A program made the translations under genes and the position numbers. A DNA stretch of 64,000 bases from Carboxydothermus hydrogenoformans Z-2901 (lineage in GTDB: Bacteria; Bacillota; Z-2901; Carboxydothermales; Carboxydothermaceae), in contig NC_007503.1 of NCBI RefSeq assembly GCF_000012865.1, positions 1,302,001 to 1,366,000 on the forward strand, read 5' to 3'. A model generated the notes under the pieces. It searched no databases. It saw only the letters and a program-made list of their open reading frames with translations, and was not told where the DNA came from. Positions 1 to 64,000 of this stretch are shown here, piece by piece (position 1 is the first letter of the stretch; each line of letters starts with the position of its first letter).

Positions 1-923
1 ACCTGGTAACAAAACATTTCCAGAGCAAGCTTAGCTTTATCATCCCCGGCAGATGCCCTTTCCTCAATATCTCTAAAGTCGCTGTAGCCAGATATTCCTA
101 AAACACCGCTCTTTTTATTTAAAATATCATTAACCTGAGCGGCCGACAATCCTTCCTTTTCTTGGATAAAGGTCACAATAGCTGGATCAATATTCCCCGA
201 ACGGGTTCCCATCAGAAGACCCTCTAAAGGAGTAAAACCCATAGAAGTATCTATCGATTTCCCTTCTTTTACCGCCGCCACACTTGAACCATTTCCCAGG
301 TGACAGGTAATTATTTTTAGTTCATTTAGTGGCTTTCCAAGGATTTCTGAAGCTTTATAGGCAACGTACTTGTGGGAAGTTCCGTGAAAACCATACCGTC
401 TAATCCCGTATTTTTCATACCAGTAATACGGTACGCCGTAAAGGTACGCTTTCCTGGGCATGGTCTGATGAAAAGCCGTATCAAAAACACCCACCTGCGG
501 AGTATTTGGCAGGAGTTTTTGACAAGCTCTTATGCCTAAAATATTTGGAGGGTTGTGCAAAGGAGCCAGGTTAACACATTCCTCAACAGCTTTAAGGATT
601 TCTTCATTGATAATAACTGAGCCGGAAAATTTTTCTCCACCATGCACAATTCTGTGGCCAATCGCAGTAATTTCTTCTAAATTACGCAAAATGCCGTATT
701 CTTCCCGTACTAACTCTTCTAAAACTGCATTAATTGCAACCTCATGATTGACAAAAGGTTGCTCCTTTTTGATTTTTTCCCGGCCGGGAAGATCAATTAT
801 TAACCGCGAACCTTCTAACCCAATCCTTTCTACCAAGCCTTTTGCTAATACCGTTTCCTTCTCCATGTCCAGTAACTGATATTTAAGGGATGAACTACCG
901 CAGTTTAGCACGAGTACTTTCAC
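1..923 (-). CDS. ackA: Acetate kinase, C-terminus beyond window
   Basis: Acetate kinase converts acetate and ATP to acetyl phosphate and ADP; with the adjacent pta it links acetyl-CoA to ATP synthesis. About 307 codons are present; the family is near 400 residues, so roughly 90 C-terminal residues lie beyond the left edge. The translation opens with the N-terminal phosphate-binding motif NCGSSSLK, followed by [18 protein letters not shown] (catalytic Asp region), [19 protein letters not shown] and the GTRSGNIDP region, all in family order. The start is a GTG at 921-923 preceded by an AAAGGGGG ribosome site; no ATG is in a suitable position. It follows pta closely, consistent with a pta-ackA operon. 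Confidence 0.96.
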
Positions 924-951
924 AAAATATGCCCCCTTTTACGAAAATTTA

Positions 952-968
952 AAAGCGCCAAAGGCGCC
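952..968 (-). terminator. Intercistronic hairpin between pta and ackA
   Basis: Read on the minus strand, just after the pta stop codon, AAGGCGCC and GGCGCTTT form an 8-bp stem (one G-U pair) with a TTT loop, followed by a short T-rich stretch. It could be a weak terminator or an mRNA-processing or stabilising hairpin that lowers ackA relative to pta. The T-run is short, so full termination is unlikely. Confidence 0.4.
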
Positions 969-1973
969 TTAAATACCATAATATGATTGAACCGCAGTTA
1001 TAGCTACCAAGTTTACAATTTCATCCACACTACAGCCCCGGGACAAATCATTTACCGGCTTGGCCATACCCTGCAATATTGGTCCGATCGCTTCTCCCCC
1101 AGACATTCTCTGAGCAAGTTTATATCCTATGTTTCCCGACTGCAAATCGGGGAATATCAAAACATTTGCTCGTCCGGCCACTTCACTTCCAGGAGCTTTC
1201 TGGGCACCTACCGCAGGGACAATTGCCGCATCTACCTGAAGTTCTCCTTCAATTTTTAAATCGGGTCGGAGACGATTGGCAATTCGTGCGGCCTCCCGCA
1301 CTTTTTCAACCAACTCATGTTCGGCACTTCCTTTAGTTGAAAAAGATAACAATCCCACATAAGGAGTTATTCCTAACAACTTTTGCGCAGTCATAGCTGA
1401 TGCAATAGCAATTTCCGCTAACTGCTGGGAATTAGGATCGGGGTTAACAGCGCAATCGGCAAAAAGCATTATTCCATGCTCGCCAAATTGCGGATTAGGA
1501 ATTACCATAATAAATGCTCCGGAAACAACTGAAAACTCCGGCTTGGTTTTTATTATCTGTAAGGCCGGACGTAAAACATTGGGGGTTGGACTTAATGATC
1601 CTGCCACTAAACCATCGGCATCTTCAGCTTTAACCATAAGCGTTGCATAGTAAAGGGGATCATTTATTAGTTCATACGCTTTTTCCAAGGTCATTCCCTT
1701 ATTTTTTCTAAGTTCATACAAAAGATTAGCATATCTATCCCGGTTATTATCTTTTAACGGATCAATGATAGTAACTCCATTAAGATCTACATTTAAATTT
1801 TTTGCTCTTTCGGCAATTTCTTTTTCGTTGCCTAATAAAATTATTTTAGCTAATTGTTGATTGATAATTTCACTCGAAGCTTTAATAACACGATCATCTT
1901 TACTTTCCGGAAGTACAATTGTTCTTTTAAATTCTCGGGCTTTGCTTTTCACTTTTTCAATAAAATTTAACAT
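969..1973 (-). CDS. pta: Phosphate acetyltransferase
   Basis: Phosphotransacetylase interconverts acetyl-CoA plus phosphate and acetyl phosphate plus CoA; acetate kinase downstream then makes ATP. The 334-residue protein is the short, single-domain (class I) form. The conserved C-terminal half is intact: GSLSPT near residue 125, the KAPGSEVAGRAN stretch at 259-270, FPDL at 274-277, and RG at 312-313, which belong to the CoA and phosphate binding cleft. The ATG at 1971-1973 has a GGGAGG ribosome site. It is divergent from ylbJ and is the first gene of the pta-ackA unit. Confidence 0.96.
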   Translation of the reverse strand: MLNFIEKVKSKAREFKRTIVLPESKDDRVIKASSEIINQQLAKIILLGNEKEIAERAKNLNVDLNGVTIIDPLKDNNRDRYANLLYELRKNKGMTLEKAYELINDPLYYATLMVKAEDADGLVAGSLSPTPNVLRPALQIIKTKPEFSVVSGAFIMVIPNPQFGEHGIMLFADCAVNPDPNSQQLAEIAIASAMTAQKLLGITPYVGLLSFSTKGSAEHELVEKVREAARIANRLRPDLKIEGELQVDAAIVPAVGAQKAPGSEVAGRANVLIFPDLQSGNIGYKLAQRMSGGEAIGPILQGMAKPVNDLSRGCSVDEIVNLVAITAVQSYYGI

Positions 1974-2022
1974 AAAAAAGCCTCCCGACTTTTTTCAACA
2001 TTATTTTTACCAATTTATTTAT

Positions 2023-2051
2023 ATCATACCCAATAAAGTTTTTCTATCCAA
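2023..2051 (-). promoter_or_regulatory. Putative sigma-A promoter for pta-ackA
   Basis: On the minus strand, TTGGAT (2046-2051) and TATGAT (2023-2028) are separated by 17 bases, matching the vegetative -35/-10 arrangement in five of six bases for the -10. It lies about 50 bases upstream of the pta start. The region is very AT-rich, so chance matches are possible. Confidence 0.45.
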
Positions 2052-2110
2052 AATATTAAATTTTAAATTTTTTTATATTTCTTATATTTCAGACTCAGGA
2101 GTGAAAAGCT

Positions 2111-3196
2111 TTGTGGTTATTAGTAAGAAAAAATAAAGCCTGGTTATTATTTTTGTTTTTTCTTATTTTCATTTTAAACCCAATGGCAGTTTACCAGGGT
2201 GCAAAGTCCGGGGTAGACCTGTGGCTGCAAATCATCATTCCTACCTTACTTCCTTTTTTCATAGTAGCTGAACTTTTAAATAAAAACGATGTGTTTTTAA
2301 TGCTTGGTTCCATTTTCGAGTTTATTTTAAGGCCTCTTTTCAACGTTCCGGGAGTTGCAGCCCTATCGATTGTTATGGGATTTATGTCCGGTTTCCCGGT
2401 AGGCAGCATTGTGGTTGCAAACCTTAGGGAGCAAAAGTTAATCACCCGGGAAGAAGGAGAACGGCTTTTAGCGTTCACCAATAACGTAAGTCCCCTTTTT
2501 CTTATATCAACCGTAGGCATAACATTGTTTAACAACCCCCTTTACGGTTCATTTTTGTTAATCGGCCATTACGGTGCAAGTATAACAATAGGTTTGATCT
2601 TGGGAATTGGTGCACGGAGAAAAAGAGAAATAAGTAAATCGACAAATTTTGCGATCATAACTTCTTCTTCCAATCTTCCATTCGGCAAAACTCTCCAAGA
2701 AGCCATTGAAACTGCTTTTCACAAAATATTTTTAGTGGGGGGCTTTATTATCTTTTTTGCTGTGGTAATATCGTTAGCCGAAAAAACTTTTTTACCAAAT
2801 TCCGGAATAATAACAGCCCTTTTTGCTGGTTTCTTGGAAATTTCCAACGGAATAAAAAAAATTGCGGAGTTAAATTTCACTCCGCTAACAAAATTTATCT
2901 TAACGAGTTTTATTTTAAGTTTTGGAGGAATTTCAGTACTGGCCCAAATTATAGCCCTAATTTCCAGAACTGATTTAACAGCAAAGCTTTACTTAAAAAC
3001 ACGGCCACTGCACGGTCTATTAAGTACTGGAATTTCAACTATGCTTTTCTTAAAAGTTACCATGCCGGTTGCTACAGGACAAAATTCTCCAATTTTAAAT
3101 TCCCCAAAACTTTTGTCAATTTCAGTAGTTTCAGCTTTGGTATTTTACCTTTTTCTTCATTTTTTAAAAAAGCTTTCAAAAAAATTTATTTCTTAA
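2111..3196 (+). CDS. ylbJ: Sporulation integral membrane protein YlbJ
   Basis: YlbJ is a polytopic membrane protein of the nucleoside-recognition/Gate superfamily, needed in Bacillus subtilis for normal, heat-resistant spores; its transported substrate is unknown. The 361-residue product has about eight hydrophobic segments, starting with a strong one at residues 10-28. It contains GFMSGFPVGS near residue 90 and FTNNVSPLFL near 122, which are hallmarks of the family. The start is TTG at 2111, chosen because AGGAG lies six to seven bases upstream. In B. subtilis ylbJ neighbours the rsmD and coaD homologues, as here, although here it is convergent with them. Its last 11 bases overlap the end of the next gene. 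Confidence 0.9.
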   Translation: MWLLVRKNKAWLLFLFFLIFILNPMAVYQGAKSGVDLWLQIIIPTLLPFFIVAELLNKNDVFLMLGSIFEFILRPLFNVPGVAALSIVMGFMSGFPVGSIVVANLREQKLITREEGERLLAFTNNVSPLFLISTVGITLFNNPLYGSFLLIGHYGASITIGLILGIGARRKREISKSTNFAIITSSSNLPFGKTLQEAIETAFHKIFLVGGFIIFFAVVISLAEKTFLPNSGIITALFAGFLEISNGIKKIAELNFTPLTKFILTSFILSFGGISVLAQIIALISRTDLTAKLYLKTRPLHGLLSTGISTMLFLKVTMPVATGQNSPILNSPKLLSISVVSALVFYLFLHFLKKLSKKFIS

Positions 3197-3626
3197 GTTC
3201 TTCAAGACCTTTTGTTACTTCCTGTAAAGCGGCATTTAAATTAAAAGCCAGCTTTTCCAAAACCTCTACCGCATACTGCCGCGCCCCCTGCTTTAATTCA
3301 AGGGCGGTACTATTGGCTTTTGCAATAATCTCTCTTGCTCTTTCCTCGGCAATCTTAAGCATTTCCGATTCGCTTAACCACTTTTCCCCTTGCTGCTTTG
3401 CTCTTTCCAAAATCTCCTCCGCCTCTATTTTAGCTTTGGCTAAAAGATTTTCCCTGGATTCAAGAACTCCCTTAGCTTTACTTATTTCATCCGGCAAGAT
3501 ACTCCTAATTTTATCAATATACATCAGCAGTTGTTCCTCATCCATTAAAACTTTTCCTGTTAAGGGAATTTTAGGACTATCAATTATTTTATCTTCAAGC
3601 TCCTCTAATATTTTCAATATATCCAT
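3186..3626 (-). CDS. Coiled-coil protein resembling ATP synthase b subunit
   Basis: This 146-residue protein is predicted to be almost entirely alpha-helical and charged, with Ala/Glu/Lys-rich heptads from about residue 50 to the end. Similar proteins are found next to coaD in clostridia and are often annotated as ATPase-like or F0 b-like, but it lacks an N-terminal membrane anchor, so it is not a real b subunit. The function is unknown. A DivIVA-like or scaffold role is only a possibility. The ATG at 3624-3626 has GGAAGGG upstream and starts three bases after the coaD stop, so it is the last gene of rsmD-coaD-this gene. Its 3' end overlaps ylbJ by 11 bases on the opposite strand. Confidence 0.75.
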   Translation of the reverse strand: MDILKILEELEDKIIDSPKIPLTGKVLMDEEQLLMYIDKIRSILPDEISKAKGVLESRENLLAKAKIEAEEILERAKQQGEKWLSESEMLKIAEERAREIIAKANSTALELKQGARQYAVEVLEKLAFNLNAALQEVTKGLEELKK

Positions 3627-3629
3627 TCA

Positions 3630-4118
3630 TTAACACCCTTCCTTCTGAAATTTTTCCCTTAATTTTAATTCGACATATTCAGGTACCAATCCTTTTAAAC
3701 ATCCTCCATACATAGCTACTTCCTTTACAGCACTTGAACTTATGAACGAATATTCTGCTTTGGTCATTAAAAAAATAGTTTCAACCCACGGCACCAACTT
3801 TTTATTGGTTAAAGCCATCATAAATTCATTTTCAAAATCCGAAATAGCTCTAAGTCCCCGAATTATAACCTGAGCGTTTTTGGCTTTTAAATAATTAACC
3901 GTTAAGCCCTCAAAACTATCGATTTCAATATTAGGGTAATATTTCAACGTTTCCCGCAACATATCCAAGCGTTCTTCCAGGGTAAATAAAGGTTTTTTCA
4001 TTGGATTTTTGGCAATAGCAACAATTAAACGGTCAAAAAGCTCGGCCGCTCTTTCAATAATATCCAGATGACCGTTGGTTATAGGATCAAAACTACCCGG
4101 ATAAACTGCTATGCGCAA
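3630..4118 (-). CDS. coaD: Phosphopantetheine adenylyltransferase
   Basis: CoaD transfers AMP from ATP to 4'-phosphopantetheine, the penultimate step of coenzyme A synthesis. The 162-residue length is normal. It has the nucleotidyltransferase motif TNGH at residues 14-17 after PGSFDP, the RGLRAISDFE substrate-binding segment near residue 90, and the C-terminal ISSSAVKE motif. The start is TTG at 4116-4118 with GAGGGGGAG upstream. It begins one base after the rsmD stop, so the two are translationally close. The rsmD-coaD order is conserved in Firmicutes. The coaBC gene of the same pathway is near 26 kb. Confidence 0.95.
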   Translation of the reverse strand: MRIAVYPGSFDPITNGHLDIIERAAELFDRLIVAIAKNPMKKPLFTLEERLDMLRETLKYYPNIEIDSFEGLTVNYLKAKNAQVIIRGLRAISDFENEFMMALTNKKLVPWVETIFLMTKAEYSFISSSAVKEVAMYGGCLKGLVPEYVELKLREKFQKEGC

Positions 4119-4119
4119 A

Positions 4120-4674
4120 TTATTCTCCCCCTCGCTTTAATTGATAAAACCCCAGTAACGTATTCCCGTATACAGCTTCCCTTATCAACCCCAGCTTTTC
4201 AGAGCTTATATTTAAACCAATTTTTTTTGCCGTTTCAACCACGATAAGACCGGTTTCTTTTAGTAACCCTAATTGTAAAATAGTCAATACCGCCCTTTCT
4301 TCAAAACCATATCCGTAGGGCGGGTCCAAAAATATCAAATCAAACTTCTCATTAATGTGGGGTAAAATTTTAAAAATATCTCCTAAAATCGCTTTTGCCC
4401 GGTCCCCATAGCCTAAATTTTCAATATTTCGGCGCAAACAGCTAAAAGCTTCTCTATCGGCTTCAATAAAATAAGAAAACTTAGCCCCCCGACTTAATGC
4501 TTCCAAGCCAAGGTTTCCGGTTCCCGCAAAACCATCAAGGACAACCGCATCTATTACCCTATACCCTAAAATATTAAACATCGCTTCTTTAACCCGGTCC
4601 GAAGTTGGTCTGGTTTTTAAGCCTTTAGGTGCAATTAATTTTCTACCCCGGGCATCTCCTGTTATTATCCTCAT
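4120..4674 (-). CDS. rsmD: 16S rRNA (guanine966-N2)-methyltransferase
   Basis: RsmD methylates G966 of 16S rRNA in the 30S subunit using S-adenosylmethionine. The 184-residue protein has the AdoMet-binding loop DGFAGTGNLGLEA near residue 47 and the catalytic FLDPPYG motif (DPPY type, N2-guanine or N6-adenine methylation) near 115. The N-terminal RIITGDARGRKL stretch with TRPTSDRVKEA is typical of RsmD. It starts at ATG 4672-4674, with GGTGG as a modest ribosome site. It is followed by coaD one base later. The upstream intergenic region contains strong inverted repeats described separately. Confidence 0.94.
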   Translation of the reverse strand: MRIITGDARGRKLIAPKGLKTRPTSDRVKEAMFNILGYRVIDAVVLDGFAGTGNLGLEALSRGAKFSYFIEADREAFSCLRRNIENLGYGDRAKAILGDIFKILPHINEKFDLIFLDPPYGYGFEERAVLTILQLGLLKETGLIVVETAKKIGLNISSEKLGLIREAVYGNTLLGFYQLKRGGE

Positions 4675-4704
4675 TTTTTACCACCATCAATGTATAATTT
4701 TAAT

Positions 4705-4820
4705 GTTTGGCGGAAATACTACCTAATGCTCCGGAAGAGAGCAAATTCTATACACCCTCCCCCATTTGCTCTTCCTCCGGTTTCTCCTCTCTTTGCTGGC
4801 GTAATGCCAGCATTTTTTTT
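4705..4820 (+). ncRNA. Putative small RNA with C-rich loops
   Basis: The plus strand here has no plausible protein gene but has the architecture of a small regulatory RNA. A perfect TATAAT lies at 4693-4698, though without a convincing -35. A hairpin follows, with arms 4731-4746 and 4764-4780 (nine perfect base pairs, a small internal loop, then five more) and a loop containing CACCCTCCCCC. A single-stranded CT-rich segment at 4781-4793 comes next, and then a terminator hairpin at 4794-4820. C-rich unpaired segments are the usual seed for sRNAs that pair with Shine-Dalgarno sites, such as RsaE/RoxS of other Firmicutes; homology to those is not claimed. The alternative is an rsmD leader on the opposite strand. 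Confidence 0.4.
4794..4820 (+). terminator. Intrinsic terminator on plus strand
   Basis: TGCTGGC and GCCAGCA form a perfect 7-bp stem with loop GTAAT, directly followed by eight T residues on the plus strand. No T-run follows on the minus strand, so it does not serve the minus-strand gene whose stop codon it touches. No plus-strand protein gene lies upstream, which supports a separate short transcript. Confidence 0.65.
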
Positions 4821-5466
4821 AAAGATACTGCAAAATATCTTTTATCCTAATTTCATAATTTTCTTTTTTCCAAAAAATATTCTTAGGATAATAATTTACA
4901 TTTAGTTTTGGTTTTACAGCACGAGTCCAATAAGGAGTTAAACCATACTCCCTTAAATATAATAAATATTCCCGGACCAAAGCATCCTCTCCTAAATTAA
5001 CAACTGCCATGCGAATTGTTTCCGTTTCCTCGGTAGTTGGAATACAATAAAAACTGCGGCAAACAAAAGGCCGAAAGGCATAAATTTCACATTTTCTATC
5101 TTTTTCATTTAAAAACACACAAGCTCCATTTTCATTTCTTTTTAAAATTATATCAATTTCCCAACCTTTAATAAATATTTCAGTATAATCTCGTAGAAAA
5201 TGATAAAGGTCAATATTTTGTCCATTTTTTTCCCCTAATCCTCTTCGAAGCATAATAACATCAACATTAGTTAAAGGAATTCTTTCATAACAACATTTTA
5301 TACAGTTAAGACAACTTTTTGTTCCTGCTTCCCGGTAATATTCCCCTGCTTCTACAAGGTTTTCCAACGCTTTAAGGTAGTCGGTAACGGTAGCATCGGG
5401 ATCTATTTTTAAAGCGTACCCTCTTAAATTGGCAATAATTTTTGCGATAATTTCCACTTTTTGCAA
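4819..5466 (-). CDS. YkgJ-family cysteine cluster protein
   Basis: The protein belongs to the YkgJ/zinc- or iron-chelating cysteine cluster family, whose molecular function is unclear. The 215 residues include two Cys groups that define the family: CLNCIKCC near residue 55, and Cys116-to-Cys140-region residues in which CVFL, KCEIY and VCRSFYC are spaced as expected for a metal site. The start is TTG at 5464-5466 with GGGAGG upstream; no ATG fits better. It is divergent from gpr and precedes rsmD by about 145 bases. No signal peptide or membrane segment is evident, so it is probably cytoplasmic. A role in modifying a methylated or sporulation protein cannot be inferred. Confidence 0.8.
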   Translation of the reverse strand: MQKVEIIAKIIANLRGYALKIDPDATVTDYLKALENLVEAGEYYREAGTKSCLNCIKCCYERIPLTNVDVIMLRRGLGEKNGQNIDLYHFLRDYTEIFIKGWEIDIILKRNENGACVFLNEKDRKCEIYAFRPFVCRSFYCIPTTEETETIRMAVVNLGEDALVREYLLYLREYGLTPYWTRAVKPKLNVNYYPKNIFWKKENYEIRIKDILQYL

Positions 5467-5529
5467 GAACCCTTTCCTCCCTTATAAAATTTCTTCCTTT
5501 GTCACACACTACTCGCTGAGGTGATAATT

Positions 5530-6513
5530 TTGGCAATAATGGAGCTTCTTAATACTTTAGGAGTAACAATTGACATGGCCGTTGAAGCCCACGAATTATT
5601 AAGAGGTGAAGCGGGGATTGAAATTCCCGGAGTTAAAGTGATTAAAGATAAAAAGGAAAATTATGAAATAACCAAAGTTGAAATTCTAAACGAGCAGGGT
5701 GCAGCTCACTTGCAAAAACCCATCGGGAATTATGTTACAATTGATGCCCCGGTGCTTCGAAGTCAAAACAGAACTGCCCAGAAAGAAATTATGTTGGCCT
5801 TGGCAAATATTCTAAAAACAATGCTAACAATAAATGATGAGCGACCCATATTAATAGTAGGGCTTGGAAACTGGCACGCCACTCCCGACGCGCTGGGCCC
5901 AAAAGTGGTAGACAATATTTTCGTTACGCGCCATTTGTTTAACTTAAAACATGAAGCCCTGAGCAAGGGTTTTAAAAATGTTGCAGCTATTTCCCCCGGA
6001 GTCTTAGGTATTACAGGAATTGAAACGGTAGAAATTGTTCAAGGCATTGTTGAAAAAATCAATCCTTCCTTTGTAATTGCCGTAGATGCTTTAGCTGCCG
6101 CCAATGTAGAAAGAATTTGTTCTTCTATTCAAATTGCAGATACAGGAATAAATCCAGGATCAGGGATAGGGAACCAACGTCCAGGATTAAATCGTGAAGT
6201 TTTGGGAATTCCGGTAATCGCCATTGGCTGCCCAACGGTGGTTAACGCAGCTATTATCGCCAAAAATACCCTGGAAATGTTTTTAGATAAATTCAGTTCA
6301 TCAAAACAATTTTACCAATTTTTAAAAGCCAGGCAAGCGGGAATAATTACCTTAGTCCGGGAAGTTTTAGAGCCATTTACTAATAATCTTACGGTAACAC
6401 CAAAAGAAATTGATTTTTTATTGTTAAATCTTGCTAAAGTAATAGCCGGGGGCATTACCATGGCAGTACACGAAAACGTCCAGCCGGAAAATGTGGAAAT
6501 CTACTTAAATTAA
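5530..6513 (+). CDS. gpr: Germination protease GPR
   Basis: GPR is the aspartic-type endoprotease (family A25) that degrades the small acid-soluble spore proteins during germination, releasing amino acids and uncovering DNA. The product is about 327 residues, near clostridial GPR length. It has the N-terminal IDMAVEAHE segment around the autoprocessing region, and VGLGNWHATPDALGPKVV, AISPGVLGITGIET and IAVDALAA motifs that are conserved throughout the family. I place the start at TTG 5530 because GAGGTGAT lies six bases upstream; GTG 5521 overlaps that site and ATG 5539 is farther. It faces the SASP genes immediately downstream on the other strand, its natural substrates. Confidence 0.93.
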   Translation: MAIMELLNTLGVTIDMAVEAHELLRGEAGIEIPGVKVIKDKKENYEITKVEILNEQGAAHLQKPIGNYVTIDAPVLRSQNRTAQKEIMLALANILKTMLTINDERPILIVGLGNWHATPDALGPKVVDNIFVTRHLFNLKHEALSKGFKNVAAISPGVLGITGIETVEIVQGIVEKINPSFVIAVDALAAANVERICSSIQIADTGINPGSGIGNQRPGLNREVLGIPVIAIGCPTVVNAAIIAKNTLEMFLDKFSSSKQFYQFLKARQAGIITLVREVLEPFTNNLTVTPKEIDFLLLNLAKVIAGGITMAVHENVQPENVEIYLN

Positions 6514-6514
6514 A

Positions 6515-6543
6515 GGGGACAGGAGGTTAACCCCCTCTGCCCC
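6515..6543. terminator. Hairpin between convergent gpr and SASP genes
   Basis: GGGG-(A)CAGGAGG and CCCCCTCTG-CCCC form an imperfect hairpin with a TTAA loop. On the minus strand it is followed by TTTAATTT, so it can end the SASP transcript. On the plus strand the T-run is missing and termination of gpr would be weaker. Confidence 0.45.
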
Positions 6544-6555
6544 ACAAAAAGTTAG

Positions 6556-6759
6556 TTAGACTTTTCCAGAAAGCTGTTGCTCCGCTTGCTGAATTAATTT
6601 TTTGACCATATTGCCCCCTAATCTACCCCATTGTTTTGCCGGGATATCGCCACCATATTGTCCCGGCTGAACATTAACTCCAACTTCCCGGGCAGTTTCC
6701 CATTTTAATTGTTCTAAGGCTTGCTTGGCTTGAGGTACTACCACTTCATTTCGTGCCAT
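6556..6759 (-). CDS. Alpha/beta-type small acid-soluble spore protein (copy 2)
   Basis: Alpha/beta SASPs coat DNA in dormant spores, force an A-like conformation and protect against UV and heat; GPR destroys them at germination. The 67-residue protein has the conserved N-terminal half with a GPR-site-like WETAREVG segment, and the C-terminal DNA-binding half AKQWGRLGGNMVKKLI. The ATG at 6757-6759 has AAGGAGG upstream. It is the second of two tandem genes 16 bases apart and almost identical in protein sequence, probably co-transcribed. In Bacillus such genes depend on sigma-G; no confident sigma-G promoter is visible here. Confidence 0.95.
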   Translation of the reverse strand: MARNEVVVPQAKQALEQLKWETAREVGVNVQPGQYGGDIPAKQWGRLGGNMVKKLIQQAEQQLSGKV

Positions 6760-6775
6760 TTTTTATGCCTCCTTT

Positions 6776-6988
6776 TTAGGTAGTAGGAAATTGACCACTT
6801 AACTGGGATTCCGCTTGCTGAATTAACTTTTTGACCATATTGCCACCTAATCTACCCCATTGTTTTGCCGGAATGTCTCCACCATATTGTCCCGGTTGAA
6901 TATTAAGCCCAACTTCCCGAGCAGTTTCCCACTTGAACTGCTCTAAAGCCTGTTTGGCCTGAGGCACTATAATTTCATTCCGAGCCAT
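6776..6988 (-). CDS. Alpha/beta-type small acid-soluble spore protein (copy 1)
   Basis: This 70-residue spore DNA-binding protein is a tandem paralogue of the gene at 6556-6759, and has the same WETAREVG and WGRLGGNMVKKLI blocks. It differs mainly at the ends (SQLSGQFPTT tail). I place the start at ATG 6986-6988 because AGGAGGTGA lies five bases upstream; an in-frame GTG at 6995-6997 falls inside that ribosome site and is unlikely. The high nucleotide similarity between the two copies points to a fairly recent duplication or gene conversion. Proximity to gpr fits a spore protein storage and degradation neighbourhood. Confidence 0.95.
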   Translation of the reverse strand: MARNEIIVPQAKQALEQFKWETAREVGLNIQPGQYGGDIPAKQWGRLGGNMVKKLIQQAESQLSGQFPTT

Positions 6989-7057
6989 CTTTATCACCTC
7001 CTTTTCTGGATTGGTACTCTTATTTTTTCTCGGTTAATTTTTTTTATGCGAGTAAGA

Positions 7058-7210
7058 TTAATCCTCAACTGGCTTGATATTCTCATTTCCGGTATTTTTT
7101 GTTTTTAAAATAACTTTGTTTACGTCAACCCCGACTTCATTGGCCAATTCAAACATAAACTGCCGGTGTTCGGGAGTAAGCTCAAAATTTTTTTTAGCTT
7201 TCTTAGGCAT
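7058..7210 (-). CDS. 50-residue SASP-like protein with GPR-site-like motif
   Basis: This gene is too short for usual gene calling. ATG at 7208-7210 is preceded by AGGAGGTG at ideal spacing, and the frame stays open for 50 codons to TAA. The protein starts basic (PKKAKK), continues ELTPEHRQF and then FELANEVGVD at residues 20-29. That segment resembles the (E)(I/F)A(S/N)E(F/L/V)GV core at which GPR cuts alpha/beta SASPs. The C-terminal Gly-Gly DNA-binding half of SASPs is absent; the tail is Lys/Asn-rich. It lies directly upstream of the two SASP genes on the same strand. It may be a shortened SASP relative or an amino-acid reserve protein. Function is inferred only. Confidence 0.7.
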   Translation of the reverse strand: MPKKAKKNFELTPEHRQFMFELANEVGVDVNKVILKTKNTGNENIKPVED

Positions 7211-7340
7211 TTTTTCACCTCCTCTTGAAAATTAGTTTTTATTCAGCACCAAAACTTTATAACAAGAAAACAAAAATTTTATCGGTATTTTTATTTGTAA
7301 AATTGGTAATAATAAAAAAAAATTACGGGAGGAAGCAAAA

Positions 7341-7469
7341 ATGAAAGAAAAAAAGACATTTAACCTTTACCGCGACGTCTATTTACTGGACGATAAATTT
7401 TTTGCTGAAGTTAACAGAAATGAAGCTAAGAAAAAAAACTTGGAGCATGAAAAAAGGCAGACCAAGTAA
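7341..7469 (+). CDS. Small highly charged protein, 42 residues, unknown
   Basis: ATG at 7341 follows GGGAGG with seven bases between, and the frame runs 42 codons to TAA at 7467-7469. The protein is rich in Lys, Glu, Asn and Arg, with a central YLLDDKFFAEV segment; it has no membrane segment and no recognised domain. The stop codon sits in the loop of a bidirectional terminator, which supports it being a real transcribed unit. It is divergent from the 50-codon gene and next to spore genes, so a spore role is possible but unproven. I do not recognise the family. Confidence 0.55.
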   Translation: MKEKKTFNLYRDVYLLDDKFFAEVNRNEAKKKNLEHEKRQTK

Positions 7470-7490
7470 CGGTCTGCCTTTTGTTAATTT
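7450..7490. terminator. Bidirectional terminator between small gene and recG
   Basis: GGCAGACC (7456-7463) and GGTCTGCC (7471-7478) form a perfect 8-bp stem with a 7-base loop. On the plus strand it is followed by TTTTGTTAATTTTTTT, and on the minus strand by six T residues, so it can stop both the 42-codon gene and recG. The TAA of the 42-codon gene is in the loop. Confidence 0.85.
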
Positions 7491-9517
7491 TTTTGAAGCA
7501 TATTAATTTTATCTCCATATTTCTCCAAAGCAAGGGTAATAAGCGCACGATGATTTTCCTTATTGGTTAAGATCTCATCTGCTTCCTTTTTAGCTAAAAA
7601 CAATATGGCTTGATCTCGCACAATATCGGCAAGTTTAAATTCCCAGGCCCCTGACTGACGGGTTCCGCTAAGTTCTCCTGGCCCTCTTAATTTCAAATCT
7701 TCCTCGGCAATTTTAAATCCATCATTGTATTTTTCCATAATTTTCATCCTAACAATACCTTCCTGATTTCTGGGGTTTCCTAAAAGAAAACAGTAGGATT
7801 GATGCTCACCCCGGCCTACCCGACCGCGAATTTGATGAAGCTGGGCTAAACCAAAACGCCAGGCATCCTCTATAATAATAACATTGGCATTGGGCACATC
7901 AACTCCCACTTCAATTACCGTAGTCGAAACCAAGATTTGAATATTATTTTTACGGAAGTTTTCCATTACCTCTTCTTTTTCCGCAGGTTTTAACCGTCCG
8001 TGCATTAAACCCCACTTAAACTGGGGAAATTTTTTAGAAAGCTTTTCGTAAAGCTTAGTAACTGCCTCTACTTGGAGCTTTTCCGACTCTTCAACCAGGG
8101 GGCAAACCACATAACCCTGGCGTCCTTCAGCAACTTGCTTTAATAAAAAGGCGTAAGCTTTACCTTTATCCTGAGAAGAAAGCCAATATGTTTTAATCGG
8201 TTTTCTCCCCGCAGGTAAAGCATCAACAATAGAAACATCTAAATCACCGTATAAAGTTAAAGCAAGCGTACGGGGAATTGGGGTAGCCGACATAACTAAC
8301 TGGTTAACATATAACCCTTTTTCCACAAGACTACTTCGTTGTTCCACTCCAAACCGGTGCTGTTCATCGATCACAGCCAGCCCTAAATTATCAAAAATAA
8401 CAGCTTCCTGAATCAAAGCATGGGTTCCAATTATTACATCAGCGTACCCATTTTTAATGGCTTTATAAACTGCTTCTTTCTTGCCCGATGATAAACTCCC
8501 CGAAAGCAAAACTACCTTTATCCCGAGAGGAGCAAAAAGACGGCTTAAGTTCAAATAATGCTGTTCCGCTAAGATTTCAGTGGGCGCCATTAAAGCCCCT
8601 TGAAACCCCGCTTCCACTGCTTTCACCAGAGCAAGGGCAGCTAAAATGGTTTTACCGCTCCCCACATCTCCCTGCACCAAGCGATTCATTGGTTTTTTAG
8701 CTGCTAAATCTTCTTTTATTTCTCTCCAAACCTTCTCCTGGGCTGAAGTCAGTTTAAAAGGGAGCGAATCAATAAATTTTTTCTCTAACTCTCCACTTCC
8801 TGCAATTACAATCCCGGGCTTTTTCTGATAATTTTCTTTATATAATCCAATGGCCAGGAAAAACAAGAGAAATTCTTCAAAAACCATTCGACGTCGCGCT
8901 AATTCGGACTGTTCGCTGCTTTCCGGAAAATGTAAATTCATTAAAGCTTGCTTAAGGTCTGGCAAACTATATTTCCTTAAAATTTCCTCCGGTAAAGGCT
9001 CGGTGATTTCCTCAAGATATTTGTCAAGAGCATTTTTAATTAACTGGCGAAATGTTTTGGGGGAAAGGTTTTCCGTTAACGGATAAATTGGTACTAAGCG
9101 ATTGGTATGGAGTAATTCTTTATCCCAAAATTCATACTCATAAACATAAATATTTGTTTCGAAAAATCTCTTTTCAACTTTTCCGTAAAAATAAACTTTT
9201 TTTCCTTTAATAAAAACATTTTTTAGATAAGACTGGTTAAAAAAACAACCATAGGCAGTACCGGAACCGTCGTTAATCCCAACTTTTAATATTTTTAACT
9301 TGTCCCTGGGTATAACTTCTTTCACCTCAACTACAGTTCCTAATACCGTTGTCACTTCATCATTAATTAATTCACTTATTTTTTTTAAAGAACTGCGATC
9401 CTCATAACGTTTCGGAAAGTAGTAAATTAAATCTTTTACCGTCTCAATTTTTAACTTTTGCAAAAGTTTGGCTTTTTGTGGCCCTACGCCTTTTAAGTAC
9501 TGAACCGGAATATCCAT
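7484..9517 (-). CDS. recG: ATP-dependent DNA helicase RecG
   Basis: RecG remodels stalled replication forks and branch-migrates Holliday junctions. The 677-residue length is normal. An N-terminal helix-hairpin-helix-like segment (YLKGVGPQKA) leads into the OB-fold wedge domain (about residues 50-150). Helicase domain 1 follows, with Walker A GDVGSGKT at 283-290 and DEQH at 384-387. Helicase domain 2 has STTVIEVGVDVPNA and QIRGRVGRG (motifs V and VI), and the C-terminal RecG domain contains LRGPGELSGTRQSG. The ATG at 9515-9517 has an AAGGAG site. It is divergent from rpmB, matching the Bacillus neighbourhood of recG and rpmB. It ends at the shared bidirectional terminator. Confidence 0.97.
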   Translation of the reverse strand: MDIPVQYLKGVGPQKAKLLQKLKIETVKDLIYYFPKRYEDRSSLKKISELINDEVTTVLGTVVEVKEVIPRDKLKILKVGINDGSGTAYGCFFNQSYLKNVFIKGKKVYFYGKVEKRFFETNIYVYEYEFWDKELLHTNRLVPIYPLTENLSPKTFRQLIKNALDKYLEEITEPLPEEILRKYSLPDLKQALMNLHFPESSEQSELARRRMVFEEFLLFFLAIGLYKENYQKKPGIVIAGSGELEKKFIDSLPFKLTSAQEKVWREIKEDLAAKKPMNRLVQGDVGSGKTILAALALVKAVEAGFQGALMAPTEILAEQHYLNLSRLFAPLGIKVVLLSGSLSSGKKEAVYKAIKNGYADVIIGTHALIQEAVIFDNLGLAVIDEQHRFGVEQRSSLVEKGLYVNQLVMSATPIPRTLALTLYGDLDVSIVDALPAGRKPIKTYWLSSQDKGKAYAFLLKQVAEGRQGYVVCPLVEESEKLQVEAVTKLYEKLSKKFPQFKWGLMHGRLKPAEKEEVMENFRKNNIQILVSTTVIEVGVDVPNANVIIIEDAWRFGLAQLHQIRGRVGRGEHQSYCFLLGNPRNQEGIVRMKIMEKYNDGFKIAEEDLKLRGPGELSGTRQSGAWEFKLADIVRDQAILFLAKKEADEILTNKENHRALITLALEKYGDKINMLQKN

Positions 9518-9578
9518 AGCAAAACTCCTTATCCTTACTCTTTTAGCATTTTCTTTGGTATCAATTTTCCATTGCCCC

Positions 9579-9607
9579 TTGCAAAACCTTTAGCTTTTTG
9601 ATATCTT
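9579..9607 (+). promoter_or_regulatory. Putative promoter of rpmB
   Basis: TTGCAA (9579-9584) and TATCTT (9602-9607) are spaced by 17 bases on the plus strand, which would give a leader of about 40 bases before rpmB. Other weak combinations overlap it, so the exact element is uncertain. Confidence 0.35.
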
Positions 9608-9652
9608 TTACATGTATATATTTTAGCACAGTAAGAGCAGGAGGTGTACTTT

Positions 9653-9841
9653 ATGGCTAAAGTTTGCGAAATCTGCGGGAAAGGCGTAGTTTATGGTCAT
9701 CAAATAAGCCATTCGAATATTCATACTAAAAGAAAATGGCTCCCCAATTTACAAAGAGTACGGGCTGTTGTTAATGGAACCCGAAGAAGAATAACCGTTT
9801 GCACTACCTGCCTGAAATCAGGTAAAGTACAAAGAGCATAG
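9653..9841 (+). CDS. rpmB: 50S ribosomal protein L28
   Basis: L28 is a small structural protein of the large ribosomal subunit. The 62-residue product has the two CxxC pairs (CEIC and CTTC) of the zinc-binding C+ form. It also has the basic core HTKRKWLPNLQRVRA. The ATG at 9653-9655 is chosen because AGGAGGTG lies seven bases upstream; a GTG at 9644 is part of that ribosome site. It is a single-gene unit with its own terminator, lying alone on the plus strand between recG and hslO. The zinc-containing form usually means that a zinc-free paralogue, if present, is elsewhere. Confidence 0.96.
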   Translation: MAKVCEICGKGVVYGHQISHSNIHTKRKWLPNLQRVRAVVNGTRRRITVCTTCLKSGKVQRA

Positions 9842-9844
9842 AAT

Positions 9845-9871
9845 AAAGTCGTGCAAAAGCACGGCTTTTTT
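9845..9871 (+). terminator. rpmB terminator
   Basis: AAAGTCGTGC and GCACGGCTTT form a 10-bp stem (one G-U pair) with loop AAAA and a following T-run, starting three bases after the rpmB stop codon. Confidence 0.85.
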
Positions 9872-9875
9872 CTTT

Positions 9876-9900
9876 AAAAAAAAACGCCAAAATTGGCGTT
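9876..9900 (-). terminator. hslO (rib operon) terminator
   Basis: On the minus strand AACGCCAA and TTGGCGTT form a perfect 8-bp stem with a two-base loop in this register (four if the end pairs open), followed by nine T residues. The stem begins at the hslO stop codon itself, so coding sequence and terminator overlap. It closes the rib-phosphoesterase-hslO transcript. Confidence 0.85.
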
Positions 9901-10759
9901 AGGTATTTTTTTCTTTATATTCTTTTATTTCTTTTCCTGAAAAAGTGTATTTTTCTCTACAAAAATGACAGACCGCTTCAACTATTTCCTCATCTTTTAC
10001 CTCAGAGTAAAGTCCTATTAAATGAGGTAAAAGCTTTTCTCTGCTGCAACTGCATAAAAAACCAACAGGTTTTTTTACGTAAATTTCGGTCTTATAAGGA
10101 TTTACCACTTCTTGAATAATTTCTTCGATATGTTTACCTTGCTGTAGTTGATAGGTTAGAGACTGCTGTTCTCCTAAATTTTGTTCAAGAGTACTAATTA
10201 TTTCTTCCGGTGCTCCCGGCAAAATTTCAATTAAACATCCTCCCGCCTGAGCGACTGAACCATCGGGATTAACCAAAACTCCCAAGTTAAAAACATTGGG
10301 CCTTTGTTCCGAGTAATACAAATAGTAAGCCACATCTTCGGCAATTTCTCCAGACACTAATTGCACGGTACCGGTATATGGTTCCTTTAATCCTAAATCC
10401 TTTGTTACGTATAAATGACCTTTGCCTATTCCCCGTCCCACATCAAGTTTGTTGGCATCATTAAGTGGCAATTCGACTTCCGGATTAAACAAGTAACCAC
10501 GAACCATGCCATCATTTCCCGCCGAACATACTATCCCACCTAAAGGTCCATCACCAAAAATTCTAAGGGTTAATAAATCACCGGGGTTTTTTAAATCGGA
10601 TGCTAAAATAATCGTTGCGGTCAGGGCCCTTCCAAGGGCCGCCGTCGCCAAACGGGATAAGTTATGCCGTTTTCTTGCTTCCTCAACGGTTTGCCTACTA
10701 CTAACTCCCGTAAACCTTATAAATTCCCCTGCCATACCTTTTACTAAATAATCGCTCAA
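9899..10759 (-). CDS. hslO: Redox-regulated chaperone Hsp33
   Basis: Hsp33 is a cytoplasmic holdase chaperone that becomes active when oxidation releases zinc from its C-terminal cysteine centre. The 286-residue protein has normal length, and all four zinc ligands are present as C236-x-C238 and C264-x-x-C267. The N-terminal domain has GDGPLGG and the GYLFNPEVELPLN region, typical of the family. The start is TTG at 10757-10759 with AAAGGAG upstream. It lies five bases after the phosphoesterase gene, which itself follows ribH by 15 bases, so it appears to be the last gene of the FMN-riboswitch operon and ends at a strong terminator. Confidence 0.95.
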   Translation of the reverse strand: MSDYLVKGMAGEFIRFTGVSSRQTVEEARKRHNLSRLATAALGRALTATIILASDLKNPGDLLTLRIFGDGPLGGIVCSAGNDGMVRGYLFNPEVELPLNDANKLDVGRGIGKGHLYVTKDLGLKEPYTGTVQLVSGEIAEDVAYYLYYSEQRPNVFNLGVLVNPDGSVAQAGGCLIEILPGAPEEIISTLEQNLGEQQSLTYQLQQGKHIEEIIQEVVNPYKTEIYVKKPVGFLCSCSREKLLPHLIGLYSEVKDEEIVEAVCHFCREKYTFSGKEIKEYKEKNT

Positions 10760-10764
10760 TGTTA

Positions 10765-11310
10765 CTACTCCTTTCTTAAATCACCTACGGTTTTTACTAC
10801 GTTGCCTGTAACAATATCAATTATTTTTATATCCCGGTCAATTATCGCAATTGTTGGTACAGGCTCAAAACCTTTGGGAAGGGATGGTGAACCTGGATTA
10901 AGCAGTATGCAGTTGGAAAACTTTTCAATTTGCCAAACATGGGAATGACCATGAATAACTATATCGGCAAGCTCCAAATAATTTTCTTTTAACTTTTCAA
11001 AATCATGAACAACCATGAGCTTTTTACCCCGATATTCGGTTAAGAAAAAAGGGGAAAAAAAGGGAATCCCCAGGAATGTTTCATCAACTTCCGCATCGCA
11101 ATTTCCCCGTGCAATATAAATTTTTTGCTTGATGCTTTTTAAATATTTTGCTAAACCGGCCGGATCATAGCCTTCCGGTAATGGGTTTCTCGGCCCATGG
11201 TATAAGACATCCCCGGCACAAAGGATAAATTCGGTATCTTTAAGAAAATCGTAAGCTTTGATAAATCTTTGTAAACTTCCGTGAATATCACTTATAACCC
11301 CAATTGCCAA
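10765..11310 (-). CDS. YfcE-type metallophosphoesterase
   Basis: This 181-residue protein belongs to the calcineurin-like phosphoesterase family close to YfcE/MJ0936, which hydrolyse phosphodiesters with two metal ions. All metal-site motifs are present: D8-x-H10 in SDIHGS, GD at 33-34, GNCD near residue 70, a His in VVHDFE near 104, and GHSH near 122. The physiological substrate is unknown. The start is TTG at 11308-11310 with GGAGGG upstream. It lies between ribH and hslO with short gaps, so it probably shares FMN-dependent transcription. A link to flavin nucleotide turnover, such as FAD hydrolysis, would be speculation. Confidence 0.88.
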   Translation of the reverse strand: MAIGVISDIHGSLQRFIKAYDFLKDTEFILCAGDVLYHGPRNPLPEGYDPAGLAKYLKSIKQKIYIARGNCDAEVDETFLGIPFFSPFFLTEYRGKKLMVVHDFEKLKENYLELADIVIHGHSHVWQIEKFSNCILLNPGSPSLPKGFEPVPTIAIIDRDIKIIDIVTGNVVKTVGDLRKE

Positions 11311-11325
11311 ACCAAACCCTCCAGT

Positions 11326-11784
11326 TTATACTTTCTTAAATAAATTTGCCATTTCAATAGCCGCTAAGGCTGCCTCCCAGCCCTTATTCCCGGCTTTTGT
11401 ACCAGCCCTTTCAATGGCCTGCTCGATGGTATCGGTGGTTAATACGCCAAAGATTACCGGCTTGTTAGCCTCCAAACCAACCGCAGCAATTCCCTTGGCT
11501 ACTTCAGCCGCTACATAATCAAAATGAGGAGTTGCTCCGCGGATTACTGCCCCCAAACAAATAATTGCATCATAATCTTTGTGAACTGCTCTTTTGGCAA
11601 CTAATGGTATTTCAAAGGCCCCAGGCACCCAGATAACATCAATATTGGTGTTTTCTACTTCATGCCGGGTCAAACAATCCAAAGCTCCAGCTAAAAGCTT
11701 TTGGGTGATAAATTCATTAAACCGGCTAACAATTATTCCAATTTTTAATCCTTTCCCGTTAAGCTTTCCTTCAAATACCTGCAT
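11326..11784 (-). CDS. ribH: 6,7-dimethyl-8-ribityllumazine synthase
   Basis: Lumazine synthase condenses 5-amino-6-ribitylamino-uracil with 3,4-dihydroxy-2-butanone 4-phosphate, the penultimate step to riboflavin. The 152-residue length is normal. The motifs RFNEFI at the N-terminus, [12 protein letters not shown] near residue 55, [16 protein letters not shown] (catalytic His region) and [16 protein letters not shown] are conserved. The ATG at 11782-11784 follows ribBA by 18 bases. It is the fourth rib gene of the operon, and the complete pathway from GTP is covered except for the phosphatase and kinase steps. Confidence 0.96.
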
Positions 11785-11802
11785 TTTTTATTCCCCTTTC
11801 CT

Positions 11803-13008
11803 TTAGTTTTCAGTTAGATTTAAGAGATGTCCTAATTTTTTCTTTTTTGTAAGCAGATACTTTTTATTTTCTTTTTTAGGTGGAATTTCTATCGGTACCC
11901 TCTCAACAATCTCTAAACCATAGCCTTCAAGCCCCTTAATTTTCTTAGGATTATTTGTCATAAGCCGGATTTTTTTAATTCCTAAATCGGCTAAAATTTG
12001 CGCGCCAATTCCATAATCCCGCAAATCCGCTGGAAAACCTAACGCCTCATTAGCTTCAACGGTGTCTTTTCCCATATCCTGCAAGTGATAAGCTTTTATC
12101 TTATTTGCCAGCCCAATTCCTCTTCCTTCTTGACGCATATATAACAGTACTCCGCGTCCTTCTTTTTCAATCATTTTAAGAGCTGTTTGCAACTGGTCTC
12201 CACAGTCGCACCGTAAGCTTCCGAAAACATCACCGGTAAGACATTCGGAATGCACTCGCACTAAAACCGGCTCACCATCAGCAACATTTCCTTTTACTAC
12301 CGCCAAGTGGGTTTGATGGTCTAAAAGACTTTCGTAAGCAACAGCAACAAATTCCCCGTATTTTGTAGGAAGCATGGCAAAAGCTCCCCGTTCTACCAGC
12401 TTTTCGTTACGACGACGATATTGAATTAATGAGGCAATGGTAATGATTTTTAAATTATGTTTTTGCGCAAATTCCAGCAAATCCGGAACTCTAGCCATCT
12501 GTCCATCGTCACGCATAATTTCACAAATCACTCCTGCAGGATACAGTCCGGCCAGCCTTGCCAGATCCACAGCCGCTTCAGTATGGCCTGCCCGCCTTAA
12601 TACCCCTCCTTCTTTTGCCCGCAGGGGAAAGATATGTCCAGGCCGGCGAAAATCCTGCGGTCGTGCTTGCGGGTCTATTAATTTTAAAATGGTTTTAGCT
12701 CTTTCCGCAGCTGAAATTCCGGTATGGGTATCCACGGCATCAACCGACACGGTAAAGGCTGTATGATGAGGATCGGTGTTTTGCGTTACCATTATTGGAA
12801 TTTCTAATTCATCCAAGCGCTTTCCTTCCATAGGAACACAGATAAGACCTCTACCGTATTTTGCCATGAAATTTATTATTTCCGGAGTTACCTTTTCTGC
12901 GGCACAAACTAAGTCTCCCTCATTTTCCCGATCTTCATCATCAACCACAATTACCATTTTCCCCTGTTTTAAATCTTCTAAAGCCTCTTCAATGGTGTTA
13001 AAGCCCAT
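11803..13008 (-). CDS. ribBA: Bifunctional DHBP synthase / GTP cyclohydrolase II
   Basis: The fused enzyme makes both riboflavin precursors: 3,4-dihydroxy-2-butanone 4-phosphate from ribulose 5-phosphate (N-terminal half) and the pyrimidine from GTP (C-terminal half). In 401 residues, the DHBP domain spans about 1-200 with [11 protein letters not shown] near residue 23 and the [12 protein letters not shown] motif. The GTP cyclohydrolase II domain follows, with zinc ligands in [19 protein letters not shown] and with RQEGRGIGL. Both active sites look intact. It starts at ATG 13006-13008 and is flanked by ribE and ribH with gaps under 20 bases. Confidence 0.97.
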
Positions 13009-13027
13009 TTATTTCTCCCCCTATCTT

Positions 13028-13669
13028 TTATAAAAAGCCATGTTCGGCCAGAAAATTTAGGTCTATTTTACGGGATGCTCCCTGTTTTTTTATAAAACTA
13101 AAAACATACTTTGCTAAAATATCCGCTTCCAAGTTTACCGGAGAACCAATTGTTTTATAGCCTAAAGTAGTATTTTTAAACGTATGGGGAATTATTGAGA
13201 CAGTAAATGAATCGTTATAAACATCAACTACCGTCAAGCTTATGCCATCAACCGCGACCGACCCTTTTGGAACCAAATACTGTAAAAAACCTTCGGAAGC
13301 TTTTATTTTTATTATTTTGGCAATTTCTTTTGCTCTTATTTCAACTATCCACCCCACTTCATCCACATGACCTTGAACAATATGTCCTCCCAAACGATCC
13401 GTAGGCCGTAGAGTTCTTTCAAGATTTACCCTATCCCCGGGACTTAAGAATTTTAAATTTGTTTTAGTATAAGTTTCGGGCATAACATCCGCCTCAAAAT
13501 AATCGTTGCCAAAATTGACCACCGTAAGGCAAGTACCGTTAACAGCGATGCTATCACCTAATTTTATATCTTCAAGAATTGTCTTGGCTTCAACGGTTAA
13601 TGTTAACGACTCTCCGCTTTTTTTAATTTCCCGAACTCTTCCCAGCTCTTCTACAAGACCTGTAAACAT
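13028..13669 (-). CDS. ribE: Riboflavin synthase (alpha subunit)
   Basis: Riboflavin synthase dismutates two lumazine molecules to riboflavin and the pyrimidine precursor. The 213-residue protein is two tandem lumazine-binding repeats: [10 protein letters not shown] with [11 protein letters not shown] in the first, and [13 protein letters not shown] with [12 protein letters not shown] in the second. I place the start at ATG 13667-13669, since AGGAGG lies directly upstream and the family begins MFTG; the frame is open 15 codons farther into ribD but that extension is not conserved. The gap to ribD is one base. Confidence 0.96.
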
Positions 13670-13670
13670 T

Positions 13671-14756
13671 TTACCCTCCTGAAAAATAGCCTTCAATAAA
13701 AACATCTTCCCCAAAACGTCTTAACTTGTGTATTGCTAACGGCAAGGCATCTTTCATTAAACTTATTTTTAAATCACCAATTGGTCCGGGAGCATTTTTC
13801 CCCCCAACTATCTTGGGTGCAATAAAGATATATGCTTTGTCCGCAAGTCTATTTTGTAGTAAACTCGCATGGACCACTGCTCCGCCCTCAACCAAAATTG
13901 AAATGATTCCAAGCCTGGAAAGTTCCAAAAAAGCCTCTTTAATGTTAATCCTATTTTCCCCTAAAGGAGTAGTTATAATGTGACCAAATCCGTTGCTTAC
14001 ATGTTTTGGTAGTTTTTTACTGGCGGTAATTAAAATATTTTTCTCCTTTTCAAGTTGAAAAATATTTAGACCTTCCGGTAAATTTCCACTTCCAGATAAA
14101 ACTATGCGGTAGGGATTTCGCCCCTGAGGTATCCGACAAGTTAACAGTGGATTATCTATAATTAAGGTCTTTGCTCCCACCAAAACTGCATCATATTCAT
14201 TCCGTAACCTATGGACAAAACTCCGGCTTTTCTCACCGGAAACCCAACGGGAGTCATAAGTTTCGGTGGCAATTTTACCATCAACCGTCATCGCCCATTT
14301 TAAAGAAATAAAAGGTAGCCCCGTTTTAATAAACTTAAAAAATTTTTCATTAAGGTAAAAAGCCTCTTCCGCCAAAACCCCTTCAACAACTTCAATTCCT
14401 GCATTTCGTAAAATTTCAATACCTTTTCCGGAAACCTTGGGATTCGGGTCCCGTACGGCAACTACCACCTTTTTTATACCTGCCGCAATTATCGCATCGG
14501 TACAAGGTGGTGTTCGTCCATAGTGACAACATGGCTCTAAAGTTACGTACATGGTACCGCCACGGGCTTTTTCCCCGGCCACTTTTAATGCTTCCCGTTC
14601 AGCATGGGGTAAGCCAGCTTTTTTATGGTATCCTTCCCCTACAATATTTCCATCTTTATCAACAATAACAGCTCCCACTACAGGATTTGGCGAAGTTCTT
14701 CCCAAAGCTCTTTTAGCAAGCTTTAACGCCCTTTTCATTAACTGCTGGTCGTTCAT
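13671..14756 (-). CDS. ribD: Bifunctional riboflavin deaminase/reductase
   Basis: RibD deaminates the pyrimidine formed from GTP and then reduces the ribosyl side chain with NADPH. The 361-residue protein has the cytidine-deaminase-like zinc site (PHAERE and PCCHYGRTPPC, within residues 50-85) followed by the reductase domain with SLKWAMTVDGKIA and LVEGGAVVHASLL. The start is ATG 14754-14756 with GAGGGG upstream; an in-frame TTG five codons earlier is less likely because it overlaps that site. It is the first gene behind the FMN riboswitch. Confidence 0.96.
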   Translation of the reverse strand: MNDQQLMKRALKLAKRALGRTSPNPVVGAVIVDKDGNIVGEGYHKKAGLPHAEREALKVAGEKARGGTMYVTLEPCCHYGRTPPCTDAIIAAGIKKVVVAVRDPNPKVSGKGIEILRNAGIEVVEGVLAEEAFYLNEKFFKFIKTGLPFISLKWAMTVDGKIATETYDSRWVSGEKSRSFVHRLRNEYDAVLVGAKTLIIDNPLLTCRIPQGRNPYRIVLSGSGNLPEGLNIFQLEKEKNILITASKKLPKHVSNGFGHIITTPLGENRINIKEAFLELSRLGIISILVEGGAVVHASLLQNRLADKAYIFIAPKIVGGKNAPGPIGDLKISLMKDALPLAIHKLRRFGEDVFIEGYFSGG

Positions 14757-14770
14757 ATTAACCCCTCGCA

Positions 14771-14805
14771 AAAAATTTAAAACCCCAAAGCTTCTGCTTC
14801 GGGGT
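14771..14805 (-). terminator. FMN riboswitch expression-platform terminator
   Basis: ACCCCGAAGC and GCTTTGGGGT form a 10-bp stem (one G-U pair) with a four-base loop, followed by a T-rich run, between the riboswitch and ribD. The 5' arm CCCCGAAG is also complementary to CTTCGGGG at the 5' edge of the aptamer, giving an obvious alternative antiterminator pairing. Confidence 0.85.
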
Positions 14806-14830
14806 AAAAAGGTACAATAAGAGTATTAAT

Positions 14831-14947
14831 ACCTTCTCCCATCCAGACTTTAACTGTCGGCTCCGGAATTTCACCGGATCTATCCGTAAATTTTTACGGA
14901 CTCGCGGGCTTTACCGCCGGTTAGGAATTCCACCTGACCCCGAAGGT
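14831..14947 (-). promoter_or_regulatory. FMN riboswitch (RFN element)
   Basis: The minus strand has the canonical RFN aptamer: a 5' CTTCGGGG-x-CAGGTGGAATTCC block, CCGGCGGTAAAGCCCGCGAG, a variable hairpin (GTCCGTAAA/TTTACGGA), ATCCGGTGAAATTCCGGAGCCGAC, and a closing AGTCTGGATGGGAGAAGG. FMN binding closes P1 and allows the downstream terminator, lowering rib gene transcription. It lies between the promoter and ribD, as expected for a transcription-terminating switch. Confidence 0.95.
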
Positions 14948-14977
14948 AGTAAGATTAAGCAGTATTAAATTAATTTA

Positions 14978-15006
14978 ATTATATTAAGAGGTATTTTTGC
15001 TGTCAA
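14978..15006 (-). promoter_or_regulatory. Sigma-A promoter of the rib operon
   Basis: A consensus TTGACA (15001-15006) and a consensus TATAAT (14978-14983) are spaced by exactly 17 bases on the minus strand. Transcription would start near 14971, about 25 bases before the FMN aptamer. It lies immediately downstream of the rpe stop codon. Confidence 0.85.
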
Positions 15007-15010
15007 TAAT

Positions 15011-15670
15011 TTAGCTCTTTTGACAAACTTCTATCAAGTCTTTTAGGTTTTTAATTACATCACCCTTAAACAAAAAGCTACCGGTAACAAGAAAATTCGC
15101 CCCGGCCTCAATCACTAACGGAGCCGTTTGTAAATTTATCCCGCCATCAACACCCAATAAAATTTCCTGAGGAGCTTTACAAACCATACTTTTCACTTTC
15201 CTTATCTTCGTAAGTTGATTATTAATGAAGCTTTGGCCACCAAAACCAGGATTAACGGACATTATCAATATTAAATCTATTAAATCCAAAAGATATTCAA
15301 GATTTTCCGGTAGAGTTGCAGGATTTAAAGCTATTCCAGCTTTTTTCCCCGAATCCTTAATCTTTTGAAGTAAGCGGTGGGGATGCCTGGTACTTTCCCA
15401 GTGGATAGTTATCATATCCGCCCCCGCTTCAATAAAGGGCTCGATTAAACTTTCCGGCTTTTCAACCATTAAATGCACATCAAAAATCAAATTAGTTTTT
15501 GCTCTTAAGCTTTTTACAACCGGTGGACCAAAAGTTAAATTAGGTACAAAATGCCCGTCCATAATATCCAGATGTAAATATTTTGCCCCACCTGTTTCCA
15601 GTTGTTTTAAAACAAGTTCAAGATTACTGAAATCTGCATTTAAAATTGAGGGCGCAATATTAACAAGCAA
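15011..15670 (-). CDS. rpe: Ribulose-phosphate 3-epimerase
   Basis: Rpe interconverts ribulose 5-phosphate and xylulose 5-phosphate in the pentose phosphate pathway. The TIM-barrel protein of about 219 residues has IAPSILNADFSNLE at the start, HLDIMDGHFVPNLTFGP (metal-binding His/Asp) and DVHLMV, then MSVNPGFGGQ and GVDGGIN. I place the start at TTG 15668-15670 because AAGGAG lies eight bases upstream and the family begins there; an in-frame GTG at 15689-15691 has no such site. It begins one base after the rsgA stop and ends the long housekeeping operon, just before the rib promoter. Confidence 0.95.
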   Translation of the reverse strand: MLVNIAPSILNADFSNLELVLKQLETGGAKYLHLDIMDGHFVPNLTFGPPVVKSLRAKTNLIFDVHLMVEKPESLIEPFIEAGADMITIHWESTRHPHRLLQKIKDSGKKAGIALNPATLPENLEYLLDLIDLILIMSVNPGFGGQSFINNQLTKIRKVKSMVCKAPQEILLGVDGGINLQTAPLVIEAGANFLVTGSFLFKGDVIKNLKDLIEVCQKS

Positions 15671-15671
15671 G

Positions 15672-16544
15672 TTAACTGCTCCTTTCGTCACTGGTAATTT
15701 CTTCTAAAAAGGTTAAATAGTTTTCATAACGAAAGGGCGGAATTTCCCCGGTTTCCAGAAGTTCTCTCACCCGGCAGTTTGGTTCCTTAACATGAAGACA
15801 GTTAGGAAAATAACAATATTTCCGATTTTGATTAAATTCAGGAAAATAGCTCTGCAGCTCTAATTTATCCATTTCCGGCAAAGTTAAATTACTAAATCCT
15901 GGAGTATCCGCAATAAATCCGCCAAAGGGTAATTTTATTAACTCCACGTGCCTGGTGGTGTGTCTGCCCCTTTTTATTTTAGGACTTACCTCTCCGGTAG
16001 CCAATTTTGCTCCCGGTACCAATCGATTAATTAAAGTACTTTTTCCCACTCCCGAAGGCCCTGCTAAAACGGAAATTTTTTGGTTTAAATAATCAGTTAA
16101 CTCATCAATCCCCGTGTCACCTCTGGCAGTAATGGCAACAACCTTTGGCAATATTTTTTTATAATACTCAAAAAGCTTTTGGCTTTCCGGATTCACCAAA
16201 TCAAATTTATTAAATACCAAAACCACTTCAAGCCTTAAAGCATATGCCATTACCAGCAACCGATCAATTAATTCGGTACTGGGAAAGGGATCAGCAAAAG
16301 CAAATACAAGCAATACTTGATCGACATTGGCAATTGGTGGTCTTATCAACTCGTTTTTACGGGGTAGTAAGCTTTCGATAACTCCCTCAGAATTAGGAAC
16401 CAGTTCTCTGATTATTACCCTATCACCGGTTAAAATTTTTATATTATCTTTTTTAAACTTCCCGCGCGCTTTACACATGTAAATAGCTTTTCCGGTATCA
16501 ACATAATAAAACCCTGCATAATTTTTAACAACGAGACCTTCCAA
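15672..16544 (-). CDS. rsgA: Ribosome small-subunit GTPase RsgA
   Basis: RsgA is a circularly permuted GTPase that helps late maturation of the 30S subunit. The 290-residue protein has an N-terminal OB fold, then motifs in permuted order: NKFD (G4), AGPSGVGKSTLINRL (G1), and DTPGF (G3). A C-terminal zinc site follows in CYFPNCLHVKEPNC (C-x5-C-x-H-x5-C type). The start is TTG at 16542-16544 with GGAGGTGA upstream within the end of prkC. The prkC-rsgA-rpe order is conserved with Bacillus (prkC-cpgA-rpe). In that genus it can be a PrkC phosphorylation target. Confidence 0.95.
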   Translation of the reverse strand: MEGLVVKNYAGFYYVDTGKAIYMCKARGKFKKDNIKILTGDRVIIRELVPNSEGVIESLLPRKNELIRPPIANVDQVLLVFAFADPFPSTELIDRLLVMAYALRLEVVLVFNKFDLVNPESQKLFEYYKKILPKVVAITARGDTGIDELTDYLNQKISVLAGPSGVGKSTLINRLVPGAKLATGEVSPKIKRGRHTTRHVELIKLPFGGFIADTPGFSNLTLPEMDKLELQSYFPEFNQNRKYCYFPNCLHVKEPNCRVRELLETGEIPPFRYENYLTFLEEITSDERSS

Positions 16545-16548
16545 TGAA

Positions 16549-18381
16549 TTAGTTCACCTCCTTGTCTTCTATCACCACATCATCTAAATACACTTTAATT
16601 CTCCCTTTTCCATAATAGTATACTTCTTTTTCCAGAACGGTTCCTGGCTCTTCACTATCATTAGCATAAACAATTACTTCAGAAGTTCTTGCATCTTTTA
16701 CAACAATTTTTACCGAATGTTTCTGGCCATCATTTGGCACCGCTAAAGTCACTAAAACCGACTTTCTCACCGGGCCAGGGCCACGAGATACGGTAATTCT
16801 AACTTTTGAGCCTTCCTCCACTAAACTCCCCGGAAGGGGATTTTGAGTAACAACTTGCCCGGCAAAATATTCGGTACTATCTACCTCTTTAATAGTATCA
16901 TCAAGGACTAATTTCACCTGCTGCAGTGTTTTTCGAGCCTCTTCAATTTGTTTGCCCCTCAAATCAGGTACGGTAATCCAGGCCGGTTTTGCTCCCTTGC
17001 TTAAAATAAGTTTTATTTTGTATCCCTTTTCCACTTCAGTGTTTGGTTCTGGGTCCTGTTCAATAACGGTACCCGGTGCTAAACGTTCGTCATATATTTC
17101 GTTTATTTCACCTACTTTTAATCCTGCATTTTCCAAAATCACCCGGGCATCATGAATATCTTTTTCCCGCACATCGGGAACCAGCACCATTTCCTTTCCT
17201 TTACTAACAACCAAATAAATCGGTCGAGCAACTTTAACCCTTTCTCCCGGTAAAGGGTCAATAGAAATCACTTTATCCTTGGGAACTGTTTCGTGGTATG
17301 CCGAGGAAATATTGATATTGGTAAAACCAAGTTCCTCTAACTTTTGCTTCGCCTCCCCAATTCCAAGCCCGCGAACCTCGGGAATCACCGCTTCTTTGAC
17401 ATTAAAATAATTATACAAAAAATACCCCAAACCACCAATTAAAGCCAGAAACAAAGCCACCAGGGCTATGATTCCGGAAGTTTTCAATCTTTTTTTACCG
17501 CGAACTTCCGGAAACTGGTTTTTATCCAATATAATGGTCATCGTACTATCCTCAGCAAAATTTTCTTCCGGCAAATCCAATTTTTTTAAAGTGGCAATTA
17601 ACTCATAAGCGGATTTATATCTTTGCTCTGGCTTTTTACTCAATAACTTCAAGATTATTCGGTCTAGTTCGTCAGGAATATTTTTATTATAAGAGGAAGG
17701 TGGTTTTGGAAGATCATTTATCTGCTTTAAAGCCACAGCAATTGGGGAATCACCGGTAAAAGGCAGTCTTTTTGTCACTAATTCATAAAACACCACTCCT
17801 AAAGAATAAAGGTCGGAAGCAAAAGTCAAGTTTTCACCTTTGGCCTGCTCGGGCGATAGGTAATGGACTGAACCCAAAATTTCTTTATCTTTGTTGATTG
17901 TCGAGGAGGTAACATTACCGGCAATGCCAAAATCGGTTAATTTGGCGATTCCTTCGGGAGTGATAATGATATTTTGTGGTTTTACATCCCGGTGCAAGAT
18001 ACCGTGTTGATGGGCATGACCCAAAGCCAAAGCAACCTGTAAAACAATCCTCACACTTTCACGTAAACCTAAATTTTTTTCTCGAATTATTTCTTTTAAA
18101 TTTTTACCTTCAACATATTCCATCACTAAAAAATAAGTATTCTCTTCCTGTCCGACATCGTAAATGTTAACGATATTGGGATGAGAAAGGCTGGCAAGAG
18201 CCTTAGCCTCCCGTTTAAATCTTTCTACAAATTCTTCATCACTGGTAAATTCAGGTCGAAGAATTTTGATGGTTATGTAGCGGTTTAAAAGTAAATCCTG
18301 TCCTTTATAAACAACCGCCATCCCCCCGCCACCCAGGGTTTCAAGGATTTTATACCTACCGGCTAATACTCTCCCGATCAT
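16549..18381 (-). CDS. prkC: Ser/Thr protein kinase with PASTA domains
   Basis: PrkC/Stk1-type membrane kinase senses peptidoglycan fragments and acts in growth, cell wall control and germination. The 610-residue protein has a cytoplasmic kinase domain (1-270) with Gly loop GGGGMAV, Lys39, HRD catalytic loop at 130-132 and DFG at 150-152. One membrane segment lies at about 302-326. Three extracellular PASTA domains follow (about 330-398, 399-467, 470-540) and then a short beta-rich C-terminal domain. Its start overlaps the 3' end of the partner phosphatase gene by four bases, so the pair is translationally coupled. Confidence 0.96.
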   Translation of the reverse strand: MIGRVLAGRYKILETLGGGGMAVVYKGQDLLLNRYITIKILRPEFTSDEEFVERFKREAKALASLSHPNIVNIYDVGQEENTYFLVMEYVEGKNLKEIIREKNLGLRESVRIVLQVALALGHAHQHGILHRDVKPQNIIITPEGIAKLTDFGIAGNVTSSTINKDKEILGSVHYLSPEQAKGENLTFASDLYSLGVVFYELVTKRLPFTGDSPIAVALKQINDLPKPPSSYNKNIPDELDRIILKLLSKKPEQRYKSAYELIATLKKLDLPEENFAEDSTMTIILDKNQFPEVRGKKRLKTSGIIALVALFLALIGGLGYFLYNYFNVKEAVIPEVRGLGIGEAKQKLEELGFTNINISSAYHETVPKDKVISIDPLPGERVKVARPIYLVVSKGKEMVLVPDVREKDIHDARVILENAGLKVGEINEIYDERLAPGTVIEQDPEPNTEVEKGYKIKLILSKGAKPAWITVPDLRGKQIEEARKTLQQVKLVLDDTIKEVDSTEYFAGQVVTQNPLPGSLVEEGSKVRITVSRGPGPVRKSVLVTLAVPNDGQKHSVKIVVKDARTSEVIVYANDSEEPGTVLEKEVYYYGKGRIKVYLDDVVIEDKEVN

Positions 18382-19121
18382 TTCTTCACCTCTCTCTCCT
18401 CGGCAAACCGGGCAAGAACCACGGTAATATTATCCCGGGACCCCTTAAGCAAAGCTTGCCGAATTAACTCATCCGCCAAGTTTTCTAGCGCCATTGTCTG
18501 ATTTGTATCAAGGAATTCGGCAAGTTCAGCCTCCTTTATTCCGTCTAATAAACCATCGGTACAGAAAAGATAAAGATCCTGCGGGTGAACTTGAAACTTA
18601 ACAATATCCACTTCCTCATTTGCCCCATCTAAAGCTTTGAGCAAAAGATGCCGGTAGGGATGGGAAATAGCATCTTCTTCCGTTATAATCCCTTGGGAAA
18701 CCATTTTGGCCACATAAGTATGATCTTGCGTAAGCTTTAGCAATTTATTCGCCCTAAAGACATAAGCACGGCTATCGCCAAGGTGACCAATAAAAAGATT
18801 TTCCCCGGCAAATATACCCAAAGTTAAGGTTGTCCCCATTTCTTTTAAGTTTGCATCTTTATTTTGCTGCTCTTTAATTTTCTTATTTATTATTTGAAAA
18901 ACTTCCTGAATGCTTTTTTCCGCTTCAGTTATTTCCCCGCTCCTAAATTGGGCAAAATATTCGGCAATGATTCTTACCGCTAATTGACTGGCAACGGCTC
19001 CGCCCGAATGGCCTCCCATTCCATCAGCAACCGCTAAAATGCTCTTTTTTTCGTCAATAAAATATGCATCTTCATTGAGAGCCCGTACCGGCCCTTTAGC
19101 TGTTTTCCCCACAATTTTCAT
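18378..19121 (-). CDS. stp: PP2C-type Ser/Thr protein phosphatase
   Basis: Stp/PrpC is the cognate phosphatase that reverses PrkC phosphorylation in the cytoplasm. The 247-residue protein has the PPM metal-site motifs in order: ADGMGGHSGG near residue 32, LGDSRAY near 115, FCTDGLLDG near 187 and GSRDNITVV near 231. There is no membrane segment. It lies between rlmN and prkC, with a two-base gap to rlmN and a four-base overlap with prkC, matching the Bacillus prpC-prkC arrangement. Confidence 0.95.
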   Translation of the reverse strand: MKIVGKTAKGPVRALNEDAYFIDEKKSILAVADGMGGHSGGAVASQLAVRIIAEYFAQFRSGEITEAEKSIQEVFQIINKKIKEQQNKDANLKEMGTTLTLGIFAGENLFIGHLGDSRAYVFRANKLLKLTQDHTYVAKMVSQGIITEEDAISHPYRHLLLKALDGANEEVDIVKFQVHPQDLYLFCTDGLLDGIKEAELAEFLDTNQTMALENLADELIRQALLKGSRDNITVVLARFAEEREVKK

Positions 19122-19123
19122 TT

Positions 19124-20152
19124 TTACACCTCAAAATACTTTGCTTTTAATTGACCACAAGCTCCGTCAATCTCATCGCCTAACTCCCGGCGAACAGTAA
19201 CGGGAATTCCTGCCCTTTTTAAAACTTCTTTAAACTTATTAATTTTTTCTACTGAAGGAGTTTTAAAATTTCTCTTTTCAATTGTATTGTACGGGATTAA
19301 ATTAACATGAACAAGTTTTCTCTGCAATAACTGCGCAAGTTTCAAGGCGTGTTCAACGGTATCGTTAACATTTTCTATTAAAGCATACTCGAAGCTAACA
19401 CGCCTTCCGGTTTTATCGATAAAGTACCAGGCAGCATCTAAAAGTTCCGCCAAACCCCAGCGTTTATTAATCGGGATTAATTCATTCCGGAGCGCATCAT
19501 CTGGCGCATGCAAAGAAATGGCTAAAGTAACGGGAAGCTTTTCCTCGGCAAGAGCTTTAATTTGGGGTACCATTCCGCAGGTTGAAACGGTAATTTTCCG
19601 GTAACTAATATTTAAGCAGTCCTTTTCATTAATTTTCCGCATAAACTTAAGTACTTCGGTAAAATTATCTAAGGGTTCACCGCTCCCCATTAGCACTACC
19701 CGGGTAATTTTTTCCGAACTACTTGCTTTAAGCACCAGTATCTGTTCTATCATTTCCCCAGCCGTTAAATTACGCGAAAAACCCCCCAGCCCGGTAGCAC
19801 AAAATTTGCAGCCCATTTTGCAACCCACCTGGGTGGATAGGCAAACGGTATTGCCGTAGCGATACTTTAATAAAACCGCTTCAATTCCCAGGTTATCTTT
19901 AAGCTTTAGCAAGTATTTAATGCTCTGTCCATCCCTTGATTTTTTGCTGTGAATAATTTTTAAAGAAGGCAACAAAAAATTTTCTTTAAGCTTTTCCCGC
20001 AATCTTACCGGTAGATTTGTCATTTTATTAAAATCCAATTCTCCGTGTTTAAAAATCCACTCATTTATCTGTTTTAAGCGAAAAGATTTTTCATTATTTT
20101 CCTTCAGCCAAGCCACTATTTCTTCCGAATTTAAATCTAAAAATGCCCTCAT
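19124..20152 (-). CDS. rlmN: Dual-specificity 23S rRNA/tRNA adenine-C2 methyltransferase
   Basis: RlmN is a radical SAM enzyme that methylates C2 of A2503 in 23S rRNA and of A37 in some tRNAs. The 342-residue protein has the CxxxCxxC cluster ligands at C111, C115 and C118, LMGSGEPLDN for SAM binding, and the C-terminal ACGQL containing the second catalytic cysteine. These distinguish it from generic radical SAM proteins; Cfr resistance enzymes are close relatives, but the gene position next to rsmB and stp favours RlmN. Confidence 0.95.
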   Translation of the reverse strand: MRAFLDLNSEEIVAWLKENNEKSFRLKQINEWIFKHGELDFNKMTNLPVRLREKLKENFLLPSLKIIHSKKSRDGQSIKYLLKLKDNLGIEAVLLKYRYGNTVCLSTQVGCKMGCKFCATGLGGFSRNLTAGEMIEQILVLKASSSEKITRVVLMGSGEPLDNFTEVLKFMRKINEKDCLNISYRKITVSTCGMVPQIKALAEEKLPVTLAISLHAPDDALRNELIPINKRWGLAELLDAAWYFIDKTGRRVSFEYALIENVNDTVEHALKLAQLLQRKLVHVNLIPYNTIEKRNFKTPSVEKINKFKEVLKRAGIPVTVRRELGDEIDGACGQLKAKYFEV

Positions 20153-20166
20153 TTACTACCCGCCTT

Positions 20167-21489
20167 TTAACATAATTTTTTTAAAATTACACCAAAAAAA
20201 CCATCTCCTATTTCCCCGGGAAGCAAACGTAGATAGTAATTATTTTTTACAATACCTAAATTAAAAAACCATTCTGGAGGCTTTACCAAAACAAAATTTG
20301 GGTTTTTTCTTAAAAAATTTTCCACAACCCCTTCATTTTCTTCCGGCTCGATACTGCAGGTTGAATAAACTAATATTCCTTCAGGTGGTAAAAGCTTGGA
20401 TAAGTTGGTTAAAATCTCTAATTGATATTGAGATAACTTTATTATTTCTTCCTCGCTCTTTTGCCAGCGGGCATCCGGCTTTCGCGCCAGAACACCCGTA
20501 CCTGAACAGGGTACATCGGCCAGAATCCAGTTAGGATTTACCCCATCGGGTAGCTTTAATCTTGTGGCATCCCCCAATAAACATCTTATAATATTAATCC
20601 CCAAACGGTGGGCATTTTCCTCAATTAATTTAAGTCTTCCGGGATGGACATCAAAAGCATAAATAATCCCTTTATTTCCCATAAGCTGTGCTAAGTGGGT
20701 AGATTTACCTCCCGGTGCCGCACACGCATCTATCCCCACCGAATTGGGTTCAGGGTTAATTAAATAGGCAATAAACATCGAGCCAGTATCCTGAATATAA
20801 AATAAGCCTTCATCGTACCCCGGTAGCTCTTTAACTCCAACCTTATCTAAAATTACCACTCCTTCGGGTAAATACGGCAGTTGTTTAAAATTAATGTTTT
20901 TTTCGTTTAACAGGTCACAATAAGCTTTTGGAGAGATTTTTAAGGTATTAATCCTTAAAGTTAGGTTCGGCTGATGGTTATTATACTTCAGTATCTCCAC
21001 CGTTTTTGTGTATCCATATTGATTTAACCACCGCTTTACCATCCACTCGGGATGGGAATAAGCAATGGCTAAATACTCCACCTCATCGCTTACGTCTATT
21101 TTTGTAATTTCCTCTCGCCGCCTAATAAAATTACGTAAAACTCCATTAACAACTCCCGTAAATCCCCGATAATTGCGCTTTACCGCTTCAACCGTTTCAT
21201 TGATTGCCGCATAGGTTGGTACCTTATCTAAGAAGTACAGTTGATATAGCCCTACCCGGATAGCATTAATGACAAAAGGCGGAAGTTTGCTCCTTTTTTT
21301 CAGGAGCTTTCCCGCCATGTAATCCAACAATTTAAGTTGTTTTAAAACACCATAAGTAAGTTCCACAACAAAGTCTTTATCTTCTTTTTTGGCTAAATTA
21401 GCAATTAATTTAGGTAATAAGAGATTTACGTAAGAATTATTTTTTTCGACTTCAACCAGGGTTTTTATTACCAATTCGCGCAAATTCAC
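20167..21489 (-). CDS. rsmB: 16S rRNA (cytosine967-C5)-methyltransferase
   Basis: RsmB methylates C967 of 16S rRNA. The protein of about 440 residues has an N-terminal NusB-like RNA-binding domain (1-140) with RVGLYQLYFLDKVPTYAAINETVE, then the AdoMet fold with DACAAPGGKSTHLA. The two catalytic cysteines are in DVPCSGTGVL and VYSTCSIEPEENE. I favour GTG 21487-21489 as start because GGTAGGTG lies six bases upstream; a GTG three codons earlier is also in frame. It follows the DUF116 gene within ten bases. Confidence 0.94.
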   Translation of the reverse strand: MNLRELVIKTLVEVEKNNSYVNLLLPKLIANLAKKEDKDFVVELTYGVLKQLKLLDYMAGKLLKKRSKLPPFVINAIRVGLYQLYFLDKVPTYAAINETVEAVKRNYRGFTGVVNGVLRNFIRRREEITKIDVSDEVEYLAIAYSHPEWMVKRWLNQYGYTKTVEILKYNNHQPNLTLRINTLKISPKAYCDLLNEKNINFKQLPYLPEGVVILDKVGVKELPGYDEGLFYIQDTGSMFIAYLINPEPNSVGIDACAAPGGKSTHLAQLMGNKGIIYAFDVHPGRLKLIEENAHRLGINIIRCLLGDATRLKLPDGVNPNWILADVPCSGTGVLARKPDARWQKSEEEIIKLSQYQLEILTNLSKLLPPEGILVYSTCSIEPEENEGVVENFLRKNPNFVLVKPPEWFFNLGIVKNNYYLRLLPGEIGDGFFGVILKKLC

Positions 21490-21498
21490 CAAAAGCAC

Positions 21499-21990
21499 CT
21501 ACCAAATCAACCGGTTTAAATAATAATAAAATTTATCGTACTCAATTAATGTTTCAAAACATGGTCCTTTAGGTCTTAAATTAATTAGTCCAAGGGAAAG
21601 AACCGGGATATCATTCATCCCCGAAAACAGATCCCCTTCACAAGCCACAGCAAAGACAACCTCCGGCTGTAGACTCTTGACAAATTGCCTTGCCGCAGTT
21701 CCTCCTGCAGCAACGGCAATTTTTAATCCCCGTTCCCTGGCATAGCACTTTAAAACTCCAACCGGGCACCGGAAGCATTCACGGCAATTATGTACATCAT
21801 AAGTAATTTTATAAAGACAATCAGCTTTCTGCAAACAATGGGGCAAAAGCAATAACACTTTTTCCGGAGAAAACGGGCCATATTTTAGGGTTTTATCATT
21901 CATCAATGAAATATATTTTTGAATATCTTTTCGTACATCACGCTTAAAAAGAGATTTTATAAAGATTTTTTGCTTGTAAAAATTTAGCAT
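21499..21990 (-). CDS. DUF116 protein
   Basis: This 163-residue protein matches the DUF116 family of unknown function: LLLPHCLQKADC near residue 48, a Cys-rich HNCRECFRCPVGVLKC segment near 68, a Gly-rich AVAAGGTAARQF, and VACEGDLFSG. The conserved cysteines suggest metal or iron-sulfur binding. It begins inside the last codons of fmt (seven-base overlap) and ends directly before rsmB, so it is firmly within the def-fmt-rsmB operon. In many clostridial genomes it occupies the same place, which hints at a role linked to translation or formate/formyl use, but that is inference. Confidence 0.85.
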   Translation of the reverse strand: MLNFYKQKIFIKSLFKRDVRKDIQKYISLMNDKTLKYGPFSPEKVLLLLPHCLQKADCLYKITYDVHNCRECFRCPVGVLKCYARERGLKIAVAAGGTAARQFVKSLQPEVVFAVACEGDLFSGMNDIPVLSLGLINLRPKGPCFETLIEYDKFYYYLNRLIW

Positions 21991-22910
21991 TCAAAGGTTT
22001 CCCCCACAAGAGGTCGATAACCATTTAAAAAACTTTCCCACGACATTTTTTTACCGCCTTCCGGTTGAAGTTCTAAGATTTGTAAACCCCTTTCTCCCGT
22101 AGCAACCAAAAACCCGTTTTTTCTATCAGCAAAAATTATCTCCCCCGGCTTTTTTCCAGAAAACTCCCCCACCTTCGCCTTCCATATTTTTATTTTTTTC
22201 CCGCGAAAAACGGTATATGCCCCAGGAACAGGATTTAAAGCTCTTATTTGGTTTCTTATTTTTTCAGCTGAATCGGCCCAGTGGATAATTTCATCTTCTT
22301 TTTTAAGGGGTGGTGCGTAGGTTGCCAACTGGTGGTCTTGCGGAACTCTGGGAAGACCACCTTCTCTAAGCCTTTTTAATGCTTCAATTATCAAATCCGC
22401 ACCAATTTCTGCCAGAATTTTTCTTAACTCTCCCCCGGTAATTTCCTGGTTAATTGCAACCTTTTCCTGTAAAGCAATATCTCCTGTATCAAGCCCCTCA
22501 TCCATAAACATTATCGTAATTCCCGTTTCTTTTTCTCCGGCCATAAGACAGCGTTCAATGGGTGCAGCCCCCCGGTAAAAGGGGAGAAGAGAGGCATGGA
22601 TATTTAAGCAACCATAAGGAGGAATATTTAAAATCTCTCTGGGTAAAAGTTTGCCATAAGCAGCTACTACAATAACCTCCGGTTTTACGGCTAAAATCTC
22701 CTGGTAAACCTCTTCATTAAACTTTAAAGGTGTAATAACCCTGAGATGGTTTTCCTGGGCAAATAGCTTGACCGGTGAAGAAATAACTTTTTTACCCCTG
22801 CCCGCAGCAGCATCGGGTTTAGTTACCACCAAAGCCACTTCATGGTGGGAAATTAACTTAGCTAAAGGTTTTACCGCAAATTCCGGAGTACCCATATAGA
22901 CAATACGCAT
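21984..22910 (-). CDS. fmt: Methionyl-tRNA formyltransferase
   Basis: Fmt formylates initiator Met-tRNA using 10-formyltetrahydrofolate. The 308-residue protein begins MRIVYMGTPEFAV; the active site HASLLPFYRGAAPI (with the catalytic Asn/His pair) and GITIMFMDEGLDTGDI are intact, as is the C-terminal tRNA-binding domain. The start ATG 22908-22910 is chosen from family alignment; the frame is open for 19 codons farther but overlaps def. The partner deformylase gene def ends five bases upstream. Confidence 0.96.
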   Translation of the reverse strand: MRIVYMGTPEFAVKPLAKLISHHEVALVVTKPDAAAGRGKKVISSPVKLFAQENHLRVITPLKFNEEVYQEILAVKPEVIVVAAYGKLLPREILNIPPYGCLNIHASLLPFYRGAAPIERCLMAGEKETGITIMFMDEGLDTGDIALQEKVAINQEITGGELRKILAEIGADLIIEALKRLREGGLPRVPQDHQLATYAPPLKKEDEIIHWADSAEKIRNQIRALNPVPGAYTVFRGKKIKIWKAKVGEFSGKKPGEIIFADRKNGFLVATGERGLQILELQPEGGKKMSWESFLNGYRPLVGETFEC

Positions 22911-22914
22911 ATTA

Positions 22915-23373
22915 TTAGCGACCCTTTCTGACAATATTGTCCGCTTTTTCCACAAATAAAATACCATTTAAATGATCAATCTCATGTTGAAAAGCTCTGG
23001 CCAGCAACCCTTCCGCCGGTATCACAATTTCCTCACCGTAACGATTTAATCCTTTTACCGTCACCTTTTTCGCCCTAACAACCTCTCCCTGCACTCCAGG
23101 AACACTTAAACAACCCTCAATGTCCTTTTCTTCACCGGAAACCTCAATAATTTCGGGATTAATAAGTTCAATTAACCCTTCCCCAACATCCACCACAATT
23201 GCCCTCTTACTTACCCCAATTTGCGGAGCTGCCAGACCAACCCCGTTATACGCATACATGGTATCAGCCATATTTTCCAGAAGCTTTATTATATTAGGTG
23301 TAATTTCTTTAATGGGCTTGGCTATTTCTTTTAAAATCGGATCACCAATCTCCACTACTTTATAAACTGCCAT
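22915..23373 (-). CDS. def: Peptide deformylase
   Basis: Deformylase removes the N-terminal formyl group from new proteins. The 152-residue protein has the three signature motifs: [10 protein letters not shown] at about residues 44-53, EGCLSVPG (metal-binding Cys) near 87, and QHEIDHLNG (metal-binding His pair) near 129. ATG 23371-23373 has AAAGGAGG upstream. It lies between priA and fmt, as in many Firmicutes. Confidence 0.97.
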
Positions 23374-23385
23374 CTTTTTCCTCCT

Positions 23386-25542
23386 TTAAAGAAAGATTTG
23401 GGGACTTAAATCTAAAACCAAGGTTAATTTATGGTTTAAACTACTTTTTTTAAACTCCTGTAATCCTGCTTTTAAAACTTCACGGGCAAAACTGCTTTTA
23501 TTAGTTTTTAAAAGTATATGATAGCGAAAGTTTCTTTTTAACTTATAAAAGGGAGCTGCTGCCGGTCCAATAATTTCAATCTCTGGACTAAATTTGCTGG
23601 CATTTTTTAATAAATTAACTAAATTATTTGCCCCCTCAATAACCTTCTGTTCGTCTTCGCCAGCTATAATAAGCCTAAATATTTTACTAAAAGGTGGATA
23701 TCCTGTCTGTTTTCTCAAAGAAAGCTCCTTTAAGGCATACTGCTGGAAATTTCCCCGTTGCACCGCTTGAATAATATAATTTTCCGGATTAAAAGTCTGA
23801 ATTATCACTTCTCCGGGCACGAGCCCTCTACCGGCTCGTCCGGCAACCTGGGTAAGTAAATTAAAACTTCTTTCCCCGGCGCGAAAATCCGGCAAATTTA
23901 AGCTTTGATCAGCATTTAATACTCCAACTAACGTTAAATCAGGAAAATCAAATCCTTTGGCCAACATTTGCGTTCCAATAATGATGTCTGCTTCCTTGTT
24001 TTTAATCGCCTCTAATATTTTATCATAGCTATTTTTACTCCTCATGGTATCGTAGTCGACGCGAAAAATTTTGGCTGGAAATAGCTTTTTCAGTTCCTCT
24101 TCAACCCTTTGGGTCCCATAACCATATAAATCAAGAGAGATTTCCTGACAAGCTGGACACTTGCGGGTAAAAGCAATTTTTTTACCACAGTAATGACATT
24201 GGAAATTTTTTTCTTCTTTGTGATAGGTCATGGAAACGTCACAATCAGGGCAGCGGTAAAAATAACCGCATTTTCGACACATAATCATTGGAGCAAAGCC
24301 CCGGCGATTTAAAAACAAAAAAACCTGTTCTCCCTTTTGGAGTCGCTCGCTAATTTTTTTTTGAAGCACACTGCTAATTATCCCGGTATTTCCTTCCTTA
24401 GCTTCCTTAAACATGTCAACAATAATGACCTGGGGATAAGGCCTATTTTGGTACCGCTTACCCAAAAAATAATATTTAATTAATCCCGAAATTACAGCAG
24501 CATATGTTTCCATGGAGGGAGTAGCGGTACCCAATAGAAGGGGAATGCCCAAACGTTTAGCCCGCCAGTAAACCACTTCGCGGACATGATATTTAGGGGT
24601 TTCTTCTTGCTTATAACTGAGCTCGTGTTCTTCATCGAGAATAATTAATCCTAAATTTTGAAAGGGTAAAAAAGCTGCAGACCTGGTTCCCAATACCAAA
24701 ACCGGACTACCCTTTTTTAATTCCCGCCAAACCGTGAACTTTTCCCGGGCACTCAAGCGGCTATGATAAACCAGAGTATTTTCCGGGAAGTATTTTTTCA
24801 CCCGGGCAACCATCTGCGTGGTAATACCTATTTCTGGTAAAAGAAATAGTACCTGTTTCCCATGGTTTAAAAAGTCTCCCGCTAACTTTAAGTAAATTTC
24901 CGTTTTACCGCTGCCGGTAATTCCGTGTAATAATCCCACAAAATTTTTTGGCATATCCCGTTTTATTTGCTGATATACCTGCTTTTGACTCTCGGTAAGC
25001 TCAATTGGCGGTAAATTAGGTAGTGGTTTCTCTCTAATCTGGAGTATTCCCTGTTTAACCAATTTTTTAATAGTAGAAGTAGTTCTTACTAAACCCCTTT
25101 TATCCTTTAATAAGCTTATTACCATCTCATCGTTTTGCAATCTTTTGCTTTTTTTTATCTTCTCCTTAAGTTTTGTTTCATCCACTACCGTACAAAATAC
25201 TTCCACATCCTGATATATTTTCTCCGGAAAAGATATTAAAGTTAATGCCTCGGTAATTGAACAAAGATAATACTCGGAAATCCACTTAACCATCTCCACC
25301 AATTCAGGAGTTAACCAAAGTTCTTCGGGTAAAACTTCTAAAATAGGTTTTATTTCCCCAGAAAAATCCTTTTCCTGGCCAAGAGAAAAGATAAAGCCTT
25401 CTTCCAAACGATTATTAAAATTAAACTTGACTTTGGCTCCAATTGCAACTTTTTTTATGTCAGAAGAGGGTAATTTATAAGTATATAAGCGATCTAAATG
25501 CCTTGACGGCCTTAGTAAAGCAACCTGGGCATAAACAGTCAT
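23386..25542 (-). CDS. priA: Primosomal protein N' (helicase)
   Basis: PriA recognises stalled forks and loads the replicative helicase for restart. The 718-residue protein has the N-terminal 3'BD domain, Walker A GITGSGKTEIYL, Walker B/DEEH, and eight zinc-binding cysteines in CRKCGYFYRCPDC and CHYCGKK...CPAC. The C-terminal helicase motifs GTQMLAKGFDFPD and QVAGRAGRG follow. ATG 25540-25542 has AAGGGGG upstream. It starts 37 bases after coaBC, beyond a terminator-like hairpin, and leads the priA-to-rpe gene string. Confidence 0.97.
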   Translation of the reverse strand: MTVYAQVALLRPSRHLDRLYTYKLPSSDIKKVAIGAKVKFNFNNRLEEGFIFSLGQEKDFSGEIKPILEVLPEELWLTPELVEMVKWISEYYLCSITEALTLISFPEKIYQDVEVFCTVVDETKLKEKIKKSKRLQNDEMVISLLKDKRGLVRTTSTIKKLVKQGILQIREKPLPNLPPIELTESQKQVYQQIKRDMPKNFVGLLHGITGSGKTEIYLKLAGDFLNHGKQVLFLLPEIGITTQMVARVKKYFPENTLVYHSRLSAREKFTVWRELKKGSPVLVLGTRSAAFLPFQNLGLIILDEEHELSYKQEETPKYHVREVVYWRAKRLGIPLLLGTATPSMETYAAVISGLIKYYFLGKRYQNRPYPQVIIVDMFKEAKEGNTGIISSVLQKKISERLQKGEQVFLFLNRRGFAPMIMCRKCGYFYRCPDCDVSMTYHKEEKNFQCHYCGKKIAFTRKCPACQEISLDLYGYGTQRVEEELKKLFPAKIFRVDYDTMRSKNSYDKILEAIKNKEADIIIGTQMLAKGFDFPDLTLVGVLNADQSLNLPDFRAGERSFNLLTQVAGRAGRGLVPGEVIIQTFNPENYIIQAVQRGNFQQYALKELSLRKQTGYPPFSKIFRLIIAGEDEQKVIEGANNLVNLLKNASKFSPEIEIIGPAAAPFYKLKRNFRYHILLKTNKSSFAREVLKAGLQEFKKSSLNHKLTLVLDLSPQIFL

Positions 25543-25565
25543 ACACTGCCCCCTTAAAATAATTA

Positions 25566-25596
25566 AAAACGAAAAAGGCTTAACCTTTTTCGTTTT
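25566..25596 (-). terminator. Terminator at the end of coaBC
   Basis: AAAACGAAAAAGG and CCTTTTTCGTTTT form a perfect 13-bp stem with a five-base loop, followed by T-rich sequence on the minus strand. The coaBC stop codon (25580-25582) lies in the loop. Since priA starts only about 25 bases farther on, termination is probably partial or a promoter overlaps the structure. Confidence 0.65.
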
Positions 25597-26779
25597 GTTT
25601 ATTTAAGTACTTTTCCCCTATTAACCGGGCAAGTTTTTGGGCAACAATTTTTTTGGATGCCCGGGGAATTAAGATTTTTTCACCATCCCTGGTGTAAACT
25701 ACAATTTCATTTTCTTCCGAATCAAACCCTATATCAGTCCTGGAAACATCATTAGCTGCAATCATATCAAGATTTTTTTCTAAAAGCTTTTTTGTTGCGT
25801 AATTTTCCAGGTCATGGGTTTGCGCAGCGAAACCCACCAAAAACTGATCCACCTTCCGCTCTCCCAAGCTTTTTAAAATATCTTTGGTTTTAATTAAATC
25901 AATGGTAAGAGAATTTTTTTTCGGTAGTTTTTGTTGAAACTTTTCTTTGGGCGTATAATCTGCTACCGCAGCCGCTTTAACTACGATCTGCACTTTTTCA
26001 AATAACTCATCAACCCTTTGGGCCATTTCCTCGGTAGTTTCAACGGAAATGAAGTTAACACCCGTTGGCGGTGCTAAACTTACCGGACCCGAAACTAAAT
26101 AGACTTCAGCCCCCAGATTTCTAAAAGCTTCAGCTAAAGCAAACCCCATCTTCCCAGAACTTTTATTAGTAATAAACCGGACAGGATCAATATACTCCCG
26201 GGTAGGTCCCGCCGTTACCAAAACTTTTATGCCTCTTAAAATTTTCTCCTGTAACAACTTTTCAACCTCAGCTATAATTTCCGGAATATCGGGAAGTCGA
26301 CCCGGCCCCACATGACCGCAGGCAAGACTGCCGGAATCAGGCTCCAAGATATTAAAACCATGAGCAACTAATCGGTTAAGATTTTCCTGCACAATACTGT
26401 TTTGATACATACGGGTATTCATTGCCGGGCAAATTAAAACAGGACAGTTTTTAGCGGCAACAATGGTGGTAAGCAAATCATCGGCAATGCCATTAGCTAT
26501 TTTCCCAATAATGTTAGCGGTTGCCGGAGCAATTAAAATTAAGTCCGCTTCATCAGTAAGGGATATATGCAAAATGGGATCCGCTTCAGTAAAAATTTCC
26601 TTTAATACTTTATTACCGGTAACAGTGGCCAGTGATAGGGAAGTAACAAAGTTTTCTGCTCCTGCAGTTAATACGGGAAAAACTTGGTACCCTCTCTTGG
26701 TTAACTCCCGGGCCAACTCTACCGTTTTATATGCGGCAATTCCGCCGGAAATTCCCAAGATTATTTTGCCCTCAGACAC
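25580..26779 (-). CDS. coaBC: Bifunctional phosphopantothenoylcysteine decarboxylase/synthase
   Basis: CoaBC makes 4'-phosphopantetheine from phosphopantothenate, cysteine and CTP. The 399-residue fusion has a flavin-dependent CoaC domain (1-190) with ISGGIAAYK, IIGKIANGIADDLL and PAMNTRMY. The CoaB domain (190-399) has TAGPTREYIDPVRFI, NKSSGKMGFA and the KKLLEKNLDMIAAND stretch. The start is GTG 26777-26779. It follows rpoZ by 16 bases, the order found in Bacillus. coaD, the next step, is near 4 kb in this window. Confidence 0.96.
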   Translation of the reverse strand: MSEGKIILGISGGIAAYKTVELARELTKRGYQVFPVLTAGAENFVTSLSLATVTGNKVLKEIFTEADPILHISLTDEADLILIAPATANIIGKIANGIADDLLTTIVAAKNCPVLICPAMNTRMYQNSIVQENLNRLVAHGFNILEPDSGSLACGHVGPGRLPDIPEIIAEVEKLLQEKILRGIKVLVTAGPTREYIDPVRFITNKSSGKMGFALAEAFRNLGAEVYLVSGPVSLAPPTGVNFISVETTEEMAQRVDELFEKVQIVVKAAAVADYTPKEKFQQKLPKKNSLTIDLIKTKDILKSLGERKVDQFLVGFAAQTHDLENYATKKLLEKNLDMIAANDVSRTDIGFDSEENEIVVYTRDGEKILIPRASKKIVAQKLARLIGEKYLNKQNEKG

Positions 26780-26795
26780 GAAAACTTGGGCCTCC

Positions 26796-27005
26796 TTATT
26801 TATTTTGGGATGATTTAAGCCGCTGGTAGGTGATTAAATCGTTGCCGATTTCGTGTAAAGCAATGGTCACGGGTTTATTGGAAATATGTTTTAATTTACT
26901 TGATTCTCCAGCAGTAATTTGCCTGGCCCTTTTGGCTGTTGCTACCACTAACGTATACCGGCTATCCGCTTTTTTCATTAAAATATCTAAAGAAGGCTGG
27001 TTCAT
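26796..27005 (-). CDS. rpoZ: RNA polymerase omega subunit
   Basis: Omega assists assembly and stability of RNA polymerase by binding the beta-prime subunit. The 69-residue protein has the short family core: SLDILMKKADSRYTLVVATAKRARQI near the N-terminus and KPVTIALHEI. The length is typical of Firmicute omega. Its start overlaps the gmk stop by four bases, and coaBC follows, giving the conserved gmk-rpoZ-coaBC block. Confidence 0.94.
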   Translation of the reverse strand: MNQPSLDILMKKADSRYTLVVATAKRARQITAGESSKLKHISNKPVTIALHEIGNDLITYQRLKSSQNK

Positions 27006-27616
27006 CTTTCTAAAACACCTCCTTCAAGTAAAACCCGGTAATTTACTCTTTTGGGTTTTAATTTTTCCGCAGTTAATACCGCTTCTAAATCATTAACCGC
27101 TGTTTCGAGATCATCATTTAATATTAAATAATCATACCAATCACAGTTAGCAATTTCTTCCCAGGCCATTTGCATTCTTTTAACAATAATTTCCTCTTTA
27201 TCGGTACCTCTCTTCCGTAACCTTTCTTCCAGTATAGAAATGGAAGGGGGTAAAATAAAAACAAAAACACCCTCCGGGTAAGTTTTCTTCACTTGCCGGG
27301 CTCCTTTTATATCAATTTCTAAGATCACATCCTGTCCGCGCGCTAAAGCTTCAAATACAGGCTTTTTCGGTGTTCCATAATAATTTCCATAAACATCGGC
27401 CCACTCGAGAAATTCATCGTTTGCAATCATTTTCTCAAATTGTTGTCGATCAATAAAATAGTAATGAACCCCGTCAATTTCTCCCACTCTTTTTTCGCGG
27501 GTTGTTGCAGAAATAGAATAAAAGAGGTTTGGATTTCTTTTCCGAATTTCCTGGCAAATAGTACCTTTTCCTGCCCCCGAAGGTCCCGAAACTACCACCA
27601 GCATTCCTTTATGCAT
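27002..27616 (-). CDS. gmk: Guanylate kinase
   Basis: Gmk phosphorylates GMP to GDP in purine nucleotide synthesis and recycling. The 204-residue protein has the P-loop GPSGAGKGT at residues 11-19, SATTREKRVGEIDGVHYYF for GMP binding and EWADVYGNYYGT. The ATG 27614-27616 is preceded by GGAGAAG. It lies between remA and rpoZ, as in Bacillus. Confidence 0.97.
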   Translation of the reverse strand: MHKGMLVVVSGPSGAGKGTICQEIRKRNPNLFYSISATTREKRVGEIDGVHYYFIDRQQFEKMIANDEFLEWADVYGNYYGTPKKPVFEALARGQDVILEIDIKGARQVKKTYPEGVFVFILPPSISILEERLRKRGTDKEEIIVKRMQMAWEEIANCDWYDYLILNDDLETAVNDLEAVLTAEKLKPKRVNYRVLLEGGVLER

Positions 27617-27632
27617 AACTTCTCCTTCTCTG

Positions 27633-27896
27633 TTAAAAATTTTCCTCTTGATTTTCTTTCGTATTAAGGCGATGGGCTACCGTTTCCGGCTGAACCGCTG
27701 ATAAGATAACATGATCGCTGTCCATAATTATAACCGCCCGGGTTCTTCTACCATATGTAGCATCTATTAACATCCCTTTATCCCTTGCCTCGGAAATAAT
27801 CCTTTTAATTGGTGCGGATTCCGGGCTGACAATAGAAATAATGCGATTCGCCGAAACAATATTACCAAACCCAATGTTAATAAACTTTATTTCCAC
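27633..27896 (-). CDS. remA: Extracellular matrix regulator RemA-like (DUF370)
   Basis: RemA is a small DNA-binding protein; in Bacillus subtilis it activates biofilm matrix and osmoprotection genes and forms oligomers that wrap DNA. The 87-residue protein shows [21 protein letters not shown] and [12 protein letters not shown], conserved in DUF370. I prefer GTG 27894-27896 as start because AGGAGG lies six bases upstream; TTG one codon earlier is too close. The yicC-remA-gmk order is conserved. No matrix operon is visible here, so its targets in this organism are unknown. Confidence 0.9.
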
Positions 27897-27909
27897 CAAA
27901 TTCCCTCCT

Positions 27910-28776
27910 TTACTCTATATTTTGAACTTGTTCTCTGATTTTTTCAAGTTCACTTTTTAAATTTACCACTTTTGTAGAAATAAAAAGGTCATTGGCTTTC
28001 GCACCAATAGTATTAGTTTCTCTAAACATCTCCTGCACAATAAAATCTAACTTTTTACCGATAGGTCCAGAATCATGGATAACCTCTAAAAAAGCTGTGA
28101 TATGGCTTTTTAACCTGGTAATCTCTTCATCAATGCTTACCTTATCGGCATATAAAAGTACTTCCTGCAAGATCCTTTCCTCGGGTATACCTAAATTTCC
28201 CAAATCCTTTAACCGGTTTAAAAGTTTTTCCCGGTATTCTTTGGGAATTTCCGGCGCCCGACTTTCTATTTCCGTTACCAGGTTTTTAATCACGGTTACT
28301 TTCTGGCTAATATCATCTTGCAGGCGCTTGCCTTCATCCCAGCGCATAGCAATAAATTTCCCCAGGGCTTCATTTAAAGGAACTAAAAAGTAATTCCAGA
28401 TCTCCTCTTCATCAAATTGCGGTTCGGCTATTTTAAAAATATCCGGTAGCAGTAAAAGGTCTTCAATCTCAATATCCGCCTTAATCCCCAAAGCTTCACC
28501 TATTTTTTGCAATTCTTTGTAATATTCATAGACTAAATTTTCATCAATTTTAACATTTTTGCTTAATGCTTCCTCTACTGTAACGTAAAGATCAATCTTA
28601 CCCCGATAAACCTTGCTTTGCACAACCTTTTTTATCTTATCCTCAAGAAAAAAATAACGACGGGGAAGTTTAACATTTATTTCCAGATATTTATGATTTA
28701 CTCCTTTTAGCTCTATTAAAATTCTCCCGAACTCTGAAATGCTCTCAGCCCGTCCATATCCGGTCATGCTTTGCAT
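27910..28776 (-). CDS. yicC: YicC/YloC-family endoribonuclease
   Basis: YicC-family proteins are endoribonucleases; Escherichia coli YicC takes part in decay of the sRNA RyhB, and Bacillus YloC has similar activity. The 288-residue protein begins [11 protein letters not shown], the YicC N-terminal signature, and ends with the DUF1732 region containing [32 protein letters not shown] and [19 protein letters not shown] 28774-28776 has AGGGG upstream. It is the first gene of the yicC-remA-gmk-rpoZ-coaBC block and follows the aminotransferase gene by 13 bases. Confidence 0.93.
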
Positions 28777-28789
28777 TTTTCTACAACCC

Positions 28790-29968
28790 CTACTCTAAGT
28801 TTTTTAAAAAGGTCTCTAAACGCTTTAAACCTTCTTTTAAATCCGCTAAACTCAAAGCATAAGAAAGGCGGACAAAGCGATCATCACCAAATGCAATTCC
28901 CGGAACCATTGCTACTAAGTAGTACTCTAACATAATTTCCGCAAAATCGATACTGGTATTTATTATTTTTCCTGAATGTTTTTTCCCAAAACAGTTATCA
29001 ATCCGCGGAAAAACATAAAAAGCTCCTGCAGGTTCAATTACCTTTAGCTTTAATTCCTGAAGTCTACTTACCACAAAATCCCTGCGTTTTTTAAATTCCT
29101 GCACCATCTTTTCAACGCTATCATCTTCAATGGTTAAAGCAGCTAAAGCCCCCCATTGAGCAAAGGAGGTCGGATTTGACGTCTGGTGACTTTGAAGTTC
29201 AATAAGTTTGGCGGCGTACTGTCTAGATGCAGCCACATACCCTAAGCGCCACCCGGTCATACTATGGCTTTTCGAAAAACCGTTGACAATAAAAGTTTTT
29301 TCCTTCAATTCGGGGTTGGCAGCTACAAAACTAATTGGCTTTTCGGAAAAATATATCCGTTCGTAAATTTCATCAGCAATAATCAAAATTTCTCTGTCTT
29401 TTAGCAACCGTCCGAGGCTTTTAAGTTCATCAAAGCTGTATACTACTCCGGTAGGATTAGAAGGAGAATTAATAATTATTGCTTTAGTCCGATTGTTAAG
29501 GTAATTTATTAGTTTATCCGGTGCCAGCTTAAAATTTTCCCCAGTAGGTACCAAAATTGGTACTCCACCGGCCAGTTTGACCTGCTCTACATAGCTTACC
29601 CAATAAGGCACAGGGATAATTACTTCATCGCCGGGATTTAAAATTACTTGGAAAATATTATACAATCCGTGCTTTGCACCACAGGTAACCACTACTTCCT
29701 GGTCTTCATAATTTACACCGGTTCTTTGGGTTAAATATTCGGCTATTTTTTTTCTTAACTCCGGAATGCCACCTACCGGTGTGTACTTCGTTTTTCCCTG
29801 CCGTAAAGCATTAATTGCCGCTTCTTTAATGTATTCAGGTGTATCAAAGTCAGGTTCTCCCACCCCGAAATTAATCACTTTCTTTCCCTGCTTAATAAGT
29901 TCCTTAGCTTTTTTGTCAATGGCTAAAGTAGGCGATTCGCCAATTTGTAAGGCCCTCTCTGAAAACAT
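28790..29968 (-). CDS. Aspartate aminotransferase, class I
   Basis: This PLP enzyme of fold type I probably transfers the amino group of aspartate to 2-oxoglutarate. In 392 residues it has FGVGEPDFDTP, SPSNPTGVVY, the ADEIYERI cofactor Asp region, and NGFSKSHSMTGWRLGY with the PLP-binding Lys. I place the start at ATG 29966-29968, since GGGGGGAT lies directly upstream; the frame is open 22 codons more, into the terminator hairpin, and that part is not conserved. It follows dapL, a paralogue of the same fold. Substrate specificity among aspartate, aromatic and other amino acids cannot be settled from sequence. Confidence 0.88.
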   Translation of the reverse strand: MFSERALQIGESPTLAIDKKAKELIKQGKKVINFGVGEPDFDTPEYIKEAAINALRQGKTKYTPVGGIPELRKKIAEYLTQRTGVNYEDQEVVVTCGAKHGLYNIFQVILNPGDEVIIPVPYWVSYVEQVKLAGGVPILVPTGENFKLAPDKLINYLNNRTKAIIINSPSNPTGVVYSFDELKSLGRLLKDREILIIADEIYERIYFSEKPISFVAANPELKEKTFIVNGFSKSHSMTGWRLGYVAASRQYAAKLIELQSHQTSNPTSFAQWGALAALTIEDDSVEKMVQEFKKRRDFVVSRLQELKLKVIEPAGAFYVFPRIDNCFGKKHSGKIINTSIDFAEIMLEYYLVAMVPGIAFGDDRFVRLSYALSLADLKEGLKRLETFLKNLE

Positions 29969-29995
29969 CTTTATCCCCCCCGAGTCAATCTCAAG

Positions 29996-30030
29996 AAAAA
30001 AGTCCACTCCCTCAAAACTGAGGGATGGAC
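29996..30030 (-). terminator. Terminator between dapL and aspartate aminotransferase gene
   Basis: GTCCATCCCTCA and TGAGGGAGTGGAC form a 12-bp stem with one bulged base and a GTTT-type loop, followed by six T residues on the minus strand. It begins seven bases after the dapL stop. The next gene starts only 28 bases later, so either read-through is regulated or a promoter lies very close. Confidence 0.8.
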
Positions 30031-30036
30031 GCATAG

Positions 30037-31209
30037 TTAGAACTCAACCTTACCCAAGTGTTGCTCAATTCTTTGCAAAGCTTCTTTTAATCTTGAAGTT
30101 GGTATAGTTAAAGAAATTCGAAAATAACCTTCACCGTTTGTTCCATAGCCATTTCCTGGAGTTATGACAACCCCAGCTTTTTCAATTAAGTATTCCGCAA
30201 AACTCGCCGACGTAAATCCTTTGGGAACCGGAGCCCAAATATAAAAAGTCCCCTTGGGTTTACTTAAATTCCACCCTAATTTATTTAAAGTTTCAATTAC
30301 CAAATCCCGTCTTTGGGCATAAAGGTCACATAATTCCTTTACCACATCCTGAGGTCCTTCTAATGCTTTGATTCCTGCATATTGGATAGCTTGAAATACT
30401 CCGGAATCAATATTTGACTTTAACCGCCCCAAAGCATCTATTGCTTTTGCATTTCCTACAGCCCAGCCAATCCGCCAACCGGTCATGTTGTAGGTCTTCG
30501 ATAAAGAATGAAATTCAATACCTACATCTTTGGCTCCCTTTACTTCTAAAAAGCTCGGAGCTCGATACCCATCAAAGGTAATTTCCGAATAAGCGGCGTC
30601 ATGACACACTAAAATTTCATATTTTTTGGCAAAATGAACCACTTTTTCAAAAAATCCCAGGTCAGCAACTGCACCGGTAGGATTGTTGGGGTAATTTATG
30701 AACATTAATTTAGCCTTGCGTGCAACCTCTTCGGGAATACTGTCAAGGTCCGGTAAAAACCCATTTTCAGGCTTTAATGGCATTTTATATGTAGTACCAC
30801 CAGCTAATATCGTCCCACCCTCATACACCGGGTATCCCGGGTCAGGAACCAAAACTAAATCTCCGGGATCAACATAACACCAGGAAATATGCGCTATTCC
30901 TTCTTTTGAACCCAGGAGGGAAACTACTTCTGTCTTTGGATCTAACTCAACCCCAAATCTCCGTGCATACCAGGCAGCAACCGCTTGTCTGTAAGAAAGC
31001 ATTCCAACCGAAGAGGGGTACTGGTGATTTTCCGGGTTTTGGGCTGCAAGGTAAAGTTCCTCAATAATGTGCTTTGGAGTAGGGGTATCCGGGTCACCAA
31101 TCCCAAGGCTTATTACATCAACTCCTGCCTCTTTTTTTTCAGCAATTAATCTTTCAATTCGCGCAAACAAGTAGGGAGGTAAATTTCTAACTCTTGTAGC
31201 TTCTAACAT
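30037..31209 (-). CDS. dapL: LL-diaminopimelate aminotransferase
   Basis: DapL converts tetrahydrodipicolinate directly to LL-diaminopimelate using glutamate, a short route to lysine and peptidoglycan precursors. The 390-residue fold type I PLP enzyme shows [31 protein letters not shown] and the PLP Lys in [17 protein letters not shown]. Its location directly after dapF (which uses LL-DAP) strongly supports this over a generic aminotransferase. ATG 31207-31209 has AAAGGGG upstream. Confidence 0.9.
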
Positions 31210-31242
31210 TTGCCATCCCCTTTCCCAAGTGTTTTTATTAAA

Positions 31243-32067
31243 TTATAAAAAATATTCTCCCTTAAATACTATTTCAGCGGGACCAGTCATATAAACGCTT
31301 TCCCCAAAAACCCAGTTAATAAACAAACTGCCACCGGGTAAAACAACTTCAACATCTTCCTGCAAATGGCCAAGAATACGTCCTGCCACTACAACCGCCG
31401 AAGCACCGGTACCGCAGGCAAGAGTAGCACCAGCACCTCTTTCCCAAACAAAAACTTTTACTTTCGCTGGACTCAAAATTTCTACGAATTCTACATTTGT
31501 TTTCCGCGGGAATAGCGGATGGGTTTCAATTAATGGACCATATTTTTCTAATTCAATTTTAGCTAAAGAATCAACAAAGATTACCGCATGGGGGTTACCC
31601 ATAGATACCGCTGTGAAATAGAATTTTTGACCTAATACTTCAAGGGGAATATTAACCGGTTCTTCCTCCACCGCTACGGGAATCTCCTGCGGTTTTAGTA
31701 TTGGCCGGCCCATATCAACCCGTACCATATTGTTCTCCAAAACTTCTGGTTTAATAATACCAGCCAAAGTTTCCACCTCTAATTGCTTCTTGGCCGGATT
31801 ATATTTTTCAACATAATAGCGAGCTACACACCGAATCGCATTTCCACACATTTCTGCTTCGCTACCGTCGGAGTTAATTATCCTCATCTTAAAATCCGCT
31901 TTCTCGGACGGAAGCAACAAAACTAAACCATCGGCTCCAATACCAAATCGCCGATCACAAATTTTTTTAGCTAAGTCGGAAAGATTTTTATTTACTAAGT
32001 TCTGGTTTTTTATTTCATCAACCACTACAAAATCGTTTCCCAATCCGTGCATTTTTAAAAACTCCAT
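31243..32067 (-). CDS. dapF: Diaminopimelate epimerase
   Basis: DapF interconverts LL- and meso-diaminopimelate, the latter being the peptidoglycan cross-link residue and the lysine precursor. The 274-residue protein begins MEFLKMHGLGNDFVVVD; both catalytic cysteines are seen, in AEMCGNAIRC and in LACGTGASAV. The start ATG 32065-32067 has AGGAGG upstream; the frame is open farther to 32127 but that extension is not conserved. It is divergent from rqcH and heads a dapF-dapL unit. Confidence 0.96.
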   Translation of the reverse strand: MEFLKMHGLGNDFVVVDEIKNQNLVNKNLSDLAKKICDRRFGIGADGLVLLLPSEKADFKMRIINSDGSEAEMCGNAIRCVARYYVEKYNPAKKQLEVETLAGIIKPEVLENNMVRVDMGRPILKPQEIPVAVEEEPVNIPLEVLGQKFYFTAVSMGNPHAVIFVDSLAKIELEKYGPLIETHPLFPRKTNVEFVEILSPAKVKVFVWERGAGATLACGTGASAVVVAGRILGHLQEDVEVVLPGGSLFINWVFGESVYMTGPAEIVFKGEYFL

Positions 32068-32097
32068 TGTCAACCTCCTAAAAAATCCATTTTTTTT

Positions 32098-32127
32098 ATA
32101 ATAAATTTTTTTATATTTATTCGTCAA
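32098..32127 (-). promoter_or_regulatory. Putative promoter of dapF-dapL
   Basis: On the minus strand TTGACG (32122-32127) and TATTAT (32098-32103) are separated by 18 bases, about 30 bases upstream of dapF. The matches are good (five of six each) though the region is AT-rich. Confidence 0.5.
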
Positions 32128-32155
32128 CCTCGCTATTTCAAGAAAAACTGTATAC

Positions 32156-32184
32156 TTGCCAATAAGAAAAAATATCGTTACGAT
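32156..32184 (+). promoter_or_regulatory. Putative promoter of rqcH
   Basis: TTGCCA (32156-32161) and TACGAT (32179-32184) are spaced by 17 bases on the plus strand, about 20 bases upstream of the rqcH start codon. The leader would be short, just enough for the GGGAGG site. Confidence 0.4.
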
Positions 32185-32203
32185 AGGATGGGAGGTAGGA
32201 GTT

Positions 32204-33955
32204 ATGAACTATCTTTTATTAAAAGCAGTGGTGGAAGAGTTATCACAAGCAATAATTGGCCATCGGGTAGACAGAATAGCGTTTACCGATAATTTATCAA
32301 TCTTAATAAATTTTTTTCACCCAAAAGAAAAAGAAAAATTTTTGTATCTTTCCGCTAATAATGATTTAGCTGCAATTTTTCTAACCAAAACCTTTTTTAC
32401 GTCTTCCAAAACTACTACTCCTTTTTTAAACAGTTGTCAAAACTTTCTCTTGGGGAAAAGGCTTTTTAAAATAAATTTAGAGCCCTGGGAACGGAATGTC
32501 TGTTTGGAGTTTTTGGACCCCAAAACCAATGATAAAGTGTATTTATTTGTTGAAATCATGGGTAAACACAGTAATCTTATCCTCGTTAATCACGACCAGA
32601 CAATTATTGATGGCATTAAACGTTATGGCGAAAACCAAAGCCGGTATCGGGAAGTCCTTCCCGGTAAACCATATATTCCCCCTCCCCAACCGGAAGTTTT
32701 ATTAATCCATCAGTTAACTTTGGAAAAATTTCAAACGCTTTTTTTGAAAAATCCTAATTTAACCTTGGGGGAAATTTTCAAAAAAAATATTGTTGGTCTT
32801 GGAAATTTGTTATTAAACGAGGTTTTTTTCCGCTGTAATTTAAACGTTAAAACCCCTAGCAGAGAATTAAGTTCAAAACAAATAGAAGATTTGTATTTTA
32901 CATTAATTTCTTTAACAAAGAAAGAACCAAAACCCGTTTTATATTATAAAGAAGGAATACCTTATTATCCGGCTCCCTTTGAATTTGCTTCATTAGAAAA
33001 CTTAGCAAAAAAACCCGGAACAGCCAACGAAGTATGTGAAGAATATTATTTATATTTCCGTGAACTACGAGAAATAGAGAACCTGAAAAATTCTCTCAGT
33101 GCTAAAGTTGCTAAAAAAATTAAAAACCTCCAGGAACGCATTAATGAATTAAAAGCCAAGGTTAAAGAATACAGTAATGCCGAGCAGTTTAAGAATTTTG
33201 GCGATCTACTCTTAACCTACAAGCAGCACATTACTAAAGGAAGTTCAATAGTAAAGCTTCCAAACTGGGACGGGCAGGAAGTAGAAATCCCATTAGATGC
33301 CGGAAAATCGGCGGTAGAAAATGCCGAATTTTACTATAAAAAATATCATAAAGCAAAAAATGGGCTTATTTCAGCCCAAAATCAGTTAAATTTCGCTCTG
33401 GAAGAGCTTGATTACTTCAAGACTGTTCAATTTCAGATTGATGACGCCCAAACTTTAGAAGTGTTAGAAGATATCAAGCAAGAGTTGGGTTTAGAAAATA
33501 ATATAAAAGTTAAAAAGGTAAAAGATAAACATCTGGACTTTTTAACCTTTACTACTTCATCGGGTTTAAAAGTTTTTGTAGGAAAAAGTAACCGGCAAAA
33601 CGATTATTTAACTTTTAAGGTAGCCAAAGACAACGATATTTGGCTTCATGCTAAAAATATTCCGGGAGCGCATGTTATATTAAAAACCGATGGCGAGCCA
33701 GATCAACAGTCGTTGCTGGAAGCTGCCGTTATAGCAGCCACTTTTAGCCGCGCCCGCTACGGCAAAAATATTCCGGTAGATTATACTTTGCGTAAACATG
33801 TCCAAAAACCAGCCGGAGCAAAACCGGGATTTGTAATATACCGTCAGGAAAAAACAATTTACGTTGACCCGGATCTATCACTACTTCATTTTCGACTTCC
33901 CGGCTTAACCACGGGAACTCCCTCAGCACAGAGAGGGCAGTTTTCCGGCAAATAA
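32204..33955 (+). CDS. rqcH: Ribosome quality control protein RqcH (NFACT family)
   Basis: RqcH binds stalled, peptidyl-tRNA-containing 50S subunits and adds C-terminal alanine tails that mark the protein for degradation. It was earlier annotated as fibronectin/fibrinogen-binding protein. The 583-residue product has the NFACT-N domain (LLLKAVVEELSQAIIGHRVDRI), a central HhH and long coiled coil near 300-330, and the C-terminal NFACT-R domain with NDIWLHAKNIPGAHVI. The ATG 32204 is chosen because GGGAGGTAGGAG lies directly upstream. The last 70 bases are antisense to the end of pyrE. Confidence 0.93.
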   Translation: MNYLLLKAVVEELSQAIIGHRVDRIAFTDNLSILINFFHPKEKEKFLYLSANNDLAAIFLTKTFFTSSKTTTPFLNSCQNFLLGKRLFKINLEPWERNVCLEFLDPKTNDKVYLFVEIMGKHSNLILVNHDQTIIDGIKRYGENQSRYREVLPGKPYIPPPQPEVLLIHQLTLEKFQTLFLKNPNLTLGEIFKKNIVGLGNLLLNEVFFRCNLNVKTPSRELSSKQIEDLYFTLISLTKKEPKPVLYYKEGIPYYPAPFEFASLENLAKKPGTANEVCEEYYLYFRELREIENLKNSLSAKVAKKIKNLQERINELKAKVKEYSNAEQFKNFGDLLLTYKQHITKGSSIVKLPNWDGQEVEIPLDAGKSAVENAEFYYKKYHKAKNGLISAQNQLNFALEELDYFKTVQFQIDDAQTLEVLEDIKQELGLENNIKVKKVKDKHLDFLTFTTSSGLKVFVGKSNRQNDYLTFKVAKDNDIWLHAKNIPGAHVILKTDGEPDQQSLLEAAVIAATFSRARYGKNIPVDYTLRKHVQKPAGAKPGFVIYRQEKTIYVDPDLSLLHFRLPGLTTGTPSAQRGQFSGK

Positions 33956-34452
33956 GTTTCTACATTTACCTTTAATAACGGGTAAAAAGGAACGCCAAAA
34001 TCTACCTTGCCGCCGCTGCGGTCTACCAGGGAAGCTACCGCTACCACTTCACCACCCATGCTCTGCACTAAATCCATCACTTCCCTGGTGGATCCGCCGG
34101 TAGTAACCACATCTTCAACAACTATAACTTTGTCATCAGGTTTTACCGTAAAACCTCGCCGAAGCCGCATTTGGCCCTCTTCCCTTTCGGCAAAAAATGC
34201 TTTGACCTTTAACGCCCTGGCCATTTCGTAAGCCAAAATAATGCCCCCAATTGCCGGGCCGATTACAAGATTAGCTTCTATTTTATCAGCTCTAAGCTTT
34301 TGAGCAAGGGTTTCACATAGCATCTCAGCAATTTCCGGCTCTGCAGTTAATAATGCACACTGGAAATATTTATTGCTGTGCAATCCTGATGACAATTTAA
34401 AGTGCCCTTCTAAAAGCGCTTTCTTTTCTAAAAATAACTTATAAAGATCCAT
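33886..34452 (-). CDS. pyrE: Orotate phosphoribosyltransferase
   Basis: PyrE joins orotate and PRPP to form orotidine 5'-phosphate. The 188-residue protein has FKLSSGLHSNKYFQC, NLVIGPAIGGIILAYE and the PRPP-binding VVEDVVTTGGSTRE. The C-terminal LPENCPLCAEGVPVVKPGSR with a CPLC pair is typical of the clostridial type. I choose ATG 34450-34452, overlapping the pyrF end by 14 bases and preceded by GGAAGGTG. The open frame continues 33 codons upstream within pyrF but is not conserved. It is the last gene of the pyr operon. Confidence 0.96.
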   Translation of the reverse strand: MDLYKLFLEKKALLEGHFKLSSGLHSNKYFQCALLTAEPEIAEMLCETLAQKLRADKIEANLVIGPAIGGIILAYEMARALKVKAFFAEREEGQMRLRRGFTVKPDDKVIVVEDVVTTGGSTREVMDLVQSMGGEVVAVASLVDRSGGKVDFGVPFYPLLKVNVETYLPENCPLCAEGVPVVKPGSRK

Positions 34453-35161
34453 GCAAAACACCTTCCATCTCTTCCAAATATTTTTGGGCGGCCAATCTAC
34501 GGTTGGAAGCAGCAATAATCGGCCTTCCCACCACCAAGTAATCCGCTCCAAGCTCCAGAGCTTTTTTAGGAGTTAATACTCGCTTCTGGTCAAAATTAGC
34601 ATCTTCAAAACGGCGAATTCCAGGAGTTACGGTGATAAATTCCGTACCGCAAATACTTTTTATTAAAGCAACTTCCTGAGCTGAAGCCACAACCCCATCC
34701 AAACCAGCTTCTTTGGTCTCTTTAGCTAAAATTGCCACTAATTGAGATAGTTTAATTTTAAACCCAACTTGCTCCAAACTCTCCTGATTCATGCTGGTAA
34801 GAACAGTAACCCCGAGAATTATTGGGGCTTTGCCTTTTCTTTTTAATGCCTCATCCTTTACCAAATATGCTGCTCTTAACATTTCTTTTCCACCCAGGGC
34901 ATGGATGTTAACCATATCAACTTCTAAGTCTATTAAGTTTTTTAATGCTCTTGCTACGGTATTGGGAATATCGTGAAGTTTCAAGTCCAAAAATACTTTC
35001 AGCCCCAAATTTTTTAGGTCATCTATTAATTTAGGCCCCTCCCGGTAAAATAACTCCATCCCAACCTTAAAAAAGGAAACCACATCCTTTAACTCTTCAA
35101 CTATATCCATTGCTTTTTCCTTATCAGAAACATCTAACGCCACAATTAATCTTTCAGACAT
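34439..35161 (-). CDS. pyrF: Orotidine 5'-phosphate decarboxylase
   Basis: PyrF decarboxylates OMP to UMP, the last step of de novo pyrimidine synthesis. The 240-residue TIM-barrel protein has LIVALDVSDKEKA, FLDLKLHDIPNTV with the catalytic Lys/Asp set, and VVGRPIIAA at the phosphate site. Start ATG 35159-35161 has GGGGGGAAG upstream. It overlaps pyrD by eight bases and pyrE by 14 bases. Confidence 0.96.
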   Translation of the reverse strand: MSERLIVALDVSDKEKAMDIVEELKDVVSFFKVGMELFYREGPKLIDDLKNLGLKVFLDLKLHDIPNTVARALKNLIDLEVDMVNIHALGGKEMLRAAYLVKDEALKRKGKAPIILGVTVLTSMNQESLEQVGFKIKLSQLVAILAKETKEAGLDGVVASAQEVALIKSICGTEFITVTPGIRRFEDANFDQKRVLTPKKALELGADYLVVGRPIIAASNRRLAAQKYLEEMEGVLHGSL

Positions 35162-36077
35162 TTTCTTCCCCCCGATGGGCAAGTCCAGTTAATTTAGCAA
35201 TACTTTCAATATTTTCCTCCTGTAAATACTCTCCCAGTTCCCTTATAAGCCGCGGCATAAAGCCCGGTTCGACAAAATTTTGGCTGCCGACCTGAATGGC
35301 GGTTGCTCCGGCCAGGAAAAATTCCAGGGCTGCCTCCTTGCTGTCTATTCCTCCTACCCCAATAATTGGAATAGAAACCGCCTTAAAGCAATCATAAACC
35401 ATCTTTACAGCCATGGGTCGAATTGCCGGGCCCGAAACCCCGCCGTGCTTGTTGCCCAATATTGGTTTTTTGCTTTTTACATCAATTACCATGCCGGTAA
35501 AAGTATTAATCAGGGTTAAAGCATCAGCTCCCGCATTTTCCGCAGCTTTAGCGTAAACGGTTATGTCTGTAACATTTGGAGTTAGTTTTACTATTAAAGT
35601 TTTGCTATATATTTTTCTAACGGAAGACACAATTTGTTTTAAAGCTTCCAAATCGGTCCCAAAAGCAATGCCACCTTTACTGACATTGGGACAAGATACG
35701 TTTAATTCTAAGGCTTTTATTTCGTCAAACCGTTGAGCTTCCCGAGCTAAATATTGAAACTCTTCAACACTCTCCCCGGCAATATTTAAAATTAAAATAT
35801 CATTTAAGTCCTTTATTTGCGGTAAAATTTTCTCACAAAAATAATCCCACCCGGGATTGGCCAGTCCAATTGAATTAATCATTCCGCAGGATACTTCATA
35901 AACCCGCGGTGGTCTGTTCCCCAACCGGGGATTTTTGGTAATAGTCTTTACCACTAACGCTCCCAAGTTTTTTAAGTCAAAAATATCTTTAAATTCTAAG
36001 CCAAAACCAAAGGTTCCCGAGGCCGGCATCACCGGATTTTTTAAAGTAAGCTCGCCAATTTTAACTTTTAAATTCAT
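35154..36077 (-). CDS. pyrD: Dihydroorotate dehydrogenase, catalytic subunit (type 1B)
   Basis: PyrD oxidises dihydroorotate to orotate with FMN; in type 1B enzymes electrons pass to NAD+ through PyrK. The 307-residue protein has LKNPVMPASGTFGF, NSIGLANPG, and NVSCPNVSKGG with the type 1 catalytic Cys, plus IIGVGGIDS at the FMN phosphate. Presence of an adjacent pyrK supports type 1B. Its start overlaps pyrK by four bases and its end overlaps pyrF by eight. Confidence 0.95.
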   Translation of the reverse strand: MNLKVKIGELTLKNPVMPASGTFGFGLEFKDIFDLKNLGALVVKTITKNPRLGNRPPRVYEVSCGMINSIGLANPGWDYFCEKILPQIKDLNDILILNIAGESVEEFQYLAREAQRFDEIKALELNVSCPNVSKGGIAFGTDLEALKQIVSSVRKIYSKTLIVKLTPNVTDITVYAKAAENAGADALTLINTFTGMVIDVKSKKPILGNKHGGVSGPAIRPMAVKMVYDCFKAVSIPIIGVGGIDSKEAALEFFLAGATAIQVGSQNFVEPGFMPRLIRELGEYLQEENIESIAKLTGLAHRGEENV

Positions 36078-36841
36078 AAAACCACTTCCTTAAAGTTAAA
36101 TACGGGACCGTCCTGACAAACTTTTTTATAGACAAATTCATTGTTGGAGAAAACTTTAACAGCACATCCAAGACACGCTCCAAACCCGCACGCCATGAAG
36201 CTTTCCAGCGAAACTTCTATCAGTCCTGAATAGTTCTGTAATACAGGTTTTGCCGCTTTTAACATAGCCTCGGGACCGCAAAGATAAATCTGGTTATAAG
36301 TGGAAAGATCTGTGGATTTAAGCCCATCTAACACCAAACCTCTCTTTCCCAGTCCTGAAACTTCCGCGTAAACTTCTACATCCTCAAAAGCATTAACAAT
36401 TTCCGGAATAAACATTTCAGCATTTTTCACGCCATAAATTATGCGGACTTCTCCCCCGTTTTTGGTAATTTCCTTAGCTAAAAATTTTAACGGAGCAATC
36501 CCTATGCCCCCGGCAACCAGCAGGCTTTTCCCGGACATTACTGTAAAACCCCGCCCCAAGGGAAGCAGCATACTTATTTCCCGACCGGGAGGTAATTCCC
36601 GTAAAGCTCCTGTCCCCTGGCCAACCGTTTTAATGTAAAAAGTAACCAAACCAGTTTTCAAATCCACATCGGCAAAGCTAAAGGGGCGACGCAAAAACAC
36701 CCCTTTAGCTTCAACCTTTACCATGGCAAAACTTCCCGGAACAATTTCGGGCAATATTTCCTCCGGTACGGAAACTTGCAGCTTATAGATTTCTTTTGTA
36801 ATAGGGATATTTTCCACCACTAAACCTTTTAGATCCTGCAT
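36074..36841 (-). CDS. pyrK: Dihydroorotate dehydrogenase electron transfer subunit
   Basis: PyrK carries FAD and a [2Fe-2S] cluster and transfers electrons from PyrD to NAD+. In 255 residues it has the flavin-binding RRPFSFADVD, an AGGIGIAPLKF nucleotide-binding loop, and a C-terminal cluster with Cys in MACGFGACLGCAVKV plus VCQDGPVF. ATG 36839-36841 has AAGGAG upstream. It lies between carB and pyrD, the common Firmicute position. Confidence 0.95.
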   Translation of the reverse strand: MQDLKGLVVENIPITKEIYKLQVSVPEEILPEIVPGSFAMVKVEAKGVFLRRPFSFADVDLKTGLVTFYIKTVGQGTGALRELPPGREISMLLPLGRGFTVMSGKSLLVAGGIGIAPLKFLAKEITKNGGEVRIIYGVKNAEMFIPEIVNAFEDVEVYAEVSGLGKRGLVLDGLKSTDLSTYNQIYLCGPEAMLKAAKPVLQNYSGLIEVSLESFMACGFGACLGCAVKVFSNNEFVYKKVCQDGPVFNFKEVVL

Positions 36842-36852
36842 AAACTCTCTCC

Positions 36853-39800
36853 TTAATGATAATCTTGAAGGGCATAAACCTTAATTTCTTCTTCTTTGTC
36901 GATTAAATACTCCAGCATATTGGCCATCGCCCGGGCCGTATCTAAGGAAGTAAGACACGGAACGCCCAGCTCAACGGCAGTACGGCGAATTCTAAAGCCT
37001 TCCTTTTCCGGCTGACTTCCAGAGGTGAGCGTGTTGATCACCAATTGAATTTGGTCATCCCGCAGTAAGTCAAGAATATTATACGTTCCCTCCGAAAGTT
37101 TTTTCACTTTAACTACATCTAACCCTTTGCTTGTCAGGAAGTTTGCCGTTCCTTCGGTGGCAAAAATTCTAAACCCTAAATCGGCAAATTTTTTAATGAT
37201 AGCATATGCTTCTTCCTTATCCCGGTCGGCTATGGTAGCAAGAACGGTTCCTTTTAATGGAACTTTAATTCCTGAAGCAATCAAAGCTTTATACAATGCT
37301 TCGGGAAAAGTTTGGGCAACTCCCATGACCTCTCCCGTCGATTTCATTTCCGGTCCTAAACTTACATCTAAGTTGGTAAGCTTGGCAAAGGAAAAGACCG
37401 GAGCTTTTACACCCCATAAATTTCTCGTGGGTAAAATTCCTCCTTGATAACCAACTTCTCGTAAGGTTTTCCCTAAGGATAATAGGGTAGCAATTTTAAC
37501 CATGGGTACTCCGGTTATTTTACTCAAAAACGGTATCGTTCTACTTGCCCGGGGGTTAACCTCAAGAACATATAATTCGTTTTCGTAAACCACATACTGA
37601 ATATTTAAAAGCCCTTTAATCCCCAACCCCAAAGCAATTTTACAGGTATACTCGTAAATTTTATCGATCATCTCGGCATCCAAATGTAAAGTTGGATAAA
37701 CCGCTATACTATCTCCGGAATGAACTCCCGCCCGTTCAATATGCTCCATAATCCCGGGTATAAACACTTCTTTCCCATCCGCTAACGCGTCCACTTCTAT
37801 TTCCAGTCCTTCCAAGTAACGGTCAATTAAAACCGGATGCTCCGGAGAAATTTGGGTTGCCCACTTCATGTAATTTTTAAGTTCCTCTTCATTGTAAACA
37901 ATTTCCATTGCCCGGCCGCCCAAAACGTAAGATGGGCGAACCACCACCGGATATCCAATTTCTTTAGCCGTTTGCACGGCTTCCGAAATAGCAAAAACAC
38001 CTTTACCTGCAGGTCGTTTTAACCCCAAGGAGTTTAAAAAAGCGTCAAATTTTTGCCGGTCTTCGGCCGTATCAATGGCCTCCACACTGCTGCCAAACAG
38101 TTTGATCCCTGCCTGAGCAAGGGGTTTAGCTAAATTTATGGCAGTCTGTCCTCCAAACTGCACAACTACTCCTTCCGGCTTTTCATGATCAATGATATTT
38201 TTAACATCCTCAAAGGTTAAGGGATCAAAATAAAGGCGATCGGATGTGTCAAAATCGGTACTGACCGTTTCTGGGTTGTTATTAATAATTACTGCTTTAT
38301 ACCCTTCCTCTCTTAATGTCCAGACCGCATGTACCGAACAGTAGTCAAACTCTATTCCCTGACCTATCCTGATAGGTCCGGAACCCAAAACAATAGCTTT
38401 TTTGCCTGAAGTTTCCTTGGCTTCATTTTCCTTTTCATAGGTTGAATAAAAGTACGGAGTTTTGGCTTCAAATTCCCCGGCACAGGTGTCAACCATTTTA
38501 TAAACCGGTTTTATTCCGTATTTTTCTCTTAAATTTCGAACTTCCCCTTCCGTCAAGCCTTTCAGAGCCGCAATTTCCCTGTCGGAAAAATTGAGCTTCT
38601 TTGCTTCCAGTAAAAGTTCTGCTGTTAGGTCATCGCGGGCAATTTTTTGCTCAAAACGTACAATATTTTCAATCTTTTTTAAGAAGAACTGGTCAATCCC
38701 CGTAAGTTCCGAAAGCTTTTCAAGGCTATAACCCTGAATTATCGCCTCCCGCAGGTAAAAAAGCCTTTCATCATCGGGGTATTTTAACTTTTCCTCAAGC
38801 TTTGTAAGGTCTAAACCTTTCTTCGAAAGACCATAAACTCCAATTTCCAAAGAACGTAATGCTTTGTTCAATGCCCCTTCAAAAGTTCGATCTATGGCCA
38901 TTACCTCTCCCGTGGCTTTCATCTGGGTACCAATTCTTTTATCCATAGTCCGAAACTTATCAAAGGGCCAGCGGGGAATCTTTACCACCACGTAATCCAA
39001 AGCCGGTTCAAAAGCTGCTGTGGTTTTACCGGTTACCGCATTGGTTATTTCCGGTAAAGTTAAACCCACCGCAATTTTTGCCGCAACTTTAGCAATGGGA
39101 TAGCCGGTAGCTTTTGACGCCAAGGCACTGGAACGGGAAACCCGTGGGTTTACTTCAATAACATAGTATTTAAAGCTTTTGGGATCTAAAGCAAATTGAA
39201 CATTACAGCCCCCTTCTATCTTAAGAGCCCGAATTATTTTTAGCGAAGCATTGCGCAAAAGCTGGTACTCTTTATCGGATAAAGTCTGGGAAGGAGCTAC
39301 CACTATTGAATCGCCGGTATGCACGCCTACCGGATCGATATTTTCCATGTTACAAACTATAATGGCATTATCCATCGCATCTCTTAGAACTTCGTATTCA
39401 ATTTCCTTCCAGCCGGCAACACTTTTTTCCACCAAAACCTGTTGAATTAAACTTTGCTTAAGACCTCTCTGGCAAATTTCCTTAAACTCTTCATCATTAT
39501 GGGCAATTCCGCCACCGGAACCTCCCAAAGTATAGGCAGGACGAATTATTACCGGATAGCCAATACTGCGCGCAAAACTAAGGCCATCCTCAACATTGGT
39601 TACAATGGTACTTTCCGGTACCGGTTCGCCAATGGCTAACATGGTTTCCTTAAATAACTCCCGGTCTTCAGCTTTCTTGATAGCTTCAAGGGGCGTTCCG
39701 AGGACCTGAACGCTCTCCCTTTGCAAAATTCCTCGCTCAAACAATTCTACCGTTAAGTTTAAACCGGCCTGCCCTCCTAAAGTAGCAACTATTCCCTGCG

Positions 39801-40047
39801 GCTTTTCTTGAATTATTACTTTTTCTAAAAATTCAACAGTTAATGGTTCAATATAGACCCTATCGGCAATATTGGCATCGGTCATAATTGTTGCCGGATT
39901 ACTATTTACCAGCACCACTTCATATCCTTCTTCTTTTAACGCTCTACAGGCCTGGGTGCCAGCATAATCAAATTCTGCTGCTTGTCCAATGACAATTGGT
40001 CCCGAACCAATTACCATAACTTTTTGAATATCTGTTCTTTTAGGCAT
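36853..40047 (-). CDS. carB: Carbamoyl-phosphate synthase large subunit
   Basis: CarB makes carbamoyl phosphate from bicarbonate, ATP and ammonia passed from CarA. The 1064-residue protein has two homologous ATP-grasp halves, each with GSGPI(V/R)IGQ near its start, EVNPR(V/A)SR and GGQ(A/T) motifs, then a C-terminal allosteric domain ([19 protein letters not shown]). I choose ATG 40045-40047, with AAGGGGG upstream; the six extra codons before it are not conserved. It overlaps carA by eight bases. Confidence 0.97.
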
Positions 40048-41128
40048 AGCTGTCCCCCTTGTCAATCATTTCTAAAAACAAATCAAAAATAAAGTCTGCA
40101 TCATTGGGTCCCGGTGCCGCCTCCGGATGAAACTGTACCGAAAGAATTTTACTATATCTACTTCGCAGGCCTTCAATGGTATTATCATTTAAGTTGCGAA
40201 ACCAGATCTCAAGACCGGTTCCAATTAAGCTTTCTTCCCGCACAGCAAAACCGTGGTTATGAGAAGTTATGAAAACTCTCTTACTTTCCGTTTCAATTAC
40301 CGGATGATTGCTACCCCTGTGGCCAAATTTTAATTTGTAGGTTTGAGCTCCGTGGGCCAAAGCTAAAAGTTGATGTCCAAGACATATTCCTAAAATGGGA
40401 AGCTTGCCAATTAATTGCCTGATGATAAAAATACTTTCCTGTAAATCCGCCGGATCACCAGGGCCGTTAGAAAGCACTACCCCCTGGGGAGCTAAGGCTA
40501 ATATTTGCTCAGCAGGCATTAGAGGAGGCACAACAAAAACCTCTGCTCCCCTTTTTAACAACGATTGCAAAATACTATTTTTTGCGCCATAGTCAACAAG
40601 TACAACCCGCGGTTTTTGGCCTGGATAATGAAGAACCTCGTCTCCCGCCACCTGATAGGCAAGTTTTTGTCCGGAAATATCTGGAACTAATTTAACTTTT
40701 TCCTGATATTCCGCCCTTTTTTCCGGAAAAGCTGAAATGATTCCTTTCATAACTCCGTACAAGCGTAATTTCTTTGTAATTTCCCGGGTATCTACCCCCG
40801 CTAAAGTAACAATTTTTTCCTCATTAAGAAAGTGTTCTAATCGCTCTTTTTGGCGCCAGTTACTGGGAAAATCGCACAATTCCCGGACCACCAGCCCGCG
40901 TACAAAGCTTTTTTCCCGTTCCTTATCTTCGGGTATAAAACCGTAATTACCAATTAATGGATAAGTCATGACAACTATTTGTCCGGCATAGGAAGGATCG
41001 GTTAATATTTCCTGATAGCCGGTCATTCCCGTATTAAAAACTACTTCCCCATAATTTTCCCCAACATACCCGTAAATTTCTCCTTCATAGCAAGATCCGT
41101 CTTCTAAAATCAGTATCCCTTTTGGCAA
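40040..41128 (-). CDS. carA: Carbamoyl-phosphate synthase small subunit
   Basis: CarA is the glutaminase subunit that provides ammonia to CarB. The 362-residue protein has an N-terminal domain with [15 protein letters not shown], then the class I amidotransferase domain with [10 protein letters not shown] (catalytic Cys), GHRGSNHPV and VQFHPEA (His/Glu). The start is TTG 41126-41128 with AAAGGAG upstream. In this operon carA and carB are the pyrimidine-specific pair. Confidence 0.96.
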
Positions 41129-41129
41129 G

Positions 41130-42416
41130 CTACTGCACTCCTTTCAATAGTCGCTGATAGGCCACTATACCCTGATAAACGGTCATTACTGGCCAACCGG
41201 TTAATGTTCTCCCGAGAAAAGGATTATTCTTTGACTTTCCAACCAGCAACTCTTCGCTTACCTTTAGGGTAAGCTTTGGATCTATTACTGTTAAATTAGC
41301 ATAATTTCCCTTTTTTATATCTCCCTGCTTTGGCAGCTGTAAGATTTTTGCTGGATTAACCGTCATTTTTAAAAGGAGCTTTTCTAAAGTAATCTTTTTC
41401 TTGAGTACCAGCTCGGTATACAACACCGGAAAAGCCGTTTCTAACCCTTCAATCCCAAAAGGTGCATCGTTAAACTCCACATTTTTTTCATAGGAAGCAT
41501 GGGGAGCATGATCAGTAGCTATAACATCTATTACCCCCTCTAACAAACCTTTAAGTAAAGCTTTCTGCTCTTCTGCCTCGCGCAGAGGGGGATTTACTTT
41601 TAAATTAGTATCGTACCCGGCTAAAGCTTCATCGGTCAAAACTAAATGGTGCGGTGTAACTTCAGCCGTTACTTTAAGACCAAGTTTTTTCGCAGCCGCC
41701 ACCAACCGCACCCCTTCCGCCGTACTTAAATGAGCAACATGAAGTTTTGCTCCAGTCATTTTGGCAATTTCAATGTCCCGGTATATTGCAATGTTTTCCG
41801 CTGCTTTCGGTATGCCCCTTAACCCCAGTACGGTAGACCAGTAACCTTCATTTATAACTCCCCGGTTGGCAATTGTCGGTTCTTCAGGATGAGTTATTAC
41901 CAAAAGGTCGAGGGCAGCAGCATATTCCATAGCATGTCTGAATACAGCACCATCGGCAACCCAGTTCCCATCATCGGTAATAGCCACAGCCCCAGCCTCT
42001 TTTAGTTCATAAAATTTACTAAGCTCTTTTCCTGCTCTATTTTTAGTAATGCATCCGGAAAAAAGTATATTTAGAGGAATACTTTTGCTTTTTTCCTTCC
42101 AGTAATAAATAACCGTCGCATTGTCCGGTGGCGGGTCGGTATTGGGCATCATTAAAACACCGGTAAACCCCCCGGCCAGAGCGGCGTTACTTCCGGAATG
42201 AATGTCTTCCTTGTGGGTATATCCTGGATCCCGGAAATGAACGTGCATATCAATTAATCCGGGAATTAAAAATTTTCCTTCAATGTCAATTACTTCGACA
42301 TCACTGCGGTTGATTTCAGGGGAGATTTCAACTATGATACCTTTGTCTATTAAGACATCCATTTTTCTTATTTTCCCGTCTTCAACCATTACCACATTAC
42401 CGTTTTTAATCAACAT
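41130..42416 (-). CDS. pyrC: Dihydroorotase
   Basis: PyrC cyclises carbamoyl aspartate to dihydroorotate. The 428-residue class I amidohydrolase has the zinc motif [10 protein letters not shown] near residue 58, [24 protein letters not shown] and ATDHAPH. I favour ATG 42414-42416; a GTG two codons upstream is also in frame. It overlaps the pyrB end by 11 bases in this choice. Confidence 0.95.
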
Positions 42417-43344
42417 TCCCACTTTCGTTCCCCCCGGCTAACAAATATAAAACCGCCATTCTAACCGCTACCCCATTGGTAACCTGTTCATTTACCACCG
42501 CATTAGGGCTATCGGCAACATAATCGTCAATTTCTACACCACGGTTCAGCGGCCCCGGGTGAAGAATGAGCAATTTTTTACCTTTTAATTTTTCCAGCTT
42601 TTCCTGGGTTAAACCATACCAGTCGCGATATTCATCTAAGGTCGTTAAATATCCTGCATCCTGCCGTTCTTTTTGAATTCGTAACACATTGACAACGTCA
42701 GCCCACTCCAGAGTTCGCTGAAGATTTATTTCTACTCTTACCCCAAGTTTTTCGATTTCCACCGGTATTAAAGAAGGAGGACCGCAAACGGTTACTTCGG
42801 CCCCTAATTTGAGTAATCCCCAAATATTAGAGCGAGCCACCCGGCTGTGGTAAATGTCACCAATTATTGCCACTTTTAAACCTTCAATTTTATAAAGCTT
42901 TTGCTTTATGGTAAATAAATCTAACAAGGCCTGGGTTGGATGCTCGTGAAACCCATCCCCGGCGTTAATAACCGACATTTTTGTATTGAGAGAAATAAAC
43001 TTGGGAACTCCCGACTGCTGGTGACGTACGGCTATGATTTCCACGCCCATTGCTTCCAAAGTCCGGATGGTGTCAATGAGCGATTCCCCTTTTTGCACAC
43101 TGGAACTGCTAACGTTGATACTCAGTGTGTCGGCACTTAAAAATTTGGCGGCCAACTCAAAGGAACTTCTGGTACGGGTTGAAGGTTCGTAAAAAAGGGT
43201 TGCAACCGTTTTCCCCCTTAATGTTGGAACTTTCTTTATATCCCGCATTATTATGTCACGCATCGGGCGGGCAATATCTAAGATAGTATTAATTTCTTCT
43301 TTACTCAATTCCTGAAGACCAAGCAAGTGTTTCCGTTTCACCAT
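42406..43344 (-). CDS. pyrB: Aspartate carbamoyltransferase catalytic subunit
   Basis: PyrB condenses carbamoyl phosphate with aspartate, the committed step. The 312-residue protein has [16 protein letters not shown] (carbamoyl phosphate binding), HPTQALLD and the [12 protein letters not shown] loop. No regulatory pyrI follows, typical of Firmicutes. ATG 43342-43344 has AAGGAGG. It lies behind an attenuator terminator, so its expression should respond to PyrR and UMP. Confidence 0.97.
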
Positions 43345-43356
43345 ATTACCTCCTTA

Positions 43357-43386
43357 TAAAAAAACTCCCGGAGGCCTCCGGGAGTT
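43357..43386 (-). terminator. pyrR-pyrB intergenic attenuator terminator
   Basis: A perfect 24-base palindrome (AACTCCCGGAGG and its complement) gives a stem of about ten pairs and is followed by seven T residues on the minus strand, 12 bases before the pyrB ribosome site. It is the terminator half of a PyrR-controlled attenuator. Confidence 0.9.
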
Positions 43387-43400
43387 AACAAAACCCGTCA

Positions 43401-43437
43401 ACCCCTTTTAGGCCTCTCAGGACCTATTTAAAAGGGT
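43401..43437 (-). promoter_or_regulatory. PyrR binding loop (anti-antiterminator), pyrR-pyrB
   Basis: The RNA has ACCC-TTTTA flanks pairing around AGGTCCTGAGAGGCCT, close to the PyrR recognition sequence ARUCCNGNGAGGYU. With UMP, PyrR stabilises this hairpin and lets the downstream terminator form. Confidence 0.85.
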
Positions 43438-43443
43438 CGCCTT

Positions 43444-43995
<552 letters not shown>

Positions 43996-44007
43996 TTATA
44001 CCCCTCC

Positions 44008-44049
44008 ATATAAATTTAAAACCTGCACACGTGAGGCGCGTGCAGGTTT
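44008..44049 (-). terminator. pyrR leader attenuator terminator
   Basis: AAACCTGCAC and GTGCAGGTTT form a perfect 10-bp stem around an 11-base loop, followed by TTTAAATTT on the minus strand just ahead of the pyrR ribosome site. Confidence 0.85.
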
Positions 44050-44066
44050 AGTATTGCCTTATTAAA

Positions 44067-44098
44067 CCCTTACTAGCCTCACAGGACCAGTTTAAAGG
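44067..44098 (-). promoter_or_regulatory. PyrR binding loop in the pyrR leader
   Basis: The RNA forms CCTTTA/TAAGGG and ACTGG/CTAGT stems around GGTCCTGTGAGGCTAG, matching the ARUCCNGNGAGGYU PyrR site. A TTGACA at 44139-44144 (minus) is a likely -35; the -10 is unclear (TACTCT with 18-base spacing). Confidence 0.85.
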
Positions 44099-44202
44099 TC
44101 ATTCAGTTATACTAAGAGTAACAACTTTTTTTTTTCTTTGTCAAGAAGGAAATTATCTCACAAAAGGCGAAAATAAATGTTTTAAAGAAGGAGGTACCAA
44201 GC

Positions 44203-44664
44203 ATGAAAAAAGTAGCGTTCCAAACAATAGTCTTTGATAGCGATATGAATCCAGTTGTATTACTTATTGATGAAAATCAAGAATTTGTCCTTCCTTTATT
44301 TTTTACTCCCAAAGAATTAGAACCTATTCTTTTTTCTTTGGAAAACTTTATTCCTGAACAACCGGAAACTTATAACCTTCTTTTAGAAATTATCAAAACA
44401 AATAACTTAAAAGTTAAGGAACTAACTATTACCGACATCTTTGCCGATAGAGTATTTTCTGTATTAGCTTTAAAAAAAGGTCGGAAAGAACAGTTTTATA
44501 ACTGCCGTATCAATGACGGACTTGCCCTGGCAATATATTTCAAAGCTCCCATCTACATTACCGAAAAAGTAGAATTATCCACCTATCCAGTGACCAGTTT
44601 ACCGGATGACCTGGAAAAAGAGCTCCAACCGTTAATAGAGGAATGGAAAAAATCTCTTAATTAA
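44203..44664 (+). CDS. DUF151 / bifunctional-nuclease-domain protein
   Basis: The 153-residue protein matches the BFN domain (DUF151), first described as a nuclease in plants; bacterial members have unknown roles. Features seen are a VVLLIDEN strand pair, a LPLFFTPKELEPIL helix, a PETYNLLLEIIKTNN segment, and CRINDGLALAIYFKAPIYI, which corresponds to the RPSDAIALALR region. ATG 44203 has AAGGAGGT upstream. It is divergent from the pyr operon and its stop overlaps the end of rluD by four bases on the other strand. Confidence 0.8.
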   Translation: MKKVAFQTIVFDSDMNPVVLLIDENQEFVLPLFFTPKELEPILFSLENFIPEQPETYNLLLEIIKTNNLKVKELTITDIFADRVFSVLALKKGRKEQFYNCRINDGLALAIYFKAPIYITEKVELSTYPVTSLPDDLEKELQPLIEEWKKSLN

Positions 44665-45578
44665 CCCCTTAATTTTGCAAGCACCCTTTGAAAGTCTTCC
44701 GGCAATGGAGCGGTAAACTCAAGTAATTCTCCAGAACGGGGATGAATAAAAGATAGCTTTATAGCGTGAAGCATTTGTCTTTTGACCCCAAAAGGATTAT
44801 TCTGGTGTCCGTATTTTGGGTCTCCTAGAACCGGATGACCCAAGTAACTAAAATGAACCCGGATTTGATGAGTACGTCCCGTTAAAAGTTTAGCCTGAAT
44901 TAAGGTAAATCCCTTATTAAACTCTTCTAAAACCTTATAGACCGTCTGGGCAGTTTTTCCGTTGGAAACTACCGCCATCTTCTGGCGGTCTCTGGGATGG
45001 CGTCCAATAGGAAGATCAATAATTCCTTCTTTATTTTTCAAATAACCATGGACAATTGTCCAGTATTCCCGAACAGCTTTTTTCTCTTTAATTTGTTCTG
45101 CTAATGACTGATGGGCCAGGTCATTTTTCGCCACCACCAGTAAACCCGAAGTATCTTTGTCCAAACGGTGAACAATACCCGGTCGCAGCACTCCACCAAT
45201 GCCCGATAAATTTTGACAATGATATAAAAGGGCATTCACCAAAGTTCCATCCCAATTTCCTTCAGCCGGGTGAACCACCATGCCTGCTTTTTTATTTACC
45301 ACAACCAAATCCTCATCTTCATAAACAATGTCTAACGGAATTTCTTCGGGTTTAACCGATAGTTCGCGGGGAGGAGGAAGTAAAACCGCTATAATTTCTC
45401 CTCCCCTTACTTTATAACTTGCTTTGCGATGTAATCCATTTACCGTAACTTTTCCTTCCTCAATCAGCTTTTTAATAAAACTTCGAGATAATTCCAATTC
45501 TTCCTGTTCAGCTAAAAACTTATCCAGTCGTAAACCGCTATACTCTGAATTTACCACTACTTTTATTTCCGTATCCAT
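44661..45578 (-). CDS. rluD: RluD-family 23S rRNA pseudouridine synthase
   Basis: The enzyme isomerises specific uridines of 23S rRNA. The 305-residue protein has an N-terminal S4 RNA-binding domain (RLDKFLAEQEELELSRSFI), then the catalytic domain with GIVHRLDKDTSGLLVVAK (catalytic Asp) and GRTHQIRVH. In Bacillus the equivalent YlyB lies after lspA, as here. The exact target uridines cannot be read from sequence; RluD type is favoured by the context. Confidence 0.92.
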   Translation of the reverse strand: MDTEIKVVVNSEYSGLRLDKFLAEQEELELSRSFIKKLIEEGKVTVNGLHRKASYKVRGGEIIAVLLPPPRELSVKPEEIPLDIVYEDEDLVVVNKKAGMVVHPAEGNWDGTLVNALLYHCQNLSGIGGVLRPGIVHRLDKDTSGLLVVAKNDLAHQSLAEQIKEKKAVREYWTIVHGYLKNKEGIIDLPIGRHPRDRQKMAVVSNGKTAQTVYKVLEEFNKGFTLIQAKLLTGRTHQIRVHFSYLGHPVLGDPKYGHQNNPFGVKRQMLHAIKLSFIHPRSGELLEFTAPLPEDFQRVLAKLRG

Positions 45579-45583
45579 TTTTG

Positions 45584-46033
45584 CTACTCCTTTTTCAGCA
45601 AAAACTGATAGGTAAAAAGCAAAAGCCCTATGGTAATAAAACTATCGGCCAAATTAAATACAGGCCAGAAGTGAAAATCCAAAAAGTCCGTCACCTGTCC
45701 CTGCGTCAGACGGTCGTAAAAGTTTCCCAGAGCTCCACCGAAAATAAGAGCTAATGATGTTAAAAGAAAACGATTTCTATTACCGGTAGTTACCAAATAA
45801 ATTAAGATTCCGCTTAAAACAAAAATGGTTATTAATATAAATATTCCTCGTTGATTGGGTAAAATACTAAATGCTGCCCCCGGATTTTTTACATGTGTAA
45901 TGCTAAAAAAGGAAAGTATTTTAACCGATTGACCCAGGGCAAAATTTTTTATAATAAAATATTTTGACAATTGGTCCAATAAAAAAAAGCCAAAAGAAAG
46001 CAGTAAAAAATAAACCACTTTCGCCAACCCCAC
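45584..46033 (-). CDS. lspA: Lipoprotein signal peptidase
   Basis: LspA cleaves the signal peptide of prolipoproteins in the membrane after lipid attachment. The 149-residue protein has four hydrophobic segments and the conserved HVKNPGAAFSIL, GGALGNFYDRLTQGQVTDFLDF and NLADSFI motifs with both catalytic aspartates. The start GTG 46031-46033 is followed by another in-frame TTG; both would work. It lies between rluD and a TraR/DksA gene, as in many Firmicutes. Confidence 0.95.
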   Translation of the reverse strand: MGLAKVVYFLLLSFGFFLLDQLSKYFIIKNFALGQSVKILSFFSITHVKNPGAAFSILPNQRGIFILITIFVLSGILIYLVTTGNRNRFLLTSLALIFGGALGNFYDRLTQGQVTDFLDFHFWPVFNLADSFITIGLLLFTYQFLLKKE

Positions 46034-46035
46034 TT

Positions 46036-46677
46036 TTACCGGTGTTGTGGTCTACTTTCATCATCTACCCCTTTAAAGTTCTGGTAAATAACTCCATCAT
46101 CCCCAATTTCAAAAGGAATAGAATCTACCTCATCGGTGCTGCTGTTTTCTTCTTCGGGCGGCAAATCTTCATAAAAAATATTCTCCCGGGTATTAAAATT
46201 TGCCACCGCCTGCCAGGAATCTTCTCCATCAAAAAGGGTTTGGGAAGTATTATCATGATTAAATTTTTCCATAAAAGGTGAAAGCACTTGTTCTTCTACC
46301 GGTCTTATAGAAGGTACAGTTCTTTCTTCAACTCGTTTTTGGCAGGCAACACAACGAATTGCTACAGGATTAGCAAAAAGCCTGTCAACTGGAATTTTCT
46401 GGCCACAATCTATACAGAGGCCATATTTCCCTTGATTTATCAGGGCTATAGCTTCGTCAATTTGTCTTAACTTTAATTTTAGATTATCGATAAGGGCAAA
46501 ATCTTTGCTTCTTTCAAAACTTTCACTGCCTAAATCTCCGGGGTGATTATCGTAAAAAGAAAGTTCCTGGGTACTCTCAAAAAAAGGATTTTCTTCACTT
46601 TTCTTTAATTCTAAAAGCCTTTTTTCGTATTCCTCTTTTAGCTTTAAAAGCATCTTCTTAAATATTGCAATATCCAT
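46036..46677 (-). CDS. TraR/DksA C4-zinc-finger protein (YteA type)
   Basis: The 213-residue protein has an N-terminal coiled coil (1-100), and a C4 zinc finger CIDCGQKIPVDRLFANP then CVACQ near residues 100-130, typical of DksA/TraR proteins that act through the RNA polymerase secondary channel. The acidic C-terminal extension with FYEDLPPEEE is found in Bacillus YteA-like proteins, which are linked to sporulation in some reports. It precedes lspA by two bases. Regulatory targets are unknown. Confidence 0.85.
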   Translation of the reverse strand: MDIAIFKKMLLKLKEEYEKRLLELKKSEENPFFESTQELSFYDNHPGDLGSESFERSKDFALIDNLKLKLRQIDEAIALINQGKYGLCIDCGQKIPVDRLFANPVAIRCVACQKRVEERTVPSIRPVEEQVLSPFMEKFNHDNTSQTLFDGEDSWQAVANFNTRENIFYEDLPPEEENSSTDEVDSIPFEIGDDGVIYQNFKGVDDESRPQHR

Positions 46678-46700
46678 TATAACTAACTCCTTTTTTGCGT

Positions 46701-47000
46701 TTAATACCCAAGTCTTAAATTAACTAACTGAATAATTTTAGCGATAAAATCACTGATAACCGGTAGATTCAAAACCAGTAAGTGCTTTAAAAGATAAATT
46801 AAAACTACACTTACCACAGAAAATCCAATAGCAGCCCCAATCCCCCGCCCAATCCCCAAAAGAAAATTTAAAAAAATAAGTCTTCCGGGATTTTCTAACA
46901 TTTCAACATATTCCTTGATTTTCACCTGCTCTAACTTCACTACCAATTTCTCGGCAGCTTCGGCTATGTTTTCCCGCTCCACCTCTACCCCTACTTTCAA
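46701..47000 (-). CDS. DUF5665 membrane protein
   Basis: The 99-residue protein has one amphipathic N-terminal helix, then two hydrophobic segments at about 42-70 and 72-85, with a Gly-rich FLLGIGRGIGAAIGFSV stretch between. This matches the small DUF5665 family found near dksA/lspA in Firmicutes. No function is known. The start is TTG 46998-47000; other in-frame starts downstream are possible. It follows the UPF0210 gene by 19 bases. Confidence 0.7.
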   Translation of the reverse strand: MKVGVEVERENIAEAAEKLVVKLEQVKIKEYVEMLENPGRLIFLNFLLGIGRGIGAAIGFSVVSVVLIYLLKHLLVLNLPVISDFIAKIIQLVNLRLGY

Positions 47001-47019
47001 AATTATTATAACCGGTTAC

Positions 47020-48378
47020 TTAATTTCTTAAACTTTGGATGGGAGCAGGAATTCGTCCGCCGCGCATTACAAATTTTTCACTGCTAAACCGATTGACATC
47101 CATTATGACAGTACGGCCCAATAAACCTCCAAATTCCACATATTCGCCCGCTTTTTTCCCAGGAACCGGAATAATGCGTACCGCGGTGGTTTTTCCATTA
47201 ATAACGCCAATACTTATTTCATCGGCAATAATACCTGCAATGGTCGAAACCGGTGTTTCACCGGGAATAGCTATCATATCCAGGCCAACCGAACAAACCG
47301 CAGTCATCGCTTCTAACTTTTCAATATTGAGGGCGCCTACCTCAACCGCTCGAACCATCCCCATATCCTCGCTCACGGGAATAAAAGCACCGGATAAGCC
47401 ACCTACCATGGACGACGCCATAGCACCACCCTTTTTTACCGCGTCGGTTAACATCATTAAAGCAGCCGTTGTCCCCGGCGCACCGCAATACTCCAAGCCC
47501 ATTGCTTCAATAATCTCTGCAACACTATCACCCATGGCAGGAGTTGGTGCAAGGGATAAGTCAACTATGCCAAATTTTACCCCTAACATTTTTGCCGCTT
47601 CTTTACCGATTAACTCCCCCACCCTGGTTATTTTAAAGGCCGTTTTCTTAATCTCATTGGCCAGTTCCTCCAAGTCAGCTCCAGGAATTTTTTCTACAAC
47701 CCGTTTGACCACGCCCGGACCGCTTACCCCAACATTAACAACATAATCCGCTTCACCCACTCCATGAAAAGCTCCAGCCATAAAAGGATTATCCTCCGGG
47801 GCATTGGCAAAGACTACAATTTTGGCACATCCCAGTCCATCCTTATCTCTGGTCCGTTCAGCCGTTTCCTTTATTATGCGTGCCGAAAAATTGATTCCAT
47901 CCATATTAATCCCTGCTCTGGTGGTCGCCACATTGATTGAAGCACATACCCGTTCCGTCTCCGCCAGTACCCGGGGAATAGTATTTAATACATTTATGTC
48001 CCCCTTTGTAAAGCCCTTATGTACTAACGCCGAAAACCCACCGATAAAATTTACCCCAATTTCCTGCGCAATTTCTTCTAAAGCGTAACCTATTTTAACC
48101 GTTTCGGTTTCAGTAAATCCCCCTGCTAACAGCGAAACCGGTGTAACCGCAACCCGGGCGTTGACAATCGGTATTCCATACTTTATCTCTAATTTCTTGG
48201 CAGTTTCCACCAAGTACTGCCCCTTTTCCCGGATTTTTTGCTTTATGTTTTCACAGGTTTTCGCGATACTGCTATCGACACAATCCAGAAGACTTACTCC
48301 TAATGTGATCGTTCTGATATCCAGGTTTTCCTCCTGAATCATTTTAAGAGTTTCTAAAATTTCTCCAAAGTTAAACAT
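47020..48378 (-). CDS. UPF0210 (PFL-related) protein
   Basis: The 452-residue protein belongs to UPF0210 (DUF711), which has the fold of pyruvate formate-lyase but an unproven activity. Blocks seen are [54 protein letters not shown], and the C-terminal [17 protein letters not shown]. Lack of an obvious glycyl-radical RVxGY motif means it is not a normal pyruvate formate-lyase. It lies 11 bases after an ACT-domain gene, a pairing seen in many genomes, which suggests the ACT protein senses a small molecule for it. Confidence 0.85.
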
Positions 48379-48389
48379 TTAACCCCTCC

Positions 48390-48665
48390 CTAAATTCGGT
48401 GCATAGCTCGAAAAATATTTTCATGTTGAATTTCAATTTTTAAATTTAATTGTGCTCCCAAATCACTCAAAGACTTTTTTAACGCTTCAAACTCAAGGTT
48501 ACAGTGAGTAATATCCACCATCATAATCATGGTAAAAAGTCCACCGGTGATGGTCTGACTGATATCCAAAATATTAACGTTAGCCTCAGCTAAAAGAGTA
48601 GCCACTTTTGCAATTATTCCTACCCGATCTTCACCGATAACCGTAATTAAAGCTTTTTCCTGCAA
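48390..48665 (-). CDS. ACT domain protein (UPF0237)
   Basis: The 91-residue protein is a single ACT domain with the start ALITVIGEDRVGIIAKVATLLAEANVNILDI, typical of small-molecule-binding regulators such as the gcvR-like UPF0237 family. The start is TTG 48663-48665 with AAAGGGG upstream. It heads the pair with the UPF0210 gene, following a terminator after secF. The ligand is unknown; amino acids are typical for the fold. Confidence 0.85.
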   Translation of the reverse strand: MQEKALITVIGEDRVGIIAKVATLLAEANVNILDISQTITGGLFTMIMMVDITHCNLEFEALKKSLSDLGAQLNLKIEIQHENIFRAMHRI

Positions 48666-48703
48666 TTTAACTACCCCTTTCTCTTTTATATTTTTTTCAA
48701 CTT

Positions 48704-48730
48704 TAAAAAAAAACGAGGCGCAAACCTCGT
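48704..48730 (-). terminator. secDF operon terminator
   Basis: ACGAGG and CCTCGT pair with a six-base loop (extended by A/T pairs on both sides) and are followed by nine T residues on the minus strand, about 20 bases after the secF stop. Confidence 0.85.
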
Positions 48731-48749
48731 GTTTTATACTTTTATTCTT

Positions 48750-49613
48750 TTAATTTTTTCTCTTTGAACTCAAGCGTTTTAAATCAAACCAAATGGGACT
48801 TGCATTAAATATCGATGAATACGCACCACTGGTTACCCCAATTAACATGGCAGTAACAAATACTTTGATACTTGAACCTCCAAAAAGCAACAGGGAAACC
48901 AAAACAAAGATAACCGTTAATACCGTATTTATCGAGCGAGCCATTGTTTGCCACAAGCTTTTGTTTATTAGATCATCTAAAGCCTCTCCCTTTTCCCGTT
49001 TCTTCAGATTTTCCCTAATTCGGTCAAAGATAACAATTGTATCGTTAATGGAATAACCGATAATCGTTAATATCGCCGCCACAAAACTGCTGTCCACTTC
49101 CCATTGAAATATCGAGAAAAGCCCGATGGTAACAAATACGTCATGAAGTAAAGCAATAATCGCCGCAACCCCAAAGTAAAATTCAAAGCGAAAGGTAATA
49201 TAAAGTAACATTAACACCGAAGCAATTAATAAAGCCAAAAAAGCTTTTTGCAGCAATTCGCGGCTAACAACGCTCCCAATCCGGTCCTCACGTAAAACCT
49301 CTACCTTCCCCAGTTTATCTTCCAAAGCTTTAATTACAGCATCCCTTTTCACGGTGTCTAACTCTTCAGTACGAATTAGATAATTTCCTTCACCGGTTAA
49401 CTGAATTGAGCTAACTTTAAACCCCATTTGGGTTATAACATTTCTGATGTCCTGGGAAACTACATTTTTGCTAAACTTTACTTCTAAAATCGTTCCGCCG
49501 GTAAAGTCTATACCCCAATTAAGACCCTGAATAAAAAGGGAAATAATCCCGGGAACAATAATTAATAGTGATATTATATACCAGTATTTTCTATTCTTTA
49601 TGATGTGAAACAT
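48750..49613 (-). CDS. secF: Protein translocase subunit SecF
   Basis: SecF, with SecD and YajC, uses the proton gradient to help SecA-driven export. The 287-residue protein has six membrane segments with a periplasm-side first loop; signature blocks are GINWGIDFTGGTILEV near residue 30, GYSINDTIVIFDRIREN near 180 and INTVLTVIFVL. ATG 49611-49613 has AAGGGGG. It follows secD by 13 bases and ends the operon at a strong terminator. Confidence 0.95.
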   Translation of the reverse strand: MFHIIKNRKYWYIISLLIIVPGIISLFIQGLNWGIDFTGGTILEVKFSKNVVSQDIRNVITQMGFKVSSIQLTGEGNYLIRTEELDTVKRDAVIKALEDKLGKVEVLREDRIGSVVSRELLQKAFLALLIASVLMLLYITFRFEFYFGVAAIIALLHDVFVTIGLFSIFQWEVDSSFVAAILTIIGYSINDTIVIFDRIRENLKKREKGEALDDLINKSLWQTMARSINTVLTVIFVLVSLLLFGGSSIKVFVTAMLIGVTSGAYSSIFNASPIWFDLKRLSSKRKN

Positions 49614-49625
49614 GGCCTTACCCCC

Positions 49626-50858
49626 TTATGCCCCGTACAGTTTAGGATTTTTAACGACTTTAGAATCTGCCGCTAAGAACAACAGCCAGCGGGTAAAGGT
49701 AATTGCCGTAAACATACTGGCGATGATACCGATACTCAAGGTAACCGCAAATCCCCGAATTGGCCCGGTACCCAGGAAGTAGAGGATTACGGCGGCAATA
49801 AGGGTGGTAGCGTTGGAGTCAAAAACCGTTAAAAAGGCCCGTTTAAAACCGGCATCGATAGCTGACCGTAAAGTTTTACCCATTCGCAATTCTTCTTTTA
49901 ACCTCTCAAAAATCAGGATATTCGCATCAACCGCCATACCCATGGACAAAACAAAACCTGCAATTCCGGGTAAAGTTAAAGTAGCCTTTAGAGCAATCAT
50001 CACCCCTAAAACAATAGTTGCGTATAAAATTAGCGCAAAATCAGCGATAAATCCGGGAAAACGATAATATAAAATCATAAACACAAAGATGGCTATCACG
50101 CCTATAATACTTGCTCTTACCGAACGTCTTAAAGAGTCGGCCCCTAAAGTTGGACCTACAACCTTCTTTTCCAGAATCTCAAGTTTTAAAGGCAAAGCAC
50201 CAGAACGAAGCAAAACAGCAATGCGATGGGCTTCCTCTAAATCTTTGTATCCGGTAATCCTGGCCTTACCGTTCGTTATCGGTTCCTTAATAACAGGATT
50301 TTGCAAAAGTTTACCGTCAAGGTATATACCTAAATTGCGATTAACATTTTTAGTAGTAAAGTCAGCAAATTTTTTCGCACCCTCAGCATTAAAAGTAAGA
50401 TCCACTTCGGCTAAGCCGGTATTGGGGTCTTTGGCTTCAATGGCGTCCCTTAAATCTTTACCCGAAACAATAACTTCCCCTTCAGGAGATTTAAACTCCA
50501 ACACCGCCGGTTTAATTAAAGTTCTTACCGCTTCCTCGGGATTTTTATAGCCGGCGATTTCCACAATAATTCGATCTTTTCCCTGCTTTTGAATGATGGG
50601 TTCTGAAATACCTAATTCATTTACCCGCGTTTCAATAATGGAAATGGTACTCTGCATAGTTTTGTCGTTAACTGGACTGCCGGGAAGTTCCTTGGCCTGA
50701 AATACCACGTGCACTCCGCCCTGCAAATCAAGTCCCAAGGTGGTATATTTTACCAAGGGCTTGACCGCCCCAAAACCTAAAAATGTATACCATCCAAGGA
50801 TTAATATTAAAATCAGTACGCCACTAAATAGGGTAAATTTACCTAACCTCACTCCCAA
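49626..50858 (-). CDS. secD: Protein translocase subunit SecD
   Basis: SecD acts with SecF in protein export. The 410-residue protein has one N-terminal membrane segment, LGLDLQGGVHVV near residue 42, the extracellular P1 head, then five further membrane segments with GFVLSMGMAVDANILIFER and TLIAAVILYFLGTGPIRGFA. The start is TTG 50856-50858 (a GTG two codons later is also possible), with GAGGAGG upstream. It is separate from SecF here, unlike the fused SecDF of Bacillus subtilis. Confidence 0.95.
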   Translation of the reverse strand: MGVRLGKFTLFSGVLILILILGWYTFLGFGAVKPLVKYTTLGLDLQGGVHVVFQAKELPGSPVNDKTMQSTISIIETRVNELGISEPIIQKQGKDRIIVEIAGYKNPEEAVRTLIKPAVLEFKSPEGEVIVSGKDLRDAIEAKDPNTGLAEVDLTFNAEGAKKFADFTTKNVNRNLGIYLDGKLLQNPVIKEPITNGKARITGYKDLEEAHRIAVLLRSGALPLKLEILEKKVVGPTLGADSLRRSVRASIIGVIAIFVFMILYYRFPGFIADFALILYATIVLGVMIALKATLTLPGIAGFVLSMGMAVDANILIFERLKEELRMGKTLRSAIDAGFKRAFLTVFDSNATTLIAAVILYFLGTGPIRGFAVTLSIGIIASMFTAITFTRWLLFLAADSKVVKNPKLYGA

Positions 50859-50921
50859 ATTCCTCCTCTGTTGACATTAACAAAGCTATTATACTTTTGC
50901 TTGCATCTAATTGTCAATTTC

Positions 50922-51581
50922 TTAAAGCAATTTTGTGCCATTTATCACTAACTCAAACTTACATTTTAAAAACTCGGCTGCCTTCCGGCATAATACCATT
51001 CTGCTTAGAAAAATCTCAAAATACTCCATTACCGGACAAATCTCGGTATTTATTATTAATTCCAAAGTTATCGTTCGTTTTTGTTCGTTGACCCAGACAA
51101 AAGAGTGCTCCACCGCAGAATTTACGCGGTCGTGAATATCATAAGTAGCAGGATCCTGATTCCTCACCCGGGACCGGTGAACATCGGATTTATCCGCCAA
51201 GATCAGGGCCGCAGCAACGTTATTAACCGGCTGGCCATACTGTTCTTCATGATTGCCAATGGCAGAAATAACAATGGCTATCTCTTCATAATCCATCCCA
51301 AGCCTTTCTAAAATTTGCGCAGCCAAAAGCGCGCCGGTTAAACCGTGTTCCTGGCGATTAATAGCATTTCCTATATCATGGAGATATCCTGCGATTGCTG
51401 CCAGCTCTCCTTCCCGCTCGGGATGGCCCAAACGGTCCAAAATGTTTTTGGCAATTGCCGAAACCAGTCCCAAATGTCTAAACCCGTGTTCGGTATACCC
51501 GAGGGTTCCAAGATGTTCATTACTTTTTTTTATGAACGCTTCCACCATCGGATCCTTTTTTACATCGGCCAAGGTCAGCAC
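50922..51581 (-). CDS. HD-domain phosphohydrolase
   Basis: The 219-residue protein has the HD motif set: H39-region HLGLV, HD in YLHDIGNAINRQEHG near residue 68, further His residues, and ADKSDVHRSRVR near 127. These are metal-dependent phosphohydrolases acting on nucleotides or signalling molecules; the substrate is unknown. The start is GTG 51579-51581. It lies between secD and yajC, a position conserved in several clostridia. Confidence 0.82.
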   Translation of the reverse strand: MLTLADVKKDPMVEAFIKKSNEHLGTLGYTEHGFRHLGLVSAIAKNILDRLGHPEREGELAAIAGYLHDIGNAINRQEHGLTGALLAAQILERLGMDYEEIAIVISAIGNHEEQYGQPVNNVAAALILADKSDVHRSRVRNQDPATYDIHDRVNSAVEHSFVWVNEQKRTITLELIINTEICPVMEYFEIFLSRMVLCRKAAEFLKCKFELVINGTKLL

Positions 51582-51602
51582 AGAGCCACCACCCAGCTTG
51601 AA

Positions 51603-51881
51603 TTATTCCTTGTACGGTCCGGTTATCGCAGATTTTAAAATTTCTACCTTTACATTATCGGATAATCTTAAAACCACCGTTTTTTCTTTAATTTTAATTA
51701 CCTCACCAATTAATCCTCCCGCCGTTAATACTTTGTCGTCCACTTTAAGGGATTTTAAAAATTCCTGATGCTGCTTTTGTCTTTGGTTTTGCGGTCGAAT
51801 CATAAAAAAATAGACAATGAGAAAGAAGACTACAAGGTAAATAATTGTTACTACTTGTGGTGTAAAAATCTTACTGGACAT
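51603..51881 (-). CDS. yajC: Preprotein translocase subunit YajC
   Basis: YajC is a single-membrane-span accessory of the SecDF complex. The 92-residue protein has a short N-terminus, one hydrophobic segment (about residues 9-28) followed by IRPQNQRQKQHQEFLKSL, and the LKVDDKVLTAGGLIGEV beta domain. ATG 51879-51881. It lies between tgt and the secD cluster, the usual queA-tgt-yajC-secDF order. Confidence 0.95.
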   Translation of the reverse strand: MSSKIFTPQVVTIIYLVVFFLIVYFFMIRPQNQRQKQHQEFLKSLKVDDKVLTAGGLIGEVIKIKEKTVVLRLSDNVKVEILKSAITGPYKE

Positions 51882-51934
51882 TTATCTTACCCCCTTTTTT
51901 GTATAAAAAACATCTAAAACTATATTCGACTTTT

Positions 51935-54078
<2,144 letters not shown>

Positions 54079-54087
54079 CCTTCACCT

Positions 54088-55545
54088 CTAATATATTTTA
54101 GTTATTTTAACACCAGTATAATAATACTTGATTATCTCCCTGTAGTCAAAGGGAGGATGGTTTTTGGTCTGCTGCGCCATTGCCCAGGCTCCCCACTGGG
54201 ACATACCAAGGCCGTGCCCCCAGCCCTGACCTATGAAAGTAAATTTTTGTGGTATTTCTTCAACAATATTATATCCAGCTCCGCCGTTTTCCATTGCAAC
54301 TTCATCACTACCAATCACATTTAAATTCTCTTTATCCACCTCTTTTGTCTCTCCATCCCCGGTTATCACATATATCTTGGGTTGTTCGGTAGCATTCAGC
54401 GGGACAAACTTGGTTTCGTATTTCTTTTCAGAAACTTTAACGGTAAAGCGCGAGCTATTTAAACCGAGAGCTTTTCTGATGGCTCCATCATATTTTAATA
54501 TTTTACTACCCTTTTCCCCTGTAACCGTTACTTCCATTGCCCGTCCGGTTGTTGCGGTTTTGGTTATTTTTACTTCTTTTACCTCTCCAACATCATATCC
54601 CGATTTTTTTAGCTGCTCCTGCAACTCAGAAGCCGTATATTCTTTTATCCATCGGATAACATTATAACTACTTGACCCGCGAGCTTTTAAAAGAAGAGCG
54701 GCTTCATCATCATAAATATCCTTTTTAGCTTTCAGGTACGGTAACTCCGTTGTACCGTAAATGGTACTATTGGATTCAATATATCCGCCGTTACTGGAAT
54801 GAAACAAAGCAGTAATAACCTTTCCATTATAAGTTATCACTTCTCCGGCAGTTTGGTCAACCAGAGCATTTACCGAGCTAAATTCGGAGCTCAAGCCTCC
54901 GTAAACCTGGCTTCTTTGATCCGGGTACAAATCAAATTCTTTATCAGGATTTAAATGGCTATAGGCATAGGTTCTGGCTGCTAAAATCTGGGCTTTTATT
55001 GCATTTACCGGCCAGGAAGCAGAAACTTCATTGGGAACCACACCATAAAGGTATTTTTCTAAGGAAAGGCGATTAACTAACCTTATACCGGTAGCTTTTG
55101 GTATTATTATTAAATCACCGCGGTAACGTTCCAAGCGTTGAGGTAAGGTACGTTCCGGTGTTAAGTTAAAATTTTCTGTAGTATCACTATAAGCCTGAAA
55201 AATAACAGGATTTTTAGTAACTAAAAATGGTATCGGGTCATTGTCTTTGTAAAGCTCAAGCCAATATTCCGAAAGATTTGCTGCTATCTCAATGGTTTTT
55301 AGTTTAATTGTAAAAATAGTTTCATTGGGATCTTTATAAATTAAATCTTCCACGTTTTTTAAGATACTTCCGTCATAAATTTGATATTTACCGCTTAGCT
55401 TTACCTTTTGGCTCTCGGTCTTGGGTAGATCTTTCAGCAAAATTCGAACCTTTACCTGCTCTCCAGCCAGAGTCGGCATCACCCTTAGGAGAAGAGCCGC
55501 TACGATTAGCAGCAGTATCATTAATTTTTTCAGTGGTTTTTTCAC
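54088..55545 (-). CDS. SpoIID/LytB domain protein
   Basis: SpoIID/LytB proteins are exported peptidoglycan-acting proteins; SpoIID is a lytic transglycosylase in engulfment. The 485-residue product starts with Lys residues and a hydrophobic signal segment (about 9-27). The SpoIID domain has LEKYLYGVVPNEVSASWPVNA and LKAQILAARTYAYSHL near residues 165-195, and the C-terminal GWGHGLGMSQWGAWAMA. The start GTG 55543-55545 is supported by GAGGAGG eight bases upstream. Its first 158 bases overlap the end of the rsgI-like gene in another frame. Confidence 0.9.
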   Translation of the reverse strand: MKKPLKKLMILLLIVAALLLRVMPTLAGEQVKVRILLKDLPKTESQKVKLSGKYQIYDGSILKNVEDLIYKDPNETIFTIKLKTIEIAANLSEYWLELYKDNDPIPFLVTKNPVIFQAYSDTTENFNLTPERTLPQRLERYRGDLIIIPKATGIRLVNRLSLEKYLYGVVPNEVSASWPVNAIKAQILAARTYAYSHLNPDKEFDLYPDQRSQVYGGLSSEFSSVNALVDQTAGEVITYNGKVITALFHSSNGGYIESNSTIYGTTELPYLKAKKDIYDDEAALLLKARGSSSYNVIRWIKEYTASELQEQLKKSGYDVGEVKEVKITKTATTGRAMEVTVTGEKGSKILKYDGAIRKALGLNSSRFTVKVSEKKYETKFVPLNATEQPKIYVITGDGETKEVDKENLNVIGSDEVAMENGGAGYNIVEEIPQKFTFIGQGWGHGLGMSQWGAWAMAQQTKNHPPFDYREIIKYYYTGVKITKIY

Positions 55546-56221
55546 TATTTTTGCCTCCTCCCCCGGTTAAAACCTTTTCCTGTTTTTTCCCTGATTCCTT
55601 TTTAATTTTATCATCTTTTGGATTTTCCCGAAAGTTTTTCCTGTTTTCCTTTGTTTTTATCTTCTCTTTCTTATTTACGTTTTCGACAGGTTTTTTATTT
55701 TTTCCAGAAATCGAAGGTTGAGGTTGGGGTTTGGGTTTTTGGTCTGGAAGATATTTTTGCAGTTTATGAACGTTAAATTTTTTTCCGGGTAATACCTCCA
55801 GCTTAATTTCTTCACTTGTTCCTAATTCCGAAGTAACTTTAGTAATTGCCTGTTCAACCTTTAATCCTTTTAATTCATCGCGGTATTTTTCAACCTCCGG
55901 AGAAAGAGGTAAAACTTTAATCACCTTATCCCGGTAATTTATGCCTATTTTTACTCCCCTGGTTCCACCGACGGTTAGATAGGCAACCACTTCCTTTTCC
56001 TTGGCATAGGTAAGGTAAACCGGGGCAAAAAATAACAATAAAGAAGCAACCAGGGCAACAATTTTAAGGCTAAAGCCCAAAGAATAAACTGTCCGTTCGG
56101 GAAATTCAACTTCATCCCCAACTTTATAACTTCCCGCTAATTTCACTTGCAAAAATCGGCCTTCAGACAAGATTAGATAAGAGTTTTCATTTACTTTTTC
56201 CACAATTACGCCCCGGCCCAT
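55388..56221 (-). CDS. RsgI-type anti-sigma-I factor
   Basis: RsgI proteins hold their cognate SigI at the membrane until an outside signal is sensed. The 277-residue protein has the cytoplasmic RsgI N-terminal domain (1-50) with GVIVEKVNENSYLILSEGRFLQV, then one membrane segment (about 53-72). The outside beta-rich RsgI conserved domain follows to about 165, with VGGTRGVKIGINYRDKVIKVLPL. The tail is rich in Lys, Asn, Ser and Glu and low-complexity. It lies directly after the sigI-like gene (two bases). Its last 158 bases overlap the SpoIID-like gene. Confidence 0.85.
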   Translation of the reverse strand: MGRGVIVEKVNENSYLILSEGRFLQVKLAGSYKVGDEVEFPERTVYSLGFSLKIVALVASLLLFFAPVYLTYAKEKEVVAYLTVGGTRGVKIGINYRDKVIKVLPLSPEVEKYRDELKGLKVEQAITKVTSELGTSEEIKLEVLPGKKFNVHKLQKYLPDQKPKPQPQPSISGKNKKPVENVNKKEKIKTKENRKNFRENPKDDKIKKESGKKQEKVLTGGGGKNSEKTTEKINDTAANRSGSSPKGDADSGWRAGKGSNFAERSTQDREPKGKAKR

Positions 56222-56223
56222 TA

Positions 56224-56862
56224 TTATTCACCTCCCCAGCCAAGGTAGGCCTGTAAACCGGTAAACCTTCCCCAGTAAATCAAGATAATGGCTACCAAGT
56301 ATTTCCGATACTTTTCTATGGTCTTTTGCTTAATCTTAAAACGTTCGGAAATGCTTTGCAGGGGTAGCTTTTTAGTTCTGATAAGCTGTCGAACAAATTC
56401 TTCATCTTCCGCTATACCTTTAGCAAGCATTATTAATTTCTGCCGGCTATCATTATGCTTGGGCGAAACTTTAACCAATTCGGCAAAAGTTATATTAAAT
56501 TGTTTTAAAAGCTTTTCATATTCAGCAATTTCCAGGCGTACATCCACTTCGTCAATTAAATTTCTTTGCGATAAAAAACTTTCATCCAGCGGCAAATTTT
56601 GCTGATAAGACTTATTTTGCCGGTAAAAATCAATTAATCTTCGTCTGATTATTTGAGCAGCAAATTTTTCAAATTCTACCCCTTTAGCGGAATTATAACT
56701 TTGTATAGCCTCACTTAAAGCCAGGAGGCCAATGCTGTATTCATCATCGGACTTAGTAATAAAACGTCCCGTCAATCGGGCCGCAATCCCAAAAATAAGA
56801 CTTTCATGTTGGCGAATCATTTGCTCAAATATTTCGTCATTAATTGGATTGTTGGGCTGCAT
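56224..56862 (-). CDS. sigI: RNA polymerase sigma-I-type factor
   Basis: SigI is an alternative sigma factor for heat shock in Bacillus and cell wall polysaccharide response in some clostridia. The 212-residue protein has a sigma region 2 segment (FGIAARLTGRF, SIGLLALSEAIQSYN, FEKFAAQIIRRRLIDFYRQN) at about residues 24-80, then a SigI-type C-terminal domain with a helix-turn-helix-like SERFKIKQKTIEKYRKYLVA. No standard region 4 is seen, typical of SigI. ATG 56860-56862 has GGGGG upstream. It is followed by its likely anti-sigma gene. Confidence 0.88.
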   Translation of the reverse strand: MQPNNPINDEIFEQMIRQHESLIFGIAARLTGRFITKSDDEYSIGLLALSEAIQSYNSAKGVEFEKFAAQIIRRRLIDFYRQNKSYQQNLPLDESFLSQRNLIDEVDVRLEIAEYEKLLKQFNITFAELVKVSPKHNDSRQKLIMLAKGIAEDEEFVRQLIRTKKLPLQSISERFKIKQKTIEKYRKYLVAIILIYWGRFTGLQAYLGWGGE

Positions 56863-56880
56863 AATTAACCCCCAAAAATG

Positions 56881-56912
56881 TATTCGTTAAGCAATAAATT
56901 TTTCATGGGGTC
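56881..56912 (-). promoter_or_regulatory. Possible SigI-type promoter before sigI
   Basis: In the 50 bases between the DUF2905 stop and sigI, the minus strand has GACCCC (56907-56912) and CGAATA (56881-56886), resembling the CCCC and CGWA elements described for SigI-dependent promoters. The 20-base spacing is longer than I can confirm from memory as typical, so this is tentative. Confidence 0.25.
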
Positions 56913-57128
56913 TTACCGGCGAAAAAGTAAGTTAAGTATTAAAGTTAACAAAAGACTTAATAATATAGAACTAGCTAGTGGAAAAAAGAAAGTAAAATTT
57001 CCCTTCCGGATTAATATATCCCCAGGCAAACGCCCTAAGTGTAAAAATTTCTCTCCCATAAAAAAGAAAAAACCGGTGATAATTAAGATTATCCCGATTA
57101 ACATTAGAAATTTTCCCATTTCTCCCAT
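56913..57128 (-). CDS. DUF2905 small membrane protein
   Basis: The 71-residue protein is a two-span membrane protein of the DUF2905 family: hydrophobic segment GKFLMLIGIILIITGFFFF at about 5-23, a basic middle with LGRLPGDILIRKGN, and a second segment at about 48-68. The GxLPGDI motif is the family hallmark. Its function is unknown. In Firmicutes it is often near ruvAB and queA/queH, as here. The ATG 57126-57128 or the next in-frame ATG may be used. Confidence 0.88.
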   Translation of the reverse strand: MGEMGKFLMLIGIILIITGFFFFMGEKFLHLGRLPGDILIRKGNFTFFFPLASSILLSLLLTLILNLLFRR

Positions 57129-57131
57129 AGC

Positions 57132-57668
57132 TTACTTCCCTTCCTTATAGTATCTTTCCTTTTCACTAAAGATACAGCCGCAATACGGCTGCCTGTATAA
57201 ATCGAGTTCTTTAGCTTTTTGATAAGCGGCCCGATAACCCGGACAAAAATCTTCATAAACGAAGTTTAAACCATATTTTTCTGCTAAGTTCAGTCCTATC
57301 TCCTTAATTAAGTCGTGTTTCTGATAGGGGCTAACCAAAAGGGTTGTGGAAACGTGATTAATTCCTAAGCTTTTGGCTTTTTGAAAGCTTTTTTCCAAAC
57401 GTGTTTCATAACAAAATCCGCAGCGTACACCCGGATATTCCAGACTGCCTTTTAGAAACTCAGTGAGAGGATAATCGTTTTCATAGATAACTTCTAAGTT
57501 TATTAGAGCAGCGTACTGTTTTAAAGTTTCTCTTCGTCTTTTAAACTCCTGATAGGGGTGGATATTAGGATTATAAAAATACCCTGTTATGTTATATCCC
57601 ATTTCTCTTAACCTTTCCACCGGGTAAATGCTGCATGGAGCACAGCAAATGTGCAGTAAAAGTTCCAT
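57132..57668 (-). CDS. queH: Epoxyqueuosine reductase QueH
   Basis: QueH reduces epoxyqueuosine to queuosine in tRNA, a non-cobalamin alternative to QueG. The 178-residue protein has the metal and cluster cysteines in LLHICCAPCS near residue 8, GVRCGFCYETRLEKSF, and the C-terminal YCGCIFS. I choose ATG 57666-57668 because GAGGTG lies upstream and the family starts there; the frame is open farther into ruvB. It lies in the same region as queA and tgt, so queuosine genes are clustered though split by sigI genes. Confidence 0.93.
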   Translation of the reverse strand: MELLLHICCAPCSIYPVERLREMGYNITGYFYNPNIHPYQEFKRRRETLKQYAALINLEVIYENDYPLTEFLKGSLEYPGVRCGFCYETRLEKSFQKAKSLGINHVSTTLLVSPYQKHDLIKEIGLNLAEKYGLNFVYEDFCPGYRAAYQKAKELDLYRQPYCGCIFSEKERYYKEGK

Positions 57669-57678
57669 GTTTTCACCT

Positions 57679-58698
57679 CTACCATAACGACAGTTCCCCA
57701 GCATTTTTGTTGTAAGCAATACCTAAGTGGTCATAGGCAAGTTTGGTTACCACACGCCCCCTTGGGGTTCTTTTTATGAACCCAATTTGGAGTAAAAATG
57801 GCTCATACACATCTTCTATGGTATCAACCTCTTCAGAAATGGCAGCGGCAATAGCCTCAATGCCCACCGGCCCCCCCTGGTATTTTTCAATCATTGTTTT
57901 TAAAATTAAACGATCGGTTGGATCTAAACCCAGCTCATCAATTTCCAATAAATCTAACGCTGCCTTAGCGTTCTCAAGATTTATTACCCCGCTGCTCCGA
58001 ACTTCTGCATAATCCCTTACTCGTTTTAATAATCTATTAGCTATGCGCGGTGTACCCCGGGAACGTTTGGCAATTTCAAAACTACCTTCAGGGGTAATTT
58101 CGGTTTTTAATAATGCTGCCGACCGATTTATTATTAGCATTAATTCTTCCACCGAATAAAACTCCAAGCGGTGGACCATACCAAAACGGTCGCGCAGAGG
58201 CGAAGTTAAAAGCCCCGCCCGGGTAGTAGCCCCAATTAAGGTAAATTTAGGCAAACTCAGCCTCAAGCTTCTGGCCCCCGGACCTTTGCCTAACATAATA
58301 TCAAGAGCAAAATCCTCCATAGCAGAATATAAAACTTCTTCTACAATCCTGGGAAGTCTATGAATTTCATCGATAAACAACACATCTTTTTCCCCAAGAT
58401 TAGTTAAAATTGCGGCTAAATCCCCAGGGCGTTCAAGGGCTGGGCCGGACGTTATTTTAATATCTACTCCCAGTTCATTAGCAATAATGGTAGCGAGAGT
58501 AGTTTTACCCAGACCGGGAGGTCCAAACAAAAGAACATGGTCTAAGGCTTCATTTCGTTTTTTTGCTGCTTCAATAAAAATTGAAATTGTTTCTTTTACC
58601 TTCTGCTGTCCAATATATTCACTTAATCTTCGCGGTCTTAGGCTAAACTCATTTTCATCTTCCGTTAACTCATATCCCGAAACTAATCTTTCCTCCAT
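57679..58698 (-). CDS. ruvB: Holliday junction helicase RuvB
   Basis: RuvB is the AAA+ motor that drives branch migration with RuvA. The 339-residue protein has [13 protein letters not shown] at the N-terminus, Walker [12 protein letters not shown] near residue 60, Walker [10 protein letters not shown] near 108, [18 protein letters not shown] and the RTPRGRV winged-helix end. ATG 58696-58698. It follows ruvA by 21 bases. Confidence 0.97.
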
Positions 58699-58719
58699 AT
58701 TTTTTCACCTTATTTCTAT

Positions 58720-59307
58720 TTATTTGTTTAAAAACCTTAAAGCAAGGGCAATACCTTCCTCGGGAGTTTTAACGCTTTTTTTATCTATTTTACCTAAAAT
58801 TTCCCGGGCTTCAGCAGCCGACAGTCCTAAACTCAAAAGTCCCTTGTACACATCTCCCCACAAATCCTGGAAATTTTCCACGCTCTCTTCATTGCTTGTA
58901 AAAGAAGTATAGCCAATTTTATCTTTCAATTCAAGAAAGAGTCTCTGAGCATTTTTTTTACCGACCCCCGGTACCTTTGTTAATGCTTTTTCATCTTTAT
59001 TGGCAATAACCCAATTTAACTTTTCCGGAGTAAATTCATTTAATATTGCTAACGCAGCTTTGGGACCAATACCAGAAACGCTTAGCAACAAATCAAAAAA
59101 CTTTCTTGTTTCTTCATCGCTAAAACCATATAAGAACCAACCGTCTTCCCTAACTTGAAGGGAAGTATACATTACTACTTCCGAATTTAAGTTAAGGCTT
59201 CCCAATTCCCGGGGAAGAACCGCTACCTTAAAACCAATTCCATTAACATCAACAACCACCGAGTCAAGAGTTTTATCCAGTACTTTTCCTTTTAAAACGG
59301 CTATCAA
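58720..59307 (-). CDS. ruvA: Holliday junction DNA helicase RuvA
   Basis: RuvA binds the four-way junction and positions RuvB. The 195-residue protein has the OB domain ([25 protein letters not shown]), a tandem HhH region with [12 protein letters not shown] and [13 protein letters not shown], and a C-terminal helical domain [12 protein letters not shown]. The start is TTG 59305-59307 with GGGGGG upstream, overlapping the ruvC stop by four bases. Confidence 0.96.
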
Positions 59308-59780
59308 AGCAATCCCCCCATTTTTAGAAAACCTGCATAGGCAATAGCTAAAGCATCAGCCACATCATCGGGTTTGGGAGGAGTTTTAAGCCCCAAAAGC
59401 TTAGCTATCATATACTCAACCTGACTTTTAGGAGCATGCCCGTAACCGGTTACAATAGTTTTCACTTCGACCGGCTTAAGCTCTAAAACAGGAATATCAT
59501 TTAAAGCCGATGCTAATAAAACAACTCCTCGGGCTTCGCCAACAGAAATTGCCGTTTTTACATTTTTGCTAAAGAACAATTCTTCAACCACCACTATTTC
59601 CGGTTTTTCTTGAATAAGTATTTCATTAAGCTTTTGAAAAATTATCTTCAATCTTTTCTCCTTGGCAATTGGGGGCGTGGTTATTGCTTGAAAATTTTTT
59701 ACAATAAGTTTTCCATTTTTTTTCTCAAGTACACCAACTCCAACTATAGCCGTTCCCGGATCAATACCAATAATCTTCAT
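59304..59780 (-). CDS. ruvC: Crossover junction endonuclease RuvC
   Basis: RuvC resolves Holliday junctions by cutting symmetric strands. The 158-residue protein has catalytic acidic residues in IGIDPGTA (Asp), VVVEELFF (Glu) and [12 protein letters not shown] (Asp pair). I choose ATG 59778-59780 (TGGAGG upstream); a TTG four codons earlier is in frame but within that site. It begins 13 bases after the yebC terminator, so read-through or a close promoter must feed it. Confidence 0.96.
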
Positions 59781-59792
59781 TTTAACCTCCAA

Positions 59793-59823
59793 AAAGAGAA
59801 ATAAGAGCCTTTGTACGGCTCTT
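59793..59823 (-). terminator. yebC-ruvC intergenic hairpin
   Basis: AAGAGCC and GGCTCTT form a 7-bp stem with a seven-base loop, followed by ATTTCTCTTTTT on the minus strand, beginning just after the yebC stop. The T-run is interrupted, so it may be a partial terminator. Confidence 0.6.
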
Positions 59824-59824
59824 T

Positions 59825-60559
59825 TTAGTCAACCAGTTCAAAGTTGGCATATACCTCTTGTACATCATCATGTTCTTCAAAAAGATCTAAAAGTTTTAAA
59901 AGCTTCTGAGCCTCTTCTCCAGAAACCGGTACTGTAGTTTTAGGAAGCATGGTAATTTCGGCAATACTTGTTTTGATGTTTGCATTATTTAAAGCATCCT
60001 TAACCTTTTCAAAAGCTTCAGGCGCAGTTATAACCTCAAACTGGTCTCCTTCATCCTTTAAATCTTCAGCGCCAGCATCCAAAACTAAAAGCAAAATCTC
60101 TTCTTCATTAATTCCCGGATTATCTTCTTTGGGTATGGTAATATACCCTTTTTCCTCAAATATCCACTGAACGCTCCCCGCTTCCCCCATACTGCCGCCG
60201 TGCTTGGAAAAAAGATGCCTGATTTCGCCGGCAGTACGGTTGCGGTTATCGGTCATTATTTTTAGAAGAATAGCAACACCCCCAGGACCGTATCCTTCGT
60301 AAAAAACTTCTTCGTAACTTTCCGCAGCTAACTCACCGGTTCCTTTCATTATTGCCCGCTGAATATTCTCGTTAGGGATATTTGCTTCCCTGGCTCGAGC
60401 AATAGCCGCCTTAAGCCTGGGATTGGCTTCCGGATCTCCTCCCCCAAGTCTTGCCGCTACCATTATCTCCCGGGCAAGCTTGGTAAAAACTTTACCCCGC
60501 AGGGAATCCATCTTTTCTTTTCTATGTTTAATATTTGCCCATTTGGAATGACCAGCCAT
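59825..60559 (-). CDS. yebC: YebC/PmpR-family protein
   Basis: YebC-family proteins act as transcription regulators in some bacteria and as translation factors on stalled ribosomes in others. The 244-residue protein starts [15 protein letters not shown], with [29 protein letters not shown] and [10 protein letters not shown]-like blocks in the conserved three-domain fold. ATG 60557-60559 has GGGGAGG upstream. The yebC-ruvC-ruvA-ruvB order is widespread in bacteria. Confidence 0.96.
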
Positions 60560-60582
60560 ATAAAACAACCTCCCCAAGATAA

Positions 60583-61317
60583 TTACAGCATCGGAACCTC
60601 CGGTATTCTCTTTTTATGTTGAGATTTTCTCTGCATTCTTTTTACAAAATCCACTAACTCCGCCGAACCTTCACCGGTTAATAAATAATGATCAATGTCT
60701 TTGTAAGTAAAGCCCATTTCACCTTCATCGGTTTGGCCTTCCCACAAACCGGCAGAAGGAGCTTTAGTAATTATCTTTTCAGGAAGTCCGAGATAGCGGG
60801 CAAACTCCCAAACTTCGGTTTTGGTTAAATTACCGATAGGCAATAGGTCAACGCCGCCATCACCCCATTTTGTAAAATAACCGATTTCTAACTCTGTTCG
60901 ATTTCCCGTCCCTGCAACCAAATAATTTAAATTTGCAGCCCAGTAATAAAGGGTTGTCATTCTAAGACGCGGTTTAATGTTGGCCAAGGCAAGCTTTTCC
61001 GGCTCGTGAGGTGTGGCATTCTTTAAGCTTGAAACCAGAGCTTGGTAAGGCTCATCTAAATTTACAACAATATATTTTAAATTTAAATGATTGGCTATCA
61101 TTCGCGCATCCTCTTCATCCTCTGGATTACTAAAACAAGGCATAATAATCCCCAAGCTTTTTTCAGGAAAAGCCTTTTTGATTAAAGTAGCAACTACCGC
61201 AGAATCAACTCCACCGGACAATCCAACCAGTAGCCCGCTGGCATTGGCTTCCCTTGTTTTTTCTCTTAACCAATTTACTAATTTCTCAGTCTTTTCTTCC
61301 CAATTCACCCTCATCAT
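60583..61317 (-). CDS. nadE: NH3-dependent NAD synthetase
   Basis: NadE amidates deamido-NAD to NAD+ using ammonia and ATP. The 244-residue protein has the ATP pyrophosphatase motif [14 protein letters not shown] near residue 32, [22 protein letters not shown] and [16 protein letters not shown], and no glutaminase domain, so the ammonia form is inferred. The first codons are ATG ATG AGG GTG; the exact start is uncertain by up to three codons. It overlaps the LysR gene by four bases. Confidence 0.95.
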
Positions 61318-62219
61318 CTCCTTAACAATGAAAATTCTGATAAAGCTAAATTAATAAAGTGATTTATAAGTGGGTGTTGTTTTTTTCTCTTTAAATATAG
61401 CAAAAATAAATCCCTTTGCAAAGCTAAGCCCTTAATCCTGTGAGTCGAAACTAACCCTAACTTGGTTGCATTTCTTACAGCAATTTCGGAGCAAAAAGCT
61501 CCCCCCAGTCCCCCCTCTACTGCCGTTAACACCGCTTGATTACTTCCCAGCTCCATAACAATCTTAAGTTTCTTTTCTGATATACCAAAATTTTTTAAGG
61601 CTTTTTCCAGGAACATACGGGTGCCCGAACCCTTTTCCCGCCAAATAAGCGGAATTTTTAGCAAATCGTCCGGTTCCAAAACTTCTTTTTGGGTGAGGGG
61701 GTGATTAGCCGGTAAGATAAACACTAACTCGTCTTTATAAAAAGGAACAAATTCCAAACGCGGGTTTTTTATTTCCGAACCTACCGCCCCAACATCATAG
61801 ATACCATCCAAAATTTTAGCCACCACATCTCCCGTATCACTAATCTCAAGATTTACCTTTACCTGGGGGTAAGCCAAATTATATCTCCCCAAGAGCAAGG
61901 GCAAAAGATATTGCCCGGGGATATTACTTGCCCCGATATTTAAGATTCCCTTGGGATTTTCTTTGTTGCCGGAAATGTTTTGTTCTGCTTCCTCAAGAAT
62001 CTTTAAAATTTCCTGAGCATATTTATACAAAAGAGCCCCATCATCGGTAAGTTTGATTCCTTTTACATTTCTTTCTAATAATATTGTATTAAAATACTCT
62101 TCCAGCGACTGCAAATGCTTGGTTATCGCTGGCTGCGTTAAGTTTAGCAGCTTTCCCGCTTTACTTAAACTTTTTTCATTTACTACAGTAATAAAGGTTT
62201 TAAAATACTCTACTTTCAT
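61314..62219 (-). CDS. LysR-family transcriptional regulator
   Basis: The 301-residue protein has an N-terminal winged helix-turn-helix (VEYFKTFITVVNEKSLSKAGKLLNLTQPAITKHLQSLE) and a C-terminal LysR substrate-binding domain (about 90-300), with ILNIGASNIPGQYLLP and the VFILPANHPL strand. It resembles CysL/CbbR-like regulators; the effector is unknown. ATG 62217-62219 has GGAGGG. It precedes nadE with a four-base overlap, which is unusual for a LysR regulator and suggests co-transcription with nadE. Confidence 0.9.
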   Translation of the reverse strand: MKVEYFKTFITVVNEKSLSKAGKLLNLTQPAITKHLQSLEEYFNTILLERNVKGIKLTDDGALLYKYAQEILKILEEAEQNISGNKENPKGILNIGASNIPGQYLLPLLLGRYNLAYPQVKVNLEISDTGDVVAKILDGIYDVGAVGSEIKNPRLEFVPFYKDELVFILPANHPLTQKEVLEPDDLLKIPLIWREKGSGTRMFLEKALKNFGISEKKLKIVMELGSNQAVLTAVEGGLGGAFCSEIAVRNATKLGLVSTHRIKGLALQRDLFLLYLKRKKQHPLINHFINLALSEFSLLRR

Positions 62220-62230
62220 AAAGCCCTCCG

Positions 62231-63820
62231 CTACTCCACAACGATATAAAAGGGATAATTTTTCTGCCCCCCATAAAACTTTTCTACATCACAAAAAGCA
62301 TACTTCTCTTCCAGTAATGACACAAATTTTTCTGCTACATCTTCTAAAACTTCCTCTCCCGTAAAGACCGAAATTAAGCTGTTATCTTCATTAATTACCT
62401 TAGCAACTGCTTCCATTGAAGTTAAGAGCACATCTTTTCCTGCAGCAATAATATCACCGTTAAAAATCGCTATATAATCACCACTTTTTATTTCTAATTC
62501 ACCAAACCTTACCTCTCTTACAGCTCTGGTAACTTCAATAACTTTTAAATTTTTTAAGTGTTCGTTTATTTTGGTAATTAATTCTTCGGGTTCGGCATTT
62601 TCATCAAAATATAAGGAAACCGCCACCGTTTGGGCCGGATTCTTTGTATTAACAATGGTAACACTTTTATTGGTAAGATTTTTAGCCTGTTCGGCAGCCA
62701 AGATAATGTTTTTATTGTTTGGAAATACTATTACTTTCGTTGCCGGAACACGATTAATTGCCTCCACAATAGCCGATACAGGAGGATTTGCCGTTTGTCC
62801 ACCATCAACGATTTCATCTATACCCAGTTTTTGAAAAATTTCGCTAAATCCTTTACCCGGCGAAACCGCAACCATTCCCAGCTTTTTGGCAGGCTTTTGC
62901 TTTTCCTGACTTTGCTCCAACATATTATCAATTTTTATATTGTAAATTAAACCCCACCTTAACCCCAATTCTAAGGCTTCTCCGGGGTGATTAGTATGGA
63001 TGTGAACTTTTACAACGTTTTCATCACCGGCAACGATTAAAGAACCTCCAATTTCCATTAATTCCTGCCGAATTTTCTCCAAGAATAATTTTTCCCCTTT
63101 GATAATAAACTCGGTACAGTAAATATAATCCATACCAACTTCATCTAACTCTTGTTCTTCCTTTTTTATGGAAAAATCTGCTTCCGGTAAATTTAAAGTA
63201 ATACTTTCATCTTTTAACCCGGCTAAACAGCCTTGCAAAAATAAAACAAGCCCCATACCACCAGAATCAACAACCCCTGCTTTTTTTAAGGCAGGTAAAA
63301 GTTCAGGGGTTTTAGCTAAAGCCACTTCTCCGTAACGAATTGCTTCGTCAATTAATTCAATAATGTTAACTTTGTTACGAATGCTTTTCTTAAATCCCTT
63401 ACCGATTTCCCTTAATACCGTAAGAATTGTTCCTTCCACCGGTTGCGCTACAGCCCGGTAGGCGTAAACCACTCCGTATTGAAAAGCTTTTGATAATTCC
63501 GAAACACCTGCCTCGCGCTTGTTTTTAAATCCCCGGGCAAATCCGCGCAAAACCTGGGACAAAATAACCCCCGAATTTCCCCGGGCCCCAAACAGAGCAC
63601 CCTGCGCAGCAATATCAGCCACCTTGCCCAAATGTACATCCATCGCTTGAGATATTTTTTCCGCAGCTACCTTTAAAGTTGCCGCCATGTTTGTTCCGGT
63701 ATCACCATCAGGAACAGGAAACACATTTAGCTGATTTAATTTCTCCTTGTTGCGCTCAAGATTCGCAGCAGCAGCAATAATCATCTTGGCATAATCAATA
63801 CCATTAATTTTTTCCAACAA
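62231..63820 (-). CDS. fakA: Fatty acid kinase FakA-like (YloV, DAK domain)
   Basis: FakA phosphorylates fatty acids bound to FakB (DegV-family) proteins. The protein of about 529 residues has an N-terminal DhaL ATP-binding domain with VFPVPDGDTGTNM near residue 35 and ARGNSGVILSQ. A middle linker (VDSGGMGLVLFL) and a C-terminal domain with VHIHTNHPGEALE and VVAVSPGKG-like segments follow. The start is likely TTG 63818-63820 or TTG 63815-63817, behind GGGAG. It follows the partial DegV gene by nine bases, matching the FakA/FakB partnership. Confidence 0.9.
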   Translation of the reverse strand: MLEKINGIDYAKMIIAAAANLERNKEKLNQLNVFPVPDGDTGTNMAATLKVAAEKISQAMDVHLGKVADIAAQGALFGARGNSGVILSQVLRGFARGFKNKREAGVSELSKAFQYGVVYAYRAVAQPVEGTILTVLREIGKGFKKSIRNKVNIIELIDEAIRYGEVALAKTPELLPALKKAGVVDSGGMGLVLFLQGCLAGLKDESITLNLPEADFSIKKEEQELDEVGMDYIYCTEFIIKGEKLFLEKIRQELMEIGGSLIVAGDENVVKVHIHTNHPGEALELGLRWGLIYNIKIDNMLEQSQEKQKPAKKLGMVAVSPGKGFSEIFQKLGIDEIVDGGQTANPPVSAIVEAINRVPATKVIVFPNNKNIILAAEQAKNLTNKSVTIVNTKNPAQTVAVSLYFDENAEPEELITKINEHLKNLKVIEVTRAVREVRFGELEIKSGDYIAIFNGDIIAAGKDVLLTSMEAVAKVINEDNSLISVFTGEEVLEDVAEKFVSLLEEKYAFCDVEKFYGGQKNYPFYIVVE

Positions 63821-63829
63821 TACCACTCC

Positions 63830-64000
63830 CTAATCCTTTGCTAAATATACCGTACCAAGAGCACCAGGTCCGATATGGCTTCCAATAACCGGTCCGGCAG
63901 AATATATCTCTATATCATTTCTCTGTAACTTTTCTGTCAATTTAGCTTGCATTTTCACCGCAGCATCCCGCGCATAAAATTCAACTACTCCAGCCCAAAC
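63830..64000 (-). CDS. DegV/FakB-family protein, C-terminal part
   Basis: The last 56 codons of a gene continuing off the right edge are present. They include GPVIGSHIGPGALGTVY, the C-terminal hallmark of DegV-family fatty acid-binding (FakB) proteins, and a preceding helix rich in Lys and Gln. It is directly upstream of the fakA-like gene, as expected for a kinase and its fatty acid carrier. Confidence 0.85.
   Translation of the reverse strand, partial: VWAGVVEFYARDAAVKMQAKLTEKLQRNDIEIYSAGPVIGSHIGPGALGTVYLAKD

Follow-up and report, generated by a model that had tools for sequence, protein, structure and literature searches.

A copy of the forespore small RNA CsfG beside rsmD in Carboxydothermus hydrogenoformans, catalogued as a leader on the opposite strand

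The locus

The window, by which is meant the whole 64-kb stretch of Carboxydothermus hydrogenoformans DNA that was analysed, contains next to rsmD an element with the following features, listed by coordinates:

4120-4674, minus strand: rsmD (ylbH), the divergent neighbour of CsfG (PF03602, E 3.9e-50)
4692-4696, plus strand: sigma-F (sigma-F/G) -35 element GTATA, overlapping TATAAT
4712-4721, plus strand: sigma-F -10 element GGAAATACTA, at a spacing of 15 from the -35 element
4726-4820, plus strand: putative CsfG transcript of about 93-95 nt, deduced from promoter position and terminator, with a start that is uncertain by a few bases
4729-4822, minus strand: RF00516 match, the reverse complement of CsfG (38.6 bits, gathering score 50)
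4731-4780, plus strand: stem 1 of the predicted fold, with a 17-nt C-rich loop UCUAUACACCCUCCCCC
4771-4793, plus strand: family core CTTCCTCCGGTTTCTCCTCTCTT, agreeing with the consensus in 21 of 23 bases (two mismatches)
4781-4793, plus strand: CU-rich single-stranded linker UUUCUCCUCUCUU, unpaired in the ensemble, a potential anti-Shine-Dalgarno seed
4794-4820, plus strand: intrinsic terminator TGCTGGCGTAATGCCAGCA + TTTTTTTT, consisting of a hairpin (4794-4812) and eight T (4813-4820)

The original prediction had described on the plus strand a TATAAT sequence (4693-4698), a hairpin with a C-rich loop, a CU-rich linker and a terminator, and all of these elements are found. It is also correct that no plus-strand protein gene feeds the terminator, as rsmD, coaD and the CxxCxxCC gene (PF03692) are all encoded on the minus strand. 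The terminator is the sole one detected within 3500-6200, and its end coincides with the stop codon of the convergent CxxCxxCC gene. The plus strand folds with -32.2 kcal/mol (z -3.5), and 1 of 200 shuffles was equally good. Stem 1 has C-rich regions in its loop (CCCTCCCCCA) and in its 3' arm (CTTCCTCCGG). In the predicted fold, the loop segment CACCCUCCCCC and the linker are unpaired C-rich regions, and a third such region, CTTCCTCC, is largely paired. The 23-nt consensus of the core is CTTCCTCCGGTTTCTCCTCTCCC with CTCCC at its end, and the C. hydrogenoformans copy ends with CTT instead of CCC. The linker at 4781-4793 is the most conserved part of the CsfG family.

A repeat or mobile element is ruled out by the single copy of the element in the genome. 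An open reading frame at 4690-4905 on the plus strand (71 aa) is not supported either, as it crosses the terminator and as the conservation tracks the RNA core.

Promoter and transcript

The consensus used for scanning for sigma-F promoters was GYWTA-N14-16-GGNRANAHTR, and the site GTATA-N15-GGAAATACTA (4692-4721) agrees with it in 13 of 13 positions. On both strands of the window there are four perfect sigma-F sites in total, and the -10 element is kept in both relatives of the same genus (GGAAATACTA in L003 and GGAAACACTA in L004). TATAAT had been taken for the -10 element, which is not borne out, as it overlaps the -35 element of this perfect site, and the seemingly missing -35 element is explained by TATAAT not being the -10 element. 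From the position of the sigma-F site, transcription probably starts near 4726-4728. The predicted small plus-strand RNA would have a length of about 93-95 nt and not, as had been assumed, of about 115 bases.

Sites for sigma-F/G recur upstream of the relatives' copies. Perfect sigma-G sites were found in 13 of 45 loci and perfect sigma-F sites in 4 of 45, in both cases against 0 of 654 control stretches taken from the same loci. In the named genomes, 18 of 77 loci have a sigma-F site with 13/13 matches (3 of 1014 controls), and 19 of 77 have a sigma-G site with 11/11 matches (1 of 1014 controls). A sigma-A promoter was considered as well and rejected, as there is no convincing plus-strand site near 4693 and as sigma-A sites are barely enriched upstream of the relatives' copies. 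Sites with 11/13 sigma-F matches are not rare among the control stretches. The sigma-F sites of the nearby gpr and SASP genes are less perfect, and the scan is therefore unable to call all sporulation promoters of the window. In the C. hydrogenoformans genome, sigma-F, sigma-G and Hfq all score above the curated cut-offs, and from the sequence it can be expected that CsfG is expressed in this organism.

Identity as CsfG

A permissive Rfam scan of 4600-4900 (E up to 1) gave as its sole match RF00516, the "ylbH leader", with 38.6 bits and an E-value of 6e-7; ylbH is rsmD. The match misses the RF00516 gathering cut-off of 50 bits, which is why a default Rfam scan of the window does not contain it. 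Elsewhere in the window, an FMN riboswitch (14827-14951, minus strand) and a PyrR binding site (43356-43439, minus strand) are above the Rfam cut-off. RF00516 and CsfG are the same DNA element, but the Rfam model describes the opposite strand and a cis-regulatory leader.

The sRNA at the locus is the local copy of CsfG, which means that it belongs to a family already described and is not a new sRNA type. The expectation of a C-rich plus-strand sRNA of the RsaE/RoxS kind is supported by this identity, as CsfG, RoxS and FsrA are classed together as sRNAs with C-rich regions (PMC8216469, PMC4409812). Three such regions are present in RoxS (PMC4409812), and three also in CsfG. What RoxS/RsaE and FsrA share with CsfG are unpaired C-rich regions that are thought to block Shine-Dalgarno sites, whereas they have no sequence family in common with it, the locus matching only RF00516 in Rfam, and are under other regulators, namely ResDE and Fur (PMC8216469, PMC4409812).

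The closest known counterpart is CsfG (S547) of B. subtilis (Marchais et al. 2011 RNA Biol 8:358). Going by the papers that cite this description, the two RNAs resemble each other in the core sequence, in the placement next to rsmD/ylbH with opposite orientation, in the sigma-F/sigma-G promoter, in the C-rich regions, and in the endospore-forming host. By the same comparison, the C. hydrogenoformans copy differs in the arm and loop of stem 1, with its long CCCTCCCCC loop, in the end of the core (CTT, not CCC), in the strong U-tract terminator, and in lacking an upstream hairpin like that of Bacillus. It is very probably a further CsfG member in a lineage-specific form, and a described but unexplained sporulation sRNA is hereby placed in a Clostridia-type genome, with its full promoter and terminator. 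The sRNA gene at 4726-4820 on the plus strand is very probably real, and as an explanation of the whole locus it can be held with high confidence that it is the gene for the forespore sRNA CsfG, most likely a trans-acting repressor. The RF00516 score under the cut-off and the CTT at the end of the core speak against this reading.

Distribution and link to sporulation

The count of the family on the CsfG strand rests on a pattern search with the 23-nt core, which with up to 3 mismatches was found in 145 of 299 genomes of the phylum (10 with the reversed-pattern control), and it occurs almost only in genomes that have sigma-G. The RF00516 family search, in which the B. subtilis positive control was recovered, gave matches in 137 of the 299 genomes; 7 were above the cut-off and 130 below it, so that the default cut-off of Rfam misses most family members. 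The co-occurrence with sigma-G is evident also from this search, as 135 of 252 genomes with sigma-G have a match and only 2 of 47 without (p 1.4e-11, kinship ignored), and 117 sigma-G genomes have none. As to the two matches without sigma-G, one is from a genome that is 61% complete (G283), and the other is weak (G250).

In one genome (G105), sigma-G and CsfG are both absent, and as relatives of the same family (G024, G067 and G218 of f23) have both, a natural loss of CsfG together with sporulation is possible. Three genomes (G050, G108 and G266) have two copies of the core. CsfG beside rsmD was also found on two MAG contigs labelled Acetobacteraceae and Desulfovibrio (L105, L106), which are probably misbinned contigs of spore-formers.

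Conserved core and variable scaffold

The common denominator of the family is the CU-rich core. The long hairpin that had been described in the prediction is present in the locus, but far beyond the genus it is the core that is conserved and not this hairpin. The 5' arm of stem 1 is not the same in Bacilli, in Carboxydothermus and in one group of Clostridia, and elsewhere the stem is absent or unsupported (for example in L044, L046 and L068). Its covariation is weak in both subsets examined, and with 188 G.T to 205 A.C it is uninformative on the strand. On the 3' side of the core, each of the 45 loci examined has a hairpin at a roughly constant distance, with a sequence that is unrelated between loci, and in 94 of 121 loci the downstream hairpins exceed the 95th percentile of shuffles. 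In Carboxydothermus the hairpin is followed by a T run, which is absent in many other genera, and termination may therefore differ in these. In three loci (L092, L104 and L118), a CCTCCCC motif is shifted upstream by about 60 nt, and the structure that separates it from the core is another one, which amounts to the same RNA with its scaffold rearranged.

Strand and relation to rsmD

On the opposite strand, rsmD adjoins CsfG in 41 of 45 loci and in 71 of 80 named loci, and this synteny is one reason to consider a minus-strand leader, that is a structured 5' UTR for the cis control of rsmD. Such a leader would agree with the Rfam classification and with a minus-strand fold that beats chance (z -5.2), and also at the C. 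hydrogenoformans locus the RF00516 match lies upstream of rsmD in the same direction. Nevertheless, in B. subtilis only the CsfG strand was visible on a Northern blot, and the ylbH leader went undetected on the rsmD strand (PMC3574147), nor was it found by dRNA-seq in B. amyloliquefaciens (PMC4634765). Moreover, the sigma-F/G promoters and the U-tract sit on the plus strand, the minus strand between the two genes is without a sigma-A-like promoter, and the downstream hairpins have 55 G.T versus 31 A.C (p 0.006, with related sequences counted as if independent), which favours the plus strand. In two Bacillus-type and apparently closely related loci, L023 and L052 (Bacillus sp. PAMC26568), the element is inverted relative to rsmD, and this is hard to reconcile with an rsmD leader, which altogether is extremely improbable. 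The "ylbH leader" RF00516 is an artefact of the strand on which the family was defined, and independent evidence has been added here that the family is catalogued as a leader on the wrong strand.

The vicinity of rsmD could also mean that the action of CsfG is mainly in cis, with the RNA being antisense to the 5' UTR of an rsmD mRNA that arises by read-through. The two genes are divergent and only about 50 nt apart, a minus-strand transcript that continues from the CxxCxxCC gene would be complementary to CsfG over its full length, and the gene arrangement is widely conserved. An antisense pairing, however, needs no sequence conservation, yet it is a short CU-rich core that is conserved, and this core is kept also in the copies that are inverted relative to rsmD; as in addition the neighbour of CsfG on its other side varies between genomes, a mainly cis-acting CsfG is quite improbable.

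Proposed mode of action

It is suggested that sigma-F, and probably later sigma-G, transcribes CsfG during sporulation from GTATA-N15-GGAAATACTA, and that the transcript would end at the intrinsic terminator. CsfG would then most likely act in trans, its loop CACCCUCCCCC and its linker UUUCUCCUCUCUU binding to Shine-Dalgarno sequences of forespore mRNAs, and this pairing would block ribosome binding and cause a translational repression, as in RoxS/RsaE and FsrA. Hfq is possibly involved; CsfG of B. subtilis associates with this protein (PMC3574147). A function in the blocking of Shine-Dalgarno sites is what we infer as most likely from the C-rich regions and from the related sRNAs, but as pairing with Shine-Dalgarno sites is open to C-rich sequences of any kind, there is no specific support for this mode of action. 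The literature of 2021-2022 knows no CsfG target, B. subtilis included (PMC8216469).

A partner other than specific mRNAs has to be considered too. CsfG may bind to the ribosome or to a protein, for instance by mimicking the anti-Shine-Dalgarno sequence, and it would fit with this that Bacilli and Clostridia share a nearly invariant core of more than 20 nt within a scaffold that changes, that such a conservation exceeds that of a usual mRNA seed, and that the core resembles a repeated anti-Shine-Dalgarno sequence (CCUCC, CUCCUC). Conserved C-rich regions are typical of RoxS and FsrA too, however, and a protein or ribosome partner appears somewhat unlikely. A still broader view, to be judged as unlikely, makes CsfG a forespore RNA of ancient origin. 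Its core would have been fixed by one universal partner, which could be a protein, the ribosome or an mRNA site of very high conservation, and the hairpins, promoters and spacing around it would have turned over. If this were true, CsfG would silence translation in the forespore in general.

Search for targets

For the trans-acting repressor, which is the preferred reading, a prediction of targets by the C-rich segments had been proposed. This gave a surplus for the loop, but no specific target emerged. In the whole genome, the loop complement GGGGGAGG occurs 44 times before NTG versus 22 times for the reversed pattern, and this excess is consistent with a generic Shine-Dalgarno complementarity. 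The linker complement AGAGGAGAAA has 11 matches before NTG in the whole genome versus 4 for the reversed pattern, with no exact match at a convincing start codon genome-wide, and the matches that were read were rejected as targets, as they fall within coding sequence or open very short frames. For a hunt for CsfG targets, the compact copy of about 95 nt with its near-invariant core is a convenient object. One occurrence of GGGGGAGG, at 55543-55564 on the minus strand, is the ribosome site of a SpoIID-domain gene (54088-55545, minus strand) with an exact 8-nt loop complement, and this gene may be followed as a lead only.
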